From Nocardia tengchongensis (lineage in GTDB: Bacteria > Actinomycetota > Actinomycetes > Mycobacteriales > Mycobacteriaceae): DNA of 64,000 bases. Position 1 is the stretch's first letter. Every line of letters starts with the position of its first letter. The notes beneath the pieces were generated by a model. The model ran no database searches. It saw nothing but the letters and a program-made list of their open reading frames with translations, and was not told where the DNA came from. The stretch spans positions 2,046,001-2,110,000 of the forward strand of contig NZ_CP074371.1 in the NCBI RefSeq assembly GCF_018362975.1. The letters are read 5' to 3'. Below, one piece after another: positions 1 through 64,000 of this stretch. A program made the position numbers and the translations under genes.

Positions 1-1
1 G

Positions 2-1048
2 CTCATCGCCTTCATTCTCGTCACGGTCTTCCTGACGGGCGTGCTGGCGCTGACCATCGCCAACTACGGTGGCGGCGGCACCAAGTTCAATGCCCGCTTC
101 ACCGACGTCACCTCCCTGAACAAGGGTGACGAGGTGCGCGTCGCGGGTGTCCGCGTCGGCAAGGTGACCAATGTGGCCATCGTGGACAAGCGCCTGGCCA
201 ATGTGGAATTCGAACTGACCGACCGGGATTGGCTGCCCGCCTCGGCAACCGCGACCATCAAGTACCGGAACCTGGTGGGCCAGCGCTACATCGCGCTCGA
301 CCAGGGCGCCGGTGAGCAGGGTCGCAAGCTGAACAAAGGCGGGACCATCCCGCTGGAGCGCACCAAGCCCGCGGTCAATCTGACCGAGCTGTTCAACGGG
401 TTCCGGCCGCTGTTCCAGACCCTCACGCCCGAAGACGTGAACAAGCTGTCCTACGAGATCATCCAGGTCTTCCAGGGCGAGTCCGGCACCATCGCGGACC
501 TGGTGGCCAACACCGCCTCGCTGACCAACAAGATCGCCGACAAGGACGCGGTGATCGGCGAGCTGATCAAGAACCTGAATCTGGTGCTGGACAGCATCAA
601 TTCGCGCGGCGACCAGCTCGACCAGTTGATCGTGAACACCGAGGCGCTGGTCTCCGGCCTGAACGCCGAGCGCGGCACCATCGGCTCGGCGGTCTCCTCG
701 CTGGGCAGCCTGGCCTCGGCCACCGCCGACCTGCTGGTCCCGGTCCGGCCGAACCTGCAGGGCGCGATCGCGGGCCTGAACCAGCTCACCGGCACGCTCA
801 ACGACCGCAAGGACGAGGTCGACGAGGGCCTGACCAACCTGCCCATCAAGATGGAGAAGCTGGGCCGCGCCGCCTCCTACGGCTCCTGGTTCCAGTTCTA
901 TCTGTGCGGCATCGACATCGTCGCCGGCCCGGGCCTCAAGGACGCGCCGCAGCTGAACTTCCCGCCCGCACTACAGAACATGCCGACGGTGAATCAGCCG
1001 GTCTACACGAATCCGGCGCCGCGCTGCCACGGGAAGGGAGGCCGCTAG
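2..1048 (+). CDS. mceB: MCE-family lipid-transport protein, MceB position (5' end outside window)
   Basis: The reading frame is open from the window edge, so the start lies upstream. The visible part begins inside a hydrophobic N-terminal anchor, followed by the MlaD/MCE domain (about residues 25-105, with the typical 'NKGDEVRVAGVRVGKV' pattern), then a long helical region rich in heptad-like spacing and a Cys-containing tail. MCE proteins form the periplasmic tunnel or needle of a lipid importer powered by YrbE permeases and the Mkl ATPase. Four more mce genes follow without gaps, and by operon order this is MceB. The 3' end abuts the next start (TAG then ATG), so the genes are translationally linked. 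Confidence 0.9.
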   Translation, partial: LIAFILVTVFLTGVLALTIANYGGGGTKFNARFTDVTSLNKGDEVRVAGVRVGKVTNVAIVDKRLANVEFELTDRDWLPASATATIKYRNLVGQRYIALDQGAGEQGRKLNKGGTIPLERTKPAVNLTELFNGFRPLFQTLTPEDVNKLSYEIIQVFQGESGTIADLVANTASLTNKIADKDAVIGELIKNLNLVLDSINSRGDQLDQLIVNTEALVSGLNAERGTIGSAVSSLGSLASATADLLVPVRPNLQGAIAGLNQLTGTLNDRKDEVDEGLTNLPIKMEKLGRAASYGSWFQFYLCGIDIVAGPGLKDAPQLNFPPALQNMPTVNQPVYTNPAPRCHGKGGR

Positions 1049-2056
1049 ATGGATGACCGCATTGTCATGGGCAAGCGCAGTCCGGCATTCATGGGCGGGC
1101 TCGGCCTGCTCCTGGTGCTGCTGGTGACCTTGTCCGCGTTCAACCTGGACAAGCTGCCGCTGATCGGTGCCGGCACCAAGTACACCGCCGAGTTCTCCGA
1201 GGCCGCCGGCCTGAAGAAGGGCAACGAGGTCCGTATCGCCGGCGTGAAGGTGGGCGCGGTCTCCGACGTCCGCCTCGACGGCGACAAGGTGCTGGTCGAC
1301 TTCCGCACCCAGGACGCCTGGATCGGCAACGAGACCACCGCGTCCATCCAGATCAAGACGCTGCTCGGCCAGAAGTACCTGGCGCTCGACCCGAAGGGCG
1401 ACCGCACCGCGAACCCGCGCGACCGGATTCCGCTGTCGCGCACCGTGTCTCCCTACGACGTGGTCGACGCCTTCAGCGACGCCGCGAAGAACATCGAGGA
1501 GACCAACACCGGTCAGCTGGCGCAGAGCTTCCAGGTGCTGTCGGACGCCTTCTCGGCGACCCCGCCGCAGCTGCGCGGTTCCATCGACGGCGTGGCCCGG
1601 CTCTCGGAGTCGCTGGCCAAGCGCGACGACCAGCTCAAGAAGCTGTTCGCCGCCACCAAGACCACCTCCAAGGTGCTCGCGGACCGCAATCAGGAGTTCG
1701 AGCGGCTGCTGGCCAACGGCGGCCAGCTGATCGCGGAACTGAACGTGCGCCAGCAGGCCATCCACCAGTTGCTCACCGGCGCGAAAACCGTTGCGGCGGA
1801 ACTGACCGCGCTGGTCAAGGACAACGAGGCGCAGATCGGCCCGGCGCTGACCAACCTGAACAAGACGATCGACCTGCTCAACAGTCACCAGGCCGACCTG
1901 TCCAAGACCCTCACCCTGGCGGCGCCCTTCTACGGGCTGTACTCCAATGTGCTGGGCACCGGCCGCTGGTTCGACGCGGTCATCACGAACCTGATTCCGC
2001 CCGCGCTGCCGGACATTCCGGGCAACCGCGATCCGATTCGCAAGTTGGGAGGGTAA
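1049..2056 (+). CDS. mceC: MCE-family protein, MceC position
   Basis: This 335-residue protein has one N-terminal membrane anchor (about residues 10-32), an MCE domain (about 40-120, 'KGNEVRIAGVKVGAV') and a long coiled helical C-terminal part. It is expected to be one of six different MCE subunits that assemble into the envelope-spanning lipid conduit. The start ATG follows directly after the stop of the preceding gene, and the next gene begins three bases after its stop, as expected for a co-translated mce operon. The transported lipid cannot be told from sequence: Mce1-type systems carry fatty or mycolic acids and Mce4-type carry sterols. Confidence 0.92.
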   Translation: MDDRIVMGKRSPAFMGGLGLLLVLLVTLSAFNLDKLPLIGAGTKYTAEFSEAAGLKKGNEVRIAGVKVGAVSDVRLDGDKVLVDFRTQDAWIGNETTASIQIKTLLGQKYLALDPKGDRTANPRDRIPLSRTVSPYDVVDAFSDAAKNIEETNTGQLAQSFQVLSDAFSATPPQLRGSIDGVARLSESLAKRDDQLKKLFAATKTTSKVLADRNQEFERLLANGGQLIAELNVRQQAIHQLLTGAKTVAAELTALVKDNEAQIGPALTNLNKTIDLLNSHQADLSKTLTLAAPFYGLYSNVLGTGRWFDAVITNLIPPALPDIPGNRDPIRKLGG

Positions 2057-2059
2057 CCC

Positions 2060-3319
2060 GTGGCGAAGAATCCGCTGACCGCGTTGAGCGGCACCAGCCG
2101 TAAGAGCAAGATCATCGCCCTGGTGGCCGTCCTGGCGGTCGCGCTCGCGGGGGTCGCGTGGTGGAGCTACGACCGGCTCGAAACCACCAGGATCACCGCC
2201 TATTTCGACAAGTCGATCGGCATCTACAAGGGCTCGGACGTCCGGGTCCTGGGTGTGCCGGTGGGACATGTGGATTCGGTGACGCCCAAGGGTGACGTGG
2301 TCGAGGTCGTGATGAAGGTCGACCGCAAGTACGACATCCCCGCCGACGCCAAGGCCGCCCAGATCACCCCGTCGGTGGTCTCGGACCGCTACATCCAGCT
2401 CGCGCCCGCCTACAAGGGCGGACCGAAGATGGGGCGCAACGCCACCATCCCGAAGGAGCGCACCGCGACCCCCGTCGAGGTGGACCGGCTCTACAAGAGC
2501 ATCACCGAACTGTCGCAGGCGCTCGGCCCGACCGGCGCCAACAAGGACGGCGCGCTGAACCAGCTGGCCCGCACCGGCGCCGAGAACCTCTCCGGCAACG
2601 GTGAGGCGCTGGGCAACAGCTTCACCCAGCTGTCCAAGGCCGCGCACGCGCTCTCCGATTCGCGCACCGACATCTTCGACACGGTCAAGAACCTGCAGAC
2701 CTTCGTGCAGACCCTGGCCGACAACGACGCGCAGGTGCGGACCTTCAACACCCAGCTGGCCTCGCTGGCCGGGTTCCTGTCCGACGAGCGCCAGACCCTC
2801 GGCGACGCGCTGAGCCTGCTGTCGGTCGCGCTCGGCGACGTGGCCCGGTTCATCGACGACAACCGGGACCTGGTGCAGTCCAACGCGGACGCGCTGACCA
2901 AGCTCACCCAGACCCTCGCCGATCAGCGCGACGACCTGGCCAAGGCGCTGCCGCTGATCCCGACCGCGCTGAGCAACCTGATCAACGTGCACAACGGTGA
3001 GACCGGCACGCTCGACATGCGCCCCAACTTCACCGACCTGCAGGACCCGTTCGGCGTCATCTGCAAGATGCTGGACCTGGGCAAGCTGCGTCCCGGCGAC
3101 CCCAAGTTCGAGGCCATCTCGCGGCAGCTGGGTCCGATCCTGAACAACTGCAAGCTGATCACCGATCAGCTCACCGCGGGCGTGAAGACGCCGTCGCTGG
3201 TGCTGCCCTTCGGCATCCTCAGCGGCGAGAACGAACAGCGCAACGCGGTGCCCGGCTCGGTGCCCGGCAATCCGTCCGGCCAGCTGCCCCCGTCGCAGCA
3301 GGAAGGTGGACAGCGATGA
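2060..3319 (+). CDS. mceD: MCE-family protein, MceD position
   Basis: A GTG start is used (2060), three bases after the previous stop, with a purine-rich GGGAGGG just upstream. The 419-residue product has an N-terminal transmembrane segment (about residues 17-36), an MCE domain (about 45-125) and an extended helical domain rich in Gln, Asn and Asp. It ends in a Pro/Gly/Gln-rich low-complexity tail after about residue 390, as MceD proteins often do. Its stop overlaps the start of the next gene by four bases (ATGA). Fourth position in the operon and the domain order support MceD. Confidence 0.92.
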   Translation: MAKNPLTALSGTSRKSKIIALVAVLAVALAGVAWWSYDRLETTRITAYFDKSIGIYKGSDVRVLGVPVGHVDSVTPKGDVVEVVMKVDRKYDIPADAKAAQITPSVVSDRYIQLAPAYKGGPKMGRNATIPKERTATPVEVDRLYKSITELSQALGPTGANKDGALNQLARTGAENLSGNGEALGNSFTQLSKAAHALSDSRTDIFDTVKNLQTFVQTLADNDAQVRTFNTQLASLAGFLSDERQTLGDALSLLSVALGDVARFIDDNRDLVQSNADALTKLTQTLADQRDDLAKALPLIPTALSNLINVHNGETGTLDMRPNFTDLQDPFGVICKMLDLGKLRPGDPKFEAISRQLGPILNNCKLITDQLTAGVKTPSLVLPFGILSGENEQRNAVPGSVPGNPSGQLPPSQQEGGQR

Positions 3320-4548
3320 GCGCCAACCGGATTCGCGTGAAGCGGGCGGGCCTGCTGGCCACCTCGCTCGGCGCGGTGACGCTGCTGGCCACCGGCTGCG
3401 GCGCGGAGAGCATTCCGCTGCCCGGCGGCCCCAACATCGGCAAGCACCCGCTGCACCTGGATATCCGCTTCGGCGACGTGCTCGACCTGGTCCCGCAGTC
3501 CACCGTGAAGGTGGATGGCGTGGCCGTGGGCCGGGTCGACAAGATCCGCATCGCACCCGACAACGCCTGGGAAGCCAGCGTGCAGGTGCTGGTCAACGAT
3601 GACGTCGACCTGCCCGCCAATGCCCGCGCCGAGGTCAAGCAGACCAACCTGCTGGGCGAGAAGTACATCGAGCTCTCCGCCCCCGCCAAGGACGCCGACA
3701 CCGCGCGCCTGAAGGACGGGGCCAAGATCCCCGTCGAGAACACCCGCACCGCCACCGAGGTGGAGCAGGTGCTCGGCGCGCTGTCGCTGCTGCTCAACGG
3801 CGGCGGCGTCGCGCAGCTGCAGCCCATCGTGTCCGAGCTCAACAAGGCCCTGGCGGGTCGCGAGGGCAAGGTCCGGGATCTGCTGAACCAGGCCAACATC
3901 CTGATCAAGGGCCTCGACGACCAGGTCGGCAACATCACCCGCGCGCTGGACAGCCTCAACACGCTGAGCAGCCGGGTGAGCACGCAGACCACCCAGATCT
4001 CCAAGATCCTCGACGAGCTGCCCGGCGGCATCAAGATCCTCAATGAGCAACGGCCGCAACTGATCCAGCTGCTCACCCAGCTGGACCGGGTGGGTCAGGC
4101 CGGGATCGACGTGCTCGACAAGTCCAAGGAAAACCTGATCACCGACCTGTCCTCGCTGCGGCCCACGCTGCAGGCGCTGGGCGCATCGGCCGGTGACCTG
4201 GTGACCGCCTTCCCGCTCATCCCCACCTATCCGTTCCCCGACGAGGCGATCAAGTCCGCCTTCGGCGGCCAGGTCAACACCTGGCTCTCGGTGGACCTGC
4301 AGATCGGCACGCTGCTGTCGAATCTCGGTGTGGGCAAGGGCGATCCGCAGTACCTGCCGCCCTCGGGCCGCCAGGTGAACGTGGATCCGACCAACCCGTA
4401 CTACAACGGCAACGGGCCGCGCGGCGGCTGGCCGACGGTCTCGCTGCTGCCCCTGCCGCCCACCGTGGCGCGGCCGACCGGGCAGCCGGGACCGACCGAT
4501 CCGCTCGGATCGATCCTCGAGCAGCTGGGAGTGGGTGGTCCGCGATGA
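3316..4548 (+). CDS. mceE: MCE-family lipoprotein, MceE (LprK-type) position
   Basis: This 410-residue MCE protein carries a lipoprotein signal rather than a plain anchor. A basic N-terminus and hydrophobic stretch are followed by the lipobox LATG-C near residue 30, so the mature protein should be acylated at that Cys. The MCE domain follows (about residues 45-130), then helices and a Pro/Gly-rich tail. A lipoprotein at the fifth position is the hallmark of MceE (LprK/LprN in mycobacteria). It overlaps both neighbours by ATGA junctions, which points to translational coupling. Confidence 0.93.
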   Translation: MSANRIRVKRAGLLATSLGAVTLLATGCGAESIPLPGGPNIGKHPLHLDIRFGDVLDLVPQSTVKVDGVAVGRVDKIRIAPDNAWEASVQVLVNDDVDLPANARAEVKQTNLLGEKYIELSAPAKDADTARLKDGAKIPVENTRTATEVEQVLGALSLLLNGGGVAQLQPIVSELNKALAGREGKVRDLLNQANILIKGLDDQVGNITRALDSLNTLSSRVSTQTTQISKILDELPGGIKILNEQRPQLIQLLTQLDRVGQAGIDVLDKSKENLITDLSSLRPTLQALGASAGDLVTAFPLIPTYPFPDEAIKSAFGGQVNTWLSVDLQIGTLLSNLGVGKGDPQYLPPSGRQVNVDPTNPYYNGNGPRGGWPTVSLLPLPPTVARPTGQPGPTDPLGSILEQLGVGGPR

Positions 4549-5789
4549 CTCGTCTGGTGCGCAATCAGCTGATCGCCTTCGCGATCATCGCCGTGCTCGG
4601 CGTCGTCTTCGTCGGCGCCAAGTACGTGCGGCTGGACAACATGCTCGGCTTCGGGCTGTACAAGGTGAAGGTGCAGGCCACCGAGACCGGCAACCTGTCC
4701 AAGGGCGCCGAGGTCACCTACCGCGGCGTCCCCGTGGGCCGGGTCGGCGACCTCGACATCACCCCCGACGGCGTGCTCATCACCCTGGAGATGAACTCCT
4801 CCAAGCCCAAGGTCCCCGCCAACGCCAAGGCCGTGGTCGCCGACCGCTCCGCCATCGGCGAGCAGTACGTGGACCTGATGCCCTCCAGCGACGGCGGACC
4901 GTACCTGAAGGACGGCTCGGTCATCTCCGGCGCGCAGCTGCCGATCCACGTGGAGGAACTGCTCACCAGCGTCGACACCTTCGCCGGCACCACCGACCTG
5001 AAGGCGTTGTCCACCACCATCACCGAGCTGGGCAAGGCCTTCGACGGCAAGGGCGACGACCTCAAGATCCTGGTCGACTCGCTCAACAAGTTCACCGCCA
5101 CCGCCAGCGGCGAGAACCTGCAGCAGACCCTGGCCCTGATCCGCTCCGCGCACACCGTGCTGGGCACCCAGGCCGAGCAGTCCCCGGCGATCCTGCAGTT
5201 CAGCGACGGCCTCGACAAGCTCACCGCGCAGCTGAAGTCCAGCGACCCGGACATCCGCCGCCTGATCGGCACCGGCACCGACGCGGGCTCCGCGATCAAC
5301 CGCCTGCTGCAGGAGAGCGGCCCGGCCCTCACCAAGGACCTCACCAACCTGCGCGTGCTGCTGCAGGCCATCTCGCCGAAGTTCTACGCCCTCGGCCCGG
5401 TCCTGCAGATGCTGCCGCTGCTGCCGCTCGGTGGCTCCTCCACCGCGCCCGGTGACGGCACCACCCACTTCGGCCTGGTGCTCGAGACCAACAACCCGCC
5501 CGCCTGCACGCTGGGATACGAAGGCACGCAACGGATTCTGGATCAGATGAAGGCCCAGAACCCGAACTTCGACGACAGCCGCGACGACTTCCCGTTCAAC
5601 ACCCAGGCCGGCTGTACGGTGCCGCAGGGCAGCGAGTCCGCCGTCCGCGGCGGGGCCCGCGCCGACCTGGCCGACCCCAGCGTCGCGCAGCCGTGGGACG
5701 ACAAGCCCAAGTACGACCCGGACAAGCTCAACCTGAACCCGGTGGCCACCCAGCTGTCCACCCTCATGGGCGTCACGCCCAAGCACTGA
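4545..5789 (+). CDS. mceF: MCE-family protein, MceF position
   Basis: Last of the six MCE subunits, 414 residues, beginning at an ATGA overlap. It has an N-terminal membrane segment (about residues 8-25), an MCE domain (about 40-120, 'LSKGAEVTYRGVPVGRVGD') and a helical domain. The C-terminal part contains a Cys near residue 324 and another near 352, which may form a disulfide outside the membrane. MceF typically caps the tunnel or contributes to its outer end. A 29-base gap then separates it from the Mce-associated genes. Confidence 0.92.
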   Translation: MTRLVRNQLIAFAIIAVLGVVFVGAKYVRLDNMLGFGLYKVKVQATETGNLSKGAEVTYRGVPVGRVGDLDITPDGVLITLEMNSSKPKVPANAKAVVADRSAIGEQYVDLMPSSDGGPYLKDGSVISGAQLPIHVEELLTSVDTFAGTTDLKALSTTITELGKAFDGKGDDLKILVDSLNKFTATASGENLQQTLALIRSAHTVLGTQAEQSPAILQFSDGLDKLTAQLKSSDPDIRRLIGTGTDAGSAINRLLQESGPALTKDLTNLRVLLQAISPKFYALGPVLQMLPLLPLGGSSTAPGDGTTHFGLVLETNNPPACTLGYEGTQRILDQMKAQNPNFDDSRDDFPFNTQAGCTVPQGSESAVRGGARADLADPSVAQPWDDKPKYDPDKLNLNPVATQLSTLMGVTPKH

Positions 5790-5818
5790 CGCACAGGAGA
5801 GGTAAGTATGGTGGCGGC

Positions 5819-6538
5819 GTGAGCCAGGACAAGGACAGCGAATCGGGGGCGAACCTCGAGAAGCCGGCGACCGAGCCCGTGGACGGGCCCGCAGTGACGG
5901 TTCCCGAAACGACCCCGGACGCATCCCCGGCCGACGCCGTCGTCCCCGAGGCCGCTGCGGCCTCCGAACCCGCTGACCTCCGCAAACTCGCCCGCATCGG
6001 CGCGGCCGCCCTGCTGGCCGTGTCGGTCGTCGCGGCCGGCGTGATCGGGTTCCTCTGGATCGGCGACCGCAAGGACGAGTCCCGGGCGCAGGCCCGCGAC
6101 AGCGCCCTCACCGACGCCCGCCAGGCCGCGGTCAACCTGATGTCGATCAATCCCGACGATATCGACGGCTCGCTGGCGAACATTCGGTCATCGATGACGG
6201 GCGACCTGCTCAAGCAGCAGGAAGACGGTCAGGAACAGCTCAAGAAGACCGCCCAGGACTCTAAGACCAAGATCGAGTCCGCGGTCGAGGGCATCACGCT
6301 CACCTCGCTCAACAGTGAACGCGACCACGCCTCGGCGTTCGCGGTCCTGAAGATCACCCGCAGCTGGCCCGGCGGCCAGCCCGCCACCTTCCGCCAGCTG
6401 TGGACCCTCGACATGGTCAAGCTCGGCAGCACCTGGAAGGCCGAGAAAGCCCAGAACCTGGGTGAGCCGGTGCCGCTGGGCACCGGCCAGCCGAGTGCCA
6501 CCCAGCAGCCGACATCGGCCCCCAAGCCGGGCAACTAG
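5819..6538 (+). CDS. Mce-associated membrane protein (Mam family)
   Basis: The chosen start is GTG 5819, preceded by AGGAGAGG about 16 bases upstream. An acidic, Pro/Ala-rich cytoplasmic N-terminus of about 60 residues is followed by a single transmembrane helix (about residues 65-85) and an external domain of about 130 residues. This is the layout of Mce-associated (Mam/VirB8-like) proteins, which in mycobacteria stabilise Mce complexes. The protein ends in a Gln/Pro/Thr-rich tail. It sits directly behind mceF and 12 bases before a second protein of the same class. Confidence 0.85.
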   Translation: MSQDKDSESGANLEKPATEPVDGPAVTVPETTPDASPADAVVPEAAAASEPADLRKLARIGAAALLAVSVVAAGVIGFLWIGDRKDESRAQARDSALTDARQAAVNLMSINPDDIDGSLANIRSSMTGDLLKQQEDGQEQLKKTAQDSKTKIESAVEGITLTSLNSERDHASAFAVLKITRSWPGGQPATFRQLWTLDMVKLGSTWKAEKAQNLGEPVPLGTGQPSATQQPTSAPKPGN

Positions 6539-6550
6539 GAGGGAGTGACC

Positions 6551-7328
6551 ATGGCCAACCGGAAACGACCCGTCAATCGCGTCACCCCCGCGCCGCCCGG
6601 CCGCCCAGCGCGGCACCGCGTCGCGAACCACCGCCGCGGACGTGCGGGGCACCGAATCCGAGCAGGCGACCGGGTCGAACGCTCGGTCCACCACCGAACG
6701 CTCCGATCGCACCGCTGCGCGCGCCACCCCGCGCGGGCGGGTCCCGGCCGGTATCCGTGGTCGGGGCCCGGCCAAAAACCGTGCCTCGCAACAGTATTCC
6801 AAGTCGAGCGGGTCCGGCGGGTTTTGGCCCGACTGGGGCATCGCCACCGTGTGCGCCGCCCTGTCGGCCCTGCTGCTGGCCTTCGCGATCGTCGGCGCGG
6901 TCGATCACTGGGTGAGCAAGCCCAACTCCGGCTCGGGCAATCTCGCCTACGTCGACAACGCGGCCACCGACGAGGTGAAGGCCGCCGCCGATCACGCCCT
7001 GACCACGCTCTACGGCTACAAGGCCGCCGAGATCGACAAGTGGAAGGGCTCGGTCAACTCGGTCCTCACCGAGAAGATGCAGAAGGACTTCGCGAAGTTC
7101 GTCGACACCACCGTCGAGACCATCAAGCAGACCCAGACCGACACCCAGGTCAAGACCGACCCGATCGGTGTCACCCTGCTCACCGGCGACCGCGCCGAAC
7201 TGCTGGTCAACCTGAACATCTCCGCCGTCAAGGACGGCAAGCCCGAACCCCTGGCCTCGGGCCCGATCGTGCTGCGCATGCAGAAGACCGGCGGCCACTG
7301 GCTGGCCTCGGAGATCACCGACAAATAG
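6551..7328 (+). CDS. second Mce-associated membrane protein, apparent +1 frameshift near 6590
   Basis: A well-placed ribosome site (GGAGGGAG, 6540-6547) precedes ATG 6551, but that frame runs into nonsense-like Arg-rich sequence. The frame that encodes the real protein (TM helix near 6840-6905 and a VirB8-like external domain ending at 7328) is open back to 6549 yet has no start until GTG 6642, which lacks a ribosome site. Dropping one base in the C/G run around 6583-6600 joins the two frames into a basic N-terminal tail continuous with the membrane domain. So either the base is a sequencing error or the gene is broken. Function is as for the preceding gene. Confidence 0.75.
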
Positions 7329-7367
7329 GGCCTATTTCCGCCCCTTCTCGCGGCCGTGGACCCCGGA

Positions 7368-7475
7368 GTTCACGGCCCCGCCGCGTTCTGGACTGAGTGG
7401 AGCGGGGGAGGAGCGGAGGGACGGAAGAACGCGGCCCGAAGGGGCCGTGAACAGCCCGGAGCGAAGCGTAGGGCA
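7368..7475 (+). repeat. structured dispersed repeat, copy 1
   Basis: An outer perfect 12-bp stem (GTTCACGGCCCC at 7368-7379 with its complement at 7441-7452) encloses an inner 9-bp stem (7381-7389 with 7426-7434). The apical loop contains TTCTGGACTGAGTGGAGCG and a purine-rich GGAGCGGAGGGA. Eight bases after the outer stem comes GCGAAGCG followed by AGGGCA. The same architecture recurs at 61314-61451 with different, still complementary, outer-stem bases. Strand is arbitrary and function unknown. Confidence 0.7.
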
Positions 7476-7767
7476 GGTCAGCACAGTGATCTTGCTCTGG
7501 GACAGGCGATCTCGCGTTTTGTCAACTCGTGCCGCCACTTGACGACTTTCGTCCGAGCCGTCACGCTATTCACAACAGCGGCGGCTGTCACAGGAGACAA
7601 CTCGCCGGCGTGGGCCATGTGAACGCAGCCAGCGGACTCTGGAGCCCGGCCGGACACTTGTGAAGACCGCCACTCGGCTGTGCTGGTATCGGCGCTCGGA
7701 CGCCGGGAATATCGACGCAGACACACCGGGGCGAAGTTGCCGCCCGCGGATCGCCACGGGTGGTACT

Positions 7768-7797
7768 TTGACACCCCCGTAGGTTTGGGTGTAGTTT
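7768..7797 (+). promoter_or_regulatory. predicted rpoBC promoter
   Basis: A consensus -35 TTGACA (7768-7773) is separated by 18 bases from a -10-like TAGTTT (7792-7797). This is the best sigma-A-type match in the rpoB leader and faces rpoB. It would place the transcription start near 7805. Confidence 0.55.
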
Positions 7798-7963
7798 TGG
7801 ACGTTGCGCTGGCTGCCTCCTGTCCATACCTCGATCGCATCACGAAAGTTTCGCCTTCCGGTGTTACTTCCGCTGTCTGCTGTTCGGGTTTCGTTCGGGT
7901 CGTAACCAGCGGAATTCGTAGCAGACAAGCGACGGTCGCGGACCACCACGCGACGCGCGTTAG

Positions 7964-10900
7964 GTGCTGGAAGGACGCATCTTGGCAGTCTCCACCCAGA
8001 CCAAGGCCGGTATCCCCGGAGCCCCGAAGCGGGTGTCTTTCGCGAAGATTCGTGAACCCCTCGAGGTTCCCGGACTTCTCGATCTACAAACCGAATCGTT
8101 CGCCTGGCTGGTCGGTTCAGCAGACTGGCGTGAGCGTGCCACCGCGCGCGGCGACGTCACCAACCCCACCGGGGGCCTCGAGGAGGTGCTCGAGGAGCTG
8201 TCTCCGATCGAGGACTTCTCCGGCTCCATGTCGCTGTCCTTCTCCGACCCGCGCTTCGAAGAGGTCAAGGCCTCCATCGAGGAGTGCAAGGACAAGGACA
8301 TGACCTATGCGGCTCCGCTGTTCGTGACCGCGGAGTTCATCAACAACAACACCGGTGAGATCAAGTCTCAGACGGTCTTCATGGGTGATTTCCCGATGAT
8401 GACCGACAAGGGCACGTTCATCATCAACGGCACCGAGCGCGTCGTCGTGTCGCAGCTCGTCCGTTCGCCGGGTGTGTACTTCGACTCCTCCATCGACAAG
8501 TCGACCGAGAAGACGCTGCACTCCGTGCGTGTCATCCCGTCGCGTGGCGCGTGGCTGGAGTTCGACGTCGACAAGCGCGACACCGTCGGTGTCCGTATCG
8601 ACCGCAAGCGTCGTCAGCCGGTCACCGTGCTGCTCAAGGCGCTGGGTCTGACCACCGAGGAGATCACCGAGCGCTTCGGTTTCTCCGAGATCATGATGTC
8701 CACCCTCGAGAAGGACTCCACCCCGGGTCAGGACGAGGCGCTGCTCGACATCTACCGCAAGCTGCGTCCGGGCGAGCCGCCGACCAAGGAGTCCGCGCAG
8801 ACCCTGCTGGAGAACCTGTTCTTCAAGGAGAAGCGCTACGACCTGGCGCGCGTCGGTCGCTACAAGATCAACAAGAAGCTGGGCCTGAACCTGGACCAGC
8901 CGGTCACCGGCTCGACGCTGACCAAGGAAGACATCGTCGCGACGATCGAGTACCTGGTCCGTCTGCACCAGGGCGATCGCATGATGACCGCCCCCGGCGG
9001 CTCCGAGGTCCCGGTCGACGTCGACGACATCGACCACTTCGGCAACCGTCGTCTGCGGACGGTTGGCGAGCTGATCCAGAACCAGATCCGCGTGGGCCTC
9101 TCGCGTATGGAGCGCGTCGTGCGTGAGCGCATGACCACCCAGGACGTCGAGGCGATCACCCCGCAGACCCTGATCAACATCCGCCCGGTCGTGGCGGCGA
9201 TCAAGGAGTTCTTCGGCACCTCGCAGCTGTCGCAGTTCATGGACCAGAACAACCCGCTGTCGGGTCTGACCCACAAGCGTCGCCTGTCGGCGCTGGGCCC
9301 GGGTGGTCTGTCCCGTGAGCGCGCCGGCCTGGAAGTTCGTGACGTCCACCCGTCGCACTACGGCCGCATGTGCCCGATCGAGACCCCGGAAGGCCCGAAC
9401 ATCGGCCTGATCGGTTCGCTCTCGGTCTACGCGCGGGTCAACCCGTTCGGTTTCATCGAGACCCCGTACCGCAAGGTCGTCGACGGCCGCGTCACCGATG
9501 AGGTCAAGTACCTCACCGCCGACGAAGAGGACCGCCACATCCGCGCCCAGGCGAACTCGCCGGTCGACGCGGACGGCAACTTCCTCGAGGCGCGCGTTCT
9601 CGCCCGTCACGGCAACGAGGAAATGGAATACGTCGACGCGCACGCGGTCGACTACATGGACGTCTCCCCGCGCCAGATGGTGTCGGTCGCGACCGCCATG
9701 ATTCCGTTCCTCGAGCACGACGACGCCAACCGTGCCCTCATGGGCGCGAACATGCAGCGTCAGGCCGTGCCGCTGATCCGTTCCGAGTCGCCGCTGGTCG
9801 GCACCGGTATGGAGCTGCGTGCCGCGGTCGACGCCGGCGACGTGGTCGTGAACCAGAAGGCCGGTGTGGTGGAAGAGGTCTCGGCCGACTTCATCACCGT
9901 CATGCACGACGACGGCACCCGCCGCAGCTACCGCCTGCGCAAGTTCGAGCGCTCCAACCAGGGCACCTGCGCGAACCAGCGTCCGATCGTGGACGAGGGC
10001 ACCCGCGTGGAGGCCGGGCACGTGCTCGCCGACGGTCCTTGCACCGAGAACGGTGAGATGGCCCTGGGCAAGAACCTGCTCGTGGCGATCATGCCGTGGG
10101 AAGGCCACAACTACGAGGACGCGATCATCCTGTCGCAGCGCCTCGTGGAGGACGACGTGCTCACCTCGATCCACATCGAGGAGCACGAGATCGACGCTCG
10201 CGACACCAAGCTCGGTGCCGAGGAGATCACCCGGGACATCCCGAACGTCTCCGACGAGGTCCTCGCGGACCTGGACGAGCGCGGCATCGTGCGCATCGGC
10301 GCGGAGGTCCGTGACGGCGACATCCTGGTCGGCAAGGTCACCCCGAAGGGTGAGACCGAGCTGACCCCCGAGGAGCGCCTGCTGCGCGCCATCTTCGGTG
10401 AGAAGGCTCGCGAGGTTCGCGACACCTCCCTGAAGGTGCCCCACGGTGAGTCCGGCAAGGTCATCGGCGTGCGCGTCTTCTCGCGTGACGACGACGACGA
10501 TCTGCCCCCGGGTGTCAACGAGCTGGTGCGCGTCTACGTCGCGCAGAAGCGCAAGATCCAGGACGGCGACAAGCTCGCCGGTCGCCACGGCAACAAGGGT
10601 GTCATCGGCAAGATCCTGCCGCAGGAGGACATGCCGTTCCTCCCGGACGGCACTCCGGTCGACATCATCCTGAACACCCACGGTGTGCCGCGTCGTATGA
10701 ACATCGGTCAGGTGCTGGAAACCCACCTGGGTTACATCGCCAAGACCGGTTGGCAGGTCGAGGGTTCTCCCGATTGGGCGAAGAACCTGCCGGCCGAGAT
10801 GATCGGACAGCCCGCCGACACGAACATCGCCACCCCGGTGTTCGACGGTGCGCGCGAGGAAGAGCTGACCGGCCTGCTCGGTTCGACTCTGCCGAACCGC

Positions 10901-11452
10901 GACGGCGAGAAGATGATCAACGACGACGGCAAGGCGATCCTGCTGGACGGCCGCTCCGGCGAGCCGTTCCCGTACCCGGTGTCCGTTGGCTACATGTACA
11001 TCCTGAAGCTGCACCACCTGGTCGACGACAAGATCCACGCGCGTTCGACCGGTCCGTACTCGATGATCACGCAGCAGCCGCTGGGTGGTAAGGCGCAGTT
11101 CGGTGGTCAGCGCTTCGGTGAAATGGAATGTTGGGCCATGCAGGCGTACGGCGCGGCCTACACCCTGCAGGAACTCCTCACCATCAAGTCGGACGACGTG
11201 GTCGGCCGCGTGAAGGTGTACGAGGCCATCGTCAAGGGCGAGAACATTCCGGAGCCGGGTATCCCGGAGTCGTTCAAGGTTCTGCTCAAGGAGCTCCAGT
11301 CGCTGTGCCTGAACGTGGAGGTGCTGTCCTCGGACGGCGCCGCCATCGAGATGCGCGACGGCGACGACGAGGACCTGGAGCGCGCCGCGGCGAACCTGGG
11401 TATCAACCTGTCCCGCAACGAGGCTGCGACGGTCGACGACCTGGCGCAGTGA
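7964..11452 (+). CDS. rpoB: RNA polymerase beta subunit
   Basis: Essential core subunit of RNA polymerase, 1162 residues, nearly colinear with mycobacterial RpoB. The rifampicin-binding segment (about residues 418-447: [22 protein letters not shown]) has the wild-type Ser, His and Asp residues, so it resembles a rifampicin-sensitive housekeeping copy rather than the resistant second copy some Nocardia carry. The C-terminal clamp region ([13 protein letters not shown]) is intact. The outer GTG 7964 is used by analogy with relatives. However, GGAAGGA at 7967-7973 is ideally placed for the in-frame TTG at 7982, which may be the true start. It is followed 93 bases later by rpoC. Confidence 0.98.
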
Positions 11453-11461
11453 GCGATCGGT

Positions 11462-11487
11462 CCGGGAACGTCGAGAGGCGTTCCCGG
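11462..11487 (+). other. hairpin in the rpoB-rpoC gap
   Basis: Perfect 9-bp arms CCGGGAACG (11462-11470) and CGTTCCCGG (11479-11487) around an 8-base loop, ten bases after the rpoB stop. There is no T-run, so it is not an intrinsic terminator. It may be a processing or stability element between the two cistrons. Confidence 0.4.
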
Positions 11488-11545
11488 GCAACGGATTTAG
11501 CGAACTTTTGCTCATACTCAACCCGAACAGGGGAAAGGAAGTTAC

Positions 11546-14500
11546 GTGCTAGACGTCAACTTCTTCGATGAACTCCGGATCGGCCTGGCGACCGCCGAAG
11601 ACATTCGTAATTGGTCGTTTGGTGAGGTCAAGAAGCCGGAGACCATCAACTACCGCACGTTGAAGCCGGAGAAGGACGGCCTCTTCTGCGAGAAGATCTT
11701 CGGTCCCACCCGGGACTGGGAGTGCTACTGCGGTAAGTACAAGCGCGTCCGCTTCAAGGGCATCATCTGTGAGCGCTGTGGCGTCGAGGTGACTCGCGCC
11801 AAGGTGCGTCGTGAGCGCATGGGCCACATCGAGCTGGCCGCCCCGGTCACCCACATCTGGTACTTCAAGGGTGTCCCGTCGCGTCTGGGCTACCTGCTCG
11901 ACCTGGCGCCGAAGGATCTCGAGAAGATCATCTACTTCGCCGCCTACGTCATCACCGCTGTCGATGACGAGCTGCGCCACAACGAGCTGTCCACGCTCGA
12001 GGCGGAGATGGAGGTCGAGAAGAAGACCGTCGCCGATCAGCGTGACGCCGACCTCGAGGCCCGCGCCCAGAAGCTGGAAGCCGACCTGGCCGAGCTGGAG
12101 GCCGAGGGCGCCAAGTCCGACGTCCGCCGCAAGGTCAAGGACGGCGGCGAGCGCGAGATGCGTCAGCTGCGCGACCGCGCCCAGCGTGAGCTGGACCGGC
12201 TCGACGAGATCTGGACCACCTTCACCAAGCTGGCCAAGAAGCAGCTGATCATCGACGAGGTGATCTACCGCGAGCTGCAGGACCGCTACGGCGAGTACTT
12301 CACCGGTGCCATGGGCGCCGAGGCGATCCAGAAGCTCATGCAGGATTTCGACATCCCGGCCGAGGCCGAGAACCTGCGCGAGACCATCCGTACGGGCAAG
12401 GGCCAGAAGAAGCTTCGCGCGCTGAAGCGTCTGAAGGTCGTGGCCGCGTTCCAGACCAACGGCAACTCGCCGATGGGCATGGTCCTCGACGCCGTTCCGG
12501 TGATCCCGCCGGAGCTGCGCCCGATGGTGCAGCTCGACGGTGGCCGCTTCGCGACCTCCGACCTGAACGACCTGTACCGCCGCGTCATCAACCGCAACAA
12601 CCGTTTGAAGCGACTGATCGATCTGGGTGCGCCCGAGATCATCGTGAACAACGAGAAGCGCATGCTTCAGGAGTCGGTGGACGCGCTGTTCGACAACGGC
12701 CGTCGTGGCCGTCCGGTCACCGGTCCGGGTAACCGCCCGCTGAAGTCGCTGAGCGATCTACTCAAGGGCAAGCAGGGTCGTTTCCGTCAGAACCTGCTCG
12801 GTAAGCGTGTCGACTACTCCGGCCGTTCGGTCATCGTGGTCGGTCCGCAGCTGAAGCTGCACCAGTGTGGTCTGCCCAAGCTGATGGCGCTCGAGCTGTT
12901 CAAGCCGTTCGTCATGAAGCGTCTGGTCGACCTGAACCACGCGCAGAACATCAAGTCCGCCAAGCGGATGGTCGAGCGTCAGCGTCCCCAGGTGTGGGAT
13001 GTCCTCGAAGAGGTCATCTCCGAGCACCCGGTGCTGCTGAACCGTGCGCCCACCCTGCACCGCCTGGGTATCCAGGCCTTCGAGCCGCTGCTGGTCGAAG
13101 GTAAGGCCATCCAGCTGCACCCGCTCGTGTGTGAGGCGTTCAACGCCGACTTCGACGGTGACCAGATGGCCGTGCACCTCCCGCTGTCCGCGGAGGCGCA
13201 GGCCGAGGCCCGCATCCTGATGCTGTCCTCGAACAACATCCTGTCGCCGGCGTCGGGTCGTCCGCTCGCCATGCCGCGTCTGGACATGGTGACCGGCCTG
13301 TTCTACCTGACCCGCCTGGAAGAGGGCGCGGTCGGCGAGTACAAGGCCGCCACCAAGGACGAGGCCGAGTTCGGTGTCTACTCCTCGCCCGCCGAGGCGC
13401 AGATGGCCGTGGACCGCGGTGACCTGACCGTGCGTTCGCTGATCAAGGTCCGCCTGACCGAGCAGCGTCCGCCGAAGGACGTCGAGGCCGAGCTGTTCCC
13501 GGATGGCTGGCAGCGTGGCGACGCGTGGATCTGCAAGACCACCCTGGGTCGCGTGATCTTCAACGATCTGCTCCCGGCGGACTACGCGTTCATCGACGAG
13601 CCGATGCCGAAGAAGCGTCAGGCGGCGATCATCAACGATCTCGCCGAGCGCTACCCGATGATCGTGGTCGCGCAGACCGTCGACAAGCTCAAGGACGCCG
13701 GCTTCTACTGGGCCACGCGTTCGGGTGTCACCGTCTCCATGTCGGACGTGCTTGTTCCGCCGGAGAAGGCGGAGATCATGGCGCGTTACGACGCGCAGGC
13801 CGACCAGATCGAGAAGAAGTACCAGCGTGGTGCTCTCGATCACCAGGAGCGCAACAACGCCCTGGTCAAGATCTGGCAGGAAGCGACCGAAGAGGTCGGT
13901 AAGGCGCTGCGTGCGCACTACCCGGCCGACAACCCGATCATCACGATCGTCGACTCGGGCGCCACGGGTAACTTCACCCAGACTCGTACCCTCGCGGGCA
14001 TGAAGGGTCTGGTGACCAACCCGAAGGGTGAGTTCATCCCGCAGCCGATCAAGTCCTCCTTCCGTGAGGGTCTGACGGTTCTGGAGTACTTCATCAACAC
14101 CCACGGTGCGCGTAAGGGTCTGGCCGACACCGCGCTTCGTACCGCCGACTCGGGTTACCTGACCCGTCGTCTGGTGGACGTGTCGCAGGACGTCATCGTG
14201 CGCGAGACCGACTGTGGCACCGAGCGCGGCATCGTGGTGCCGATCGCGGAGAAGCAGGCCGACGGCTCCGTCATCCGTGACGCGCATGTCGAGACCAGCA
14301 CCTACGCTCGTACGCTGGCCACCGACGCGGTGGACGCCAAGGGCAATGTCGTCGTCGAGAAGGGCCACGACCTGGGCGATCCCGCCCTGGAGGCGCTGCT
14401 CGAGGCCGGCATCACCGAGGTGAAGGTCCGCTCCGTGCTGACCTGCACCACCGGCACACGGCGTGTGTGCCACCTGCTACGGCCGCTCGATGGCGACCGG

Positions 14501-15500
14501 CAAGCTGGTGGACATCGGTGAGGCCGTCGGTATCGTCGCCGCCCAGTCCATCGGTGAGCCCGGTACCCAGCTGACCATGCGTACCTTCCACCAGGGTGGT
14601 GTCGCGGGTGACGACATCACGGGTGGTCTGCCCCGCGTGCAGGAGCTCTTCGAGGCTCGTGTGCCCAAGGGCAAGGCCCCCATCGCCGAGGTGTCGGGTC
14701 GCGTGCGGCTCGAGGACGACGACCGCTTCTACAAGATCACGATCATCCCGGACGACGGGTCGGACGAGGTCCTGTACGACAAGCTGTCGAAGCGTCAGCG
14801 TCTGCGGGTGTTCAAGCACGAGGACGGCTCCGAGCGTCTCCTGGCCGACGGTGACCACGTCGAGGTCGGTCAGCAGCTGCTCGAGGGTTCGGCCGATCCG
14901 CACGAGGTGCTGCGCGTGATGGGTCCGCGTCAGGTGCAGGTCCACCTGGTCCACGAGGTCCAGGAGGTGTACCGCTCGCAGGGTGTGTCCATCCACGACA
15001 AGCACATCGAGGTGATCGTTCGCCAGATGCTGCGCCGCGTCACCATCATCGATTCGGGTGCGACCGAGTTCCTCCCGGGTTCGCTGGTGGAGCGCGCCGA
15101 GTTCGAGTCCGCCAACCGCCGCGTGGTCGCGGAGGGTGGCGAGCCCGCCTCGGGTCGTCCGGTCCTCATGGGTATCACCAAGGCGTCGCTCGCGACCGAT
15201 TCGTGGCTGTCGGCGGCCTCCTTCCAGGAGACCACCCGCGTGCTCACGGACGCCGCGATCAACTGCCGCTCCGACAAGCTGATCGGCCTGAAGGAGAACG
15301 TGATCATCGGTAAGCTGATCCCGGCCGGTACCGGTATCAACCGTTACCGCAACATCCAGGTTCAGCCCACCGAAGAGGCGCGCCAGGCGGCGTACGCTGT
15401 CCCGTCCTACGACGACAGCTACTACAGCCCGGACGGCTTCGGCACCTCCACCGGTGCCGCGGTCCCGCTGGACGACTACGGCTTCAGCGACTACCGCTAA
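11546..15500 (+). CDS. rpoC: RNA polymerase beta' subunit, apparent one-base insertion near 14456-14462
   Basis: Essential catalytic subunit. A GTG start follows AGGGGAAAGGAAG. The N-terminal zinc site (Cys60, 62, 75, 78) and the active-site NADFDGDQ triad (Asp535, 537, 539) are present. The first frame runs to 14521 but turns into unrelated sequence after VLTCTTGT. The rest of the protein ([10 protein letters not shown] onward, through the C-terminal '[11 protein letters not shown]') is in the +1 frame from about 14463 to 15500. Seven bases stand where six are expected between GGC (14453-14455) and GTG (14463). The shift falls inside the second zinc-binding Cys cluster. Because the gene is essential, a sequencing or assembly error is the likeliest cause. 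Confidence 0.95.
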
Positions 15501-15523
15501 GCATGTAGCCAGGCAATGGAATT

Positions 15524-15562
15524 CGGCCCCCGCTCCGTTCGGAGCGGGGGCCGGACTCTTTT
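15524..15562 (+). terminator. rho-independent terminator of rpoBC
   Basis: A 13-bp perfect GC stem (15524-15536 with 15541-15553) with a GTTC loop, followed by CTCTTTT. It lies 24 bases after the rpoC stop. Confidence 0.85.
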
Positions 15563-15634
15563 CCGGCCCGGGCCGGAGTGCGGGGTCTATGCTGATTGCG
15601 CCGATGTAGCCAGCCCCGTCCATGGGAGAAGCCG

Positions 15635-16108
15635 ATGTCGCGTGGTCGTTCGATCGATGTTCGTCAGGGTGCCGTCGCGGCCGCCGCGGGGCTGGCGTTG
15701 CTCACCCTCGCGGCTCCGCCCGCGGCGGCCGATCCGGGGCTGGGCGGTTGTAGCCACGGTGGAATGCTCAGCGGCGCCAGGATTCCGGGCACCGGCAGCG
15801 CCGGGCAGAGCGTGCGCCGCGAAGCGGACGTGTGGGGGTGTTCCAGTCCGCTGCTGCCCGGTATCGAGTCGGGCCATTTCAGCGCCGAGCTCCCGTTCAA
15901 CAGCCTGAACGCGCCGACCCTGGGCCAATTCGCCTGGGGCGATGGCAGTGTCAGCTCGGTGATCGGTCAGCTCAACGGCTTGTGGACGATCACCGGCGGC
16001 CCGGGCGGCGGTCACACCTTCCGCTTCGACCTCGCGCACGAGATGAACGTGTGGTGGTACCACTGGGACGACAGCATGCCGGTGCGGTCGGTGAGCTTCC
16101 TCGAGTGA
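15635..16108 (+). CDS. small secreted protein of unknown function
   Basis: 157 residues starting at ATG 15635, with GGGAGA 6 bases upstream. A clear Sec signal peptide (hydrophobic Ala/Leu stretch, cleavage around AAA-DPG near residue 30) leads to a Gly/Ser-rich exported domain. Three Cys remain in the mature part, one near the new N-terminus and one in 'VWGCSS'. The family was not recognised, though the sequence style resembles small exported mycobacterial and nocardial proteins. It ends one base before the convergent stress-protein gene. Confidence 0.75.
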   Translation: MSRGRSIDVRQGAVAAAAGLALLTLAAPPAAADPGLGGCSHGGMLSGARIPGTGSAGQSVRREADVWGCSSPLLPGIESGHFSAELPFNSLNAPTLGQFAWGDGSVSSVIGQLNGLWTITGGPGGGHTFRFDLAHEMNVWWYHWDDSMPVRSVSFLE

Positions 16109-16109
16109 A

Positions 16110-16676
16110 TCACGCTGGGGGAGTGGTCAGTTGGCGCCCGGGGTACCAGGTCCGCCGGACTGCCGGCGCGGTTTCGCGGGTATCCGTGACGACGACGAGC
16201 TCGGTCGGGGTGTGGCGCCGGATCTCGCCGGACAGGGTGCCCAGCCAGCGGCCTTTCCTGGTGCCCGCGTCGTGATCCGCGACGACCAGTACGGCGGCGC
16301 CGGTCTCGGCGGCGACCCCGAGCAGGGCCTTGACCAGTGAGCCGGGTACGGCGCGTCGGACGATGCGCTGCACGCCTCGCGCTGCTGCCCGTTCCCCGGC
16401 CGTTCGCAGGATCTCGTCGACGGCGGCGCTGCCGTGCATGAGGTAGGCCTCGTTCTTCAAAAGGTCTGCCGCACCGGTGATGTCACGGCAGCGCTTGCCG
16501 TCGTAGGCGCAGACGAGCACCAGCGGCGCGCCGGTCGTGGCGGCGAGGCTCGCAGCTTTGTCGACGGCCGCGTCGGAGAGTCCGGAGCCGTCGACACCCA
16601 CCAGGACGGGTCCGTGCGGGGGCAGGGACGTCCCTCGATGACCGGACCTGTTCTCGGTGAGCACATTTCGTGTCAT
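16110..16676 (-). CDS. universal stress protein (UspA family)
   Basis: 188 residues with a single Usp domain. It begins with the beta-strand/loop 'VLVGVDGSGLSDAAV' (about residues 24-38) and ends with an ATP-binding-type segment in which the usual G-x2-G-x9-G(S/T) glycine motif is only partly kept ('VVADHDAGTRKGRWLGTLSGEI'-like region, about 134-155). It is transcribed away from the two-component genes upstream on the same strand (gap 83 bases), so the three probably form one unit. Usp genes next to a sensor kinase and NarL-type regulator recall the DosR-type arrangement, but no DosR box was verified. Confidence 0.8.
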   Translation of the reverse strand: MTRNVLTENRSGHRGTSLPPHGPVLVGVDGSGLSDAAVDKAASLAATTGAPLVLVCAYDGKRCRDITGAADLLKNEAYLMHGSAAVDEILRTAGERAAARGVQRIVRRAVPGSLVKALLGVAAETGAAVLVVADHDAGTRKGRWLGTLSGEIRRHTPTELVVVTDTRETAPAVRRTWYPGRQLTTPPA

Positions 16677-16759
16677 GCTGCAATTGTTCGCGGGATTGCC
16701 CCGGCGCCGTGACGTCCGGCAGGTTGATCTTCGTGTCCACCCATCGGTGGACAGTGCCG

Positions 16760-17383
16760 TCAGAAATCGAGCAGGCCGCGCGCCATCGCGGTGGTCACCG
16801 CCGCCGTCCGGTCGGATACCTCGAGTTTGCTGAAGACCCGCAACAGATGCGTTTTGACGGTCGCTTCGCTGATGTGGAGCTCGTGCCCGATATCCGCGTT
16901 CGTCTCGCCCATCGCCACCCGGGCGAGCACCTGCAGTTCACGGGCCGACAGCGTGGGCTGCGCGGGTCGGCGCAGCCGGTTGACCAGACGGTCGGCGACG
17001 GTGGGCGCGAGTACGGTCTCGCCGCGCGCCGCCGCTCGGATCGCGTTGGCCAGTTCGACGCGTGAGGCGTCCTTCAGCAGGTATCCCGCCCCGCCGGCCT
17101 CCACGGCGCGCAGGATGTCGCTCTCGGTTTCGTAGGTGGTGACCACGATGATCCTGGTGTCGGGCAGGATCGCGAGGATCCGTTCGGTCGCCTCCACCCC
17201 GTCGCCGCCGGGCATGCGCAGATCCATCAGCACGACGTCCGGTCGCACCGTCGCGGCCAGGGCCAAAGCTTCTGTGCCGGAACCGGCTTCGCCGCTGACG
17301 GTGAGATCGGCTTCGGCCTCGAGCATGCCGCGCAGGCCCTCGCGGACCATGGGATGGTCGTCGACGAGCATCACCGTGATCAC
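16760..17383 (-). CDS. two-component response regulator, NarL/LuxR family
   Basis: 207 residues from GTG 17383, which overlaps the stop of the kinase gene (GTGA), so the pair is translationally coupled. The receiver domain (residues 1-120) shows the acidic pair DD near residue 8, the phospho-acceptor Asp in VVLMDLRMPG (about 53) and the conserved Lys in GYLLKDAS (about 103). The C-terminal LuxR-type helix-turn-helix spans about residues 140-205 (LSARELQVL, ISEATVKTHL). It controls an unknown regulon from the cytoplasm. The cognate kinase is immediately upstream. Confidence 0.92.
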   Translation of the reverse strand: MITVMLVDDHPMVREGLRGMLEAEADLTVSGEAGSGTEALALAATVRPDVVLMDLRMPGGDGVEATERILAILPDTRIIVVTTYETESDILRAVEAGGAGYLLKDASRVELANAIRAAARGETVLAPTVADRLVNRLRRPAQPTLSARELQVLARVAMGETNADIGHELHISEATVKTHLLRVFSKLEVSDRTAAVTTAMARGLLDF

Positions 17384-18600
17384 GCGGGAATCTCGACTTC
17401 CACCGTGGTTCCGTGCCCGGGCCGGCTCGATACCGACATCGTTCCCCCTACCTGTTCGGCCCGTTCCCGCATCCCGCGCAGGCCGAAGCCGGTGGATATG
17501 CGGTCGAAAGCGAAGCCGGTCCCGTCGTCTGTCACCGACAGCCGGACACAAGCGCCGGTCTGCCGCATGTCCACGGTCACCGCCGAGGCCTCGGCGTGCT
17601 TGCGCACGTTCGAGAATGCCTCCTGCGCGACCCGCAACAGCACCACCTCACCCGCGGTGTCGAGGGCGGGAAAGGTCTCGGCCGCGTTGACCGTCACGGT
17701 GATACCGGTGGCATCGGCGAGCCGGTCGCCTTGGCGCCGAACGGAATCGACGAGTGAACCCTCGCTCAGCACCGACGGCGTCAGTTCGACGACCATCGAC
17801 CGGGCCTCGGCGAGGTTCTCCCGCGCGGTGTCCCGGATGAGTCCGATATGTCGGCGCGCCGTTTCCGGGTTCGCGTCGATCTCCGACTCGACCGCCTGCG
17901 CGAGGGCGACGATGCTGGTGAATCCCTGCGCCAACGTGTCATGGATTTCCCGTGCCAGCCGGGCTCTTTCGTCCGATCGACCGGCCACGTGCGACAGCCG
18001 GGCCGTTTCGGCCCGGCTCTGCGCCAGCTGCTCGAGCAGCGCCGCCTGCTGCTCGCCGCGTTCGACCGCCACGGTGATCGCGCTGCCGACCATCGGGCTG
18101 AGGACCAGCCCGATGAGCGAGAGCGACAGTGCCAGTGGCACATCCGGACCGTGGGCGCCCTGGGTCGCAAGAGCTGCCAGCGGGATGATCGCGCTGACGG
18201 CGGTACCCGTCACCAGCGCGGTGCGCAGCGGCAGCGCCAGGTAGATGAGTGAGTAGACCACGGGAAGTACGGCTACCGCGCCGGCGGAGAGGTTGATGGC
18301 GACGATGAACAGGGCCACCACGCCGAACGTGAATCCCGCTGTCCGACCGTTCAATTCCCGGGACGAGTAGGACTCGCCGCGGCCGACGTGGACCTTGCCG
18401 AGTACCAGGGTCCAGACCACGATGCCGGCCAGGGCGGCGCAGGCGCCGAGCCGGCCGGCGGTGGAGTGGCTGTGGATGAGGAAGACGACCACGCTCGCCG
18501 CGAGACCGCCGATGACGACGAAGCCGGCCCAGAGCGGATACCAGGGACCTGGCGGTGGGCCGGTCGTGGCTTCGGTGCCCTGTGCCGACGCGCCGTTCAT
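17380..18600 (-). CDS. membrane sensor histidine kinase (HPK7/NarX-like)
   Basis: 406 residues. Five or six hydrophobic segments fill the first 170 residues, with little extracellular sequence between them, so the signal is probably sensed in or at the membrane. A short coiled linker leads to the HisKA_3 dimerisation domain with phospho-acceptor His in REIHDTLAQGF (about residue 218), then a HATPase_c domain (about 310-405; N box near 'EAFSNVRKHA', G boxes DDGTGF and GLRGMRER). It is the first gene of the kinase-regulator-(stress protein) unit. The ligand is unknown. Confidence 0.92.
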   Translation of the reverse strand: MNGASAQGTEATTGPPPGPWYPLWAGFVVIGGLAASVVVFLIHSHSTAGRLGACAALAGIVVWTLVLGKVHVGRGESYSSRELNGRTAGFTFGVVALFIVAINLSAGAVAVLPVVYSLIYLALPLRTALVTGTAVSAIIPLAALATQGAHGPDVPLALSLSLIGLVLSPMVGSAITVAVERGEQQAALLEQLAQSRAETARLSHVAGRSDERARLAREIHDTLAQGFTSIVALAQAVESEIDANPETARRHIGLIRDTARENLAEARSMVVELTPSVLSEGSLVDSVRRQGDRLADATGITVTVNAAETFPALDTAGEVVLLRVAQEAFSNVRKHAEASAVTVDMRQTGACVRLSVTDDGTGFAFDRISTGFGLRGMRERAEQVGGTMSVSSRPGHGTTVEVEIPA

Positions 18601-20474
<1,874 letters not shown>

Positions 20475-22115
20475 TCGTATCGGTAGTGGTCGAGGTCGAA
20501 GGTGCGGCTGGCGAGCTCGAGTGCGGGTCCCGAGATGGGGCGCACGAAGGGCGCTTCACCGTGGCGGTCGAAGTAGTAACTGTTCGCCTGTGAGCAGCTG
20601 GGCTGAGCGAACGAGGTGTGCCGCACCTTCTTGTGCATGCTCCGCATGTAGGCGTCGTGGGGCTCCTGTCTGACGACCATCTGGGTCGCCCGACGCCGCC
20701 GGGCCTCGTCGAGACAGCGCACGATGTGCCGGCTCCCGGACTCGATCACGCTGAACCAGGACGCCCCGGCGGCGGCCCACGGCCCGTTCATGAGCCAGAA
20801 ATTGGGCGCCAAGGGACTCGAAATGCCTTCGTAGTTCTGGTATTTGTGCTCGTCCCACCACTGCCCGACCTCGATGCCGTCCGTGCCGTGTAGCGGGAAC
20901 GGGGGCACCACGCCCAATTGCATGGTCTTGAAACCCGTTGCGAGCAGCAGGATCTCGACCTCGTGCAGCGTCTCGGTGACCTCACCCGAAGCGTTGTCGG
21001 TCCTCGCGGTGACGATGCCTTCGTGGACGATGCGCACGATGCGGTCGGTGATCAGATCGACGTTGTCGCGGTTGAAGGTTCGGAGGTAGGTGTTCGAGAA
21101 GGAAGGACGCTTGCAGCCGAGTCCGTACTTCGGTGTCAGCCGCTCGCGGGTCTCGGGGTCGGCGACCTGCTGCTCGAGGTGCCACAGACACAGCTTCTCG
21201 ACGCTGCGCACGAACAGCGGAACGCGCATGTGATAGGCGATCCCGGCGGTCATCACCAGCTCGGCCAGCAGTGAGGTGGCCATGCGCAGCACCCGTTGGG
21301 TGACCGGGACGCGTTCGAACAAGCGCCGCATCGGTGGTGCGATGGTGGTGTTCGGCTTCGGGATCACCCAGATCGGGGTCCGCTGGAAAGCGGAAAGCCG
21401 CGCGACCTCGGGTGCGATCTCGGGAATCAGTTGCAGCGCAGTGGCTCCGCTGCCGATGACGGCGACCCGCTTGCCGCGCAAGTCGACGGTCGGGTCCCAA
21501 CGTGCGGTGTGCACGGTTGGCCCGGCGAAGGTGCCGAGGCCCGGGATGTCCGGGTATTTCGGCTGGTCGAGTGGCCCGACCGCCGAAATCAGGAACCGTG
21601 CGGTGAGTGATCCGCCGCTCGTCCGGACACTCCAATGGTGTTGGTCGGCATCGTATTCCGCCGCCTCGACGCGCGTGTGGAGTCGCACGTGGTTCGTGAC
21701 GCCGTACTTGGCGGCGCAGCGCTTGGCGTAGGCCGCGAGTTCGTCGCCGGGCGCGAACAATCGCGACCAGGACGGATTCGGCTCGTAGGAATAGGAATAG
21801 GTGGTCGACGGAATGTCGACGGCGACCCCCGGGTATCTGTTGTGGTGCCAGACGCCACCGATATCGTCGGCCGCCTCCAGGATCGTGAAGTCGGTGATGC
21901 CGGCCTTGCGTAACTGGATACCGAGGCCGATGCCGGAGAACCCCGCGCCGACTATGACGACTTCCTTGTCAACCACCGAAACATCCCCCTTGCGACAGAA
22001 CTGTGGCGTCCAACACTAATGGTTCGGCCTCGCTGCAGCGTTGGATATCCGTAATGCCGTATGCCGCGGACGGAATCGCTCAGATGCCCCGAATTCGCTG
22101 TGCGCCAAAAGCATT

Positions 22116-22146
22116 CGGCCCGGGCTCCGATGCGGAGTCCGGGCCG
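22116..22146 (-). terminator. intrinsic terminator downstream of the secreted-protein gene
   Basis: A GC-rich hairpin (CGGCCCGGGCTCCG, loop ATG, complement with one mismatch), read on the minus strand after the stop at 22162 and followed by a CTTTT run (complement of 22106-22110). Confidence 0.6.
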
Positions 22147-22161
22147 GTTCACGGTGGGGGG

Positions 22162-22854
22162 TTAGTTGGCCGCGGGCGGGACGGGGATGGCGGCGAAGGC
22201 CGGGCGGAAGATGGTGGACGCGCCGGGGGCCAGGGTGTCGACGTAGCTCAGGGCGGCTTCGGTCGCCTGCGGGCCGCCCGACATCTGCAGGCCGATCGCG
22301 CCGCCGATGACGCCGCCGACCACCGCGAGCAAAGGCGCGGTGATGAAGTCGAGGACGAACAGGCCCAGCGGGAAGCCGGCGATGAAGCCGATCGTCGCGC
22401 CGATGGCGGCGCCGGTGGCCACCGCCGGCATATTGGCCTGGACGACGTCGAAGAAGTGCTGCTGGGCGTCGATGTCGCGGAGCTGGGTGTCGGCGGCGGC
22501 GACGGGGGTGAGGGTGAGGCGGCGGTTGCTCTCGTCGATCTTGGGGGTGAATTCGGCGGTCTTGCCGTCGATGTCGTACTTCAGGGGCACGGTGGAGATC
22601 AGGCTGCCCTTGTCGTCGGTGACGATGACGGCCTCGCCGTCCCAGGTGGCCAGGAACTGCCCGGCGCGCAGGGTGCTCACGGCGGAGCGGTGATCGGAGG
22701 AGAGAGCCACGTCGTAGCCGATGCTGTGATCGGTGCCCTTGATCTGCAGGGCGGGTTGCGCGGGGGCCTGCACCGGTTCGGCGGTGGCGGTGCCCGCCAC
22801 GGTGGTCGCGGTCAGGCAAAGCAGGGCGGGCGCAACGTATTTGGTGATACCCAT
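22162..22854 (-). CDS. secreted protein with glycine-zipper-like segment, unknown function
   Basis: 230 residues from ATG 22854. A signal peptide (about residues 1-30, cleavage near TATA-EP) is followed by a beta-rich region and then a Gly/Ala-rich hydrophobic region (about residues 135-195, with repeated small-residue GxxxG spacing) that may insert into or span the mycolate outer membrane. Similar proteins with this layout are common, uncharacterised nocardial exported proteins. It ends in a Pro/Ala tail. It is separated by 79 bases from the upstream transporter gene on the same strand. Confidence 0.75.
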   Translation of the reverse strand: MGITKYVAPALLCLTATTVAGTATAEPVQAPAQPALQIKGTDHSIGYDVALSSDHRSAVSTLRAGQFLATWDGEAVIVTDDKGSLISTVPLKYDIDGKTAEFTPKIDESNRRLTLTPVAAADTQLRDIDAQQHFFDVVQANMPAVATGAAIGATIGFIAGFPLGLFVLDFITAPLLAVVGGVIGGAIGLQMSGGPQATEAALSYVDTLAPGASTIFRPAFAAIPVPPAAN

Positions 22855-22933
22855 GGTGGCTTGTCCTCGAGTTTGCGGATAGGTTTCCCGACCTTTGCGA
22901 CAAACTACCGTTATCAACTCGAGATGTGAAGGG

Positions 22934-23887
22934 TTATGGCGCAGTCGTGTCGTGATCGGGTTCGCCGAGTCGCACAACTACGACACCGGTGAGAATCAAA
23001 GCGCCGCCGAGCAATTGGATCGGGGCCGGGGCCTGACCCAGCAGCGCCCAGGAGAACAGGATGGCGGCCACCACTTCGGCGAGCGCGGCGAAGGAGGCCA
23101 GCCGCGATCCGAGCAGCCGGGTGGCGGCGATGCCGGTGACATAGGAGATGGCGGCGGTGACCACGCCCAGCGCCAGCAGTGGCGTCCACCAGGCCACGGT
23201 GAGATCTTGATAGGTGACGGACGCGGTGGTGGCGTGCAGCGGCACGACGCCGAGCAGTCCGGCGATCAGGATGCCGAGCCCGCCGATCAGCAGGCCGCCG
23301 GTCGCCAGCACGGTGCCGGGCACCTGGTCCCCGGCGTGTGCCGAGAGGATGAAATACCCGGCGCCGCCGACCATCGAGGCCATGGCCCAGGCGATGCCGA
23401 CCGGGCTGGTGGCGGTACCGGCGGTCAGGTTCAGCACCAGGACCAGTCCGATCAGGCCGATCGCCGCGCCGAGTACGGTCGCGCGCCCGGGCTGCTGGCG
23501 GTGCCGCAGCCAGAGATAACCCACCACCGCGATGGGTGAGGTGTATTCGATCAGCAGCGCGACCGCGACGTCCATGTGCGCGACGGCGTTGAAGAAGCAC
23601 AGCTGGGCGGTGACGACGGCGAGCAGTCCGTATCCGGCGAGCAGTCCGGCATTGCGGCGCAGCAGGTTCCAGTCCCCGCGCAGTTGCAGCACGGCCGCGG
23701 GCAGCAGCACGAGCGCGCCCAGCAGCACGCGCACGATGACCACGGCCGCCGGGCTCCAGCCCGCGTCGAAGAGTCCACGGGCCAGTGGCCCGGAGAGTCC
23801 GAAGGCGGTGGCCGACAGGGCGGCGCAGAGCAGTCCGGAACGCAGCCGGTTCGACGCCACCGCCTTGTCATGAGTCACAGTCGCCAT
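22934..23887 (-). CDS. DMT-superfamily (EamA) transporter
   Basis: 317 residues with about ten hydrophobic helices arranged as two EamA repeats (about residues 20-145 and 165-300). This is the usual size and topology of RhaT/YdcZ-type metabolite exporters. The ATG at 23887 lies only 9 bases after a good -10 hexamer, so the mRNA is probably leaderless. A divergent CGNR zinc-finger protein, often the local regulator of such exporters, begins 39 bases away. The substrate (amino acids, purines or drugs in this family) is unknown. Confidence 0.88.
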   Translation of the reverse strand: MATVTHDKAVASNRLRSGLLCAALSATAFGLSGPLARGLFDAGWSPAAVVIVRVLLGALVLLPAAVLQLRGDWNLLRRNAGLLAGYGLLAVVTAQLCFFNAVAHMDVAVALLIEYTSPIAVVGYLWLRHRQQPGRATVLGAAIGLIGLVLVLNLTAGTATSPVGIAWAMASMVGGAGYFILSAHAGDQVPGTVLATGGLLIGGLGILIAGLLGVVPLHATTASVTYQDLTVAWWTPLLALGVVTAAISYVTGIAATRLLGSRLASFAALAEVVAAILFSWALLGQAPAPIQLLGGALILTGVVVVRLGEPDHDTTAP

Positions 23888-23895
23888 GACAAATG

Positions 23896-23925
23896 ACAGT
23901 AAGGAGGCCGCGTGTAATCTGTCAA
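23896..23925 (-). promoter_or_regulatory. promoter of the DMT transporter with inverted repeat
   Basis: On the minus strand, TTGACA (23925-23920) and TACTGT (23901-23896) are spaced by 18 bases. The hexamers overlap a TGACAG...CTGTCA inverted repeat (23894-23899 and 23919-23924) that could be the operator of the divergent CGNR protein. The -10 ends 8 bases before the ATG. Confidence 0.55.
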
Positions 23926-23926
23926 A

Positions 23927-24465
23927 GTGATTTTCGCTGATGACACGGTGGCGCGTCGCTGGCGGCCGCCGTGGAACTGGTCAACTCGGCCGAGGACCCC
24001 GACACCCTCACCGAGATCGCCCAGCTGGACGAATTCTTCGCCAAGCACGGCTACACCGGTGCGCACGCCCGCACCCGCGCCGAACTGACCGCCGTCCGCG
24101 CCCAGCGCGCACCCCTGCGCCGCCTGCTCACCGCCGACCGCGACACCGCGGCCGACCTGGTGAACGACCTGCTCGCCGCGCATCACGCGGTCCCGCGCCT
24201 GGTCCGCCACGACGGCCTCGACTATCACATTCACGCGGTCGCGCCGGACGCTCCGCTGGAGGTGCGCATGGTGGTCGAGACCGCCATGGCCATGATCGAC
24301 CTGATCCGCGCCGACGAACTCTCCCGCCTGGCCGTCTGCGCCGACGCCGGCTGCGCGGGCATCGTGCTGGACCTGTCCCGCAATCGTTCCCGCCGCTATT
24401 GCTCGACGGCGTGCACCAACCGCAATGCGGTCGCGGCCTATCGGGCCCGCAAGACGGTCGGCTGA
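23927..24465 (+). CDS. CGNR zinc-finger protein (ABATE domain), apparent frameshift near 23950
   Basis: Most of the protein is read in the frame ending at 24465. It has an ABATE-type N-terminal domain (LVNSAEDPDTL...) and a C-terminal CGNR zinc finger with Cys in 'VCADAGCAGIVLD' and 'RRYCSTACTNRNA'. In this frame the first start is GTG 23971, already inside the conserved N-terminus. GTG 23927 gives the expected beginning MIFADDTVA, but in another frame. Restoring one missing base near 23950 (GTGGCG-CGTCG) joins them. It is probably a transcriptional regulator of the divergent DMT exporter. Confidence 0.75.
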
Positions 24466-24600
24466 TTCCGCGGGCGGCGGGTTGCTCCGGGTGCGCGGCG
24501 CCGGGTTGGGCATTAGGGTTTTCCAGGCCGCCCTGGCGGGCCGGTCGATGGTGCTAGCGTGCCCGTACGCTGTACGAGTTCAATCGGGGTTGTCCAGGTA

Positions 24601-26112
24601 ATGACGATGAGAACACAACTGCCGCTGCGTCCCTACGACGTCGTGTTGATCGGCGGCGGCATCATGAGCGCGACGCTCGCGGTGCTGATCAAGCATTTGG
24701 AACCCAGTTGGACGATCGCGGTCTACGAGCGATTGCCCGAGGTCGGGTCCGAAGCCTCGGCGGCCTGGAACAATTCGGGCACCGGGCACGCGGGTCTGTG
24801 CGAACTCGATTACACCCGCGAGCATCCCGACGGCTCCATCGATATCGAGCCGGCCCTCGAACTCAACGAGCAGTTCCAGCTGACCCGGCAATTGTGGGCG
24901 TCGCTGGTGGGGTCCGGGATCCTGCGCAAGCCGGAGACCTTCATCAATCCGGTCCCGCACATGACGCTGGCGCGCGGGAAGGACGAGGTCGATTTCCTGC
25001 GCCGCCGCCACGAGACCATGTCGGCGCATCACCTTTTCTCGAATATGCGTTTCAGTGACGATCCGGAAGTGATCGCCGAATGGGCGCCGCTGCTCACCGC
25101 GGGCCGCGACGCGTCCGAGCCGATCGCCGCCACCCGCGATATCACCGGCAGTGATGTCGATTTCGGGGAGCTCACCGGGCAGTTGTTCCATTGGCTGCGC
25201 TGGCAGGACGTGGAGATCCACCGCAATTGCGAGGTGCGCGGGCTACGCCGCAACAATGACGGCACCTGGCAGTTGCGGGTCGACTGGCGGACCGAGAACG
25301 ATCGGCTCACCCGCAAGGCCGACGCGCGCTTCGTGTTCGCGGGTGCGGGCGGCTGGGCGTTGAAGATCCTGCAGAAGGCGGGGATTCCGGAGGCGGACGG
25401 CTACGGGCTGCTGCCGGTGAGCGGCCGGTTCCTGCGGTGCGACAATCCGGAGGTGGCGGCCGGGCACGAGGCCAAGGTGTACGGCCGGGCGCGGCCGGGT
25501 GCGCCGTCGATCGCCATGCCGCACTTGGACACTCGCATCGTGAACGGTGAGCGCGCGCTGCTGTTCGGGCCCTACGCGGGCGCGAATCCCCGCTTCCTGA
25601 AACAGGGTTCGCTGTTCGACGCGCCGGGGTCGCTGCGGCCGGCCAATGCCGGATCGATCACCGCCATGCTCAAGGCGAACACCGAACTGCTCCGGTTGCT
25701 GGCCGGGCAGGTGGCCTCGACCCGCAAGAAGAAGCTGGCGGCGCTGCGGGAGTTCGTGCCCGAGGCGCGGGCCGAGGACTGGTCGCTGATCACCGCCGGG
25801 CAGCGCGCCCAGCTGGTGAAGCCGGATGCCGAGCGCGGCGGCGTGCTGGAGTTCGGGACGGAGGTGGTGGCCGCGCAGGACGGTTCGATCGCCGCGGTGC
25901 TGGGTGCCGGCCCGGGCGCGTCGACGGCCCCGGTGGTGCTGCTGGAGGTGTTGCAGCGCTGCTTCCCTCGGTATGCGCGGATCTGGGAGCCGCGGTTGCG
26001 GGAGTTGATGCCGACGCTGGGGCAGAACCTGGCCGATGATCCGCGGCTGGCCCGGCAGACCATGGCCCGGACCGCGGAGGCGCTGGGCCTGGCGGGCCGG
26101 GTGGTGGGCTGA
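24601..26112 (+). CDS. mqo: malate:quinone oxidoreductase
   Basis: 503 residues from ATG 24601, the usual length for Mqo. The FAD motif VVLIGGGIMSATLA is at about residues 13-26, followed by the family blocks 'AAWNNSGTGHAGLCELDYT' (about 57-75), 'PHMTLARG' and 'FAGAGGWALKILQKAGIPE'. Mqo oxidises L-malate to oxaloacetate at the membrane and passes electrons to menaquinone, an NAD-independent TCA-cycle step typical of Actinobacteria. It is a peripheral membrane enzyme, transcribed alone in this window. Confidence 0.95.
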   Translation: MTMRTQLPLRPYDVVLIGGGIMSATLAVLIKHLEPSWTIAVYERLPEVGSEASAAWNNSGTGHAGLCELDYTREHPDGSIDIEPALELNEQFQLTRQLWASLVGSGILRKPETFINPVPHMTLARGKDEVDFLRRRHETMSAHHLFSNMRFSDDPEVIAEWAPLLTAGRDASEPIAATRDITGSDVDFGELTGQLFHWLRWQDVEIHRNCEVRGLRRNNDGTWQLRVDWRTENDRLTRKADARFVFAGAGGWALKILQKAGIPEADGYGLLPVSGRFLRCDNPEVAAGHEAKVYGRARPGAPSIAMPHLDTRIVNGERALLFGPYAGANPRFLKQGSLFDAPGSLRPANAGSITAMLKANTELLRLLAGQVASTRKKKLAALREFVPEARAEDWSLITAGQRAQLVKPDAERGGVLEFGTEVVAAQDGSIAAVLGAGPGASTAPVVLLEVLQRCFPRYARIWEPRLRELMPTLGQNLADDPRLARQTMARTAEALGLAGRVVG

Positions 26113-26198
26113 TCCGGCAGGAAGCTGCCGCGCCCGAACCCGCTCGGACCGTGGACAAAGTCGCTGCTCACCCGGTATGCCTGTAGTTGTTCCAACGG

Positions 26199-26212
26199 TG
26201 GAACACGTTTCA
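26199..26212 (+). promoter_or_regulatory. possible KstR-type site, degenerate
   Basis: TGGAACACGTTTCA fits TNNAACNNGTTNNA at every defined base, although its arms are less symmetric than in the three reductase-linked sites. It also overlaps a perfect GTTCCA/TGGAAC inverted repeat (26189-26204). It lies 24 bases before the thioesterase start. Confidence 0.35.
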
Positions 26213-26235
26213 ATTTCTGATCGGCGGGAGACGCG

Positions 26236-26705
26236 ATGGACAGCGCGACCATGGGCGACATGGTGATGGCGGGCTTCAAAAAGCTCGGCTTCATCCAGTT
26301 CACCGGCATCGAGAGCGTCGAATACGCCCCGGGCCGCAGCGTGGTGCAGATGCCGGCGCGCGCCGAGCACTTCAACCACAACGGCGACATCCACGCCGCC
26401 CTGCTGTTCGGCCTGGCCGAGACCGCCGCCATGGGCGCGTCCATCTCCGGCATCGTGGACCTGCTGGGCGAGACCTTCATCGTCGCCCGCGACGGCCGCA
26501 TCGAATACCTGGCCCGCGCCAAGGGGCAGGAGGGCCCGTTCACCGGCACCGCCGAACTGACCCCGAGACGATCGCCGAGACCCGCGCGAACATCGAGTCC
26601 CGCACCGAGATCGAGCTGGAGGTGCCGGTGATCATCGCCGATGTCACCGGCAAGCCCGTGGCCCGCGCCGCCTTCACCGCGGTCATCCGGCCGCGCCGCA
26701 CGTAA
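26236..26705 (+). CDS. hotdog-fold thioesterase-like protein, apparent one-base deletion near 26563
   Basis: The N-terminal two thirds (ATG 26236) form a DUF4442/PaaI-like hotdog domain, with 'HFNHNGDIHAALLFGLAE' carrying the helix and active-site region. At about 26560-26568 the frame turns into Arg/Pro-rich sequence, while the correct continuation (TIAETRANIES..., then VTGKPVARAAF) runs in another frame to 26705. One missing C in the ACCCC run restores a normal protein of about 156 residues. Its likely activity is hydrolysis of acyl-CoA or acyl thioesters. A possible KstR-type operator lies just upstream. Confidence 0.75.
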
Positions 26706-26716
26706 CCCGAGGCGCT

Positions 26717-27724
26717 TCAGCGCTCACTGTCGAGCATGGCCATCTGCGCCGGGGCGTAGCGGCCGCCCGCCACCTGATCGGCGGGCACCGCGGCCTCGAT
26801 GGTGGCCAGCTCGGCCTCGGAGAGCCGAATGTCCGCCGCCGCAACGGCTTCGGCCCAGCGCTCCGGCTTCCGCGCGCCGATCAACGGCACGATGTCGGTG
26901 CCCCGCGACAGCGCCCACGCGATGGCCAGCTGGGCCACGCTCACCTGGCGCTCGGCCGCGATCTTCGCGAGCGCGTCCACCAGTCGCAGGTTGGCGTCGA
27001 GGTTCTCGCCCTGGAAGCGCGGGCTGTGGGCGCGGAAATCGCTGGGCGCGAACTGCTGCCCGGACCGCACCGAATCGCTGAGCAGCCCGCGCGACAGTAC
27101 CCCGTAGGCGGTGATGCCGATTCCGAGTTCCCGTGCGACGGGCAGGATCTCGGCCTCGATGCCGCGCGAGATCAGCGAGTACTCGATCTGCAGATCCGCG
27201 ATCGGATGCACGGCCGCGGCCCGGCGCAGCGTCTCCGCGCCCACCTCGGACAGGCCGATGTGGCGGATGTACCCGGCCTGCACCAGCTCGGCCAGCCCGC
27301 CGATGGTCTCCTCGATCGGGACGTTCGGGTCCAGCCGCGCGGGCCGGTAGATGTCGATGTAGTCGGTGCCGAGCCGCTGCAGCGAATAGGCGAGGAAGTT
27401 CTTGGTGGCCGCCGGCCGGGTGTCGACGCCGCCGAAGCTGTTGTCGGGCCCGCGCAGCGCGCCGTACTTCACGCTGAGCAGGACGTCCTCCCGCTTGCGG
27501 TCGGCCAGCGCCTGCCGGATGAGCAGTTCGTTGTGGCCCATGCCGTAGAAGTCGCCGGTGTCGATGAGGTTCGCGCCGGAGTCGAGGGCCGCGTGCACGG
27601 TCGCGATCGAGACGGTGTCGTCGGCCGTGCCGTACATGCCCGACATTCCCATGGCGCCCAGCGCGATTCGGGAGACGGCGGGCCCGGTCTTGCCGAGCTG
27701 GACGGTGCTGAGGTTCGTGGTCAT
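26717..27724 (-). CDS. aldo/keto reductase
   Basis: 335 residues from ATG 27724. TIM-barrel AKR: 'LIDTGDFYGMGHNE' supplies the catalytic Asp and Tyr (about residues 53-62), 'SVKYGALRG' the Lys (about 85), and the NADPH-binding end has 'IVPLIGARKPERW'. The usual catalytic His segment reads 'YRPARLD' where most AKRs have a His-containing motif, a substitution worth noting. It is divergent from an XRE-family regulator across a 9-bp-arm palindrome, a common regulator-plus-oxidoreductase arrangement. Substrate unknown. Confidence 0.88.
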   Translation of the reverse strand: MTTNLSTVQLGKTGPAVSRIALGAMGMSGMYGTADDTVSIATVHAALDSGANLIDTGDFYGMGHNELLIRQALADRKREDVLLSVKYGALRGPDNSFGGVDTRPAATKNFLAYSLQRLGTDYIDIYRPARLDPNVPIEETIGGLAELVQAGYIRHIGLSEVGAETLRRAAAVHPIADLQIEYSLISRGIEAEILPVARELGIGITAYGVLSRGLLSDSVRSGQQFAPSDFRAHSPRFQGENLDANLRLVDALAKIAAERQVSVAQLAIAWALSRGTDIVPLIGARKPERWAEAVAAADIRLSEAELATIEAAVPADQVAGGRYAPAQMAMLDSER

Positions 27725-27773
27725 GTGGATAACTCTGCGCCCCGGCGGAGAGGTGCGGGAGAGGAGTCTCGAT

Positions 27774-27794
27774 CCAGGGATCGGCGATCCCTGG
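27774..27794. promoter_or_regulatory. perfect palindrome, probable operator of the XRE/AKR pair
   Basis: CCAGGGATC (27774-27782), a GGC spacer, then GATCCCTGG (27786-27794). It sits 50 bases upstream of the aldo/keto reductase start and 180 upstream of the divergent XRE regulator. There is no T-run, so an operator is more likely than a terminator. Confidence 0.55.
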
Positions 27795-27974
27795 TTACGG
27801 ATCGCGGCCGAGCCCGCCCCGGCCCTGTGGATGGCCGGGTGCGGGGCCTGTGGATGATTCGACCTGGCCGTTCCGCCGGATCGACCCGGTTGTGGACCGC
27901 TGTGGATGGATCCGAGCCGAGACTGGGACTGCCGATACCTGGCTACCGGCCCGGGGACAGGGGACAGTGGTGAG

Positions 27975-28814
27975 GTGGATCGAACCGAGCTCGCAGACTT
28001 CCTGCGCCGCCGCCGTGAGCAGCTGCAACCCGGGACCGTCGGACTGCCGCCCGGCGCCCGCCGCCGCACCCCCGGCCTGCGCCGCGACGAGGTCGCGCTG
28101 CTCGCGGGCATGTCGACCGACTACTACACCCGGCTGGAACAGGCCCGCGGGCCGCGGCCGTCGGTGCAGGTGCTGGCCGCGCTGGCGCGCGCCCTGCGGT
28201 TGACCGACAGCGAACGCGACCACCTGTACCACCTGTCCGGGCATCAGGCCCCCGCCCGCGGCGGCGACAGCCACGTGGGCCCGGGCATCCTGCACGTGCT
28301 GTCCAAACTCGACGACACCCCGGCCCTGGTCATCTCCGACCTCGGCGAGGTGCTGGTGCAGAACCGCATGCACACCCTGCTGGCGGGGGACTACACGCAA
28401 CGGCGCGGACTCGACCGCTGCATTCCCTGGCGCTGGTTCACCGAACCGGGCTCGCGCGCCATCTTCCCGCCCGAGGACTGGGAAGCGCTGAGCCACAAGC
28501 ACGTCGCCGATCTGCGCGCCGTCTCCGCCCGCCGCGCCGGCGACGCCGACGTGACCGAGCTGGTGGCGCGGTTGCGCGCGGCCAGCCCGGAGTTCGAGCG
28601 GTTATGGCATGAGCACGAGGTGGGCACCGGCACCGGGCACATCAAACGCATGATCCACCCGGAAGTCGGTGTGCTGGAGCTGATCTGCGAACCGCTGCTC
28701 ACCCCCAGCGCCACCCGGCACGTGCTGATCTACTACCCCGCGCCCGGCACCGACACCCAGGACAAGCTGGATCTGCTGCGGGTCATCGGAACCCAGTCGA
28801 TGACCGGCAGCTGA
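27975..28814 (+). CDS. XRE-family regulator with MmyB-like ligand-binding domain
   Basis: 279 residues from GTG 27975. The N-terminal helix-turn-helix spans about residues 5-75 (LADFLRRRREQL; 'TPGLRRDEVALLAGMSTDYYTRLEQ'). The rest is the MmyB-like PAS-type domain (about 100-270), thought to bind fatty acids or other hydrophobic ligands. Such regulators usually control an adjacent, often divergent, oxidoreductase, as here with the aldo/keto reductase. Its 3' end converges on the pirin gene with a 40-base gap. Confidence 0.88.
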   Translation: MDRTELADFLRRRREQLQPGTVGLPPGARRRTPGLRRDEVALLAGMSTDYYTRLEQARGPRPSVQVLAALARALRLTDSERDHLYHLSGHQAPARGGDSHVGPGILHVLSKLDDTPALVISDLGEVLVQNRMHTLLAGDYTQRRGLDRCIPWRWFTEPGSRAIFPPEDWEALSHKHVADLRAVSARRAGDADVTELVARLRAASPEFERLWHEHEVGTGTGHIKRMIHPEVGVLELICEPLLTPSATRHVLIYYPAPGTDTQDKLDLLRVIGTQSMTGS

Positions 28815-28854
28815 GCCGCACTCGCGCGGTACTGCTCGTGCGGCGCCCAGGCTT

Positions 28855-29865
28855 CTATTCGTGCGGTACGCCGCAGCGCCGCTTCCGGGGCTTCAGATGC
28901 AGCCCCGGCAGCGGGGGAGCGGGGATCCGCTGCTCCGGCGTGTGCCCGGCGATCTCGGCGAAACGGCCGACATCCTGCTTCTCCCAATCGTTTCGGGCCT
29001 GCTCGATCTCCTCGTGACTGCGCGCCACGAAGTTCCACCACATAACCAGGTCCTCGCCGAACGGTTCCCCGCCGAGCAGCAGCAGATGCGCGCCCGCGGT
29101 GTCGTGCAGGCGGATCGATTCCCGGTCACTGCCCAGGTAGAACAGGTTGCCCGGCTCGACCGGGGTGCCGTCGACGGTCAGCGCGCCCTCGATCACCAGG
29201 ATCGCGTGCTCGAAAGCCGAATTCAACGGCAGCACGGCATTCGCTCCGGCCTCGACGCGCAGGTCCGCGCCGACGATCGGGGTGTAGGCGATCGCCGGTG
29301 AGGTCACGCCACCCAGCGACCCGATCAGCACGGTGCCCCGGACCTCGGCGCCCCGCGCGTCGGGCAGATTGTTGATCGAGAACGTCGGCAGCTCCCGATG
29401 CTGCTCGAAATGCGGTGCGATATCCCGGGATTCGCCCGGCAGCGCCACCCACAGCTGCAACCCGTGCCCCGAGACATGGCCCGGCACCCGGTATTCCGAA
29501 TGCGCGATGCCGTGCCCCGAGGTCATGATGTTGAGCTGTCCCGGCGCGATCTCCACGTCCGAGCCCACCCCATCGCGGTGCCGGATCCGGCCGTCCAAAG
29601 GCCAAGTGACCGTTTGCAATCCGATGTGCGGGTGCGGGTCGATGTCGTGGCCTTCGGGATTGGCCTCCGACCCGGAACCGAAATTGTCCAGGAAGCACCA
29701 GGCGCCGACGGTCGGCAGATCCCGTTGCGGCAGTGACCGGAACACGGTCACCCCGCGGACGCCGCCCAGCGGCACCTCCCGCGCCGGAAAGAACTCCGCC
29801 CGCGGACCGGGCCGGCCCGACGACTCGCACAGCGACTCCTCCGGCCGCGGCTCCAGATCACTCAC
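28855..29865 (-). CDS. pirin-family protein
   Basis: 336 residues, a bicupin. The N-terminal cupin carries the metal-binding signature 'HDIDPHPHIGLQTVTWPLDG' (His residues near 73-79) and a second His/Glu site, 'SGHGIAHSE' (about 116-124). Pirins bind Fe and act as quercetinase-like dioxygenases or redox-sensing co-regulators. It is the third gene of a tight unit with an AhpD-like protein and a GNAT acetyltransferase (gaps 3 and 15 bases), which suggests an oxidative-stress role. Confidence 0.9.
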   Translation of the reverse strand: MSDLEPRPEESLCESSGRPGPRAEFFPAREVPLGGVRGVTVFRSLPQRDLPTVGAWCFLDNFGSGSEANPEGHDIDPHPHIGLQTVTWPLDGRIRHRDGVGSDVEIAPGQLNIMTSGHGIAHSEYRVPGHVSGHGLQLWVALPGESRDIAPHFEQHRELPTFSINNLPDARGAEVRGTVLIGSLGGVTSPAIAYTPIVGADLRVEAGANAVLPLNSAFEHAILVIEGALTVDGTPVEPGNLFYLGSDRESIRLHDTAGAHLLLLGGEPFGEDLVMWWNFVARSHEEIEQARNDWEKQDVGRFAEIAGHTPEQRIPAPPLPGLHLKPRKRRCGVPHE

Positions 29866-29880
29866 ACCCGCACCTCCTGC

Positions 29881-30201
29881 TCAACGTTCCCGCTTGATGC
29901 CTTTACCTACCACGTATTCGTCGAACTCCGGATGCTTGTCCAGCCAGCTCTTGATGAACGGGCAGCGCGCCACAATGGTGCGGCCCCGGGCGATCACGTC
30001 CTTGATCGCCTCCTGCGCGAGCAGATTCGCCAGGCCCTTGCCGCTGAATTCCTGATCCACCTCGGTATGAATGAAGGTGGTGTCGTTGTCGTCGCGCTCG
30101 CGGTACTCGCTGAATCCGGCGAGCGAATTCCCGTACCACACCTCGTACCGGTGTTGCGCGTCGTTACGAACGACAGTTGCCGCTACGGCCTGTTCGCTCA
30201 T
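29881..30201 (-). CDS. small GNAT-like N-acetyltransferase (YjdJ type)
   Basis: 106 residues, matching the short N-acetyltransf_CG (PF14542-like) fold. It has the strand 'RYEVWYGNSLAGFSEYR', an acceptor-site 'FIHTEVDQEFSGKGLANLL' with the acetyl-CoA loop (SGKGLA), and the conserved end 'IVARCPFIKSWLDKHPEF'. The target is unknown. It is the middle gene of the AhpD-GNAT-pirin operon, 3 bases after the first gene. Confidence 0.85.
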   Translation of the reverse strand: MSEQAVAATVVRNDAQHRYEVWYGNSLAGFSEYRERDDNDTTFIHTEVDQEFSGKGLANLLAQEAIKDVIARGRTIVARCPFIKSWLDKHPEFDEYVVGKGIKRER

Positions 30202-30204
30202 TGT

Positions 30205-30687
30205 TCAGTTCTCCTTCCGCACCCGCACCGGATGTTTGCTCAAAATCGACACGCGATTGAACGCGCCGATAGTGGTGGCAGCCCAGATGAGAACGGACAT
30301 CTGGTCATCCGATATATGTTGCCGCGCAGCAGCATACTCACGCTGCATGCTTTCCTCATCCGGCAATGAAGTGACGGTCTCGGCCACCGAGAGCGCCGCC
30401 TGCTGCAGTTCCGTGAACAGATAGGGGCTGCGCCGCCAGGCGGTGAGCACATCCAATTGCTGTTGCGTGACGCCGGCGTCGCGGGCCGCGCGGGAATGCA
30501 GGTCGAGGCAGAACGGGCAGCCGGTGAGCTGGGACACCCGCACGTTCACCAATTCCATGACGGCCCGGTCCAGATCGGCTGCCGCGGCGGCGTTCCGGAT
30601 GGCGAACGCGACACTGTTCAGCGCGTGGAAGACCTCGGGGGACTGCTTGTCGATCCAAACCCGGTCGTGAGTTACAGGGGACTGCAT
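30205..30687 (-). CDS. AhpD-like alkylhydroperoxidase / carboxymuconolactone decarboxylase-family protein
   Basis: 160 residues. The single CMD/AhpD domain contains the redox pair CPFC followed by DLHSRAARDAG (about residues 58-72), the pattern of peroxidase-type AhpD proteins in which Cys pair and His act together. First gene of the operon that continues with the GNAT and pirin genes. Peroxide or radical detoxification is the likely role, by family. The intergenic space to the upstream hydrolase gene is only 56 bases. Confidence 0.88.
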   Translation of the reverse strand: MQSPVTHDRVWIDKQSPEVFHALNSVAFAIRNAAAAADLDRAVMELVNVRVSQLTGCPFCLDLHSRAARDAGVTQQQLDVLTAWRRSPYLFTELQQAALSVAETVTSLPDEESMQREYAAARQHISDDQMSVLIWAATTIGAFNRVSILSKHPVRVRKEN

Positions 30688-30743
30688 AGTGGCTGCATCG
30701 TAAGCCGAGAAGGTGAACCGTGCCCTCCGGTCTGGATTTTGCT

Positions 30744-31541
30744 TTACCCGGCGTTCCGCTGCCGGGCCAGGAAATCGAGCACGGTCGTATGCCAGGCATC
30801 GGGCTGCTCGACCATGACGATGTGGCCGCCGGACAGTTCGACATACTCCGAGCCCGCGATCCCGGCGGCCTGCTCGCGGGCATTCGCCGGATCGCAGAGC
30901 AGGTCGTCGGCCATTCCGATGACCAGCGCCGGCACCGCGACGCGCGCCAGGTCGGCCCGCACATCCGCGGTCGCGACCAGCGCCGCCTGGGCCGCCGTGC
31001 CACCCGGAATATCCGCCGCGAGCTGCCGCACCAGCTCCGAAAGCGAATCCTCCGGAACGGCATTCACGAACTCCGCACTGAAGCCGGCCAACAGCACCAA
31101 CCGCGCGAAGGCCGCGTGGTCCGCGGCCGCCAGGGTGCGGGCCCAGAGTTCGACATTGAGCCGCGCCCGATTGTCCGCGCGGGCGAAGCCGCCGGTCAGC
31201 ACCAGCGCGCGCACCCGCTCCGGATGCCGCACCGCCGCCCGGATCGCGACCGCCGTGCCGAGCGAGAACGCGACGATCGAGAAGGTCTGGGCGCCCTGGG
31301 CGACCGCCTCGGCGACCAGCGCGTCGGCCAACCCGTCGAGGGTGAGCGGGGTGTCGTCGGCGGGATAGTCCGAGCCGATGACCAGGTGGTCGGCGGCCAG
31401 CAGCGGAATCAGCCCGCCGAAGTTCGAGTCGATGCCGCCGCCTCCGCCGTGGGCCAGCACGACGGCGGGGCCGGAACCCGCGACCCGGGTGGTGAGCACG
31501 ATGCCCGCTGAGTCGGTGTGAGCGGGGGAAATGTTCGTCAT
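30744..31541 (-). CDS. alpha/beta hydrolase
   Basis: 265 residues. The oxyanion-hole segment 'LAHGGGGG' (about residues 29-36) and the nucleophile elbow 'AFSLGTA' (Ser near 93) are visible. The first Gly of the usual GxSxG is replaced by Ala. A late His near 'GGHIVMVEQPD' completes the triad. Divergent from a MerR regulator 60 bases away. Its promoter has a 19-20-base spacer filled by a palindrome and ends about 8 bases before the ATG, so the hydrolase is probably MerR-activated from a leaderless mRNA. Confidence 0.87.
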   Translation of the reverse strand: MTNISPAHTDSAGIVLTTRVAGSGPAVVLAHGGGGGIDSNFGGLIPLLAADHLVIGSDYPADDTPLTLDGLADALVAEAVAQGAQTFSIVAFSLGTAVAIRAAVRHPERVRALVLTGGFARADNRARLNVELWARTLAAADHAAFARLVLLAGFSAEFVNAVPEDSLSELVRQLAADIPGGTAAQAALVATADVRADLARVAVPALVIGMADDLLCDPANAREQAAGIAGSEYVELSGGHIVMVEQPDAWHTTVLDFLARQRNAG

Positions 31542-31549
31542 GGCGGTGA

Positions 31550-31580
31550 CGTTAGGGATTCACATGGATGTGAAGGTCAA
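31550..31580 (-). promoter_or_regulatory. MerR-type promoter/operator of the hydrolase
   Basis: Minus strand: -35 TTGACC (31580-31575), then a 19-base spacer that contains TTCACAT-CC-ATGTGAA, then CTAACG (31555-31550), or TAACGT with a 20-base spacer. An over-long spacer holding the operator is the hallmark of MerR-activated promoters. The palindrome itself is 31559-31574. Confidence 0.6.
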
Positions 31581-31601
31581 CGCGATGTGCGGGAGGTCAC
31601 A

Positions 31602-31982
31602 GTGCTGATCGGTGAACTGTCCCGCGCCACCGGCGTGCCGGCCCGGCTGCTGCGCTACTACGAGGAGCAGGGACTGCTTGTCCCGCAGCGGGATTCGAAC
31701 GGCTACCGCAGCTACCCCGATACCGCGCCCGCCCGCGTCGGCCGCATTCGCGAACTGCTCGCCGCCGGGCTGCCCACCCGCGACATCCGGGCGCTGCTGC
31801 CCTGCGCCACCGCCTCCGGCCTCCAGCACTGCGAGCACTCCCGGCAGGTGGTCAGCGACGGCCTGGACCGCCTGGACCAGCAGATCGCGGAACTGACCCA
31901 GCGGCGCGGCCTGCTCGCCGGGCGGCTCGACGCCGTGCTGGCCGCGCCGCTCCGCACGAATCCCGATTCGCCCGCGAAATAA
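31602..31982 (+). CDS. MerR-family transcriptional regulator
   Basis: 126 residues from GTG 31602, with GGGAGG 5 bases upstream. The N-terminal winged helix (LIGELSRATGVPARLLRYYEEQGLL) and the wing 'RDSNGYRSY' are typical. The C-terminal dimerisation helix (about residues 80-110) ends in a short tail, and the only Cys residues (CATA, HCEH) are in the middle, so a simple metal-binding loop is not evident. It is divergent from the alpha/beta hydrolase, with a palindromic operator between them. Confidence 0.9.
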   Translation: MLIGELSRATGVPARLLRYYEEQGLLVPQRDSNGYRSYPDTAPARVGRIRELLAAGLPTRDIRALLPCATASGLQHCEHSRQVVSDGLDRLDQQIAELTQRRGLLAGRLDAVLAAPLRTNPDSPAK

Positions 31983-32041
31983 CCGGCCGGCGTTCGTGGT
32001 TCAACACTGACTGACATGGTCCTCGGCCTCTGGAGCAATCG

Positions 32042-32665
32042 ATGAGCAGCAGCCTCGCCGGCGTCCGCACCCGCGTGCGGATCCCGTTGACCTTCGCCGA
32101 CGGCTACGCGACCACCGCCCAGGCGGTCACCTTCGACGGGTTGGCCGACGGCCGCGAGCACGTCGCCCTCATCCTCGGTGAGCCCGACCTGAACGGCTCG
32201 GCCACGCCGCTGGTGCGCCTGCACTCCGAATGCCTCACCGGCGACGTCTTCGGCTCCGACCGCTGCGACTGCGGACCCCAGCTGCGCGAATCCGTCGAAC
32301 GCATCTCCGGCGCCGGCGGCGTCCTGCTCTACCTGCGGCAGGAGGGCCGCGACATCGGCCTCTACAACAAGCTCGACGCCTACGCCCTGCAGGACGACGG
32401 CCTCGACACCTACCAGGCCAACACCGCCCTCGGCTTCGACGAGGACGCCCGCGACTACACCGCCGCCGCCCAGATGCTGACCGCCCTCGGCATCACCGAA
32501 CTCGACCTGCTCACCAACAACCCCGACAAGGTCCGCCAGCTCACCACCCTCGGCGTCAGCGTCCGCGACACCGTCCCCACCGGCGTCCACGCCAACCCCG
32601 GCAACCTCCGCTACCTCCGAGCGAAGGCCGAACACACCGGCCACACCATCCGCCTCGTCGGCTGA
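32042..32665 (+). CDS. ribA: GTP cyclohydrolase II
   Basis: 207 residues, a stand-alone RibA without the DHBP synthase domain found in bifunctional RibBA. It converts GTP to 2,5-diamino-6-ribosylamino-4-pyrimidinone phosphate, the first step of riboflavin synthesis. The zinc-binding segment 'SECLTGDVFGSDRCDCG' has all three Cys (about residues 62-76). 'YLRQEGRDIGL' and 'LLTNNPDK' are also intact. It is monocistronic here, ended by a bidirectional terminator. A riboflavin cluster is not visible nearby, so this may be an extra copy feeding another flavin- or pterin-like pathway. Confidence 0.93.
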   Translation: MSSSLAGVRTRVRIPLTFADGYATTAQAVTFDGLADGREHVALILGEPDLNGSATPLVRLHSECLTGDVFGSDRCDCGPQLRESVERISGAGGVLLYLRQEGRDIGLYNKLDAYALQDDGLDTYQANTALGFDEDARDYTAAAQMLTALGITELDLLTNNPDKVRQLTTLGVSVRDTVPTGVHANPGNLRYLRAKAEHTGHTIRLVG

Positions 32666-32831
32666 CCGGCCCCGCCGAGTACAGGTACTGCGCGCCGGGT
32701 CCAGCGGCTCGCGTTGCGGGCCACGGTGAGTCGACCTGGCCGCGGCCGCGTCGATCGCCTGGCTCGTGCCATGGTCGACGGGCTCCGGTCCGCGGACGGC
32801 GCGGTGCCGCACCGGATGGGCCGACACGAAC

Positions 32832-32863
32832 TCGGGCCCCTCGCGGATTCGCGAGGGGCCCGA
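32832..32863. terminator. bidirectional terminator between ribA and the aldo/keto reductase
   Basis: A 14-bp perfect stem (32832-32845 with 32850-32863) with a GATT loop, between two convergent genes. The T-rich tail ATTGTT is modest on the plus strand. Confidence 0.65.
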
Positions 32864-32882
32864 ATTGTTCTGCGCCGCTGGG

Positions 32883-33893
32883 CTATTCGCGCCCGGCCGA
32901 GATGAAGCTCATGTCCGCGTTGCGATTTCCGGACACTGCACCCGCGATGGCGTCGAGGGCGGCGAATTCGTCACCGGTCAACGTCACCGTTGCGGCGGCG
33001 ACGTTCTCGGCCACCCGGGAACGGCTGCGGGTGCCCGGAATCGGCACCACCGAGAGCTGGTGGACCTGGGCGCGGGCGTGCACCCAGGCCAGCGCCACCT
33101 GTGCGGGAGTGAGCCCACGCGCCGTAGCGATGGCATGCATCGGGGCCAGGATCTCGGCATTCCGCACCGCGTTGTCGCCGGAGAACCTGGGGTGGCGGCG
33201 ACGGAAATCCCCTTCCGACAGTTCGCCGTTCGGCGTGACCGCGCCCGACAGGAAGCCGCGACCCAGCGGCGCGTACGGCACGAAGGTGACGCCGAGTTCG
33301 GCCGCCGCGGGCACCACGGTGCGCTCCACGTCGCGGGAGAACAGCGACCACTCCGACTGCACCGCGGCGATCGGGTGCACGCCGTGGGCGGCGCGTAGTT
33401 CGGGGCCGGTCACCTCGGACAGCCCGAGCTGCCGGACCTTGCCGGCCGCGACGAGTTCCGCCATCACGCCCACGGTCTCCTCGATCGGGACGCCGTCCTG
33501 CTTGCGGTGCATGTAGTACAGGTCGATGGCCTCGATGCCGAGCCGCCCCAGGCTGGCGTCCACGGCCCGCCGGATGTACTCCGGCGAATTGTTGATGCCC
33601 CGGTAGGCGGGGTCGTCGGCGCGACGCTCCAGCCCGAATTTGGTTGCCAGCACCACGTTCTCGCGGTGGGCGCGCACGAACTCGCCGACGAACTCCTCGT
33701 TGTGGCCGCTGCCGTACATGTCGGCGGTGTCGAACAGCGTCACGCCCAGTTCCAGCGCCCGCTCCAGCGTGGCCCGGGCCTCGACCGCATCGGTCGGGCC
33801 GTAGAACTCGCTGATCCCCATGGCCCCGTAGCCCTGTGCGCCGACCCGGGTGTTCCCGAGCGCGGCGGTGGGCAGGGCCGTTGTGCTGGTCAT
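32883..33893 (-). CDS. aldo/keto reductase (AKR13-like)
   Basis: 336 residues from ATG 33893. Catalytic tetrad candidates: Asp and Tyr in 'LFDTADMYGSGHNEE' (about residues 54-68), Lys in 'ATKFGLE' and His in 'LYYMHRKQ'. NADPH-binding residues lie in the C-terminal 'VVPIPGTRSRSRV'. It begins 4 bases after the stop of a MerR regulator and is co-transcribed with it, so it is probably induced by the regulator's ligand, for instance a reactive aldehyde or ketone. It differs clearly from the other AKR at 26717. Confidence 0.92.
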   Translation of the reverse strand: MTSTTALPTAALGNTRVGAQGYGAMGISEFYGPTDAVEARATLERALELGVTLFDTADMYGSGHNEEFVGEFVRAHRENVVLATKFGLERRADDPAYRGINNSPEYIRRAVDASLGRLGIEAIDLYYMHRKQDGVPIEETVGVMAELVAAGKVRQLGLSEVTGPELRAAHGVHPIAAVQSEWSLFSRDVERTVVPAAAELGVTFVPYAPLGRGFLSGAVTPNGELSEGDFRRRHPRFSGDNAVRNAEILAPMHAIATARGLTPAQVALAWVHARAQVHQLSVVPIPGTRSRSRVAENVAAATVTLTGDEFAALDAIAGAVSGNRNADMSFISAGRE

Positions 33894-33897
33894 CGAA

Positions 33898-34365
33898 TCA
33901 ATCCCCCTCGGTAGCACTGCTTTTCGCCCGGGCCGGCGGATCGCAGACCGGGCCGCCCTGGTAGAGGGCGATCTTGCGGTCGAGGACCACCAGCGTGGAC
34001 CGGAGTTCCTCGATCTGCGCGAGGACGTCCTCGCGGGTGCGGCGGAACATGGCCAGGCGCTCGGGGAAGGTGTGGTCGCCGGCGCGGACCAGTTCCGCGT
34101 AGCGCACCATGTCGGCGACCGACATCCCCGTGGAGCGCAGTTTGCCGATGAAGCCGAGCCACTGCAGGTCGCGGTCGCTGAAGCGGCGCTGGCCGGAGTG
34201 GTCGCGGTCGACGTAGTCCATCAGGCCGATGCGCTCGTACCAGCGCAGCGTGTCCCGGGTGAGGCCGCAGCGCTCGGAGACCTCGCCGATCGAATAGCGC
34301 GGGCGCTCGAGTTCCACGGTGTCGAGCGGTGCGGCTTCCCGCTGCGCTGCCGGTGCTGCGTTCAT
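33898..34365 (-). CDS. MerR-family regulator
   Basis: 155 residues from ATG 34365, with AGGAGGG 8 bases upstream; an upstream in-frame GTG at 34374 is too close to that site. Winged-helix 'YSIGEVSERCGLTRDTLRWYERIGL' is at about residues 24-48 and a long coiled coil at about 90-140. A C-terminal Cys (GPVCDPP) is the only candidate sensor thiol besides the one in the DNA-binding helix. It forms a two-gene operon with the aldo/keto reductase and has a canonical MerR operator in its promoter. Confidence 0.9.
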   Translation of the reverse strand: MNAAPAAQREAAPLDTVELERPRYSIGEVSERCGLTRDTLRWYERIGLMDYVDRDHSGQRRFSDRDLQWLGFIGKLRSTGMSVADMVRYAELVRAGDHTFPERLAMFRRTREDVLAQIEELRSTLVVLDRKIALYQGGPVCDPPARAKSSATEGD

Positions 34366-34399
34366 CGGTCTCACCCTCCTGTGCCGAACCCTGTCTCCG

Positions 34400-34430
34400 A
34401 CGCTACTGGGTTGGAGTGCACTCCAAGCAA
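34400..34430 (-). promoter_or_regulatory. MerR-type promoter of the MerR-AKR operon
   Basis: Minus strand: -35 TTGCTT (34430-34425), a 19-base spacer, and -10 TAGCGT (34405-34400). The perfect palindrome TTGGAGTGCACTCCAA (34411-34426) fills the spacer and touches the -35, exactly where MerR proteins bind. Confidence 0.7.
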
Positions 34431-34495
34431 GCCCTGGGCGCGCGAAGTTTCGTTCCGTCGGGCGAACCGGCCGATTCCGGGCCTACCCTGGGGGC

Positions 34496-34699
34496 ATGCC
34501 TGGAAAAGACATGGATCGGATCAGGGCGCGTTCGGCTCTGGAGACGGCCAAGGAGCAGCCGGTGATCACCGCCATCGCGGTCCTGCCGGTGCTGGCGGTG
34601 CTCGGCGTGGTGTGGGCGCTGGCCGGGTTCGGATGGGCGCTGCTGCTCCTGCTGATCATGGCGGGAGTCGTGGTGTGGAAGGGCAAGCTATTCGGCTGA
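34496..34699 (+). CDS. small membrane protein, unknown
   Basis: 67 residues from ATG 34496. A charged N-terminus of about 22 residues is followed by two closely spaced hydrophobic segments (about residues 23-44 and 46-62), giving a hairpin-like topology, and a short basic end. Not recognised beyond a small nocardial membrane protein. It lies between the MerR operon (divergent) and a convergent phosphatase gene. Confidence 0.65.
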   Translation: MPGKDMDRIRARSALETAKEQPVITAIAVLPVLAVLGVVWALAGFGWALLLLLIMAGVVVWKGKLFG

Positions 34700-34712
34700 G
34701 CCCGGCCCGGGA

Positions 34713-35204
34713 CTAGCGCGGCACGTGGAAGCGCACCAGCTCACCCGTGCCCGGGTCGGCGGCCGCCCACGGCCGGTCGAATTCGAGCACGGCCAGCGCC
34801 GAGGTGGGGAACTTCTCGCTCAGCTCCCCGGCCGGTCCGGAATCCCGATTGGCCGCCAATTCCCATGCCGTCCACGGCATTCCGGGGGAGTGGCCGACCA
34901 ATAGCAGGGTCTCGACGGCGGGGTCGGTGAGCTGCACCAGTTCGATCAGGGTGTGCGGGGAAGCCTCGTACATCGACTTCTCGTAGGAGACCGGCGCGGT
35001 GACCTCGGTGGCCGCCAGCGTCTCCCGCGTCCGGGCCGCGGTGGAACACAGCACGGCGTCGATCGCGGGCTGGGTGGCCCGCAGCCAGTCGCCCGCCAGT
35101 GCCGCTTCGCGCCGCCCCCGGGGAGCGAGTGGACGGTCGTGGTCCGCCACGCCTTCGGGGTATCCGGACTTGCCATGCCGCATCAAGATGAGAGTCCGCA
35201 CCAT
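34713..35204 (-). CDS. SixA-like histidine phosphatase
   Basis: 163 residues from ATG 35204. The RHG catalytic motif is at the start (LILMRHGKSGYP, about residues 5-16) and the second catalytic His is in 'LLLVGHSPG' (about 105-113). SixA-type enzymes dephosphorylate phosphohistidine on phosphorelay or PTS proteins, but many actinobacterial members act on small molecules. The compact size, lacking insertions, fits SixA rather than phosphoglycerate mutase. Divergent from the FprB-type gene. Confidence 0.87.
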   Translation of the reverse strand: MVRTLILMRHGKSGYPEGVADHDRPLAPRGRREAALAGDWLRATQPAIDAVLCSTAARTRETLAATEVTAPVSYEKSMYEASPHTLIELVQLTDPAVETLLLVGHSPGMPWTAWELAANRDSGPAGELSEKFPTSALAVLEFDRPWAAADPGTGELVRFHVPR

Positions 35205-35356
35205 ACGCACTACGGTAGGTGTCCTCGAGGAGCGCCGGGAGACCGGACTCACAGCGGTGCGCCCCGGTACCGCCGGGAGACACCGCTCACACTCGAGGCA
35301 CACTTGAAGGGGGTGGCACACAGCCGTGCCGACACCCGTTGGAATGCCGCCTATAT

Positions 35357-35370
35357 TAGAACGTGTTCTA
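35357..35370. promoter_or_regulatory. KstR-type operator upstream of the FprB-like gene
   Basis: TAGAACGTGTTCTA is an exact match to TNNAACNNGTTNNA with 6-bp perfect arms. It is centred about 70 bases before the reductase start. KstR is the TetR-family repressor of sterol catabolism in Mycobacteriales; its own gene is not in this window. Confidence 0.65.
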
Positions 35371-35432
35371 CCCGCCCTGCTCGAACCCCGAGCGGAGTAG
35401 CACCACGCGACAGTTTCGAGGATCTGCGAGAT

Positions 35433-37100
35433 ATGGCCTATGTGATCACGCAGCGTTGTTGCAACGACGCCAGCTGCGTACCCGAATGCCCGGTCGATTG
35501 CATTCGTCCCACGCCTGAGCAACGCGAGTTCGCAACGACCGAGCAGCTCTACATCGACCCGGATACCTGCATCGACTGCGGCGCCTGCGTCGACGCCTGT
35601 CCGGTCGACGCGATCTTCTCCGAGGACGACCTGCTCTCCTCGCTGGCGCGGTTCCGCGACATCAACGCGGCCTACTTCCAGCGCCACCCGCTCGAGTCCA
35701 ACTTCGAGCCGCTGGTCGCCCCGACCCGCGCGCCCAAGGAGCTGGGCACGCTGCGCGTCGCCATCGTCGGCGCGGGCCCCGCGGCCTGCTACGCCGCCGA
35801 GGAGCTACTGCGCCGCGCCGACGTCGAGGTGGAGCTGTTCGACCGGCTGCCCACCCCGTACGGCCTGGTGCGCGCGGGCGTCGCGCCCGATCACCCGGGC
35901 ACCAAGTCGGTGGCGAACCTGTTCGAGTCGGCCTTCCGTCGTGAGGCGCTGCAGTACCGGCTGAATGTGGAAGTCGGCAAGCACATCTCGCACGAGGAGC
36001 TGCTCGGCCACCACCACGCCGTCATCTACGCCGTCGGCGCGGCCACCGACCGCCGCCTCGGCGTCCCCGGCGAGGACCTGCCCGGCAGCCACTCCGCCAC
36101 CGAGTTCGTCGCCTGGTACAACGGCCACCCGGACTTCGCCGACCGCGAGTTCGACCTGTCCGGCGAGCGCGCCGTCATCGTCGGCAACGGCAACGTGGCG
36201 CTCGACGTGGCCCGCGTGCTCACCGTGAACCCGGACGAGCTGGCCAAGACCGACATCGCCGACCACGCCGTGGATGCGCTGCGCCGCAGCAACATCAAGG
36301 AGGTCGTGGTGCTGGGCCGCCGCGGTCCGCTGCAGGCCGCCTACACCTCGCCGGAGTTCCTGGCGCTGGCGTACCTGAAGGGCGTCGACATCATCGTCGA
36401 CCCCGAGGACCTGGTGCTGGACCCGGCCTCGCAGGCCGAGCTGGACAGCCCGGAGGTCGAGCCCTCGCTGCAGCTGAAGTACACCCTCGCCCAGGAATAC
36501 GCCGCCGGTTCCCGCAACCCGGACAACAAGCGCATCGTGTTCCGCTACCTGGTCTCGCCCACCGCCGTCACCGGCGAGGGCAAGGCCGAGGGCGTGGAGT
36601 ACGTGCACAACGAGCTGGTCGAGGAGAACGGCCGCACCGTGGCCCGCGCCTCCGACCGCACCGGCAGCCTGGCGGCGTCGCTGGTGTTGCGCTCCATCGG
36701 CTACAAGGGCGAGCCGGTCGCGGACGTGCCGTTCGACGAGGCCAACGGCGTCATCCCGAACGACAAGGGCCGAGTCCTGGCCGACGGCAACCCCGTTCAG
36801 GGCGTGTACGTCTCGGGCTGGATCAAGCGCGGCCCGCGCGGCGTCATCGGCTCCAACCGGGTCGACTCGACCGAGACCGTCGATCAGCTCATCGAGGACT
36901 TCACCAACGGCAAACTGGCCGCCCCGCAGGGTGACCGGGCCGCCCTGGACGCCCTCCTCACCGAGCGTCAGCCCGACCAGATCGGCCGCGACGGCTGGAA
37001 GGCCATCGACGCCGCCGAGAAGACCGCGGGCAAGGCCGCCGGCCGCCCCCGCGTGAAGTTCACCAGCGTCGAGGACCTGCTCAAGGCCGCCAAAGGCTAG
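35433..37100 (+). CDS. fprB: ferredoxin-fused ferredoxin-NADP+ reductase (FprB type)
   Basis: 555 residues from ATG 35433. The N-terminal ferredoxin domain (residues 1-65) has two Cys clusters, 'CCNDASCVPECPVDC' and 'CIDCGACVDACPVDAI', able to hold two Fe-S centres. The reductase domain follows, with FAD motif 'VAIVGAGPAACYAAE' (about 110-124), 'DRLPTPYGLVRAGVAPDHPG', NADP motif 'VIVGNGNVALDVAR' (about 249-262) and the late 'SGWIKRGPRGVIG' typical of adrenodoxin-reductase-like FNRs. It should pass electrons from NADPH to ferredoxin for P450s or other oxygenases. A KstR-type operator upstream suggests a link to sterol breakdown. Confidence 0.93.
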   Translation: MAYVITQRCCNDASCVPECPVDCIRPTPEQREFATTEQLYIDPDTCIDCGACVDACPVDAIFSEDDLLSSLARFRDINAAYFQRHPLESNFEPLVAPTRAPKELGTLRVAIVGAGPAACYAAEELLRRADVEVELFDRLPTPYGLVRAGVAPDHPGTKSVANLFESAFRREALQYRLNVEVGKHISHEELLGHHHAVIYAVGAATDRRLGVPGEDLPGSHSATEFVAWYNGHPDFADREFDLSGERAVIVGNGNVALDVARVLTVNPDELAKTDIADHAVDALRRSNIKEVVVLGRRGPLQAAYTSPEFLALAYLKGVDIIVDPEDLVLDPASQAELDSPEVEPSLQLKYTLAQEYAAGSRNPDNKRIVFRYLVSPTAVTGEGKAEGVEYVHNELVEENGRTVARASDRTGSLAASLVLRSIGYKGEPVADVPFDEANGVIPNDKGRVLADGNPVQGVYVSGWIKRGPRGVIGSNRVDSTETVDQLIEDFTNGKLAAPQGDRAALDALLTERQPDQIGRDGWKAIDAAEKTAGKAAGRPRVKFTSVEDLLKAAKG

Positions 37101-37117
37101 ACCCGACTCTCGGGACT

Positions 37118-37270
37118 CTCAGGGGCTTCGCCCCCGAACATCCTAGGGCGGCACGGGCTCTGCCCCGACCCCCAGGGGCGACGGGGGCCCTGCCCCGAAA
37201 CCCCTGGACTCGGGCGGTCCTGCCGGCCGGGGCCCAGGGGGCGTTGGCGGTCCCACCGCTCCTCGGCGAC
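37118..37270. repeat. GC-rich intergenic repeat cluster
   Basis: Several variants of a GGGG-CT-T/C-GCCCC hairpin and of the string TGCCCCGA(A)CCCC occur in tandem between the fprB-like gene and its terminator. Such G/C-block repeats are common between nocardial genes and have no assigned function. Confidence 0.45.
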
Positions 37271-37286
37271 CTCGCGGCACAAGACA

Positions 37287-37326
37287 CTGCGGCCCCACCC
37301 GAATCGGGTGGGGCCGCAGCCGTTTT
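37287..37326 (+). terminator. strong terminator after the FprB-like gene
   Basis: A long GC stem (CTGCGGCCCCACCC from 37287 pairing with its complement ending at 37319) with a minimal GAATC loop, followed by CGTTTT. It serves the plus-strand gene and lies just beyond the 3' end of the convergent lipoprotein gene. Confidence 0.75.
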
Positions 37327-37337
37327 CGTGGGTTCGG

Positions 37338-38093
37338 TCAGTTGCCGAGGTTGATGACGAGGCCGTCCTTGGCGCACATGGACGGGACGCCCGGGTTGCC
37401 GGGGACGGCGTTGCAGGACCAGCCGTCGATGGTGGCGACGTCGGTGTTGCTGACCTGCTGGACGTATTTGGTGGCCACGTTGATGGCCTCGGTGCAGCCG
37501 ACGCGGCCAGCGGGGGTGCCGACGGCGACGACGGTGCGGGAGCCCCCGCCCGCGTCGGTCACGGTGCCGCAGTTGGCGTCCGCGATCGGGGCCTCGCCGG
37601 TGGTGGTCGGCGGGGGCGTGGTGGTCGGGGGCGCGGGCGGGTTGGGGGCGGCGCCGCCGCGCAGGCCGATGAGGAAGCCCTCCTTGAAGCAGATGTGCGG
37701 GACCGCGCCGTCGGGCTGCGGCTGGCAGGTCCAGCCGTCCACCTGGGCGGCGTCACCGGTGCGGGTGGCCTGCACGTAGTGGGTGGCGACGGTGATGGCC
37801 TCGGTGCAGCCGGGGACGCCGCCCGAGCTGGCGTAGGCGATCACATCGGCGCTCTGGCCGTTCGCGCCGGTAACCGGCCCGCAATCGACGTCGGAGGCGG
37901 ACTGGGTGGTGGGCACGGGCGGATGGGTCGGGCCGGGCGACTGCGTCGTCGTAGTGGCGGATCCGGTGGTGCTGCTCGCCGAGACCGTGGTCGACGTGGC
38001 GTTATTCGACGAATCCTTGGAACTGCTACAGGCCGTCATGCCGACGACCAGGGCGGGCGCGGCCGCGAGCAGCGCGATATGAGCGAATCGCAT
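37338..38093 (-). CDS. lipoprotein with two tandem copies of a Cys-rich domain
   Basis: 251 residues from ATG 38093. A lipoprotein signal (lipobox GMTAC, Cys near residue 22) is followed by a Ser/Thr/Pro-rich linker and then two homologous domains of about 75 residues (about 68-145 and 174-250) joined by a Pro/Thr hinge. Each copy keeps DC/NCG, GCTEAI, a Thr-rich helix ending in VDGW or IDGW, WTC or WSC, and a last Cys before a Lys (CFKEG, CAKDG), so four equivalent Cys per domain and probably two disulfides. The family is not recognised; an envelope-anchored binding role is an inference. Confidence 0.8.
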   Translation of the reverse strand: MRFAHIALLAAAPALVVGMTACSSSKDSSNNATSTTVSASSTTGSATTTTQSPGPTHPPVPTTQSASDVDCGPVTGANGQSADVIAYASSGGVPGCTEAITVATHYVQATRTGDAAQVDGWTCQPQPDGAVPHICFKEGFLIGLRGGAAPNPPAPPTTTPPPTTTGEAPIADANCGTVTDAGGGSRTVVAVGTPAGRVGCTEAINVATKYVQQVSNTDVATIDGWSCNAVPGNPGVPSMCAKDGLVINLGN

Positions 38094-38256
38094 GGCGAAC
38101 GATCTCCTGTCCTCGACCGCCACCCCTGGGCGATCGACCTGCCGCTCAGTGTCGCAGGCAAACGTTCAGCGAATGCGATGCCGAACCGGGAATGTCGCGG
38201 CCGGTCAGTCGATTTCGCAGTTGCGACAGGCGTCCCAGGTACGACGCGCGGCCGGG

Positions 38257-39036
38257 TCAGGCGCCGGGCAGCGGCCCGATGCGCACCGCGGTGGTGGTCA
38301 CCCCGCCCACCACGAACCACAGCCGCAGCGACGTCGGATGCCCGGCGCGGTCGCCCGGCTCGTACCGGCTGCGCACGCTCACGTGCTGGCGCGCCAGCAC
38401 CGGCGCCACGTATTCGATGACCGCGCGATGCGGCCCCGCCACCAGCTTCGGGTAGTCGACCAGATACTGCTCCACGGCCTGCCAGTAGGCGGCGTTGTTC
38501 ACGTGGTTGTACTGGTCGATATCGGTGGCGCGCACCGGGAACGGCAGGTCCACGTCCGATTCCGGCGGGGTGGGGTCGGTGAGCCAGGGCCGCCAGCGCA
38601 GCCGGTGCTCATCGGTGGTGCGGGCCAGCTCGGCCAGGCCCTCGTCGCTGATCCGGGTCGGCATGTTGGTGAACTCGTTGATATTGATCCAGAACCCCTC
38701 GGTCTCGATGAGACCGCCGTTCTCGCTGGTGATGCGCACCCGCATATTGGTCCAGCGCGTCGACATGGCCGAGCACCAGCGCCGCAGTTCCACCCGGTCC
38801 GGCCAGTGGATGGGCCGCACCACGTCCACCACGGTGCGCCGCACGATCCACGCCGGATCCGTCCGATGGAAGAAGCCGGATTGCATTTCCTCCCAGGCGA
38901 TGTCCTGGAGGTAGCGGGCCGTGGCGTCGAATCGCAGCCGCTGATACGGGTCCACATCACCGGCTCGCACCGGCCACGCGGAAGCGAAGCCCATGCCCTC
39001 CTGGGGAAGCGGGGCGAGTGGCTCATCGAGTGACAC
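38257..39036 (-). CDS. acyl-ACP thioesterase (double hotdog)
   Basis: 259 residues from GTG 39036, with GAGGAG 6 bases upstream. Two hotdog modules are visible (about residues 15-140 and 155-255). The first contains 'MRVRITSENGGLIETEGFWININ' and the second 'VRATDIDQYNHVNNAAYWQAVEQYL', where Asp, Asn and His match the active-site region of FatA-type thioesterases (PF01643-like). It should release fatty acids from acyl-ACP or acyl-CoA in the cytoplasm. Divergent from the kinase gene; no operon partner. Confidence 0.87.
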   Translation of the reverse strand: MSLDEPLAPLPQEGMGFASAWPVRAGDVDPYQRLRFDATARYLQDIAWEEMQSGFFHRTDPAWIVRRTVVDVVRPIHWPDRVELRRWCSAMSTRWTNMRVRITSENGGLIETEGFWININEFTNMPTRISDEGLAELARTTDEHRLRWRPWLTDPTPPESDVDLPFPVRATDIDQYNHVNNAAYWQAVEQYLVDYPKLVAGPHRAVIEYVAPVLARQHVSVRSRYEPGDRAGHPTSLRLWFVVGGVTTTAVRIGPLPGA

Positions 39037-39253
39037 TGGTGCTCCTCGCGCTGCACGGTGTGCCGCATGTCTATCCAGCGGCGCCGGGGTGAGACGCCTG
39101 CCGACCGAAGTCGGTGACATGACTCTACGGGGCGCGCGGTACCCGTTCGCGTCGAGTCGAAGGAATGCTGCCCGCTGTTCGAGGGAATGACACTGGGCCT
39201 TGCGCCCCGTAGCCTTTCCTGTTGTACATCCAGCAGTAGGGAGGACGACGCGG

Positions 39254-41200
<1,947 letters not shown>

Positions 41201-41424
41201 AGGGCCCAGCTGCAGGAGTGCGCGGCGGCCAACGGCTTCCGTCAGCCGGATGTATGGTGGCGTTTACTTGACGATGCGTGAGGTGACGACAGATTTCGCG
41301 GCGCTCGGGGTAACTCCCCGGGCACGTCCAGAATTTGGTTGGCGCCCGACGCGAGTACGGATGCAGGACAGTCGGCGGCTCTCAGCCGCCCGCTGAAGGT
41401 ACGGAGAGGCGGTCGAGTTCGCGA

Positions 41425-42399
41425 ATGCGCGCAGCTGTGGTGAGCAAGCTGGAAGGCCCGGAAGCGATCGAGGTTCTCGATATTCCGGAGCCGGTCGCCT
41501 ATCCGGGCGGAGTCGTCATCGACGTGCACGCGGCCGGGATCGCCTTCCCCGACGTGCTCATGACCCGCGGACTCTATCAGATGAAGCCGCCGCTGCCCTA
41601 TGTGGTGGGCTGCGAGGTCGGCGGCATCGTGCGTGAGGCGCCGGAGGGCTCGCATGTGAAGCCCGGGGATCGGGTGATCGCGTTGACGCTGCTGGGCAAT
41701 GCCGCCGCGGAAGTCGCGGTCGCGCCCGCCGACATGGTTTTCGAACTGCCCGACAACGTGTCGCTGGAGTCCGGTGCGGGCGTGCTGTTCAACGATCTGA
41801 CCGTGCACTTCTGCCTGCGCAACCGCGGCCGCCTGGCCCCGGGCGAGACGGTGCTGGTGCACGGCGCGGCCGGCGGCATCGGCACCTCCACGCTGCGCAT
41901 GGCGCAGGCGCTGGGTGCGGGCCGGGTGATCGCGGTGGTCAGCACCGAGGAGAAGGCCGAGGTCGCGCGCGCCAACGGGGCGACCGACGTGGTGCTCACC
42001 GACGGCTGGCTGGCCGCGGTCAAGGAACTGACCGGGGGCCGCGGCGTCGACATCGTGCTCGACCCGGTCGGTGGCGACCGCTTCACCGACAGCATCCGCT
42101 CGCTGGCCTCGGGTGGCCGCGTCCTGGTGGTCGGCTTCACCGCGGGCGACATCCCCACCGTGAAGGTGAATCGCCTGCTGCTCAAGAACGTCGAGGTGAT
42201 CGGCGCGGCCTGGGGCGAGTGGGTGATGACCCACCCGGGCTACCTGCGCGAACAGTGGGCCGAGGTGGCGCCGCTGCTGGCCAACGGCAAGATCAACCCG
42301 CCGGAGCCGGTGCTCTACAGCCTCGCGCACACCGCGGAGGCGGTCTCGGCGCTCGACAAGCGCACGGCCACCGGCAAAGTCGTGGTGACCCTCCGCTGA
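41425..42399 (+). CDS. zinc-independent NADPH:quinone oxidoreductase (MDR family)
   Basis: 324 residues from ATG 41425. Medium-chain dehydrogenase/reductase: GroES-like N-terminal half, then the Rossmann motif 'LVHGAAGGIGTSTLRMAQ' (about residues 149-166) and 'DIVLDPVGGDRF'. The catalytic and structural zinc Cys clusters of alcohol dehydrogenases are missing, as in QOR/crotonyl-type members. 'YVVGCEVGGIVREAP' replaces the usual Cys-His zinc site. The likely reaction is NADPH-dependent reduction of quinones or enones. It precedes an unrelated winged-helix gene by 79 bases. Confidence 0.9.
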   Translation: MRAAVVSKLEGPEAIEVLDIPEPVAYPGGVVIDVHAAGIAFPDVLMTRGLYQMKPPLPYVVGCEVGGIVREAPEGSHVKPGDRVIALTLLGNAAAEVAVAPADMVFELPDNVSLESGAGVLFNDLTVHFCLRNRGRLAPGETVLVHGAAGGIGTSTLRMAQALGAGRVIAVVSTEEKAEVARANGATDVVLTDGWLAAVKELTGGRGVDIVLDPVGGDRFTDSIRSLASGGRVLVVGFTAGDIPTVKVNRLLLKNVEVIGAAWGEWVMTHPGYLREQWAEVAPLLANGKINPPEPVLYSLAHTAEAVSALDKRTATGKVVVTLR

Positions 42400-42478
42400 T
42401 TCGTGGTGTCTCCCGATACCCGCGCTGCCCAGCGCTGATGCGGGCGTAGCGGGCGCTGGTCGCGTAGCGTCACGAATC

Positions 42479-43591
42479 GTGAAGCTGTCCAATCGGGTTC
42501 TGAACCGGACTCTGCTCGAACGTCAGCATCTGCTGGAGCGGTCCACCCTCGGCGTGTACGACCTGTGCGACCACCTGATCGGCCTGCAGGCCCAGGACAT
42601 GCTGCCGCCGTTCGTCGCATTGTGGAGCCGCGCAGCCGATTTCGATCCGGCGGCGGTGTCGAAGGCGCTCGACGACCGCTCGCTGGTGCGAATCACCTTG
42701 ATGCGCGGCACCATTCACCTGGTCACCCCGCCGGACGCGCTGCGCATCGCCCCGCACATCCAGCCGGAGCTGGAGAAGATCCCCTTCCGCAAGGGCTTCA
42801 ACTACGGCGCGCTGGTCGGCCTGGACCCGGAAGAGGTGCGCGCCCAGGGCGAATCGGTGCTGGGCGACGACCCGACCCCCGCCGCCACCCTGCGCGAGCA
42901 CGCCGCCGCCCTGTACCCCGATCGCGACCCCGGCGCGATCGTGCAGGCCTGGCTCTACCAGCTCCCCGTCCTGCAAACCCCGCCCCGCGGCCGCTGGGGC
43001 GACAGCAGCCGCCCGGTCTGGTCTCGCGTGCAACCCTGGCTCGGTGCGCCCCTCGACCCCGCCTACCCGCTCGAGGAACTCCTGCTCCGCTACCTGCGCG
43101 CCTTCGGCCCGGCCACCACCATGGACATGCAGACCTGGTCGAAGCTCACCGGCATGAAGCCGGCCGTCGCGAAACTGGGCGACCGCGTCCGCACCTACAC
43201 CGACGACCGCGGCCGCACCCTCTACGACGCCGCCGACGCCGATCTCGCCGACCCGGACCTGCCCGCCCCCGTCCGCCTGCTCGGCTGGTACGACAACGCG
43301 ATCCTGTCCCACCAGGACCGCACCCGCATCGTCCCCGACGGCAACGCCCCGCCCTTGCGCGCCTTCGCCAATCAGGTCTCCCCGATCCTGGTCGACGGCT
43401 ACCTGACGGGCGTCTACAAGGTCTTCGCCAAGGGCGGCGTGGCCTCGCTGCGAATCAGCCCGAGCGTCGAATGGTCCCGCGCCGACCGCGAGGCCGTCGA
43501 AGCGGAAGCGCTTGCCCTGCTGGCGTTCTCGGAACCGGACCGGCAGCCGGTCGTCGAAATCCTCGAGATCGGCGCCGACCTGCGCCCCTGA
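42479..43591 (+). CDS. winged-helix DNA-binding protein (HTH_42 / YcaQ-like)
   Basis: 370 residues from GTG 42479. The sequence matches the HTH_42 family: 'RQHLLERSTLGVYDLCDHLIGLQAQDM', then 'RITLMRGTIHLVTPPDAL' and the C-terminal 'FVLVDGYLTG' type motif, here 'SPILVDGYLTGVYKV'. Members include YcaQ-like DNA glycosylases for interstrand cross-links. The catalytic QxQ-type motif may be represented by 'GLQAQD' (about residues 36-41). Without the nearby active-site context, a repair function is probable but not proven. Confidence 0.83.
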   Translation: MKLSNRVLNRTLLERQHLLERSTLGVYDLCDHLIGLQAQDMLPPFVALWSRAADFDPAAVSKALDDRSLVRITLMRGTIHLVTPPDALRIAPHIQPELEKIPFRKGFNYGALVGLDPEEVRAQGESVLGDDPTPAATLREHAAALYPDRDPGAIVQAWLYQLPVLQTPPRGRWGDSSRPVWSRVQPWLGAPLDPAYPLEELLLRYLRAFGPATTMDMQTWSKLTGMKPAVAKLGDRVRTYTDDRGRTLYDAADADLADPDLPAPVRLLGWYDNAILSHQDRTRIVPDGNAPPLRAFANQVSPILVDGYLTGVYKVFAKGGVASLRISPSVEWSRADREAVEAEALALLAFSEPDRQPVVEILEIGADLRP

Positions 43592-43594
43592 TCG

Positions 43595-44112
43595 TCAGTG
43601 CGCGGCGCGGTAAGCCGGCGCCTTGCTCGACCCGGCCGGGGTGAGCGTGCGCAGCAGCGGCAGCGTGCGATGCGGGACGACCGTGGACAGCACCACCACA
43701 CTGTGCGACCGCACCACCGAACTGGTGCGGTCGATGCTCAGCAGGACGGCCTGCAACCCGGCGTGGGAGTCCGCGCCGATCCGGCACAGGACATCGCCCG
43801 TGCCGGTGGTGGCGTAGGCCTCCAGCACCCCGGGGATGGCGTCGAGGTCGACGCCGACCTCCTCGAGCGCGCCCTGCGCGATCTCCAGGGTGACGAACGC
43901 CTGCACGTCGAATCCGGCGGCGGTGACGTCGATCTGCGGGTCGTAGGAGGCGATCACGCCCGCCTCCTCCATGCGCGCGATGCGGGACTGCACGGTGGCA
44001 CGGGCGACGCGGGTGCGGCGGGAAAGTTCGAGGATGCCCGCCTTCTGGTACTCGTGCATGGCGGTGAGGATGGCCGATCGAGATCGTCCAGCCGGGCGGG
44101 CGTGCGGGACAT
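43595..44112 (-). CDS. Lrp/AsnC-family regulator, apparent one-base deletion near 44072-44076
   Basis: From ATG 44112 the protein begins MSRTPARLDDLDR and then leaves the family. The rest (MHEYQKAGILELSRRTRVARATVQSRIARMEEAGVI..., then a RAM ligand-binding domain to 43595) is in another frame. Restoring one base in the GGCC around 44072 gives a continuous AsnC protein of about 172 residues with the expected '(R)AILTAMHEY' join. It is divergent from hpd across a GTGGTG/CACCAC repeat and is probably the Lrp-type regulator of tyrosine catabolism. An aromatic amino acid would be the natural ligand. Confidence 0.82.
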
Positions 44113-44173
44113 GGCGGATCCTCCGCTCGTCGGTTCGCTGCTATTCAAATTGTCCAGCACCGGGTGGTGGATG

Positions 44174-44190
44174 GTGGTGCAATTCACCAC
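44174..44190. promoter_or_regulatory. inverted repeat, probable Lrp operator for hpd
   Basis: GTGGTG-CAATT-CACCAC, perfect 6-bp arms, in the 137-base gap between the divergent AsnC-family gene and hpd. Confidence 0.5.
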
Positions 44191-44222
44191 AGTGTTCAGT
44201 GAATTTCAGCGATATTGCCTAG

Positions 44223-46050
<1,828 letters not shown>

Positions 46051-46054
<4 letters not shown>

Positions 46055-46629
46055 GGGGCACCCGGATGCCCCGGCGTTCCCGGCTGGCGATCGCCGTCTC
46101 GGTACTCGCGTTGACCGCGGGCCTGACCGGCTGCGGCAAGACGGTGCCCGGCACCGCCCTGCCCGCGGGCGGCACCACCGGCACCGGCGGCGCTCCCCGC
46201 ATCAACACCAACTTCGACAAGCTGCTGCGCGAGTGCCAGGTGGTCGCCGTCGACGACATCGGTAAGTCGGTCGGCGACAACATGTATGTGGAGCCGTCGT
46301 TCAACGGCGCGGTCTGCATGTGGAATCTGACCGGCGGCGCCGCGGGCAGCGGCATGGTGACGCTCAGTTGGTACGAGCTCGGTTCGCTCGCGAACGAGAA
46401 GGCCAACAACGATCGCCTGAAGTATGTGACGAACGACATAACGGTGCAGGGCCGGCGGTCGCTCGAGACGCATCGACCGAACGATTCGGATTCGTGCGGC
46501 GTGAGCGCTCCGGCCGCGGACACCGGCATCGTGGGCTGGTGGGTCAACTACCGCAACGGTTCTCGGCACGCGGACCCCTGCGAAGCGGCTCGCAAGCTGG
46601 TGGAGTTGACGTTGAACCTGGCTCGTTAG
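46051..46629 (+). CDS. DUF3558 lipoprotein, copy 2
   Basis: 192 residues from ATG 46051, translationally coupled to copy 1. A basic N-terminus, hydrophobic stretch and lipobox (TAGLTGC, Cys near residue 26) precede a Gly/Thr linker and a DUF3558 domain with the same Cys spacing (ECQVV, AVCMWN, DSCGVS, DPCEAA) and the end 'KLVELTLNLAR'. The two are diverged tandem duplicates that may act as a pair in the envelope. Confidence 0.88.
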
Positions 46630-46907
46630 GGGCTCTACCAGCCCCGGCGGGGGGACCCTCTTTTGCCCCCTTCAGAGCCCGCGGGTATCGTGGACCGCTG
46701 TGCCCGGAAGCATTCGGGCAAGTTGATGCGCAGTACGTAGGCCAGCGAGAGCGGCTGACCTTTTCAGCGTGCCTTGAAATGGGCTCCGAGCTGCGTACGA
46801 CACGCCCGACCCCGTGGCGACGAAATGCCGCGGGAACAGGGCGGGAAGCTCGAATGACAAAGACATGAAGTTCCAGACACCTGGTTACTAATAAGGAAAG
46901 CCGGTCT

Positions 46908-47282
46908 ATGCCAACCATCAACCAGCTGGTCCGCAAGGGTCGCCGCGACAAGGTCGCCAAGACCAAGACTGCGGCCCTCAAGGGGAGCCCGCAGCGTCGT
47001 GGCGTGTGCACTCGCGTGTACACCACGACCCCGAAGAAGCCGAACTCCGCGCTCCGTAAGGTCGCGCGTGTTCGCCTGACCAGCGCGGTCGAGGTCACGG
47101 CCTACATCCCCGGTGAGGGCCACAACCTCCAGGAGCACTCGATGGTGCTCGTGCGCGGCGGTCGTGTGAAGGACCTCCCGGGTGTGCGCTACAAGATCAT
47201 CCGCGGTTCGCTCGACACCCAGGGTGTCAAGAACCGCAAGCAGGCCCGCAGCCGCTACGGCGCCAAGAAGGAGAAGAGCTAA
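46908..47282 (+). CDS. rpsL: 30S ribosomal protein S12
   Basis: 124 residues. The streptomycin-relevant loops are wild type: '[12 protein letters not shown]' (Lys43 equivalent) and '[10 protein letters not shown]' (Lys88 equivalent). S12 sits at the decoding centre. First gene of the str operon rpsL-rpsG-fusA-tuf. Its TAA shares a base with the ATG of rpsG (TAATG), so the two are coupled. The 278-base upstream gap carries a possible -35 TTGAAA/-10 TACGAC pair (near 46773-46800), not confirmed. Confidence 0.98.
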
Positions 47283-47752
47283 TGCCGCGTAAGGGTCCCG
47301 CTCCCAAGCGTCCCCTGATCAACGACCCGGTCTACGGCTCGCCCCTGGTGACGCAGCTGGTCAACAAGATCCTGCTGGACGGCAAGAAGTCCACCGCCGA
47401 GCGCATCGTCTACGGCGCCCTCGAGCAGGCTCGCGAGAAGACCGGCACCGACCCGGTCGTGACCCTCAAGCGCGCGCTCGACAACGTCAAGCCCGCCCTC
47501 GAGGTCAAGCCCCGTCGTGTCGGTGGCGCCACCTACCAGGTGCCGGTCGAGGTCCGTCCGGGCCGCGCCAACACCCTGGCGCTGCGCTGGCTGGTCAACT
47601 ACTCCCGCGCCCGTCGCGAGAAGACCATGGTCGAGCGTCTGGCCAACGAGCTGCTGGACGCCAGCAACGGCCTGGGCGCTTCGGTGAAGCGTCGTGAGGA
47701 CACCCACAAGATGGCCGAGTCGAACCGGGCCTTCGCGCACTACCGCTGGTGA
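47282..47752 (+). CDS. rpsG: 30S ribosomal protein S7
   Basis: 156 residues, the usual length. It begins '[20 protein letters not shown]' and ends '[14 protein letters not shown]', both family signatures. S7 nucleates assembly of the 3' domain of 16S rRNA and contacts E-site tRNA. Translationally coupled to rpsL. A 179-base gap separates it from fusA. Confidence 0.98.
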
Positions 47753-47931
47753 CCTGTGGCCCGGCCCTCCGTTCGGAAGTGCCGGGAGACGAGTCACATG
47801 TCGGGCGCGACCGCTGAGCTGTTGCAAGCGAGGCACTTACGCGTCGCGCCCGACGTTGACACCGAGGGCTCTCGGAAAAATCCGAGGCTCATCCCGTTGA
47901 ATCCCAACTAGCTACGAGCGGGGAAGTTTCC

Positions 47932-50037
47932 GTGGCACAGGAAGTGCTCACCGACCTGAACAAGGTCCGCAACATCGGCATCATGGCCCACATCGATGCG
48001 GGCAAGACCACCACCACCGAACGCATCCTGTTCTACACCGGTATCACGTACAAGATCGGTGAAGTTCACGATGGCGCCGCCACCATGGACTGGATGGCGC
48101 AGGAGCAGGAACGCGGCATCACCATCACGTCCGCCGCGACGACCTGTTACTGGAACGACAACCAGATCAACATCATCGACACCCCCGGCCACGTCGACTT
48201 CACCGTCGAGGTGGAGCGGTCGCTGCGCGTGCTCGATGGCGCCGTCGCGGTGTTCGACGGCAAGGAAGGCGTCGAGCCGCAGTCCGAGCAGGTGTGGCGT
48301 CAGGCCGACAAGTACGACGTGCCGCGTATCTGCTTCGTCAACAAGATGGACAAGCTGGGCGCTGACTTCTACTTCACCGTTCAGACCATCAAGGACCGCC
48401 TGGGCGCGAAGCCGCTGGTCATCCAGCTGCCGATCGGCGCCGAGGACACCTTCGAGGGCATCGTCGACCTGGTCGAGATGAACGCCAAGGTCTGGAAGGG
48501 CGAGACCAAGCTCGGCGAGCAGTACGAGGTCGTCGAGATCCCGGCCGATCTCAAGGAGCGCGCCGAGCAGTACCGCGAGGAGCTGCTCGAGACCGTCGCC
48601 GAGTCCGACGAGGAGCTGCTGGACAAGTTCGCCGGCGGCGAGGAGCTCTCGGTCGAGGAGATCAAGGCCGCGATCCGCAAGATGACCGTCAACTCCGAGC
48701 TCTACCCGGTGTTGTGCGGTTCGGCGTTCAAGAACAAGGGCGTTCAGCCCATGCTCGACGCCGTCGTCGACTACCTGCCGTCGCCGCTGAACGTCGAGTC
48801 GGTGCAGGGCCACGTGCCCGGCAAGGAAGACGAGATCCTGACCCGCAAGCCGTCCTCGGACGAGCCTTTCGCGGCGCTGGCGTTCAAGATCGCGACCCAC
48901 CCGTTCTTCGGCAAGCTGACCTACGTCCGTGTGTACTCCGGCAAGGTCGACTCCGGCGCCCAGGTCATCAACGCGACCAAGGGTAAGAAGGAGCGTCTGG
49001 GCAAGCTGTTCCAGATGCACTCCAACAAGGAGAACCCGGTACCCGAGGCCGTGGCCGGCCACATCTACGCGGTCATCGGTCTGAAGGACACCACCACGGG
49101 TGACACCCTGTGCGATCCGCAGAACCAGATCGTGCTGGAGTCCATGACCTTCCCGGATCCGGTCATCGAGGTGGCCATCGAGCCGAAGACGAAGGCCGAC
49201 CAGGAGAAGCTGGGCACCGCGATCCAGAAGTTCGCGGAGGAGGACCCCACCTTCAACGTGAAGCTGGACCAGGAGACCGGCCAGACCGTCATCGGCGGTA
49301 TGGGTGAGCTCCAGCTCGACATCTACGTCGACCGCATGAAGCGCGAGTTCAAGGTCGAGGCCAACATCGGTAAGCCGCAGGTGGCCTACCGTGAGACCCT
49401 GACCAAGACGGTGGACAAGTACGAGTACACCCACAAGAAGCAGACCGGTGGTTCGGGTCAGTTCGCCCGTGTCATCATCGCGCTTGCGCCGCTGGTCGAT
49501 GCCGAGGACGGCGCTACCTACGAGTTCCAGAACAAGGTCACCGGTGGCCGCGTTCCTCGTGAGTACATCCCCTCGGTGGACGCTGGTATCCAGGACGCCA
49601 TGCAGTACGGCGTGCTCGCCGGCTTCCCGCTGGTCAACGTGAGTGCTTCGCTGCTCGACGGCGCCTACCACGAGGTCGACTCCTCGGAAATGGCGTTCAA
49701 GATCGCCGGCGCGATGGCCCTCAAGGAAGCGGCCCGCAAGGCCGGTCCGGTGATCCTCGAGCCGCTGATGGCGGTCGAGGTCACCACGCCCGAGGACTAC
49801 ATGGGCGAAGTGATCGGCGACCTGAACTCCCGCCGTGGCCAGATCCAGGCCATGGAGGAACGCAGTGGTGCCCGTGTCGTCAAGGCGCTGGTTCCGCTCT
49901 CGGAGATGTTCGGCTACATCGGTGACCTGCGGTCGAAGACCCAGGGCCGGGCGAACTTCTCGATGGTGTTCAATTCGTACGCGGAGGTTCCGGCCAACGT
50001 GTCGAAGGAGATCATCGCCAAGGCGACCGGCGAGTAA
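47932..50037 (+). CDS. fusA: elongation factor G
   Basis: 701 residues from GTG 47932. GTPase motifs are [10 protein letters not shown] (G1), 'DTPGHVDFT' (G3) and NKMDK (G4). EF-G catalyses translocation of mRNA and tRNAs and, with RRF, ribosome recycling. The domain order and length match the canonical factor (not the fusidic-acid-resistance-type FusA2). Third gene of the str operon. The downstream gap to tuf contains a hairpin without T-run. Confidence 0.98.
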
Positions 50038-50045
50038 TTCGCTGT

Positions 50046-50073
50046 CGGGGCGAGTTCGCGAGAATTCGCCCCG
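50046..50073 (+). other. hairpin in the fusA-tuf gap
   Basis: An approximately 12-bp stem (CGGGGCGAGTTC, GCGA loop, complement with one G-T pair), 8 bases after the fusA stop. There is no T-run, so RNA processing or partial attenuation is more likely than termination. Confidence 0.4.
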
Positions 50074-50154
50074 AGTAGGTCGTCGAACGACCCCCTGTAA
50101 TACAAACCGCACTGCTGCAAAAAAGCACGCACTAACTAGTCCAGGAGGACAACA

Positions 50155-51345
50155 GTGGCGAAGGCGAAGTTCGAGCGGACGAAGCCCCACGTCAACATCG
50201 GCACCATCGGTCACGTCGACCACGGTAAGACGACGCTGACCGCGGCGATCACCAAGGTGCTGGCTGACAAGTACCCGGATCTGAACGCGGCCTTCGCGTT
50301 CGACCAGATCGACAAGGCGCCGGAGGAGAAGGCTCGTGGTATCACGATCAACATCTCCCACGTCGAGTACCAGACCGAGAAGCGCCACTACGCGCACGTC
50401 GACGCTCCGGGCCACGCGGACTACATCAAGAACATGATCACCGGTGCCGCCCAGATGGACGGCGCGATCCTGGTCGTGGCCGCCACCGACGGCCCGATGC
50501 CGCAGACCCGTGAGCACGTGCTGCTCGCCCGCCAGGTCGGCGTGCCCTACATCCTGGTCGCGCTGAACAAGTCCGACATGGTCGACGACGAGGAAATCCT
50601 CGAGCTCGTCGAGATGGAGGTCCGCGAGCTGCTGGCTTCGCAGGAGTTCGACGAGGATGCCCCCGTCGTGCGCGTCTCCGGCCTGAAGGCCCTCGAGGGC
50701 GACGAGAAGTGGGCCGAGTCCATCGTCGAGCTCATGAACGCCGTCGACGAGTCGATCCCGGACCCGGTCCGTGAGACCGACAAGCCGTTCCTGATGCCGA
50801 TCGAGGACGTCTTCACGATCACCGGTCGTGGCACCGTCGTCACCGGTCGTATCGAGCGTGGCATCGTGAACGTGAACGAGGAAGTCGAGATCGTCGGCAT
50901 CCGCGAGAAGGTCACCAAGACCACCATCACGGGCATCGAGATGTTCCGCAAGCTGCTCGACAACGGCCAGGCGGGCGACAACGTCGGTCTGCTGGTTCGT
51001 GGCATCAAGCGTGAAGATGTCGAGCGTGGCCAGGTCGTCGTGAAGCCGGGTACCACCACCCCGCACACCGAGTTCGAGGGCCAGGCGTACATCCTGTCGA
51101 AGGACGAGGGTGGCCGCCACACCCCGTTCTTCAACAACTACCGCCCGCAGTTCTACTTCCGTACCACGGACGTGACCGGCGTCGTGACCCTCCCCGAGGG
51201 CACCGAGATGGTCATGCCCGGCGACAACACCGAGATGAGCGTCAAGCTGATCCAGCCGGTCGCCATGGACGAGGGCCTGCGTTTCGCGATCCGTGAGGGT
51301 GGCCGCACCGTCGGTGCCGGTCGCGTCACCAAGATCGTCAAGTGA
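50155..51345 (+). CDS. tuf: elongation factor Tu
   Basis: 396 residues from GTG 50155, preceded by CAGGAGG with ideal spacing. G1 [12 protein letters not shown]3 DAPGHADY and G4 NKSDM are intact, as are the domain 2 and 3 blocks. It delivers aminoacyl-tRNA to the ribosome. Last gene of the str operon, ended by two strong hairpins before the convergent racemase gene. Confidence 0.98.
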
Positions 51346-51382
51346 TTCGCTGAATCACCTGGTGATTTCTTGAATCGCTGAC

Positions 51383-51423
51383 GAACGGCGTCGCCCCGAA
51401 AGGGGCGGCGCCGTTCGGGTTTT
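51383..51423 (+). terminator. rho-independent terminator of the str operon
   Basis: Stem GAACGGCG-T-CGCCCC with a GAAA tetraloop and its complement (one mismatch), ending at 51416 and followed by GGGTTTT. Confidence 0.85.
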
Positions 51424-51445
51424 CGGGTTCGCCCGCGTTCCCGAA

Positions 51446-51486
51446 CGCGAAAGGGCCGCTTCCCTCGAGGGAGCGGCCCTTTCGCG
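51446..51486. terminator. bidirectional terminator between tuf and the racemase
   Basis: A nearly perfect long stem with CGCGAAAGGGCCGCT on one side and its complement AGCGGCCCTTTCGCG on the other, around CCCTCGAGGG. It lies between convergent genes, 14 bases past the racemase 3' end. Confidence 0.75.
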
Positions 51487-51499
51487 TGTCCGTGGTCGG

Positions 51500-52291
51500 T
51501 CAGGAAGCGGTGAGCTGGTCGCCGCAGGTCGCGCCGAGCAGTCGGCCGGAGTCGAAAGCGGCTGCGGCGGAAGGAAGTTGGGCGAGCCGACCGGAGGCGA
51601 GGATGCGCACCGTGCCGGTGCCGGTGGTGGGCCGTCCCAGGGCGTCCATGCGGCGCAGGGTCTGCCCGGCCACCGCCTCGGCGCTGTCGAACACGCGCAC
51701 GCCCGGGGGCAGCGTGGCGAGGATGTCGTCGAGCACCAGCGGGTAGTGCGTGCAGCCGAGCACGATGCCCTCGGTGTCGGCGGGGGTGCGCGCGGCGGCG
51801 TCGGCGATGGCCTCGGCGATGACGGGCAGATCGCCGCGGTCGATGGCGTCGGCCAGTCCGTGGCAGGCCACCCCGGTGACCTCGGCGTCGCCGCCGAACT
51901 GCGCGATCAGCCCGGCCTGGTAGGCGCTGTCGGTGGTGGCCGCCGTCGCCCAGACCGCGACCTTGGCGCAGGCGGCCGCGGCGGGCTTGATCGCCGGGAC
52001 GGTGCCGATCACCGGCACGTCGGGCCCGACCATGGCGCGCACGTGTTCGAGCGCGGTGACGCTGGCCGTATTACAGGGCAGCACAATGACTTCCGCGCCC
52101 TCGCGCAGGGCGAGGCGCGCGGTGTCCAGTACCCGGTCGACGACCCACTGCTCGGGCTTGGGTCCCCAGGGCGCGCCGTCGGGGTCGTTGAGCAGCAGCA
52201 GGTCGAGATCGGGCCGCAGCTTCCGCAACCAGGCGGCCGTGGGCAGCAGCCCCAGTCCGGAGTCGATGAGCGCGACGATCACACCCTGCAC
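51500..52291 (-). CDS. aspartate/glutamate racemase-family protein (MurI-like)
   Basis: 263 residues from GTG 52291; GTG 52282 is an equally possible start, and neither has a strong ribosome site. Both catalytic Cys segments are present: 'VLPCNTASVTAL' (about residue 75) and 'LGCTHYPLVLDD' (about 185), with the N-terminal 'IDSGLGLLP' in place of the canonical DSG-G-T/S motif. The family interconverts L- and D-glutamate for peptidoglycan or D-aspartate. The slightly unusual N-terminal motif leaves open that this is a paralogue of the housekeeping MurI. Confidence 0.82.
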   Translation of the reverse strand: MQGVIVALIDSGLGLLPTAAWLRKLRPDLDLLLLNDPDGAPWGPKPEQWVVDRVLDTARLALREGAEVIVLPCNTASVTALEHVRAMVGPDVPVIGTVPAIKPAAAACAKVAVWATAATTDSAYQAGLIAQFGGDAEVTGVACHGLADAIDRGDLPVIAEAIADAAARTPADTEGIVLGCTHYPLVLDDILATLPPGVRVFDSAEAVAGQTLRRMDALGRPTTGTGTVRILASGRLAQLPSAAAAFDSGRLLGATCGDQLTAS

Positions 52292-52388
52292 GGTAGTGAA
52301 GGCACCGGCCTGATCGCGAACCGCGGGTCGGAATGTCGTGGTTGCCGGGATGCTGCCGAACGGGTCCGGCGGCACGCCCGGGCCTCGG

Positions 52389-53585
52389 TCAGCTCGCGGT
52401 CGCCACCGGCTGCAGGTTCGCGGCGAGTTCGCCGCGGGCCTTCATGACCTTGCCGGCCATGCTCGCGCCGACGACCGCGACCAGCTCGCCCGCGCGCCGG
52501 TAGTGGGCCAGGAACTTGCGGCCCTTGTCCTCGACGATCTCGATCTCGTCGGCCAGTGCCGGAATGCCGAGCACCTGGATCTTCATGTCGTACTGGTCGC
52601 TCCACACGTACGGCACCTGGATCTCGGCGGACGGTTCGGCGCCCAGCAGCGCGGCGGCCAGGACCTGGGCCTGCTCGCCGGCATTGGTCCAGTGCTCGAC
52701 GCGCTTGGGGTGGCCGACGGCGTGCGGCCAGGCCGCGACGTCGCCGAGGGCCCAGACGCCGGGCACCGAGGTGCGTCCGGTCTCGTCGGCCAGCACGCCG
52801 CCGCCCTGGCCGGGTGCGGCGAGCGGGATGCCGGAGTCGGCCAGCCAGTCGGTGACGGGCACCGAGCCGATGCCGATGACCACCAGGTCGGCGTCGACGA
52901 CGCTGCCGTCGGCGAGCTGCACGCCGCGCACCGAGTCGCCCTCGGTGACAAGGGTTTCCACGCCGACGCCGCAGCGCAGCTCGACGCCCTCGGCCTCGTG
53001 CAGCCGGGCGACCAGTGCGCCGACCTGCTCGCCGAGCGCGGCGAACAGGGGAGTGGGCTGGGGTTCGACGATGGTGACGTCGAGTCCGCCGGCGCGGAAG
53101 CTGGCGGCGAGTTCGCAGCCGATGAAGCCCGCGCCCACGATGACGGCTTTACGCGCGGTGCCGAGGTGTTCGCGCATCGCCTGGGCGTCGGCGTGCGAGC
53201 GCAGCACGTGCACGCCGCTGACCTCGGGCAGGCCGGGGATGCGGCGCGGGCGCAGGCCGGTGGCGATCACCAGGGCGTCGTAGGCGGCTTCGGTGCCGTC
53301 GGAGAGCCGGACTCGGCGGGCGGTGGTGTCGACGCCGGTGGCGGTGACGCCCAGGCGCAGCGTGATGTCGTGTTCGGGGTAGAACTCGGCGGGCCGCAGG
53401 GCGGTGTCGTCGGTTTCGCCGCGCATGTACTGCTTGGACAGCGGCGGCCGGTCGTAGGGCGCGCGGTTCTCGTCGCCGAGCAGGGTCAGTTCGCCGGTGT
53501 AACCCGCACGTCGGAGCTCTTCGGCGGTGCGCAGGCCCGCGAGTCCACCACCGACAATTAGAACCTGTTCTACCGAGTGCGACAT
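52389..53585 (-). CDS. NAD(P)H:ferredoxin reductase (rubredoxin-reductase-like, Rv0688-like)
   Basis: 398 residues from ATG 53585. FAD motif 'VLIVGGGLAGLRTAEEL' (residues 8-24), NAD motif 'AVIVGAGFIGCELAASF' (about 143-159) and 'VWALGDVAAWPH' (about 275-286) define a putidaredoxin/rubredoxin-reductase type enzyme that reduces ferredoxins for P450s or ring oxygenases. Its position downstream of tuf matches mycobacterial Rv0688. A KstR-form palindrome covers codons 5-9 of this gene, as described separately. The start cannot be moved downstream without losing the FAD motif. Confidence 0.9.
   Translation of the reverse strand: MSHSVEQVLIVGGGLAGLRTAEELRRAGYTGELTLLGDENRAPYDRPPLSKQYMRGETDDTALRPAEFYPEHDITLRLGVTATGVDTTARRVRLSDGTEAAYDALVIATGLRPRRIPGLPEVSGVHVLRSHADAQAMREHLGTARKAVIVGAGFIGCELAASFRAGGLDVTIVEPQPTPLFAALGEQVGALVARLHEAEGVELRCGVGVETLVTEGDSVRGVQLADGSVVDADLVVIGIGSVPVTDWLADSGIPLAAPGQGGGVLADETGRTSVPGVWALGDVAAWPHAVGHPKRVEHWTNAGEQAQVLAAALLGAEPSAEIQVPYVWSDQYDMKIQVLGIPALADEIEIVEDKGRKFLAHYRRAGELVAVVGASMAGKVMKARGELAANLQPVATAS
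53559..53572. promoter_or_regulatory. KstR-type site inside the first codons of the ferredoxin reductase gene
   Basis: TAGAACCTGTTCTA (plus strand) fits TNNAACNNGTTNNA with 6-bp perfect arms. It starts 14 bases inside the coding sequence. Binding there could block a promoter that yields a short or absent leader. Confidence 0.5.
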
Positions 53586-53670
53586 GTGCCCACCTTAGCG
53601 GTTCCCCGGGGTGGGTACCGACGTGTCGGCGGTCACACCCGAGATGCCGCTCAATCGTATCCATGCATTT

Positions 53671-53688
53671 ATTGATCGGGCGGTCAAT
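53671..53688. promoter_or_regulatory. imperfect palindrome upstream of the SPW protein
   Basis: ATTGATCGGGCGGTCAAT, seven of nine base pairs symmetric, about 55 bases before the SPW start. It is a possible TetR-type operator for the regulator at 54242. Confidence 0.4.
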
Positions 53689-53742
53689 CAGGAATACAAC
53701 GGACTTAGAACATATTTCCTGGCCTTTCAAAGGAGGCATTCC

Positions 53743-54096
53743 ATGTTCACCGTGAGTCGCACGGAGCACGCCCTGACGTTCGTGCTCGGTGCAGTAGCCG
53801 CGCTGTCCCCGATCTGGGTAGCGCACAGTGACCGCGCACTGTGGACCCTCGTCGTGCTCGGTGTGCTGATCGCACTCGCGGGCCTGGCGCAGTTGCGCGA
53901 GATGGCGACCGGTATGGCGGGCCGTGCGCTCGGCGTGCTGGGCGTCCTGATGTTCATCTCCCCGTGGGTGATGAACTTCCACTCCTTCAGCGGCGCCTCC
54001 TGGGTCGCGTGGGTTGTGGGCGCGTTGACCGTGGTGGTCGCATTGGCCGAGATGCCCGAGGTTGCGGGTCGTTTCGGCGCCGCGGCGCACCACTGA
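53743..54096 (+). CDS. SPW repeat membrane protein
   Basis: 117 residues with AAGGAGG ideally placed before ATG 53743. Four hydrophobic helices form two repeats, each with the SPW signature: 'LSPIWVAHSD' (about residues 20-29) and 'FISPWVMNFHSF' (about 74-85). PF03779-type SPW proteins are of unknown function and occur widely as small membrane proteins. The following TetR gene (146 bases downstream) may regulate it. Confidence 0.85.
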   Translation: MFTVSRTEHALTFVLGAVAALSPIWVAHSDRALWTLVVLGVLIALAGLAQLREMATGMAGRALGVLGVLMFISPWVMNFHSFSGASWVAWVVGALTVVVALAEMPEVAGRFGAAAHH

Positions 54097-54241
54097 CCGG
54101 GTCGCGGCGCGCCGGCCTCGGTCTCCCGTACCGACGGGAGACGCCACGAGGCCGGCGTGCTCGCGCGATATGCTTGTTCCCTACGTCCGCCCGACCGGTG
54201 GCGGCCGCCTCCGCTTCGAAGCGTGAGGAGGAATTCGAGCA

Positions 54242-54856
54242 GTGCCTGCACCACGCAAGCGTCGTAGCAAGAAGGTCGACGGGGACGCTCGCCAGCTCAT
54301 TCTGGATGCCGCCGAAAGTCTTTTCGCTGCCAATGGATTCGACGCGACCGCGACCGCGGCCATCGCCGAGGCGGCCGGGGTGCCCAAGGGCCTGGTCTTC
54401 TATTACTTCCCGACCAAAGACGCGATTCTGTCGGCGCTGATGGCCGAGCGGGTCCCGCCACAGCCGATCGACGACATCTATGCGGTGGTGGTGCCGGGTG
54501 ATCCGGCCAAGAGCCTGGTCAATATGGATGCCGCGCTGAATCTGCGCGATCACAATTCGTCGGTGCTGCGGGTGATCATGTGGCGCGAGGCCGACACTCA
54601 TCCGGATGTGCGGAAGCAGTTGCGCCGCATGCGTGATCAGTTGCTGGACGCGACGGCGCGGGTGCTGGCGGCGAGCGCGCCGGGCCCGGTGCAGCCGGGG
54701 ACGTTGCGGGCGTGCGCGGCGGCGTGGGTGTCGGCGATGCTGGCGATCGCGAGCACGGATCGGTTGCACGCGTTGGACGGGCTGCCGTTGCCGACGGCCG
54801 ACGAAATCCTGAACGTCGCGAACGTGGTGGCCGCTGGGATGACCCAAATGGGCTGA
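54242..54856 (+). CDS. TetR-family regulator
   Basis: 204 residues from GTG 54242, with GGAGGAATT upstream. The N-terminal helix-turn-helix (about residues 13-60) reads 'ILDAAESLFAANGFDATATAAIAEAAGVPKGLVFYYFPTKDAIL' in order, a clear TetR_N domain. The C-terminal ligand domain is alpha-helical and unclassified. It ends 96 bases before a secreted lipase gene. Candidate targets are the SPW protein (palindrome upstream of it) and the lipase. Confidence 0.9.
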   Translation: MPAPRKRRSKKVDGDARQLILDAAESLFAANGFDATATAAIAEAAGVPKGLVFYYFPTKDAILSALMAERVPPQPIDDIYAVVVPGDPAKSLVNMDAALNLRDHNSSVLRVIMWREADTHPDVRKQLRRMRDQLLDATARVLAASAPGPVQPGTLRACAAAWVSAMLAIASTDRLHALDGLPLPTADEILNVANVVAAGMTQMG

Positions 54857-54952
54857 TTGCTGGCGTGTCGCTGGCTAATTCTCGAACACTCCCGACCACA
54901 CTCTTTGTGGGGCAATCGTGTGATTCTCACTGCGAGGTTCGTGGAGGAACCA

Positions 54953-56161
54953 GTGAAGGCCAAGCTGTTGCTGCGTGTTCTCGGAATGCTCTCGGCAGGT
55001 GTGGCGCTGGCGGGTCTGGCGCCCGCGGCGCACGCGGACCCGATCTATCCCGCGCCGGATCCGGACCCGTTCTACGCGCAGCCGGCCGATGTGGCCGACC
55101 ACAATCCGGGTGATGTGCTGGCGGTGCGGCCGATGCCGCCGCTGCTGATGTTCCCCGAGACCGCGGTCACCATGGTGAAATTCCGGTCCACCAATTCCGA
55201 GGGCGGCCCGATCGCGGCCATCACCACGGTGCTCACCCCGCGCGAGCATCAGCCGGGCGGGCCGCTGCTGTCCTATCAGCACATCATCAACGGCCTCGGC
55301 GCCCAGTGCGCGGTGTCGCGCGTGCTGTACACCAACGACCCGAATCTGCAGGTGAAGGAAGCCGTCGCGTTGAACGTGGCGCTGCGGCGCGGCTGGTCGG
55401 TGGCGCTGCCCGACCATCTGGGCCCGAACTTCGCCTACGGCGCGGCCAAATTGGGCGGTCAGATCACCCTGGACGGGGTGCGTGCCGTCAAGCGAGTGCC
55501 GGAACTGGGCGTCGCCGACAGCCGGGTGGCGATGGCCGGTTACTCCGGCGGCGGCATGGCGACCGCGTGGGCGGCGGCGCTCGCGCCCACGTACGCGCCG
55601 GAGCTGGAGTTCGCGGGCGCGGCCACCGGCGGCGTGCCGATGAATCTGGAGAAGATGGTGAGCCAGCTGGGCTGGCAACCGCATCCGGCGTTCGGGCTGG
55701 CCATGGCGGCCGCCATCGGCCTGGAGCGGGAGTATCCGGATCGGCTGCCGATCAGCACCCAGATGAACGGTGCGGGCCTGGCCGCGCGCAACGCCATGGC
55801 CAATGGCTGCACCAACGAGATCATGGCCATCGGCGCGGGTCACAGCGCGCGCGAATTCGCGGCCGGCACCTCGATGCTCGACGATCCGACGGCGCTGTCG
55901 GTGTTGCGGGAGAACAGCCTGGAACTGTTCGACGGCGTGCCGAACATGCCCATCTTCGAATGGCATTCGGCGAGCGATCCGCTGATTCCGGTGGACGCCA
56001 TCGTGAATACCGACAATCGGTATTGCGCGGCCGGGGTGCGGCTGGACGAGGACGTGAATCCGTCGCCGGAGCACCTGTCCGCGGCGGTGCTCGGACTGCC
56101 GTCGGCACTGGACTGGATCGACGCGCGGATGCGCGGCGTACCCGCTCCGACCACCTGCTGA
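54953..56161 (+). CDS. secreted lipase (LIP family)
   Basis: 402 residues from GTG 54953, with GAGGAA 6 bases upstream. A signal peptide (about residues 1-30, cleavage near AHA-DP) leads to an alpha/beta-hydrolase of the secretory lipase type (PF03583-like). The nucleophile elbow is 'AGYSGGGMATAW' (Ser near 195), with an Asp in 'SASDPLIPVD' (about 344) and a His in 'SPEHLSAAVLG' (about 376). It probably releases fatty acids from host or environmental triacylglycerols at the cell surface. Similar enzymes are multi-copy in Nocardia. Confidence 0.9.
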   Translation: MKAKLLLRVLGMLSAGVALAGLAPAAHADPIYPAPDPDPFYAQPADVADHNPGDVLAVRPMPPLLMFPETAVTMVKFRSTNSEGGPIAAITTVLTPREHQPGGPLLSYQHIINGLGAQCAVSRVLYTNDPNLQVKEAVALNVALRRGWSVALPDHLGPNFAYGAAKLGGQITLDGVRAVKRVPELGVADSRVAMAGYSGGGMATAWAAALAPTYAPELEFAGAATGGVPMNLEKMVSQLGWQPHPAFGLAMAAAIGLEREYPDRLPISTQMNGAGLAARNAMANGCTNEIMAIGAGHSAREFAAGTSMLDDPTALSVLRENSLELFDGVPNMPIFEWHSASDPLIPVDAIVNTDNRYCAAGVRLDEDVNPSPEHLSAAVLGLPSALDWIDARMRGVPAPTTC

Positions 56162-56289
56162 GCCGATCCGGTCCGGTCCGGGGCATGCGTCAATGCCCCA
56201 ATACCGTTGGTCGTGAGCCGGTTTCGTGGCGACCGGGCGCACGGCCGGACCGTGGCCCGAGTCGCACCGCCTCCCGTGGCCCGGTAAGA

Positions 56290-57666
56290 ATGGCGGCCAT
56301 GGATGCCGATTTCACCACCGGCCCGGGGGATTCGCGCTCTTCGCGTCAGCCGGGCTACCGTCTCACCCACCCGGACGCGCCGGGAACCTCGCCGAATCCG
56401 GTGCTGACCGGCATCGATACCGGTGGCCCGGGCCGCAACGGCCACGACGCGCTCGGCCGTAACGGCCACGACGCGCTCGGCCGTAACGGCCATGACGGGC
56501 TCGGCCGCAACGGCCACGACCAGCAGGTGCAGTGGTCCTCGGCGCCGGTAACCCTGCGCGGCACACCGGAATCGGACGCGCTGTCGCGCCGGATCGCGCC
56601 CGATCTACCGCAGCGCTCCGCCGACCTGCCGCAGCGTTCGCCCGATCTGCCGCAGCGCAATATCGATCTGACGCAGCGCGCTCCCGAACTGCCGCAGCGC
56701 ACCGCGGACCCCGAGGCGGTGGCCGCCCGCCTGGCCGCGGACAACGAGCCGTTCTCGGCCCGTATCACCACCGACAGTGAGCCGTTCGGCGCGCCCACCA
56801 CCAACGAAGAGTCCTACAGCTTGCGTCCGGCCGCGAACGGGTCGCCGTTCACCCACTCGGTCAACGACAGTGGCGCGCTCACCCGGCCGGCGGCCGACAG
56901 CGGCCCGTTCACCCGCTCGGTCGCCGACATCGAGTCTTTCGCGTCGCCGCTCATGCCCGAGAGCGACACCCTGCGCCCCGCCGCCGAGACTCCCGCCTAC
57001 GCCCCGCGCACCGACTCGCACGAGAGCGTCTTCGGCGCCGCCCCGGCGGTCGACTTCGATGCCCCGGTGTCGCGCCGCTACGCGCCGGATCCCGAGCCGT
57101 CGGTCCGGTTCGAGGCCCCGGAACGGCTGGAAGCTCCTGCCCGCCTGGAGAATCTGGACGCCCCCGCCAGCCTGGAGAGTTTGGAGGCGGTCGCCGCGTC
57201 ACTGCGGGAGAGCGTCCAGGACGCGCCGCGTGAGTCCGTGCGCCCGAAGGGAGTTCCGTCGCGTCGTCGCGCCGCACCGAAACCCGTTGTGGAGCAACAG
57301 GATTCGATCGTGACCGAACTCGTGACCGCCACGCCGGCGGCCACCGAGGTGGCCGCCCCGGAGTCGGTGGTGGTGACCGCGCCGGTGACCGAGACCGCCG
57401 TGACCGAGTCCAAGGCCACCGAATTCCGTACCAGCGACGCGACCATCGATCTGCACCACATCATGCGTCTGCTGCTCGCCAGCCACGAACTGGAGGTGGC
57501 CGCGACCGCCGCCGAATCCGGCGCGGGCGATATCGAGAAACTGGCCCAAGCCGCGCACCGGACCCGTTCGGCAGCCGTGGAATTGGTGGCCGCCTGGTAC
57601 GGAGGGGCGGACCATATGCGAAATTTTGGCGAGGTGCTGTTGCAGGCTGCGGCTGAAACAGCATGA
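56290..57666 (+). CDS. repeat-rich protein of unknown function
   Basis: 458 residues from ATG 56290 (ATG 56299 is also possible). Regions in order: four 8-residue repeats GRNGHDAL (about residues 48-77), five 7-residue repeats of the LPQRSAD kind (about 105-140), a Ser/Thr/Pro-rich part with degenerate 'xPF/T' units (about 145-250), a Glu/Ala-rich part with repeated APERLEA/ARLENL units, a Val/Thr/Ala linker, and a compact helical end (about 385-458, 'DLHHIMRLLLASHELE'). Only the last domain looks globular. There is no signal peptide or membrane segment. Function is unknown. Confidence 0.75.
   Translation: MAAMDADFTTGPGDSRSSRQPGYRLTHPDAPGTSPNPVLTGIDTGGPGRNGHDALGRNGHDALGRNGHDGLGRNGHDQQVQWSSAPVTLRGTPESDALSRRIAPDLPQRSADLPQRSPDLPQRNIDLTQRAPELPQRTADPEAVAARLAADNEPFSARITTDSEPFGAPTTNEESYSLRPAANGSPFTHSVNDSGALTRPAADSGPFTRSVADIESFASPLMPESDTLRPAAETPAYAPRTDSHESVFGAAPAVDFDAPVSRRYAPDPEPSVRFEAPERLEAPARLENLDAPASLESLEAVAASLRESVQDAPRESVRPKGVPSRRRAAPKPVVEQQDSIVTELVTATPAATEVAAPESVVVTAPVTETAVTESKATEFRTSDATIDLHHIMRLLLASHELEVAATAAESGAGDIEKLAQAAHRTRSAAVELVAAWYGGADHMRNFGEVLLQAAAETA
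56431..56520 (+). repeat. 24-bp in-frame tandem repeat
   Basis: Units start at 56431, 56455, 56479 and 56503 (last one partial), encoding GRNGHDAL or GRNGHDGL. Third-position changes (CGC/CGT, CAC/CAT) between units show that it is not a perfect recent expansion. Confidence 0.85.
56602..56709 (+). repeat. 21-bp in-frame tandem repeat
   Basis: Five units encoding D-L-P-Q-R-S/N/A/T-x patterns (DLPQRSA, DLPQRSP, DLPQRNI, DLTQRAP, ELPQRTA), each 21 bases apart. Confidence 0.75.
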
Positions 57667-57687
57667 TGTCGATCTAGGATTCGGGGC

Positions 57688-58431
57688 GTGACGTCGAATG
57701 CGTTGACCGCCGAGGCGGTCCGAGCGGATTTGGCGGCGCTCGCCGATCCGGCTGATGCGGTGCATCTGCAGCGCTTTTTCAAGACCGGGCCGGGGGAGTA
57801 CGGCGAAGGGGATGTTTTCATCGGCGTCCGGGTTCCGCAGACCCGGAAGGCGGTGAAACGGTTTGCCGGGATGCCGCTTTCGGAGATCGATGTGCTGCTG
57901 GACAGTCCGGTGCACGAACATCGGCTGGCGGCGTTGGTGATTCTGAATGGCGAGATGGCGCGCGCGTCGCGCAAGCGCGGGGCCGATGCGGGGCGGCAGC
58001 GCGAGATTGTCGAGTTGTATCTGGCGGCGGTGCGCCGGGGCCGGGTGAACAACTGGGATCTGGTGGATGCGTCGGCGGAGTTCATTCTGGGTCCGTGGTT
58101 GCTGGAGCGCCCGCGCGATCTGCTCGATGAATTCGCGGCGGGGGATTCGCTGTGGGAGCGGCGGGTGGCGTTGCTGACCACGTTCGCGTTCATCAAACAG
58201 GGCGATACCGCGACGACCCTGGAATTGTGTGAACGGCTGCTCGATGACCGCCGCGATCTCATCCAGAAGGCGGTCGGCTGGATGCTGCGGGAGATCGGCA
58301 AGCGGGTGGATCCCGCGATTCTCACCGGATTTCTGGACGCGCACGCGGCGGATATGGGCCGCACCGCGTTGAGCTACGCGACCGAGCATCTGACCTCTGA
58401 CCGGCGCGCGCACTACCGCGCACAGCGGTGA
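57688..58431 (+). CDS. DNA alkylation repair protein (AlkD-like HEAT repeats)
   Basis: 247 residues from GTG 57688. The family motifs are 'RFFKTGPGEYGEGDVFIGVRVPQTR' (about residues 28-52), 'LVDASAEFILGPWL' (about 125-138) and 'WERRVALLTTFAFIKQGD' (about 150-167), followed by 'LIQKAVGWMLREIGKR'. AlkD proteins are HEAT-repeat glycosylases that excise cationic N3- and N7-alkyl purines without base flipping. The Trp and Asp that line the AlkD DNA-binding cleft appear kept in the 'NNWDLVD' segment. Confidence 0.9.
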   Translation: MTSNALTAEAVRADLAALADPADAVHLQRFFKTGPGEYGEGDVFIGVRVPQTRKAVKRFAGMPLSEIDVLLDSPVHEHRLAALVILNGEMARASRKRGADAGRQREIVELYLAAVRRGRVNNWDLVDASAEFILGPWLLERPRDLLDEFAAGDSLWERRVALLTTFAFIKQGDTATTLELCERLLDDRRDLIQKAVGWMLREIGKRVDPAILTGFLDAHAADMGRTALSYATEHLTSDRRAHYRAQR

Positions 58432-58754
58432 GTGCCGCGGCGTAGACCACGCTGCCGGGTTGCTGTGACGGAGTACTCGAGCGATTCGTACTGACTGTTC
58501 ACCCTGTATTCAGTTTACGTTCATTTGTCGAGACCACTCTGTGATCAGTCGACGACGACCGATACCAGCTCGAAACGAGTTGGAGCCCCACACGCGGAGA
58601 CCGCCGCACTTCGGCGAGAGCGTGAACGAACGGTGATAGCTGGGAAATCTCCCGAATCCCGTTCCGCCACCTTGCACATCACAATCCATGCAGTGCGTCG
58701 GCAGGCTCCTCAGGGAGACCCGCCGTGGTCAGCGCTGCGCCAGTGAGAATCGCC
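58432..58754 (+). other. 323-bp leader with several hairpins, no gene
   Basis: No credible gene. Three hairpins are visible: CAGCTCG/CGAGTTG around AAA (58566-58582), CGCCG/CGGCG (58602-58616), and a two-tier structure GAACGG...GGGA-AATC-TCCC...CCGTTC (58628-58664). They precede a cell-wall transglycosylase-like gene, a place where Actinobacteria often carry riboswitch leaders, but I could not match a known riboswitch consensus. Confidence 0.45.
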
Positions 58755-59339
58755 ATGCATAAATTCTTCGCTCAGCCCGTCAAAACCGTCACCGGCTTCG
58801 CCGCCGTCGCCCTCGCCGCGTCGGCCGTGATCACCGCCGGCGCCGCCTCTGCGGACGTCGTCAACGGTGTGCCGCCCGAGTTCCAGGCCACCGCCCAGCA
58901 GGTGCAGCAGCAGGCCGTCGGCCTGAACGCGTCGCTCCCGCCGGCACAGCAGGACCAGGTCCGGGTGGCCGTGCAGGGCCTGCCCGCCCCCTTGAATCAG
59001 GTACTGCCCCCGGCCTTCACCAACGATCTCGACGGCTGGATCCGCAATGCCCTGTACGTGCTGAACCAGCACGGCATCCCGGGCAGCTACGACGGCATCT
59101 TCCGCAACATTCAGCGGGAGTCCGGCGGCAACCCACAGGCCATCAACCTCTACGACTCGAACGCCGCCGCGGGCATCCCGTCCAAGGGCCTGCTCCAGGT
59201 GATCGATCCGACCTTCCAGGCGTACCACGTCGACGGCACCTCGTGGGACATCTACGATCCGGTCGCCAACATCACGGCCGCCTGCAACTACGCGGCGCAC
59301 CGCTACGGCTCGATCGACAACGTCTTCTCGGCTTACTGA
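58755..59339 (+). CDS. secreted lytic-transglycosylase-like (SLT) protein
   Basis: 194 residues from ATG 58755. A signal peptide (about residues 1-34, cleavage near ASA-DVV) and a Gln-rich segment come first. The SLT-type domain (about 95-194) starts at 'IFRNIQRESGGNPQAINLYDSNA' with the catalytic Glu in QRESGG, and continues 'SKGLLQVIDPTFQAYH' and 'NITAACNYAAHRYGSI'. It should cleave peptidoglycan glycan strands outside the cell. It lies behind a long structured leader and is ended by a strong terminator. Confidence 0.9.
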   Translation: MHKFFAQPVKTVTGFAAVALAASAVITAGAASADVVNGVPPEFQATAQQVQQQAVGLNASLPPAQQDQVRVAVQGLPAPLNQVLPPAFTNDLDGWIRNALYVLNQHGIPGSYDGIFRNIQRESGGNPQAINLYDSNAAAGIPSKGLLQVIDPTFQAYHVDGTSWDIYDPVANITAACNYAAHRYGSIDNVFSAY

Positions 59340-59354
59340 GCAGCGCACAGCAAA

Positions 59355-59396
59355 CCGGCCGCCACATCGTGAGATGTGGCGGCCGGCTGTCGTTTT
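59355..59396. terminator. bidirectional terminator between the SLT gene and kshB
   Basis: A 14-bp perfect stem CCGGCCGCCACATC (59355-59368), GTGA loop, complement to 59386, then CTGTCGTTTT on the plus strand. It lies between convergent genes. Confidence 0.85.
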
Positions 59397-59406
59397 CGGG
59401 GACCCG

Positions 59407-60462
59407 CTAGAACTGGATCTTCAGGTGGTCGGTCACCGGCCGCGCCTGGCAGCCCAGGATGTAGCCGTTGGCGATGTCCTCGGGGTCGAGGATCTCCGCG
59501 TTCTCCATCTCCACTTCGCCTTCCAGGACGGTGCAGGCGCAGGAGCCGCATTCGCCCTCGAGGCAGGAGTAGGGCACGTCCAGGCCCTTGGACAGCATGA
59601 TGTCGACCAGGGTCTGGCTGCGCGGCCAGGTCATCTCGTGGGTCTCGCCGTCGAGTTCGACCTCCACGCTGGCGGCGTCGGCGGCTTCCTCGGCGCTGAT
59701 CTCGGTCGGGGCGACGTCGGCGAACGGGTCACCGGACAGCGAGTTGAACACCTCGGCGTGGGTGCGGTTGCGCGGCATGCCGAGCTGGCCGAGGGCGTCG
59801 TGGACCCGGTCCATGAACGGCTTGGGACCACACATGAACGCCTCGTAGGCGGTGTAGGGGGCGACCAGGGCGGCGAAGGCGTCGGCGGTCGGCAGGCCCT
59901 GGAGGGTTTCGAGCCAGTGGATGACGACGACCCGCTGCGGGTTCTTGTCGGCGAGTTCGCGCAGTTCCCGGGCGAAGATGACCGACTCGTGGTCGCGGTT
60001 GGCGTAGACCACCACGATGCGGCCGTTGCCGCGGGCGAGGGCCGACTTGAGGATGGACATCACCGGGGTGATGCCGCTGCCGGCCGCGAACAGCAGCAGG
60101 TCCTCGTCGAGGTCCTTGGGGGTGAAGACGCCGGAGGGCGGCAGCACCTCGATGGTGTCGCCGGCTTTCAGGTTGTCGCACACCCAGTTCGACGCGTAGC
60201 CGTCGACGGTCCGCTTGATGGTGACCTTGGGCTGGTCGTCGGTGTGCGGCGAGCTGGCCAGCGAGTAGCAGCGGGCGACGGACCCGGTGAGGTCGCTCGG
60301 GATGCGCAGCGTCAGGAACTGGCCCGGCTGGTAGGAGAAGCGCTCACGGAGGTCCTCGGGCACGTCGAATACCAGCGAGCAGGCGTCGGTCGTCTCGTTG
60401 ATGACCGCGGAGACCCGCAGCACGGCCGATCGTGAGCTGTGCGGTACGTCGACGGTGGTCAT
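59407..60462 (-). CDS. kshB: 3-ketosteroid 9-alpha-hydroxylase reductase-like ferredoxin reductase
   Basis: 351 residues. Order: FAD domain with 'ARCYSLASSPHTDD' (about residues 62-75), NAD domain with 'LLFAAGSGITPVMSILKSAL' (about 120-139) and 'FMCGPKPFMD', then a C-terminal plant-type [2Fe-2S] domain with Cys ligands in 'CLEGECGSCAC' (about 302-312) and 'GCQARP'. The sequence is very close in layout to mycobacterial KshB (Rv3571), which feeds electrons to the KshA oxygenase in sterol ring degradation. A near-ideal KstR operator lies 51-68 bases upstream of its start. KshA is not in this window. Confidence 0.88.
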   Translation of the reverse strand: MTTVDVPHSSRSAVLRVSAVINETTDACSLVFDVPEDLRERFSYQPGQFLTLRIPSDLTGSVARCYSLASSPHTDDQPKVTIKRTVDGYASNWVCDNLKAGDTIEVLPPSGVFTPKDLDEDLLLFAAGSGITPVMSILKSALARGNGRIVVVYANRDHESVIFARELRELADKNPQRVVVIHWLETLQGLPTADAFAALVAPYTAYEAFMCGPKPFMDRVHDALGQLGMPRNRTHAEVFNSLSGDPFADVAPTEISAEEAADAASVEVELDGETHEMTWPRSQTLVDIMLSKGLDVPYSCLEGECGSCACTVLEGEVEMENAEILDPEDIANGYILGCQARPVTDHLKIQF

Positions 60463-60512
60463 AGTGTCCTCTCGAACCCGGCAGTGATGGTCAGCCGGAG
60501 CAGTCTACCCAA

Positions 60513-60530
60513 ACTAGAACGTGTTCTAGT
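60513..60530. promoter_or_regulatory. KstR operator of kshB
   Basis: ACTAGAACGTGTTCTAGT (core TAGAACGTGTTCTA, 60515-60528). Symmetry extends for 10 bp on each side of the central GT (60511-60532). It sits between the kshB start and the stop of the upstream TetR gene, so kshB has its own regulated promoter. Confidence 0.8.
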
Positions 60531-60534
60531 TTGA

Positions 60535-61170
60535 CTATACGTGGGTGTCGCGCTGCCGGACAAGCTGAGCTTCCAGCCCCGCGATCAGCACATCCATCGA
60601 GAAGTCGTAGGAGTACCGGCCGCGCAGATCACCCAGGTGTTTGGTGGCGCGTTCCACGGCCTCGGGCAGCACCCGATCCAGCAGCGACGAACGGTCGCGC
60701 GGGTTCACCTTGGAGCGCCCGAACAGGTAGGTGTGAATGGTGGCGTAGGCGGAGAGCACATTGCGTTCGTCGAAACCGGCGTCGAAGAGGATTTCCATCA
60801 CGGCCGCGATCAGGTCGAGCTGTTTGCCGAGCATCTGCTCGATCAGTACGTCGCCGAGACCCGGGTGCTTGCGCAATTTCTCGTCGATCTGGTCGATCAG
60901 GTCGCGCAAACGCATTTGCCACGTACCGAATTCGGGTGGCGGCTTGCGCACGCCGGTCAGCGCCGCGGTCGCCACCAGATCGAGTAGCTCGCGCTTGTCG
61001 GCGACGTAGTAATAGGGGGCCATCGGCGAAACTCCGAGTTCGCGGGAGAGTCGTCGCATGGACAGCTTCTCCACGCCGTCCTGCCGGACCACCCGCAGGG
61101 CGGCCTCGACGATCTCGGATTCCGAGAGGGTGTTACCGCCCCCGCCTGTCTGCATGCGCCCGACTCCCAT
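60535..61170 (-). CDS. TetR-family regulator
   Basis: 211 residues from ATG 61170 (ATG 61155 is also possible; a much longer open frame upstream looks non-coding). The TetR_N domain is 'EIVEAALRVVRQDGVEKLSMRRLSRELGVSPMAPYYYVADKRELL' in order (about residues 21-65). The C-terminal half is of the TetR_C type with 'LGDVLIEQMLGKQ' and an 'AYATIHTYLFGRSK' helix. It is followed by kshB on the same strand, 72 bases on. It is not KstR by sequence impression. Its upstream region carries the structured repeat copy 2. Confidence 0.88.
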   Translation of the reverse strand: MGVGRMQTGGGGNTLSESEIVEAALRVVRQDGVEKLSMRRLSRELGVSPMAPYYYVADKRELLDLVATAALTGVRKPPPEFGTWQMRLRDLIDQIDEKLRKHPGLGDVLIEQMLGKQLDLIAAVMEILFDAGFDERNVLSAYATIHTYLFGRSKVNPRDRSSLLDRVLPEAVERATKHLGDLRGRYSYDFSMDVLIAGLEAQLVRQRDTHV

Positions 61171-61313
61171 ACCGCCTCGACCACCACGGGCACGGATATC
61201 CGTCCCTACCTGTTCAACTGCCGATTTTCCTCCCGCAGTGTAGAGCGCGCACGATGTGAGCTGTTGCCCTACGGCCCGATACGACCGCGGGACAATCCGA
61301 ACCCTCACCCATA

Positions 61314-61451
61314 GGTTCGCGGCGCGTCTCGTTCTGGACCGAGTGGAGCGGAGGAGCGAACGGCTCCATAGTCCTGCGCCTTGGGAGCGCGGAGGGAGGG
61401 AAGAACCAGACCTCCAGCGCCGCGAACCCGCCCGTGGCGAAGCGGAGGGCA
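61314..61451 (+). repeat. structured dispersed repeat, copy 2
   Basis: Perfect 12-bp outer stem GGTTCGCGGCGC (61314-61325) with 61417-61428, and an inner stem GTCT-C-GTTCT (61326-61335) with 61402-61411. The shared loop motifs are CTGGACCGAGTGGAGCG and GCGGAGGGAGGGAAG, and GCGAAGCG-GAGGGCA starts exactly eight bases after the outer stem, as in copy 1. An extra 30 or so bases, including an inverted GGAGCG/CGCTCC-like segment, lie in the loop. A GGCAAT/ATTGCC palindrome (61465-61480) follows it. Confidence 0.7.
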
Positions 61452-61507
61452 AATAACCCAGCGTGGCAATCATCATTGCCGGTGGTGTGCTGACTTAGCA
61501 TTCGGGA

Positions 61508-62905
61508 ATGCGCCATGATCGCCTTCCCGATGGTTTCGGGGTGCGAATCGATCCCAAGGTGCGCACTTATTCCGGTGGACGGCTCCTGGTCGGTGGCACT
61601 CCGACAAGGTTGCTGCGGCTCGCTCCGGAAGCTGCGGCCTTGATCGGTGACGGGTACCTCGAGGTGACCGACCCGGCGTCGGCCCGGGTTGCCAGACGTC
61701 TTCTCGATTCCGGTGTCGCGAATCCGCGTCCGCGGCTGCTGCCGTCGCTGGAGGACGTCACCGTCATCGTGCCGGTGCACAACAACACTCCCGAGCTGTC
61801 GCGCCTGCTGTCGGCGCTGCGCGGGCACACCGTGATCGTGGTGGACGACGGCTCGGATCGGCCGGTGCGGATTCCGGAGGCGCGCAGCCGATGCCGGATC
61901 ACCGTGCTGCGGACGGATCGCCGGCACGGCGCGGCGGCCGCCCGCAATTTCGGATTGCGATCCGCGTCAACCGAATTCGTGGCGTTCCTGGATCCGGAGG
62001 TGGTGCCCCGCACCGGCTGGCTGGAGGTGATGCTGGGCCACTTCAGTGATCCGAAGGTGGCGTTGGTGGCCCCGCGCATCCTGGCCATGGATCCGGATTC
62101 CACGTTGCTGGCCCGCTATGAGCACACCCGCGGTTCGGTGCATCGCGGCCGCCGCGAGTCGGCGGTGCACGCGCACGGCCCGGTGCCCTACGTGCCGAGT
62201 TCGGCGGTGCTGGTGCGCCGGCTGGCGCTGCTGGGTGAGGGTGGTTTCGACGAGAGCATGGACGCCGGCGGGGATGTCGACCTGTGCTGGCGGCTGGATC
62301 GCGCGGGCTGGCGGCTGCGCTACGAGCCGGCCGCCCGGGTCGCGCACAGCAATCCGGTGTCACTGCGAAAGTGGTTCGCGCACAAGGTGACCCATGGCAC
62401 CGGGGTGGCCCCGCTGGCGCAGCGGCATCCGGGTCTGGCCGCGCCGCTGTCGCTGCCGATCTGGACGGCGGTCTCGGCGACGCTGCTGAGCACCATGTCG
62501 GGCTGGGGCATCTTCGGCGGCGTGCTGACCCTGGGTGCGACGCTGGTCCGATTACGCCGGGTCTTCGCCGGGCTCGACAATCCGACCCGGGTGGCGGCCA
62601 TATATATGACGCGCGGTTTCACCGGCGCGATCTGGCGGCTGGCGTCGGCCATGTGCCGCCACTACTGGCCGATCACCTTGCTGGGCATGCTGTGCTCGCG
62701 CCGGGTCCGGCACATCGCGATCACCCTGGCCATGGCCGAGGGTTTGGCGGACTGGTTCACGCACCGCGAGCCGGGCAGCCTGGACCCGGTCCGGTACGTG
62801 TTCTGCCGCCGGCTGGACGACGTCGCCTACGGCACCGGCGTGTGGTGGGGCGCGGCGCGCACCAAGAGTGCGGCGGCGCTGAAGCCGACGCTGCCGACCG
62901 GCTGA
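61508..62905 (+). CDS. mftF: mycofactocin glycosyltransferase MftF
   Basis: 465 residues. The N-terminal region 'RLPDGFGVRIDP' and 'GGTPTRLLRLAPEA' matches the mycobacterial MftF leader domain. A GT2 domain follows, with 'VTVIVPVHNN' (about residues 83-92), 'VIVVDDGSD' (about 112-120), 'AAARNFGLR' and 'GGDVDLCWRLDRAGW' (the acceptor-side ED/DxD-like block). The C-terminal part has hydrophobic helices and 'RHYWPITLLGMLCSRR'. MftF adds a beta-1,4-glucan chain to the mycofactocin redox cofactor. No mftA-E or mftG is visible here. It is convergent with the SnoaL gene, with no bases between the stops. Confidence 0.9.
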   Translation: MRHDRLPDGFGVRIDPKVRTYSGGRLLVGGTPTRLLRLAPEAAALIGDGYLEVTDPASARVARRLLDSGVANPRPRLLPSLEDVTVIVPVHNNTPELSRLLSALRGHTVIVVDDGSDRPVRIPEARSRCRITVLRTDRRHGAAAARNFGLRSASTEFVAFLDPEVVPRTGWLEVMLGHFSDPKVALVAPRILAMDPDSTLLARYEHTRGSVHRGRRESAVHAHGPVPYVPSSAVLVRRLALLGEGGFDESMDAGGDVDLCWRLDRAGWRLRYEPAARVAHSNPVSLRKWFAHKVTHGTGVAPLAQRHPGLAAPLSLPIWTAVSATLLSTMSGWGIFGGVLTLGATLVRLRRVFAGLDNPTRVAAIYMTRGFTGAIWRLASAMCRHYWPITLLGMLCSRRVRHIAITLAMAEGLADWFTHREPGSLDPVRYVFCRRLDDVAYGTGVWWGAARTKSAAALKPTLPTG

Positions 62906-63232
62906 TCAGCGGTAGTAGATCTCCAAGGTGGCGATGCGCCCGTCCGGGTCGAGGCTGAACACGTCGATGGCGTAGGTGCGGTTGCCCGGCGCGCCGAGCG
63001 GGCTGGTGGCCTCGAGCTGCGCGACTTCCACTGCCGGGCCCGGGATTACCCGGGTGATCCGGGTCTGTGCCCGGCCCGCGAACACGACATTCCGATAGAA
63101 CCCCGCGATTTCGTCGTGACCGCTGAAAATGCCGCGGGGATTGCGGAGTTCGGCCCCGGTCGCGAACAGCGCCAGCAGTGCGGGTTCGTCGGCGGCGTTG
63201 ACCGCCCGCACGTAGTCCTCGGCGATGCTCAT
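62906..63232 (-). CDS. SnoaL/ketosteroid-isomerase-like (NTF2 fold) protein
   Basis: 108 residues, one NTF2-like domain: 'YVRAVNAADEPALLALFA' helix, 'GHDEIAGFYRNVVF' and the C-terminal beta sheet 'TYAIDVFSLDPDGRIATLEIYY'. It resembles delta5-3-ketosteroid isomerase and SnoaL-type proteins. Its ATG overlaps the stop of the upstream P450 gene (ATGA), so the two form an operon. Paired with a P450 near kshB, a role in steroid or polyketide modification is likely but not proven. Confidence 0.82.
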   Translation of the reverse strand: MSIAEDYVRAVNAADEPALLALFATGAELRNPRGIFSGHDEIAGFYRNVVFAGRAQTRITRVIPGPAVEVAQLEATSPLGAPGNRTYAIDVFSLDPDGRIATLEIYYR

Positions 63233-64000
63233 CGACTGTCCTTATCTCCTCGGAGCCGGACCGGCATGTGCCGCACCCCGGTGTGCTTGTTGCTGCGCGT
63301 GTATTCGACGGGCCCGGTCAGTTCGGCGATCTCGACGCGGTCGAGCAGGGCGTCGAAGACCACCCGCATCTCCATGCGGGCCAGGTTGGAGCCGAGGCAG
63401 AAATGCCCGCCGCGCCCGAAGGCGAGGTGCGGGTTGGGTCGCCGGGTGATGTCGAAGGTGTGCGGGTCGGGGAACACGCTCGCGTCGCGGTTGGCGGAGG
63501 TCCACCACAGGGTGACCTTGTCCCCGGCCCGGATGCGCCGGCCGCTGAGGTCGGTGTCGCAGGTGGCGGTGCGCCGGTTGTAGGAGGTGGAGGACGCCCA
63601 CCGCAGCATTTCGTCGACGGCGCCGTCCAATTGGGTGCGATCGTCGCGCAGGGTGCGCCAGACGTCGGGCCGTTCGATGAGCGCGAGCATTCCGACCGCG
63701 ATGGAGTTGCGGGTGGTCTCGCTGCCCGCCGCGATGAGCAGGCTGAACAGCATTGCCTTTTCCATATCGGTGAGCGGTTGCCCGTCGATGGTGGCGTGCG
63801 CGGCCAGTGACAGGAGGTCGTCGGCGGGTGTGGCGGTCTTGGCGGCGAGCAGTTCCTGGCCGTAGGCGCGGGTTTCGGCGACGGCGCGCTGGGTGCGCGC
63901 GGTGGCCTCGCCGAGTTCGCGATCGTCGTAGTCGAGGGCCACGTTGGCCCAGCCGAAGAGCCGGTGCCGGTCCTGCTGCGGTACCCCGAGCAGTTGCGCG
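63229..64000 (-). CDS. cytochrome P450 (5' end outside window)
   Basis: At least 256 residues of the C-terminal part; the frame continues past the window edge. The I-helix 'LLIAAGSETTRN' (oxygen-activating Thr), the ExxR of the K helix ('DEMLRW'), 'TLWWTSANRDASVFPDP' and the heme loop 'FGRGGHFCLGSNLARME' with the axial Cys are all present. The style, in particular 'WWTSANRD' and 'PHLAFG', recalls CYP124/125/142-type steroid or lipid hydroxylases, but the family was not assigned. It is co-transcribed with the SnoaL-like gene. Confidence 0.9.
   Translation of the reverse strand, partial: AQLLGVPQQDRHRLFGWANVALDYDDRELGEATARTQRAVAETRAYGQELLAAKTATPADDLLSLAAHATIDGQPLTDMEKAMLFSLLIAAGSETTRNSIAVGMLALIERPDVWRTLRDDRTQLDGAVDEMLRWASSTSYNRRTATCDTDLSGRRIRAGDKVTLWWTSANRDASVFPDPHTFDITRRPNPHLAFGRGGHFCLGSNLARMEMRVVFDALLDRVEIAELTGPVEYTRSNKHTGVRHMPVRLRGDKDSR

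Follow-up and report, generated by a model that had tools for sequence, protein, structure and literature searches.

A window of 64,000 nucleotides from the Nocardia tengchongensis genome contains, upstream of rpoB, a hairpin-forming sequence that occurs a second time near the other end of the window with different bases in its stems. The first-pass annotation described it as a two-copy element, placed emphasis on the rpoB leader, and left three options for its nature: an RNA element, a protein-binding hairpin or a small non-autonomous mobile sequence. What kind of element is it, at which level is its structure maintained, and does its position ahead of rpoB matter?

Structure and number of copies

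Reading of the sequence agreed with the earlier description of the two copies in most details. The 12-bp outer stems have unlike bases and are fully complementary in both, the loop motifs are common to both, GCGAAGCG starts eight bases past the outer stem in copy 1 and copy 2, and each copy has an inner stem, with one mismatch in copy 2. The intervals 7368-7475 and 61314-61451 given for the element were too short because a 5' motif and the tail as far as ACACNG also belong to it. The parts of the two copies are as follows.

7360..7486, + strand: copy 1, whole element, from 5' motif ACCCCGG to the ACACNG-type end GCACAG (ends from family logos)
7368..7379, + strand: copy 1, hairpin 1, outer stem 5' arm GTTCACGGCCCC, pairing with 7441-7452 over 12 bp (sequence, DNA and RNA folds)
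7380..7388, + strand: copy 1, inner stem 5' arm GCCGCGTTC, pairing with 7427-7435 over 9 bp (sequence, DNA and RNA folds)
7389..7426, + strand: copy 1, purine-rich loop starting TGGACTGAGTGGAGCGGGGGAG, 10 nt shorter than the model consensus (alignment)
7441..7452, + strand: copy 1, hairpin 1, outer stem 3' arm GGGGCCGTGAAC (sequence, DNA and RNA folds)
7454..7474, + strand: copy 1, hairpin 2, GCCC-GGAGCGAAGCGTA-GGGC with C(GAA)G apex (sequence, DNA fold, family apex statistics)
7475..7486, + strand: copy 1, tail AGGTCAGCACAG, its last G also present in alignable element-free relatives
61307..61461, + strand: copy 2, whole element, ACCCATA to ACCCAG (ends from family logos)
61314..61325, + strand: copy 2, hairpin 1, outer stem 5' arm GGTTCGCGGCGC, pairing with 61417-61428 over 12 bp (sequence, fold, model)
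61326..61334 and 61403..61411, + strand: copy 2, inner stem with the one mismatch
61361..61380, + strand: copy 2, loop insert CGGCTCCATAGTCCTGCGCC, 20 nt relative to the model, near-identical to an insert in copy L032 of the same genome (alignment, model)
61417..61428, + strand: copy 2, hairpin 1, outer stem 3' arm GCGCCGCGAACC (sequence, fold, model)
61430..61450, + strand: copy 2, hairpin 2, GCCC...GGGC with C(GAA)G apex (sequence, RNA fold, model)
61451..61461, + strand: copy 2, tail AAATAACCCAG (sequence, family logos)

The single-sequence fold of copy 1 is the family structure, and none of 200 shuffled sequences equalled it (z -3.9 as DNA, -4.1 as RNA). For copy 2, 3 of 200 shuffles equalled the fold (z -2.5 as DNA, -2.6 as RNA). 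Its single-sequence folds keep the outer stem and lose the inner stem with both DNA and RNA parameters, and the DNA fold also misses hairpin 2; the inner structure of copy 2 is therefore assigned because the family supports it and not from the single-sequence fold.

A BLAST search of the source genome (G000; 8,006,012 bases in one contig) with copy 1 returned 28 places at E<=1.6e-4. A covariance model, R1, was built from 17 of the 28 aligned G000 copies (alignment A2, with copy 2 in and copy 1 out). It recovered 28 copies in G000 at E<=1.3e-18, followed by few weak or partial matches, and it matched copy 1 at 7366-7489 (98.1 bits, E=4.4e-22) and copy 2 at 61312-61466 (127.5 bits, E=3.4e-29). 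The description as a two-copy element is thus superseded. The first-pass annotation had proposed a covariance model and a genus search, and held that a search finding only these two copies would speak against the element; the opposite was found. In the genus, 131 of 148 genomes contain a match at E<=0.01, and the stems covary; in the family, 52 of 301 genomes, spread over 7 of 31 genera, contain a match at E<=0.001. Copy numbers from these searches are lower bounds, with at most 22 candidates scored per genus genome and at most 11 per family genome, and the copies are related and partly orthologous, so the counts lack independence. The G000 copies are divided evenly between the strands (14 plus, 14 minus). 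Along the G000 sequence, the 3.3 Mb from 4.0 to 7.3 Mb hold 1 of the 28 copies (binomial P about 7e-6 for a uniform distribution).

A strict pattern for hairpin 2 plus tail matched G000 at 16 places, against 1 for the reversed control. Thirteen of these fall inside the 28 copies, those at 2461198 and 7980545 are solo hairpins, and that at 6091336 has an unlike tail and may be a chance match. L036 is another solo hairpin in this genome. A known RNA family was considered and rejected, as the window had no Rfam match at the gathering threshold and five of the loci gave two weak, unrelated matches at E<=5.

Aligned copies define a unit of about 130 bases, in which hairpin 1, with a two-part stem of about 21 bp and a purine-rich loop, is followed by hairpin 2, a spacer and ACACNG. 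The 5' motif is weak, (A/C)CCCNAA, and leads into the outer stem of about 12 bp and the inner stem of about 9 bp. The family loop is TGGACTGAGNGGAGCGGGGGAGCGAAGCGGAGGAGCGGAGGGAGGGAA, mostly purine downstream of TGGACTGA. Hairpin 2 reads GCCC-GGAGCGAAGCGGA-GGGC, with 3 to 5 outer pairs in G000. Of 106 distinct rows, 97 have the apex C(GNA)G, where N is A in 73, G in 12, C in 11 and T in 1; d(GCGNAGC) is a DNA mini-hairpin of unusual stability. Past hairpin 2, an A/T-rich spacer of about 4-8 nt ends at a sharp 3' boundary, ACAC[ACT]G, and beyond its G the conservation is at most 0.25 bit per position (133/134 copies, right-hand logo). The logo tails were anchored on the best ACACNG-like match within 14 nt, which inflates the information inside the six positions but not the abrupt stop. 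The loop, the hairpin-2 apex and the tail are conserved across genera and lie outside the palindrome arms. By eye, the consensus left end ACCCNAAGG is not an inverted copy of the right end ACACNG, and no terminal inverted repeats (TIRs) were found.

Some copies depart from this plan. L264, L261, L259, L101 and L091, all from the clade G002/G035/G037/G101/G133/G077, have an extra 5' module like GCACATCTGCGAGCCGTNNACC upstream of hairpin 1, which the G000 copies are without. The loops of L032, L033, L034 and window copy 2 (61361-61380) each contain an insert of about 20 nt, of which there are two kinds, CGGCTCCATAGNCCTGCGCC and GCGGCTTGATAGACCTCCGCCT; these may be an additional small hairpin or what is left of a nested unit.

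Covariation in the stems

The pairing of the stems was examined over the family, with pair counts from model-fitted alignments, which lean towards pairing. Among 106 distinct rows, 25 of the 27 pairs were changed on both sides, amounting to 402 cells compared with 76±8 in shuffles, and 96.7% of cells pair compared with 25-47% when the partner is slid; a 47-row set agrees. The proposal in the first-pass annotation that the structure is maintained is strongly supported by this covariation. Covariation alone is no proof of RNA. The frequency of G-U pairs was compared with that in the RNase P RNA gene of the genus, rnpB. For this control 24 genus genomes were searched, giving 22 full-length loci of which 21 were used (one near a contig end and two partial matches in G014 were excluded).

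In all 108 rows, G-U pairs occupy 33 of 2695 cells (1.2%) of the model's stems, and double changes outnumber single changes 403 to 30. The rnpB control, with an alifold consensus of the 21 genus genomes, has 328 G-U among 2855 (11.5%) and 80 double to 122 single changes. The gap is narrower (5.8-6.3% vs 9.2-11.5%) when less model-bound folds are used: alifold on 22 random copies of the element gave 43 G-U among 687 (6.3%) with 34 double and 23 single changes, and single-sequence folds gave 46 of 799 (5.8%) for the element and 273 of 2964 (9.2%) for rnpB. In both of these counts for the element, some purine-loop positions that are unpaired in the model take part in pairs. Stem evolution of the RNA type, with G-U intermediates, is thus not what the model's stems display, and the difference is smaller with unconstrained folds. 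Near-strict Watson-Crick stems are less expected of a functional RNA than of folded single-stranded DNA (ssDNA), a cruciform or palindrome arms repaired by template switching, and the covariation probably reflects structure at the DNA rather than the RNA level. Counting G-U pairs beside those in RNase P RNA of the same genus can tell the two levels apart at little cost.

Placement beside genes and the rpoB copy

Gene starts were taken from a codon-usage predictor, not from annotation. Among 30 G000 copies, two solo hairpins included, 29 had a gene start downstream in the direction of the element (13 co-directional, 16 divergent and 1 other placement). The L025 copy (3535420-3535556, minus) meets the 3' end of rnpB (3534993-3535422, plus), and the count was therefore corrected to 28 of 30. 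A same-orientation gene start also lies downstream of 16 of 20 copies in G141, 16 of 17 in G072 (tandem copies counted apart) and 6 of 6 in G011, 38 of 43 together, with no convergent case. In a set of 51 copies of other genomes, 19 face the 3' end of a gene, 12 of them between convergent genes. The gaps between genes in the window are oriented ++ in 18 cases, -+ in 10, -- in 7 and +- in 6.

The element end lies within 1 nt of a TANNNT hexamer at L009, L014, L021 and L030, and the hexamer is shared with element-free relatives. The last G of the element is the G of the predicted GTG start at L011, L029 and L031; at L017 and L022 a GTG also stands at the element end and the predictor picked a later start. 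The tail itself contains the predicted start codon, 2-4 nt past GGAGGGC, in L012, L018 and L026. At L012 the tail overlaps the predicted start codon and puts a Shine-Dalgarno (SD)-like GGAGG ahead of it; two relatives have their own GGAAGGAGACC site at this place, which is missing in G000. The placement fits insertion into promoter DNA opened by RNA polymerase, counter-selection elsewhere and regulatory use alike.

For copy 1, hairpin 1 starts 38 nt past the stop of the upstream gene, which has no Pfam match and which we take to be an mce-associated gene, and hairpin 2 ends about 490 nt ahead of the predicted rpoB start. The upstream gene has 79% identity to a locus of Nocardia niigatensis, and the beginning of rpoB matches N. 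farcinica DNA at 89.7%, on which the assignment of the searched genus to Nocardia is based. The orthologous gap was fetched from the best 30 of 144 matching genomes, and 29 of these had the upstream anchor. The element is present in 3 of the 29 (G000, G001 and G073) and absent from 26, and the element-free relatives have the conserved block on the rpoB side intact. This block, window positions 7487-7960, begins with TGATCTTG, contains ACTTGACGAGTTTCGTCCGA...CACGCTATTCACAAC and later TTTGACACCCCCGTAGGTTTGGGTGTAG, and is conserved upstream of rpoB in the relatives compared; it is probably the rpoB promoter region. An rpoB-leader RNA was rejected because the element is only sporadically present at orthologous gaps. 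The emphasis on the rpoB leader was positional only, and the rpoB link of copy 1 is incidental.

Mobility and the nature of the element

Comparison of gaps between genomes suggested movement of the element. It occurs in opposite orientations between the same pair of genes in distant species (L162/L191 and L164/L108) and in species whose flanks are 93-97% identical (L254/L262, L264/L261 and L101/L248). In the latter three gaps the match between the elements is on the same strand and that between their flanks on opposite strands, and the remaining gap sequence differs. Next to the new copy, L248 has a short stretch that looks like the 3' end of an oppositely oriented copy. The five gaps are explained most simply by separate insertions; inversion in place could also produce opposite orientations. 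Arrays of partial and full copies were found in L120, L176, L177 and L186, and tandem copies number three in L176 and three in or beside L100. In L120 one full copy is accompanied by left halves and by right halves, and the simplest account is that new copies entered the loop of an older one again and again; in L177, L181 and L186 5'-truncated 3' units come after a full copy. Tandem duplication is an alternative for some arrays.

Junctions were examined by searching the joined flanks of 12 G000 sites in 8 relatives. Seven sites (L009, L012, L014, L021, L026, L029 and L030) could be aligned to element-free relatives, with 18 comparators, and in these the 3'-side homology resumes at or beside the G of ACACNG. 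By eye, 16 of the 18 comparators have the target G in their empty site, the exceptions being L217 (at L012) and L202 (at L021). Alignable relatives at the rpoB site have it as well, and at L262 the relatives have T or A instead. The added opposite-orientation gaps and the target-G exceptions roughly cancel in weight. For the N before the final G, element and relatives agree at 2 of the 7 sites. None of the aligned sites has a clean 5' junction, and the upstream sequence is often replaced or diverged. Empty sites have at most one shared G at the 3' junction, and as the 5' junction is not fixed, target duplication is not shown.

Part of the variation is loss. In a clade of six species about 95% alike (G002/G035/G037/G101/G133/G077), the flanks of 16 loci were searched and 9 aligned, and 5 of these had a relative differing by at least 40 nt. 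At L266, L255, L262 and L261, all 7 comparators are without hairpin 1 and retain hairpin 2; therefore this part of the variation is loss rather than gain, hairpin 1 being lost by deletion while hairpin 2 persists. The outer 3' arm is partly present in two of the cases, and the ACACNG tail only in some. At L254, the relative L277 has a hairpin-2 remnant on the opposite strand instead. In L266, about 40 nt upstream of hairpin 1 are absent in relatives together with hairpin 1.

A gene that could move the element was sought among its neighbours and among known transposases. The Y1 (REP/IS200) transposase family PF01797 has no match in G000 and matches 27 of 146 genus genomes, compared with 131 of 148 for the element, and no convincing copy lies beside 20 Y1 loci of relatives (best E 0.12); a Y1/RAYT mobiliser was rejected on these grounds. 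The flanks of the A4 copies, with G000 excluded, encode 188 predicted proteins in 138 clusters, the largest of 4 members, with no recurrent gene family, and the 25 largest clusters seem for the most part to come from a single site shared by several genomes or from copies within an array. An autonomous partner or cargo gene was rejected accordingly. In the collections searched, a Nocardia copy had no match among named plasmids or phages, and copies from two other genera had none among plasmids; a copy from a third gave only 56-nt matches to four Streptomyces plasmids, annotated as alpha/beta hydrolase. Two patterns had no match in viral contigs, and the hairpin-2-with-tail pattern matched one contig (L340; 17.6 bits, E 0.013), so these collections yielded no convincing relative among plasmids, phages or viruses. 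An attC site was also considered and set aside, since the arm order GTT...AAC is opposite to the usual attC order.

Several known repeat families share features with the element. REP sequences and REPINs, as described in PMC3116915, are likewise short, extragenic, dispersed, predicted ssDNA hairpins with compensatory stem changes, tandem clusters and decayed singlets. A REPIN consists of two inverted REPs and is associated with a RAYT gene (same paper), whereas the alignments of the Nocardia element have two unlike hairpins in direct order, with no Y1 gene in G000 and no clear copy beside those of relatives. BOX of Streptococcus pneumoniae is also modular, structured and interspersed, varies in module number and has repeats nested in one another (PMC3049150); the likeness concerns modular behaviour. 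According to the same paper, BOX has TIRs and causes target duplications, and these two features characterise miniature elements (MITEs) in general, whereas neither TIRs nor target duplications were shown for the Nocardia element, whose one sharp end is the 3' end. Bacterial MITEs such as Correia are also small and non-autonomous; according to PMC10969869, Correia elements lie mostly immediately upstream of genes and some MITEs carry promoters, and the names Actinobacteria, Nocardia, Rhodococcus and Mycobacterium occur 0 times in that review. Linear-replicon telomeres of Actinobacteria (Rhodococcus) have a central motif GCTXCGC (PMC7276702), the reverse complement of the GCGNAGC mini-hairpin in the element; this is a lead, although telomeres are replicon ends, the Nocardia copies are internal repeats, and the heptamer alone is in common.

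In its layout, the 3' end a short distance past a hairpin presumably resembles that of Helitrons, which, like IS91, are rolling-circle elements with a HUH (Y2/Rep) enzyme. The element behaves like REPINs and BOX and fails the testable defining features of REPIN/RAYT and of strict MITEs. It is a MITE in the broad sense, being dispersed, sporadic at orthologous sites and without a cargo gene.

Of the three options raised at first, the mobile sequence fits best, and the RNA element is weakened because G-U pairs are rare and Rfam has no match. We consider it likely, at roughly 70%, that the element is miniature non-autonomous mobile DNA of the ssDNA-hairpin type, found in Nocardia and some related genera and moved by a putative mobiliser. 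In such a process, a strand left single during replication, repair or transcription would let the hairpins fold as DNA; a putative enzyme supplied in trans would bind them, cut at the fixed 3' end and join this end to an intergenic target, in most cases beside a G; and copies would then decay through loss of hairpin 1, with hairpin 2 tending to stay. What we infer from the comparisons above is that the intermediate is ssDNA, that the enzyme acts in trans, that certain targets are preferred and that neighbouring genes may be affected. A more specific proposal, which is possible and to us doubtful, is that such miniature ssDNA elements form a new class and transpose by a chemistry of their own, in which a fixed 3' ACACN is joined mostly to a target G, the 5' ends are free or truncated, TIRs and a Y1 transposase are lacking, and a putative nocardial enzyme moves the element, steered to ssDNA at promoters. 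Such steering would explain the same-orientation placement upstream of gene starts.

That placement could instead reflect a regulatory role, and to this extent it counts against a mobile element. As a cis-regulatory RNA, the element would form part of the transcribed 5' UTR of the gene that follows, and its fold would control transcription or translation. The strong stem covariation, the 28 of 30 G000 copies ahead of a same-orientation gene start, the SD-like GGAGG in hairpin 2 and the start codons within or directly past the tail, 2-4 nt past GGAGGGC at L012, L018 and L026, agree with this; we nevertheless think it unlikely, given the 1.2% of G-U pairs in the model's stems against 11.5% in rnpB (with the smaller gap in unconstrained folds), the sporadic presence at orthologous genes, the copies of other genomes that face gene 3' ends (19 of 51) or lie between convergent genes (12), and the Rfam result. 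A promoter or protein-binding module acting as DNA, with transcription signals or an operator, spread by selection and kept where useful to the downstream gene, would account for the orientation bias in G000, G141, G072 and G011 and for the four ends at shared TANNNT hexamers. Flank logos have no standout promoter-like motif, however, other species carry copies between convergent genes, and the module alone leaves mobility unexplained and may be a consequence of it, so we hold it to be improbable. Finally, the covariation could be a by-product of template switching between the arms of a quasi-palindrome, the copies being inert debris free of selection on the hairpins. Template switching would give Watson-Crick repair without G-U intermediates, and arrayed and truncated variants fit slippage at palindromes, but the loop, hairpin-2 apex and tail are conserved across genera although outside the arms, and the opposite orientations between species about 95% alike suggest active movement; we regard this explanation as very improbable.

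Mobile DNA that folds as single strands is thus our preferred reading. Nocardia is a genus of opportunistic pathogens and natural products, and its genomes carry a high-copy structured repeat close to gene starts, of which the literature searched yielded no description. If the element is mobile, an enzyme other than a resident Y1 transposase would be needed, and the mobiliser becomes searchable.
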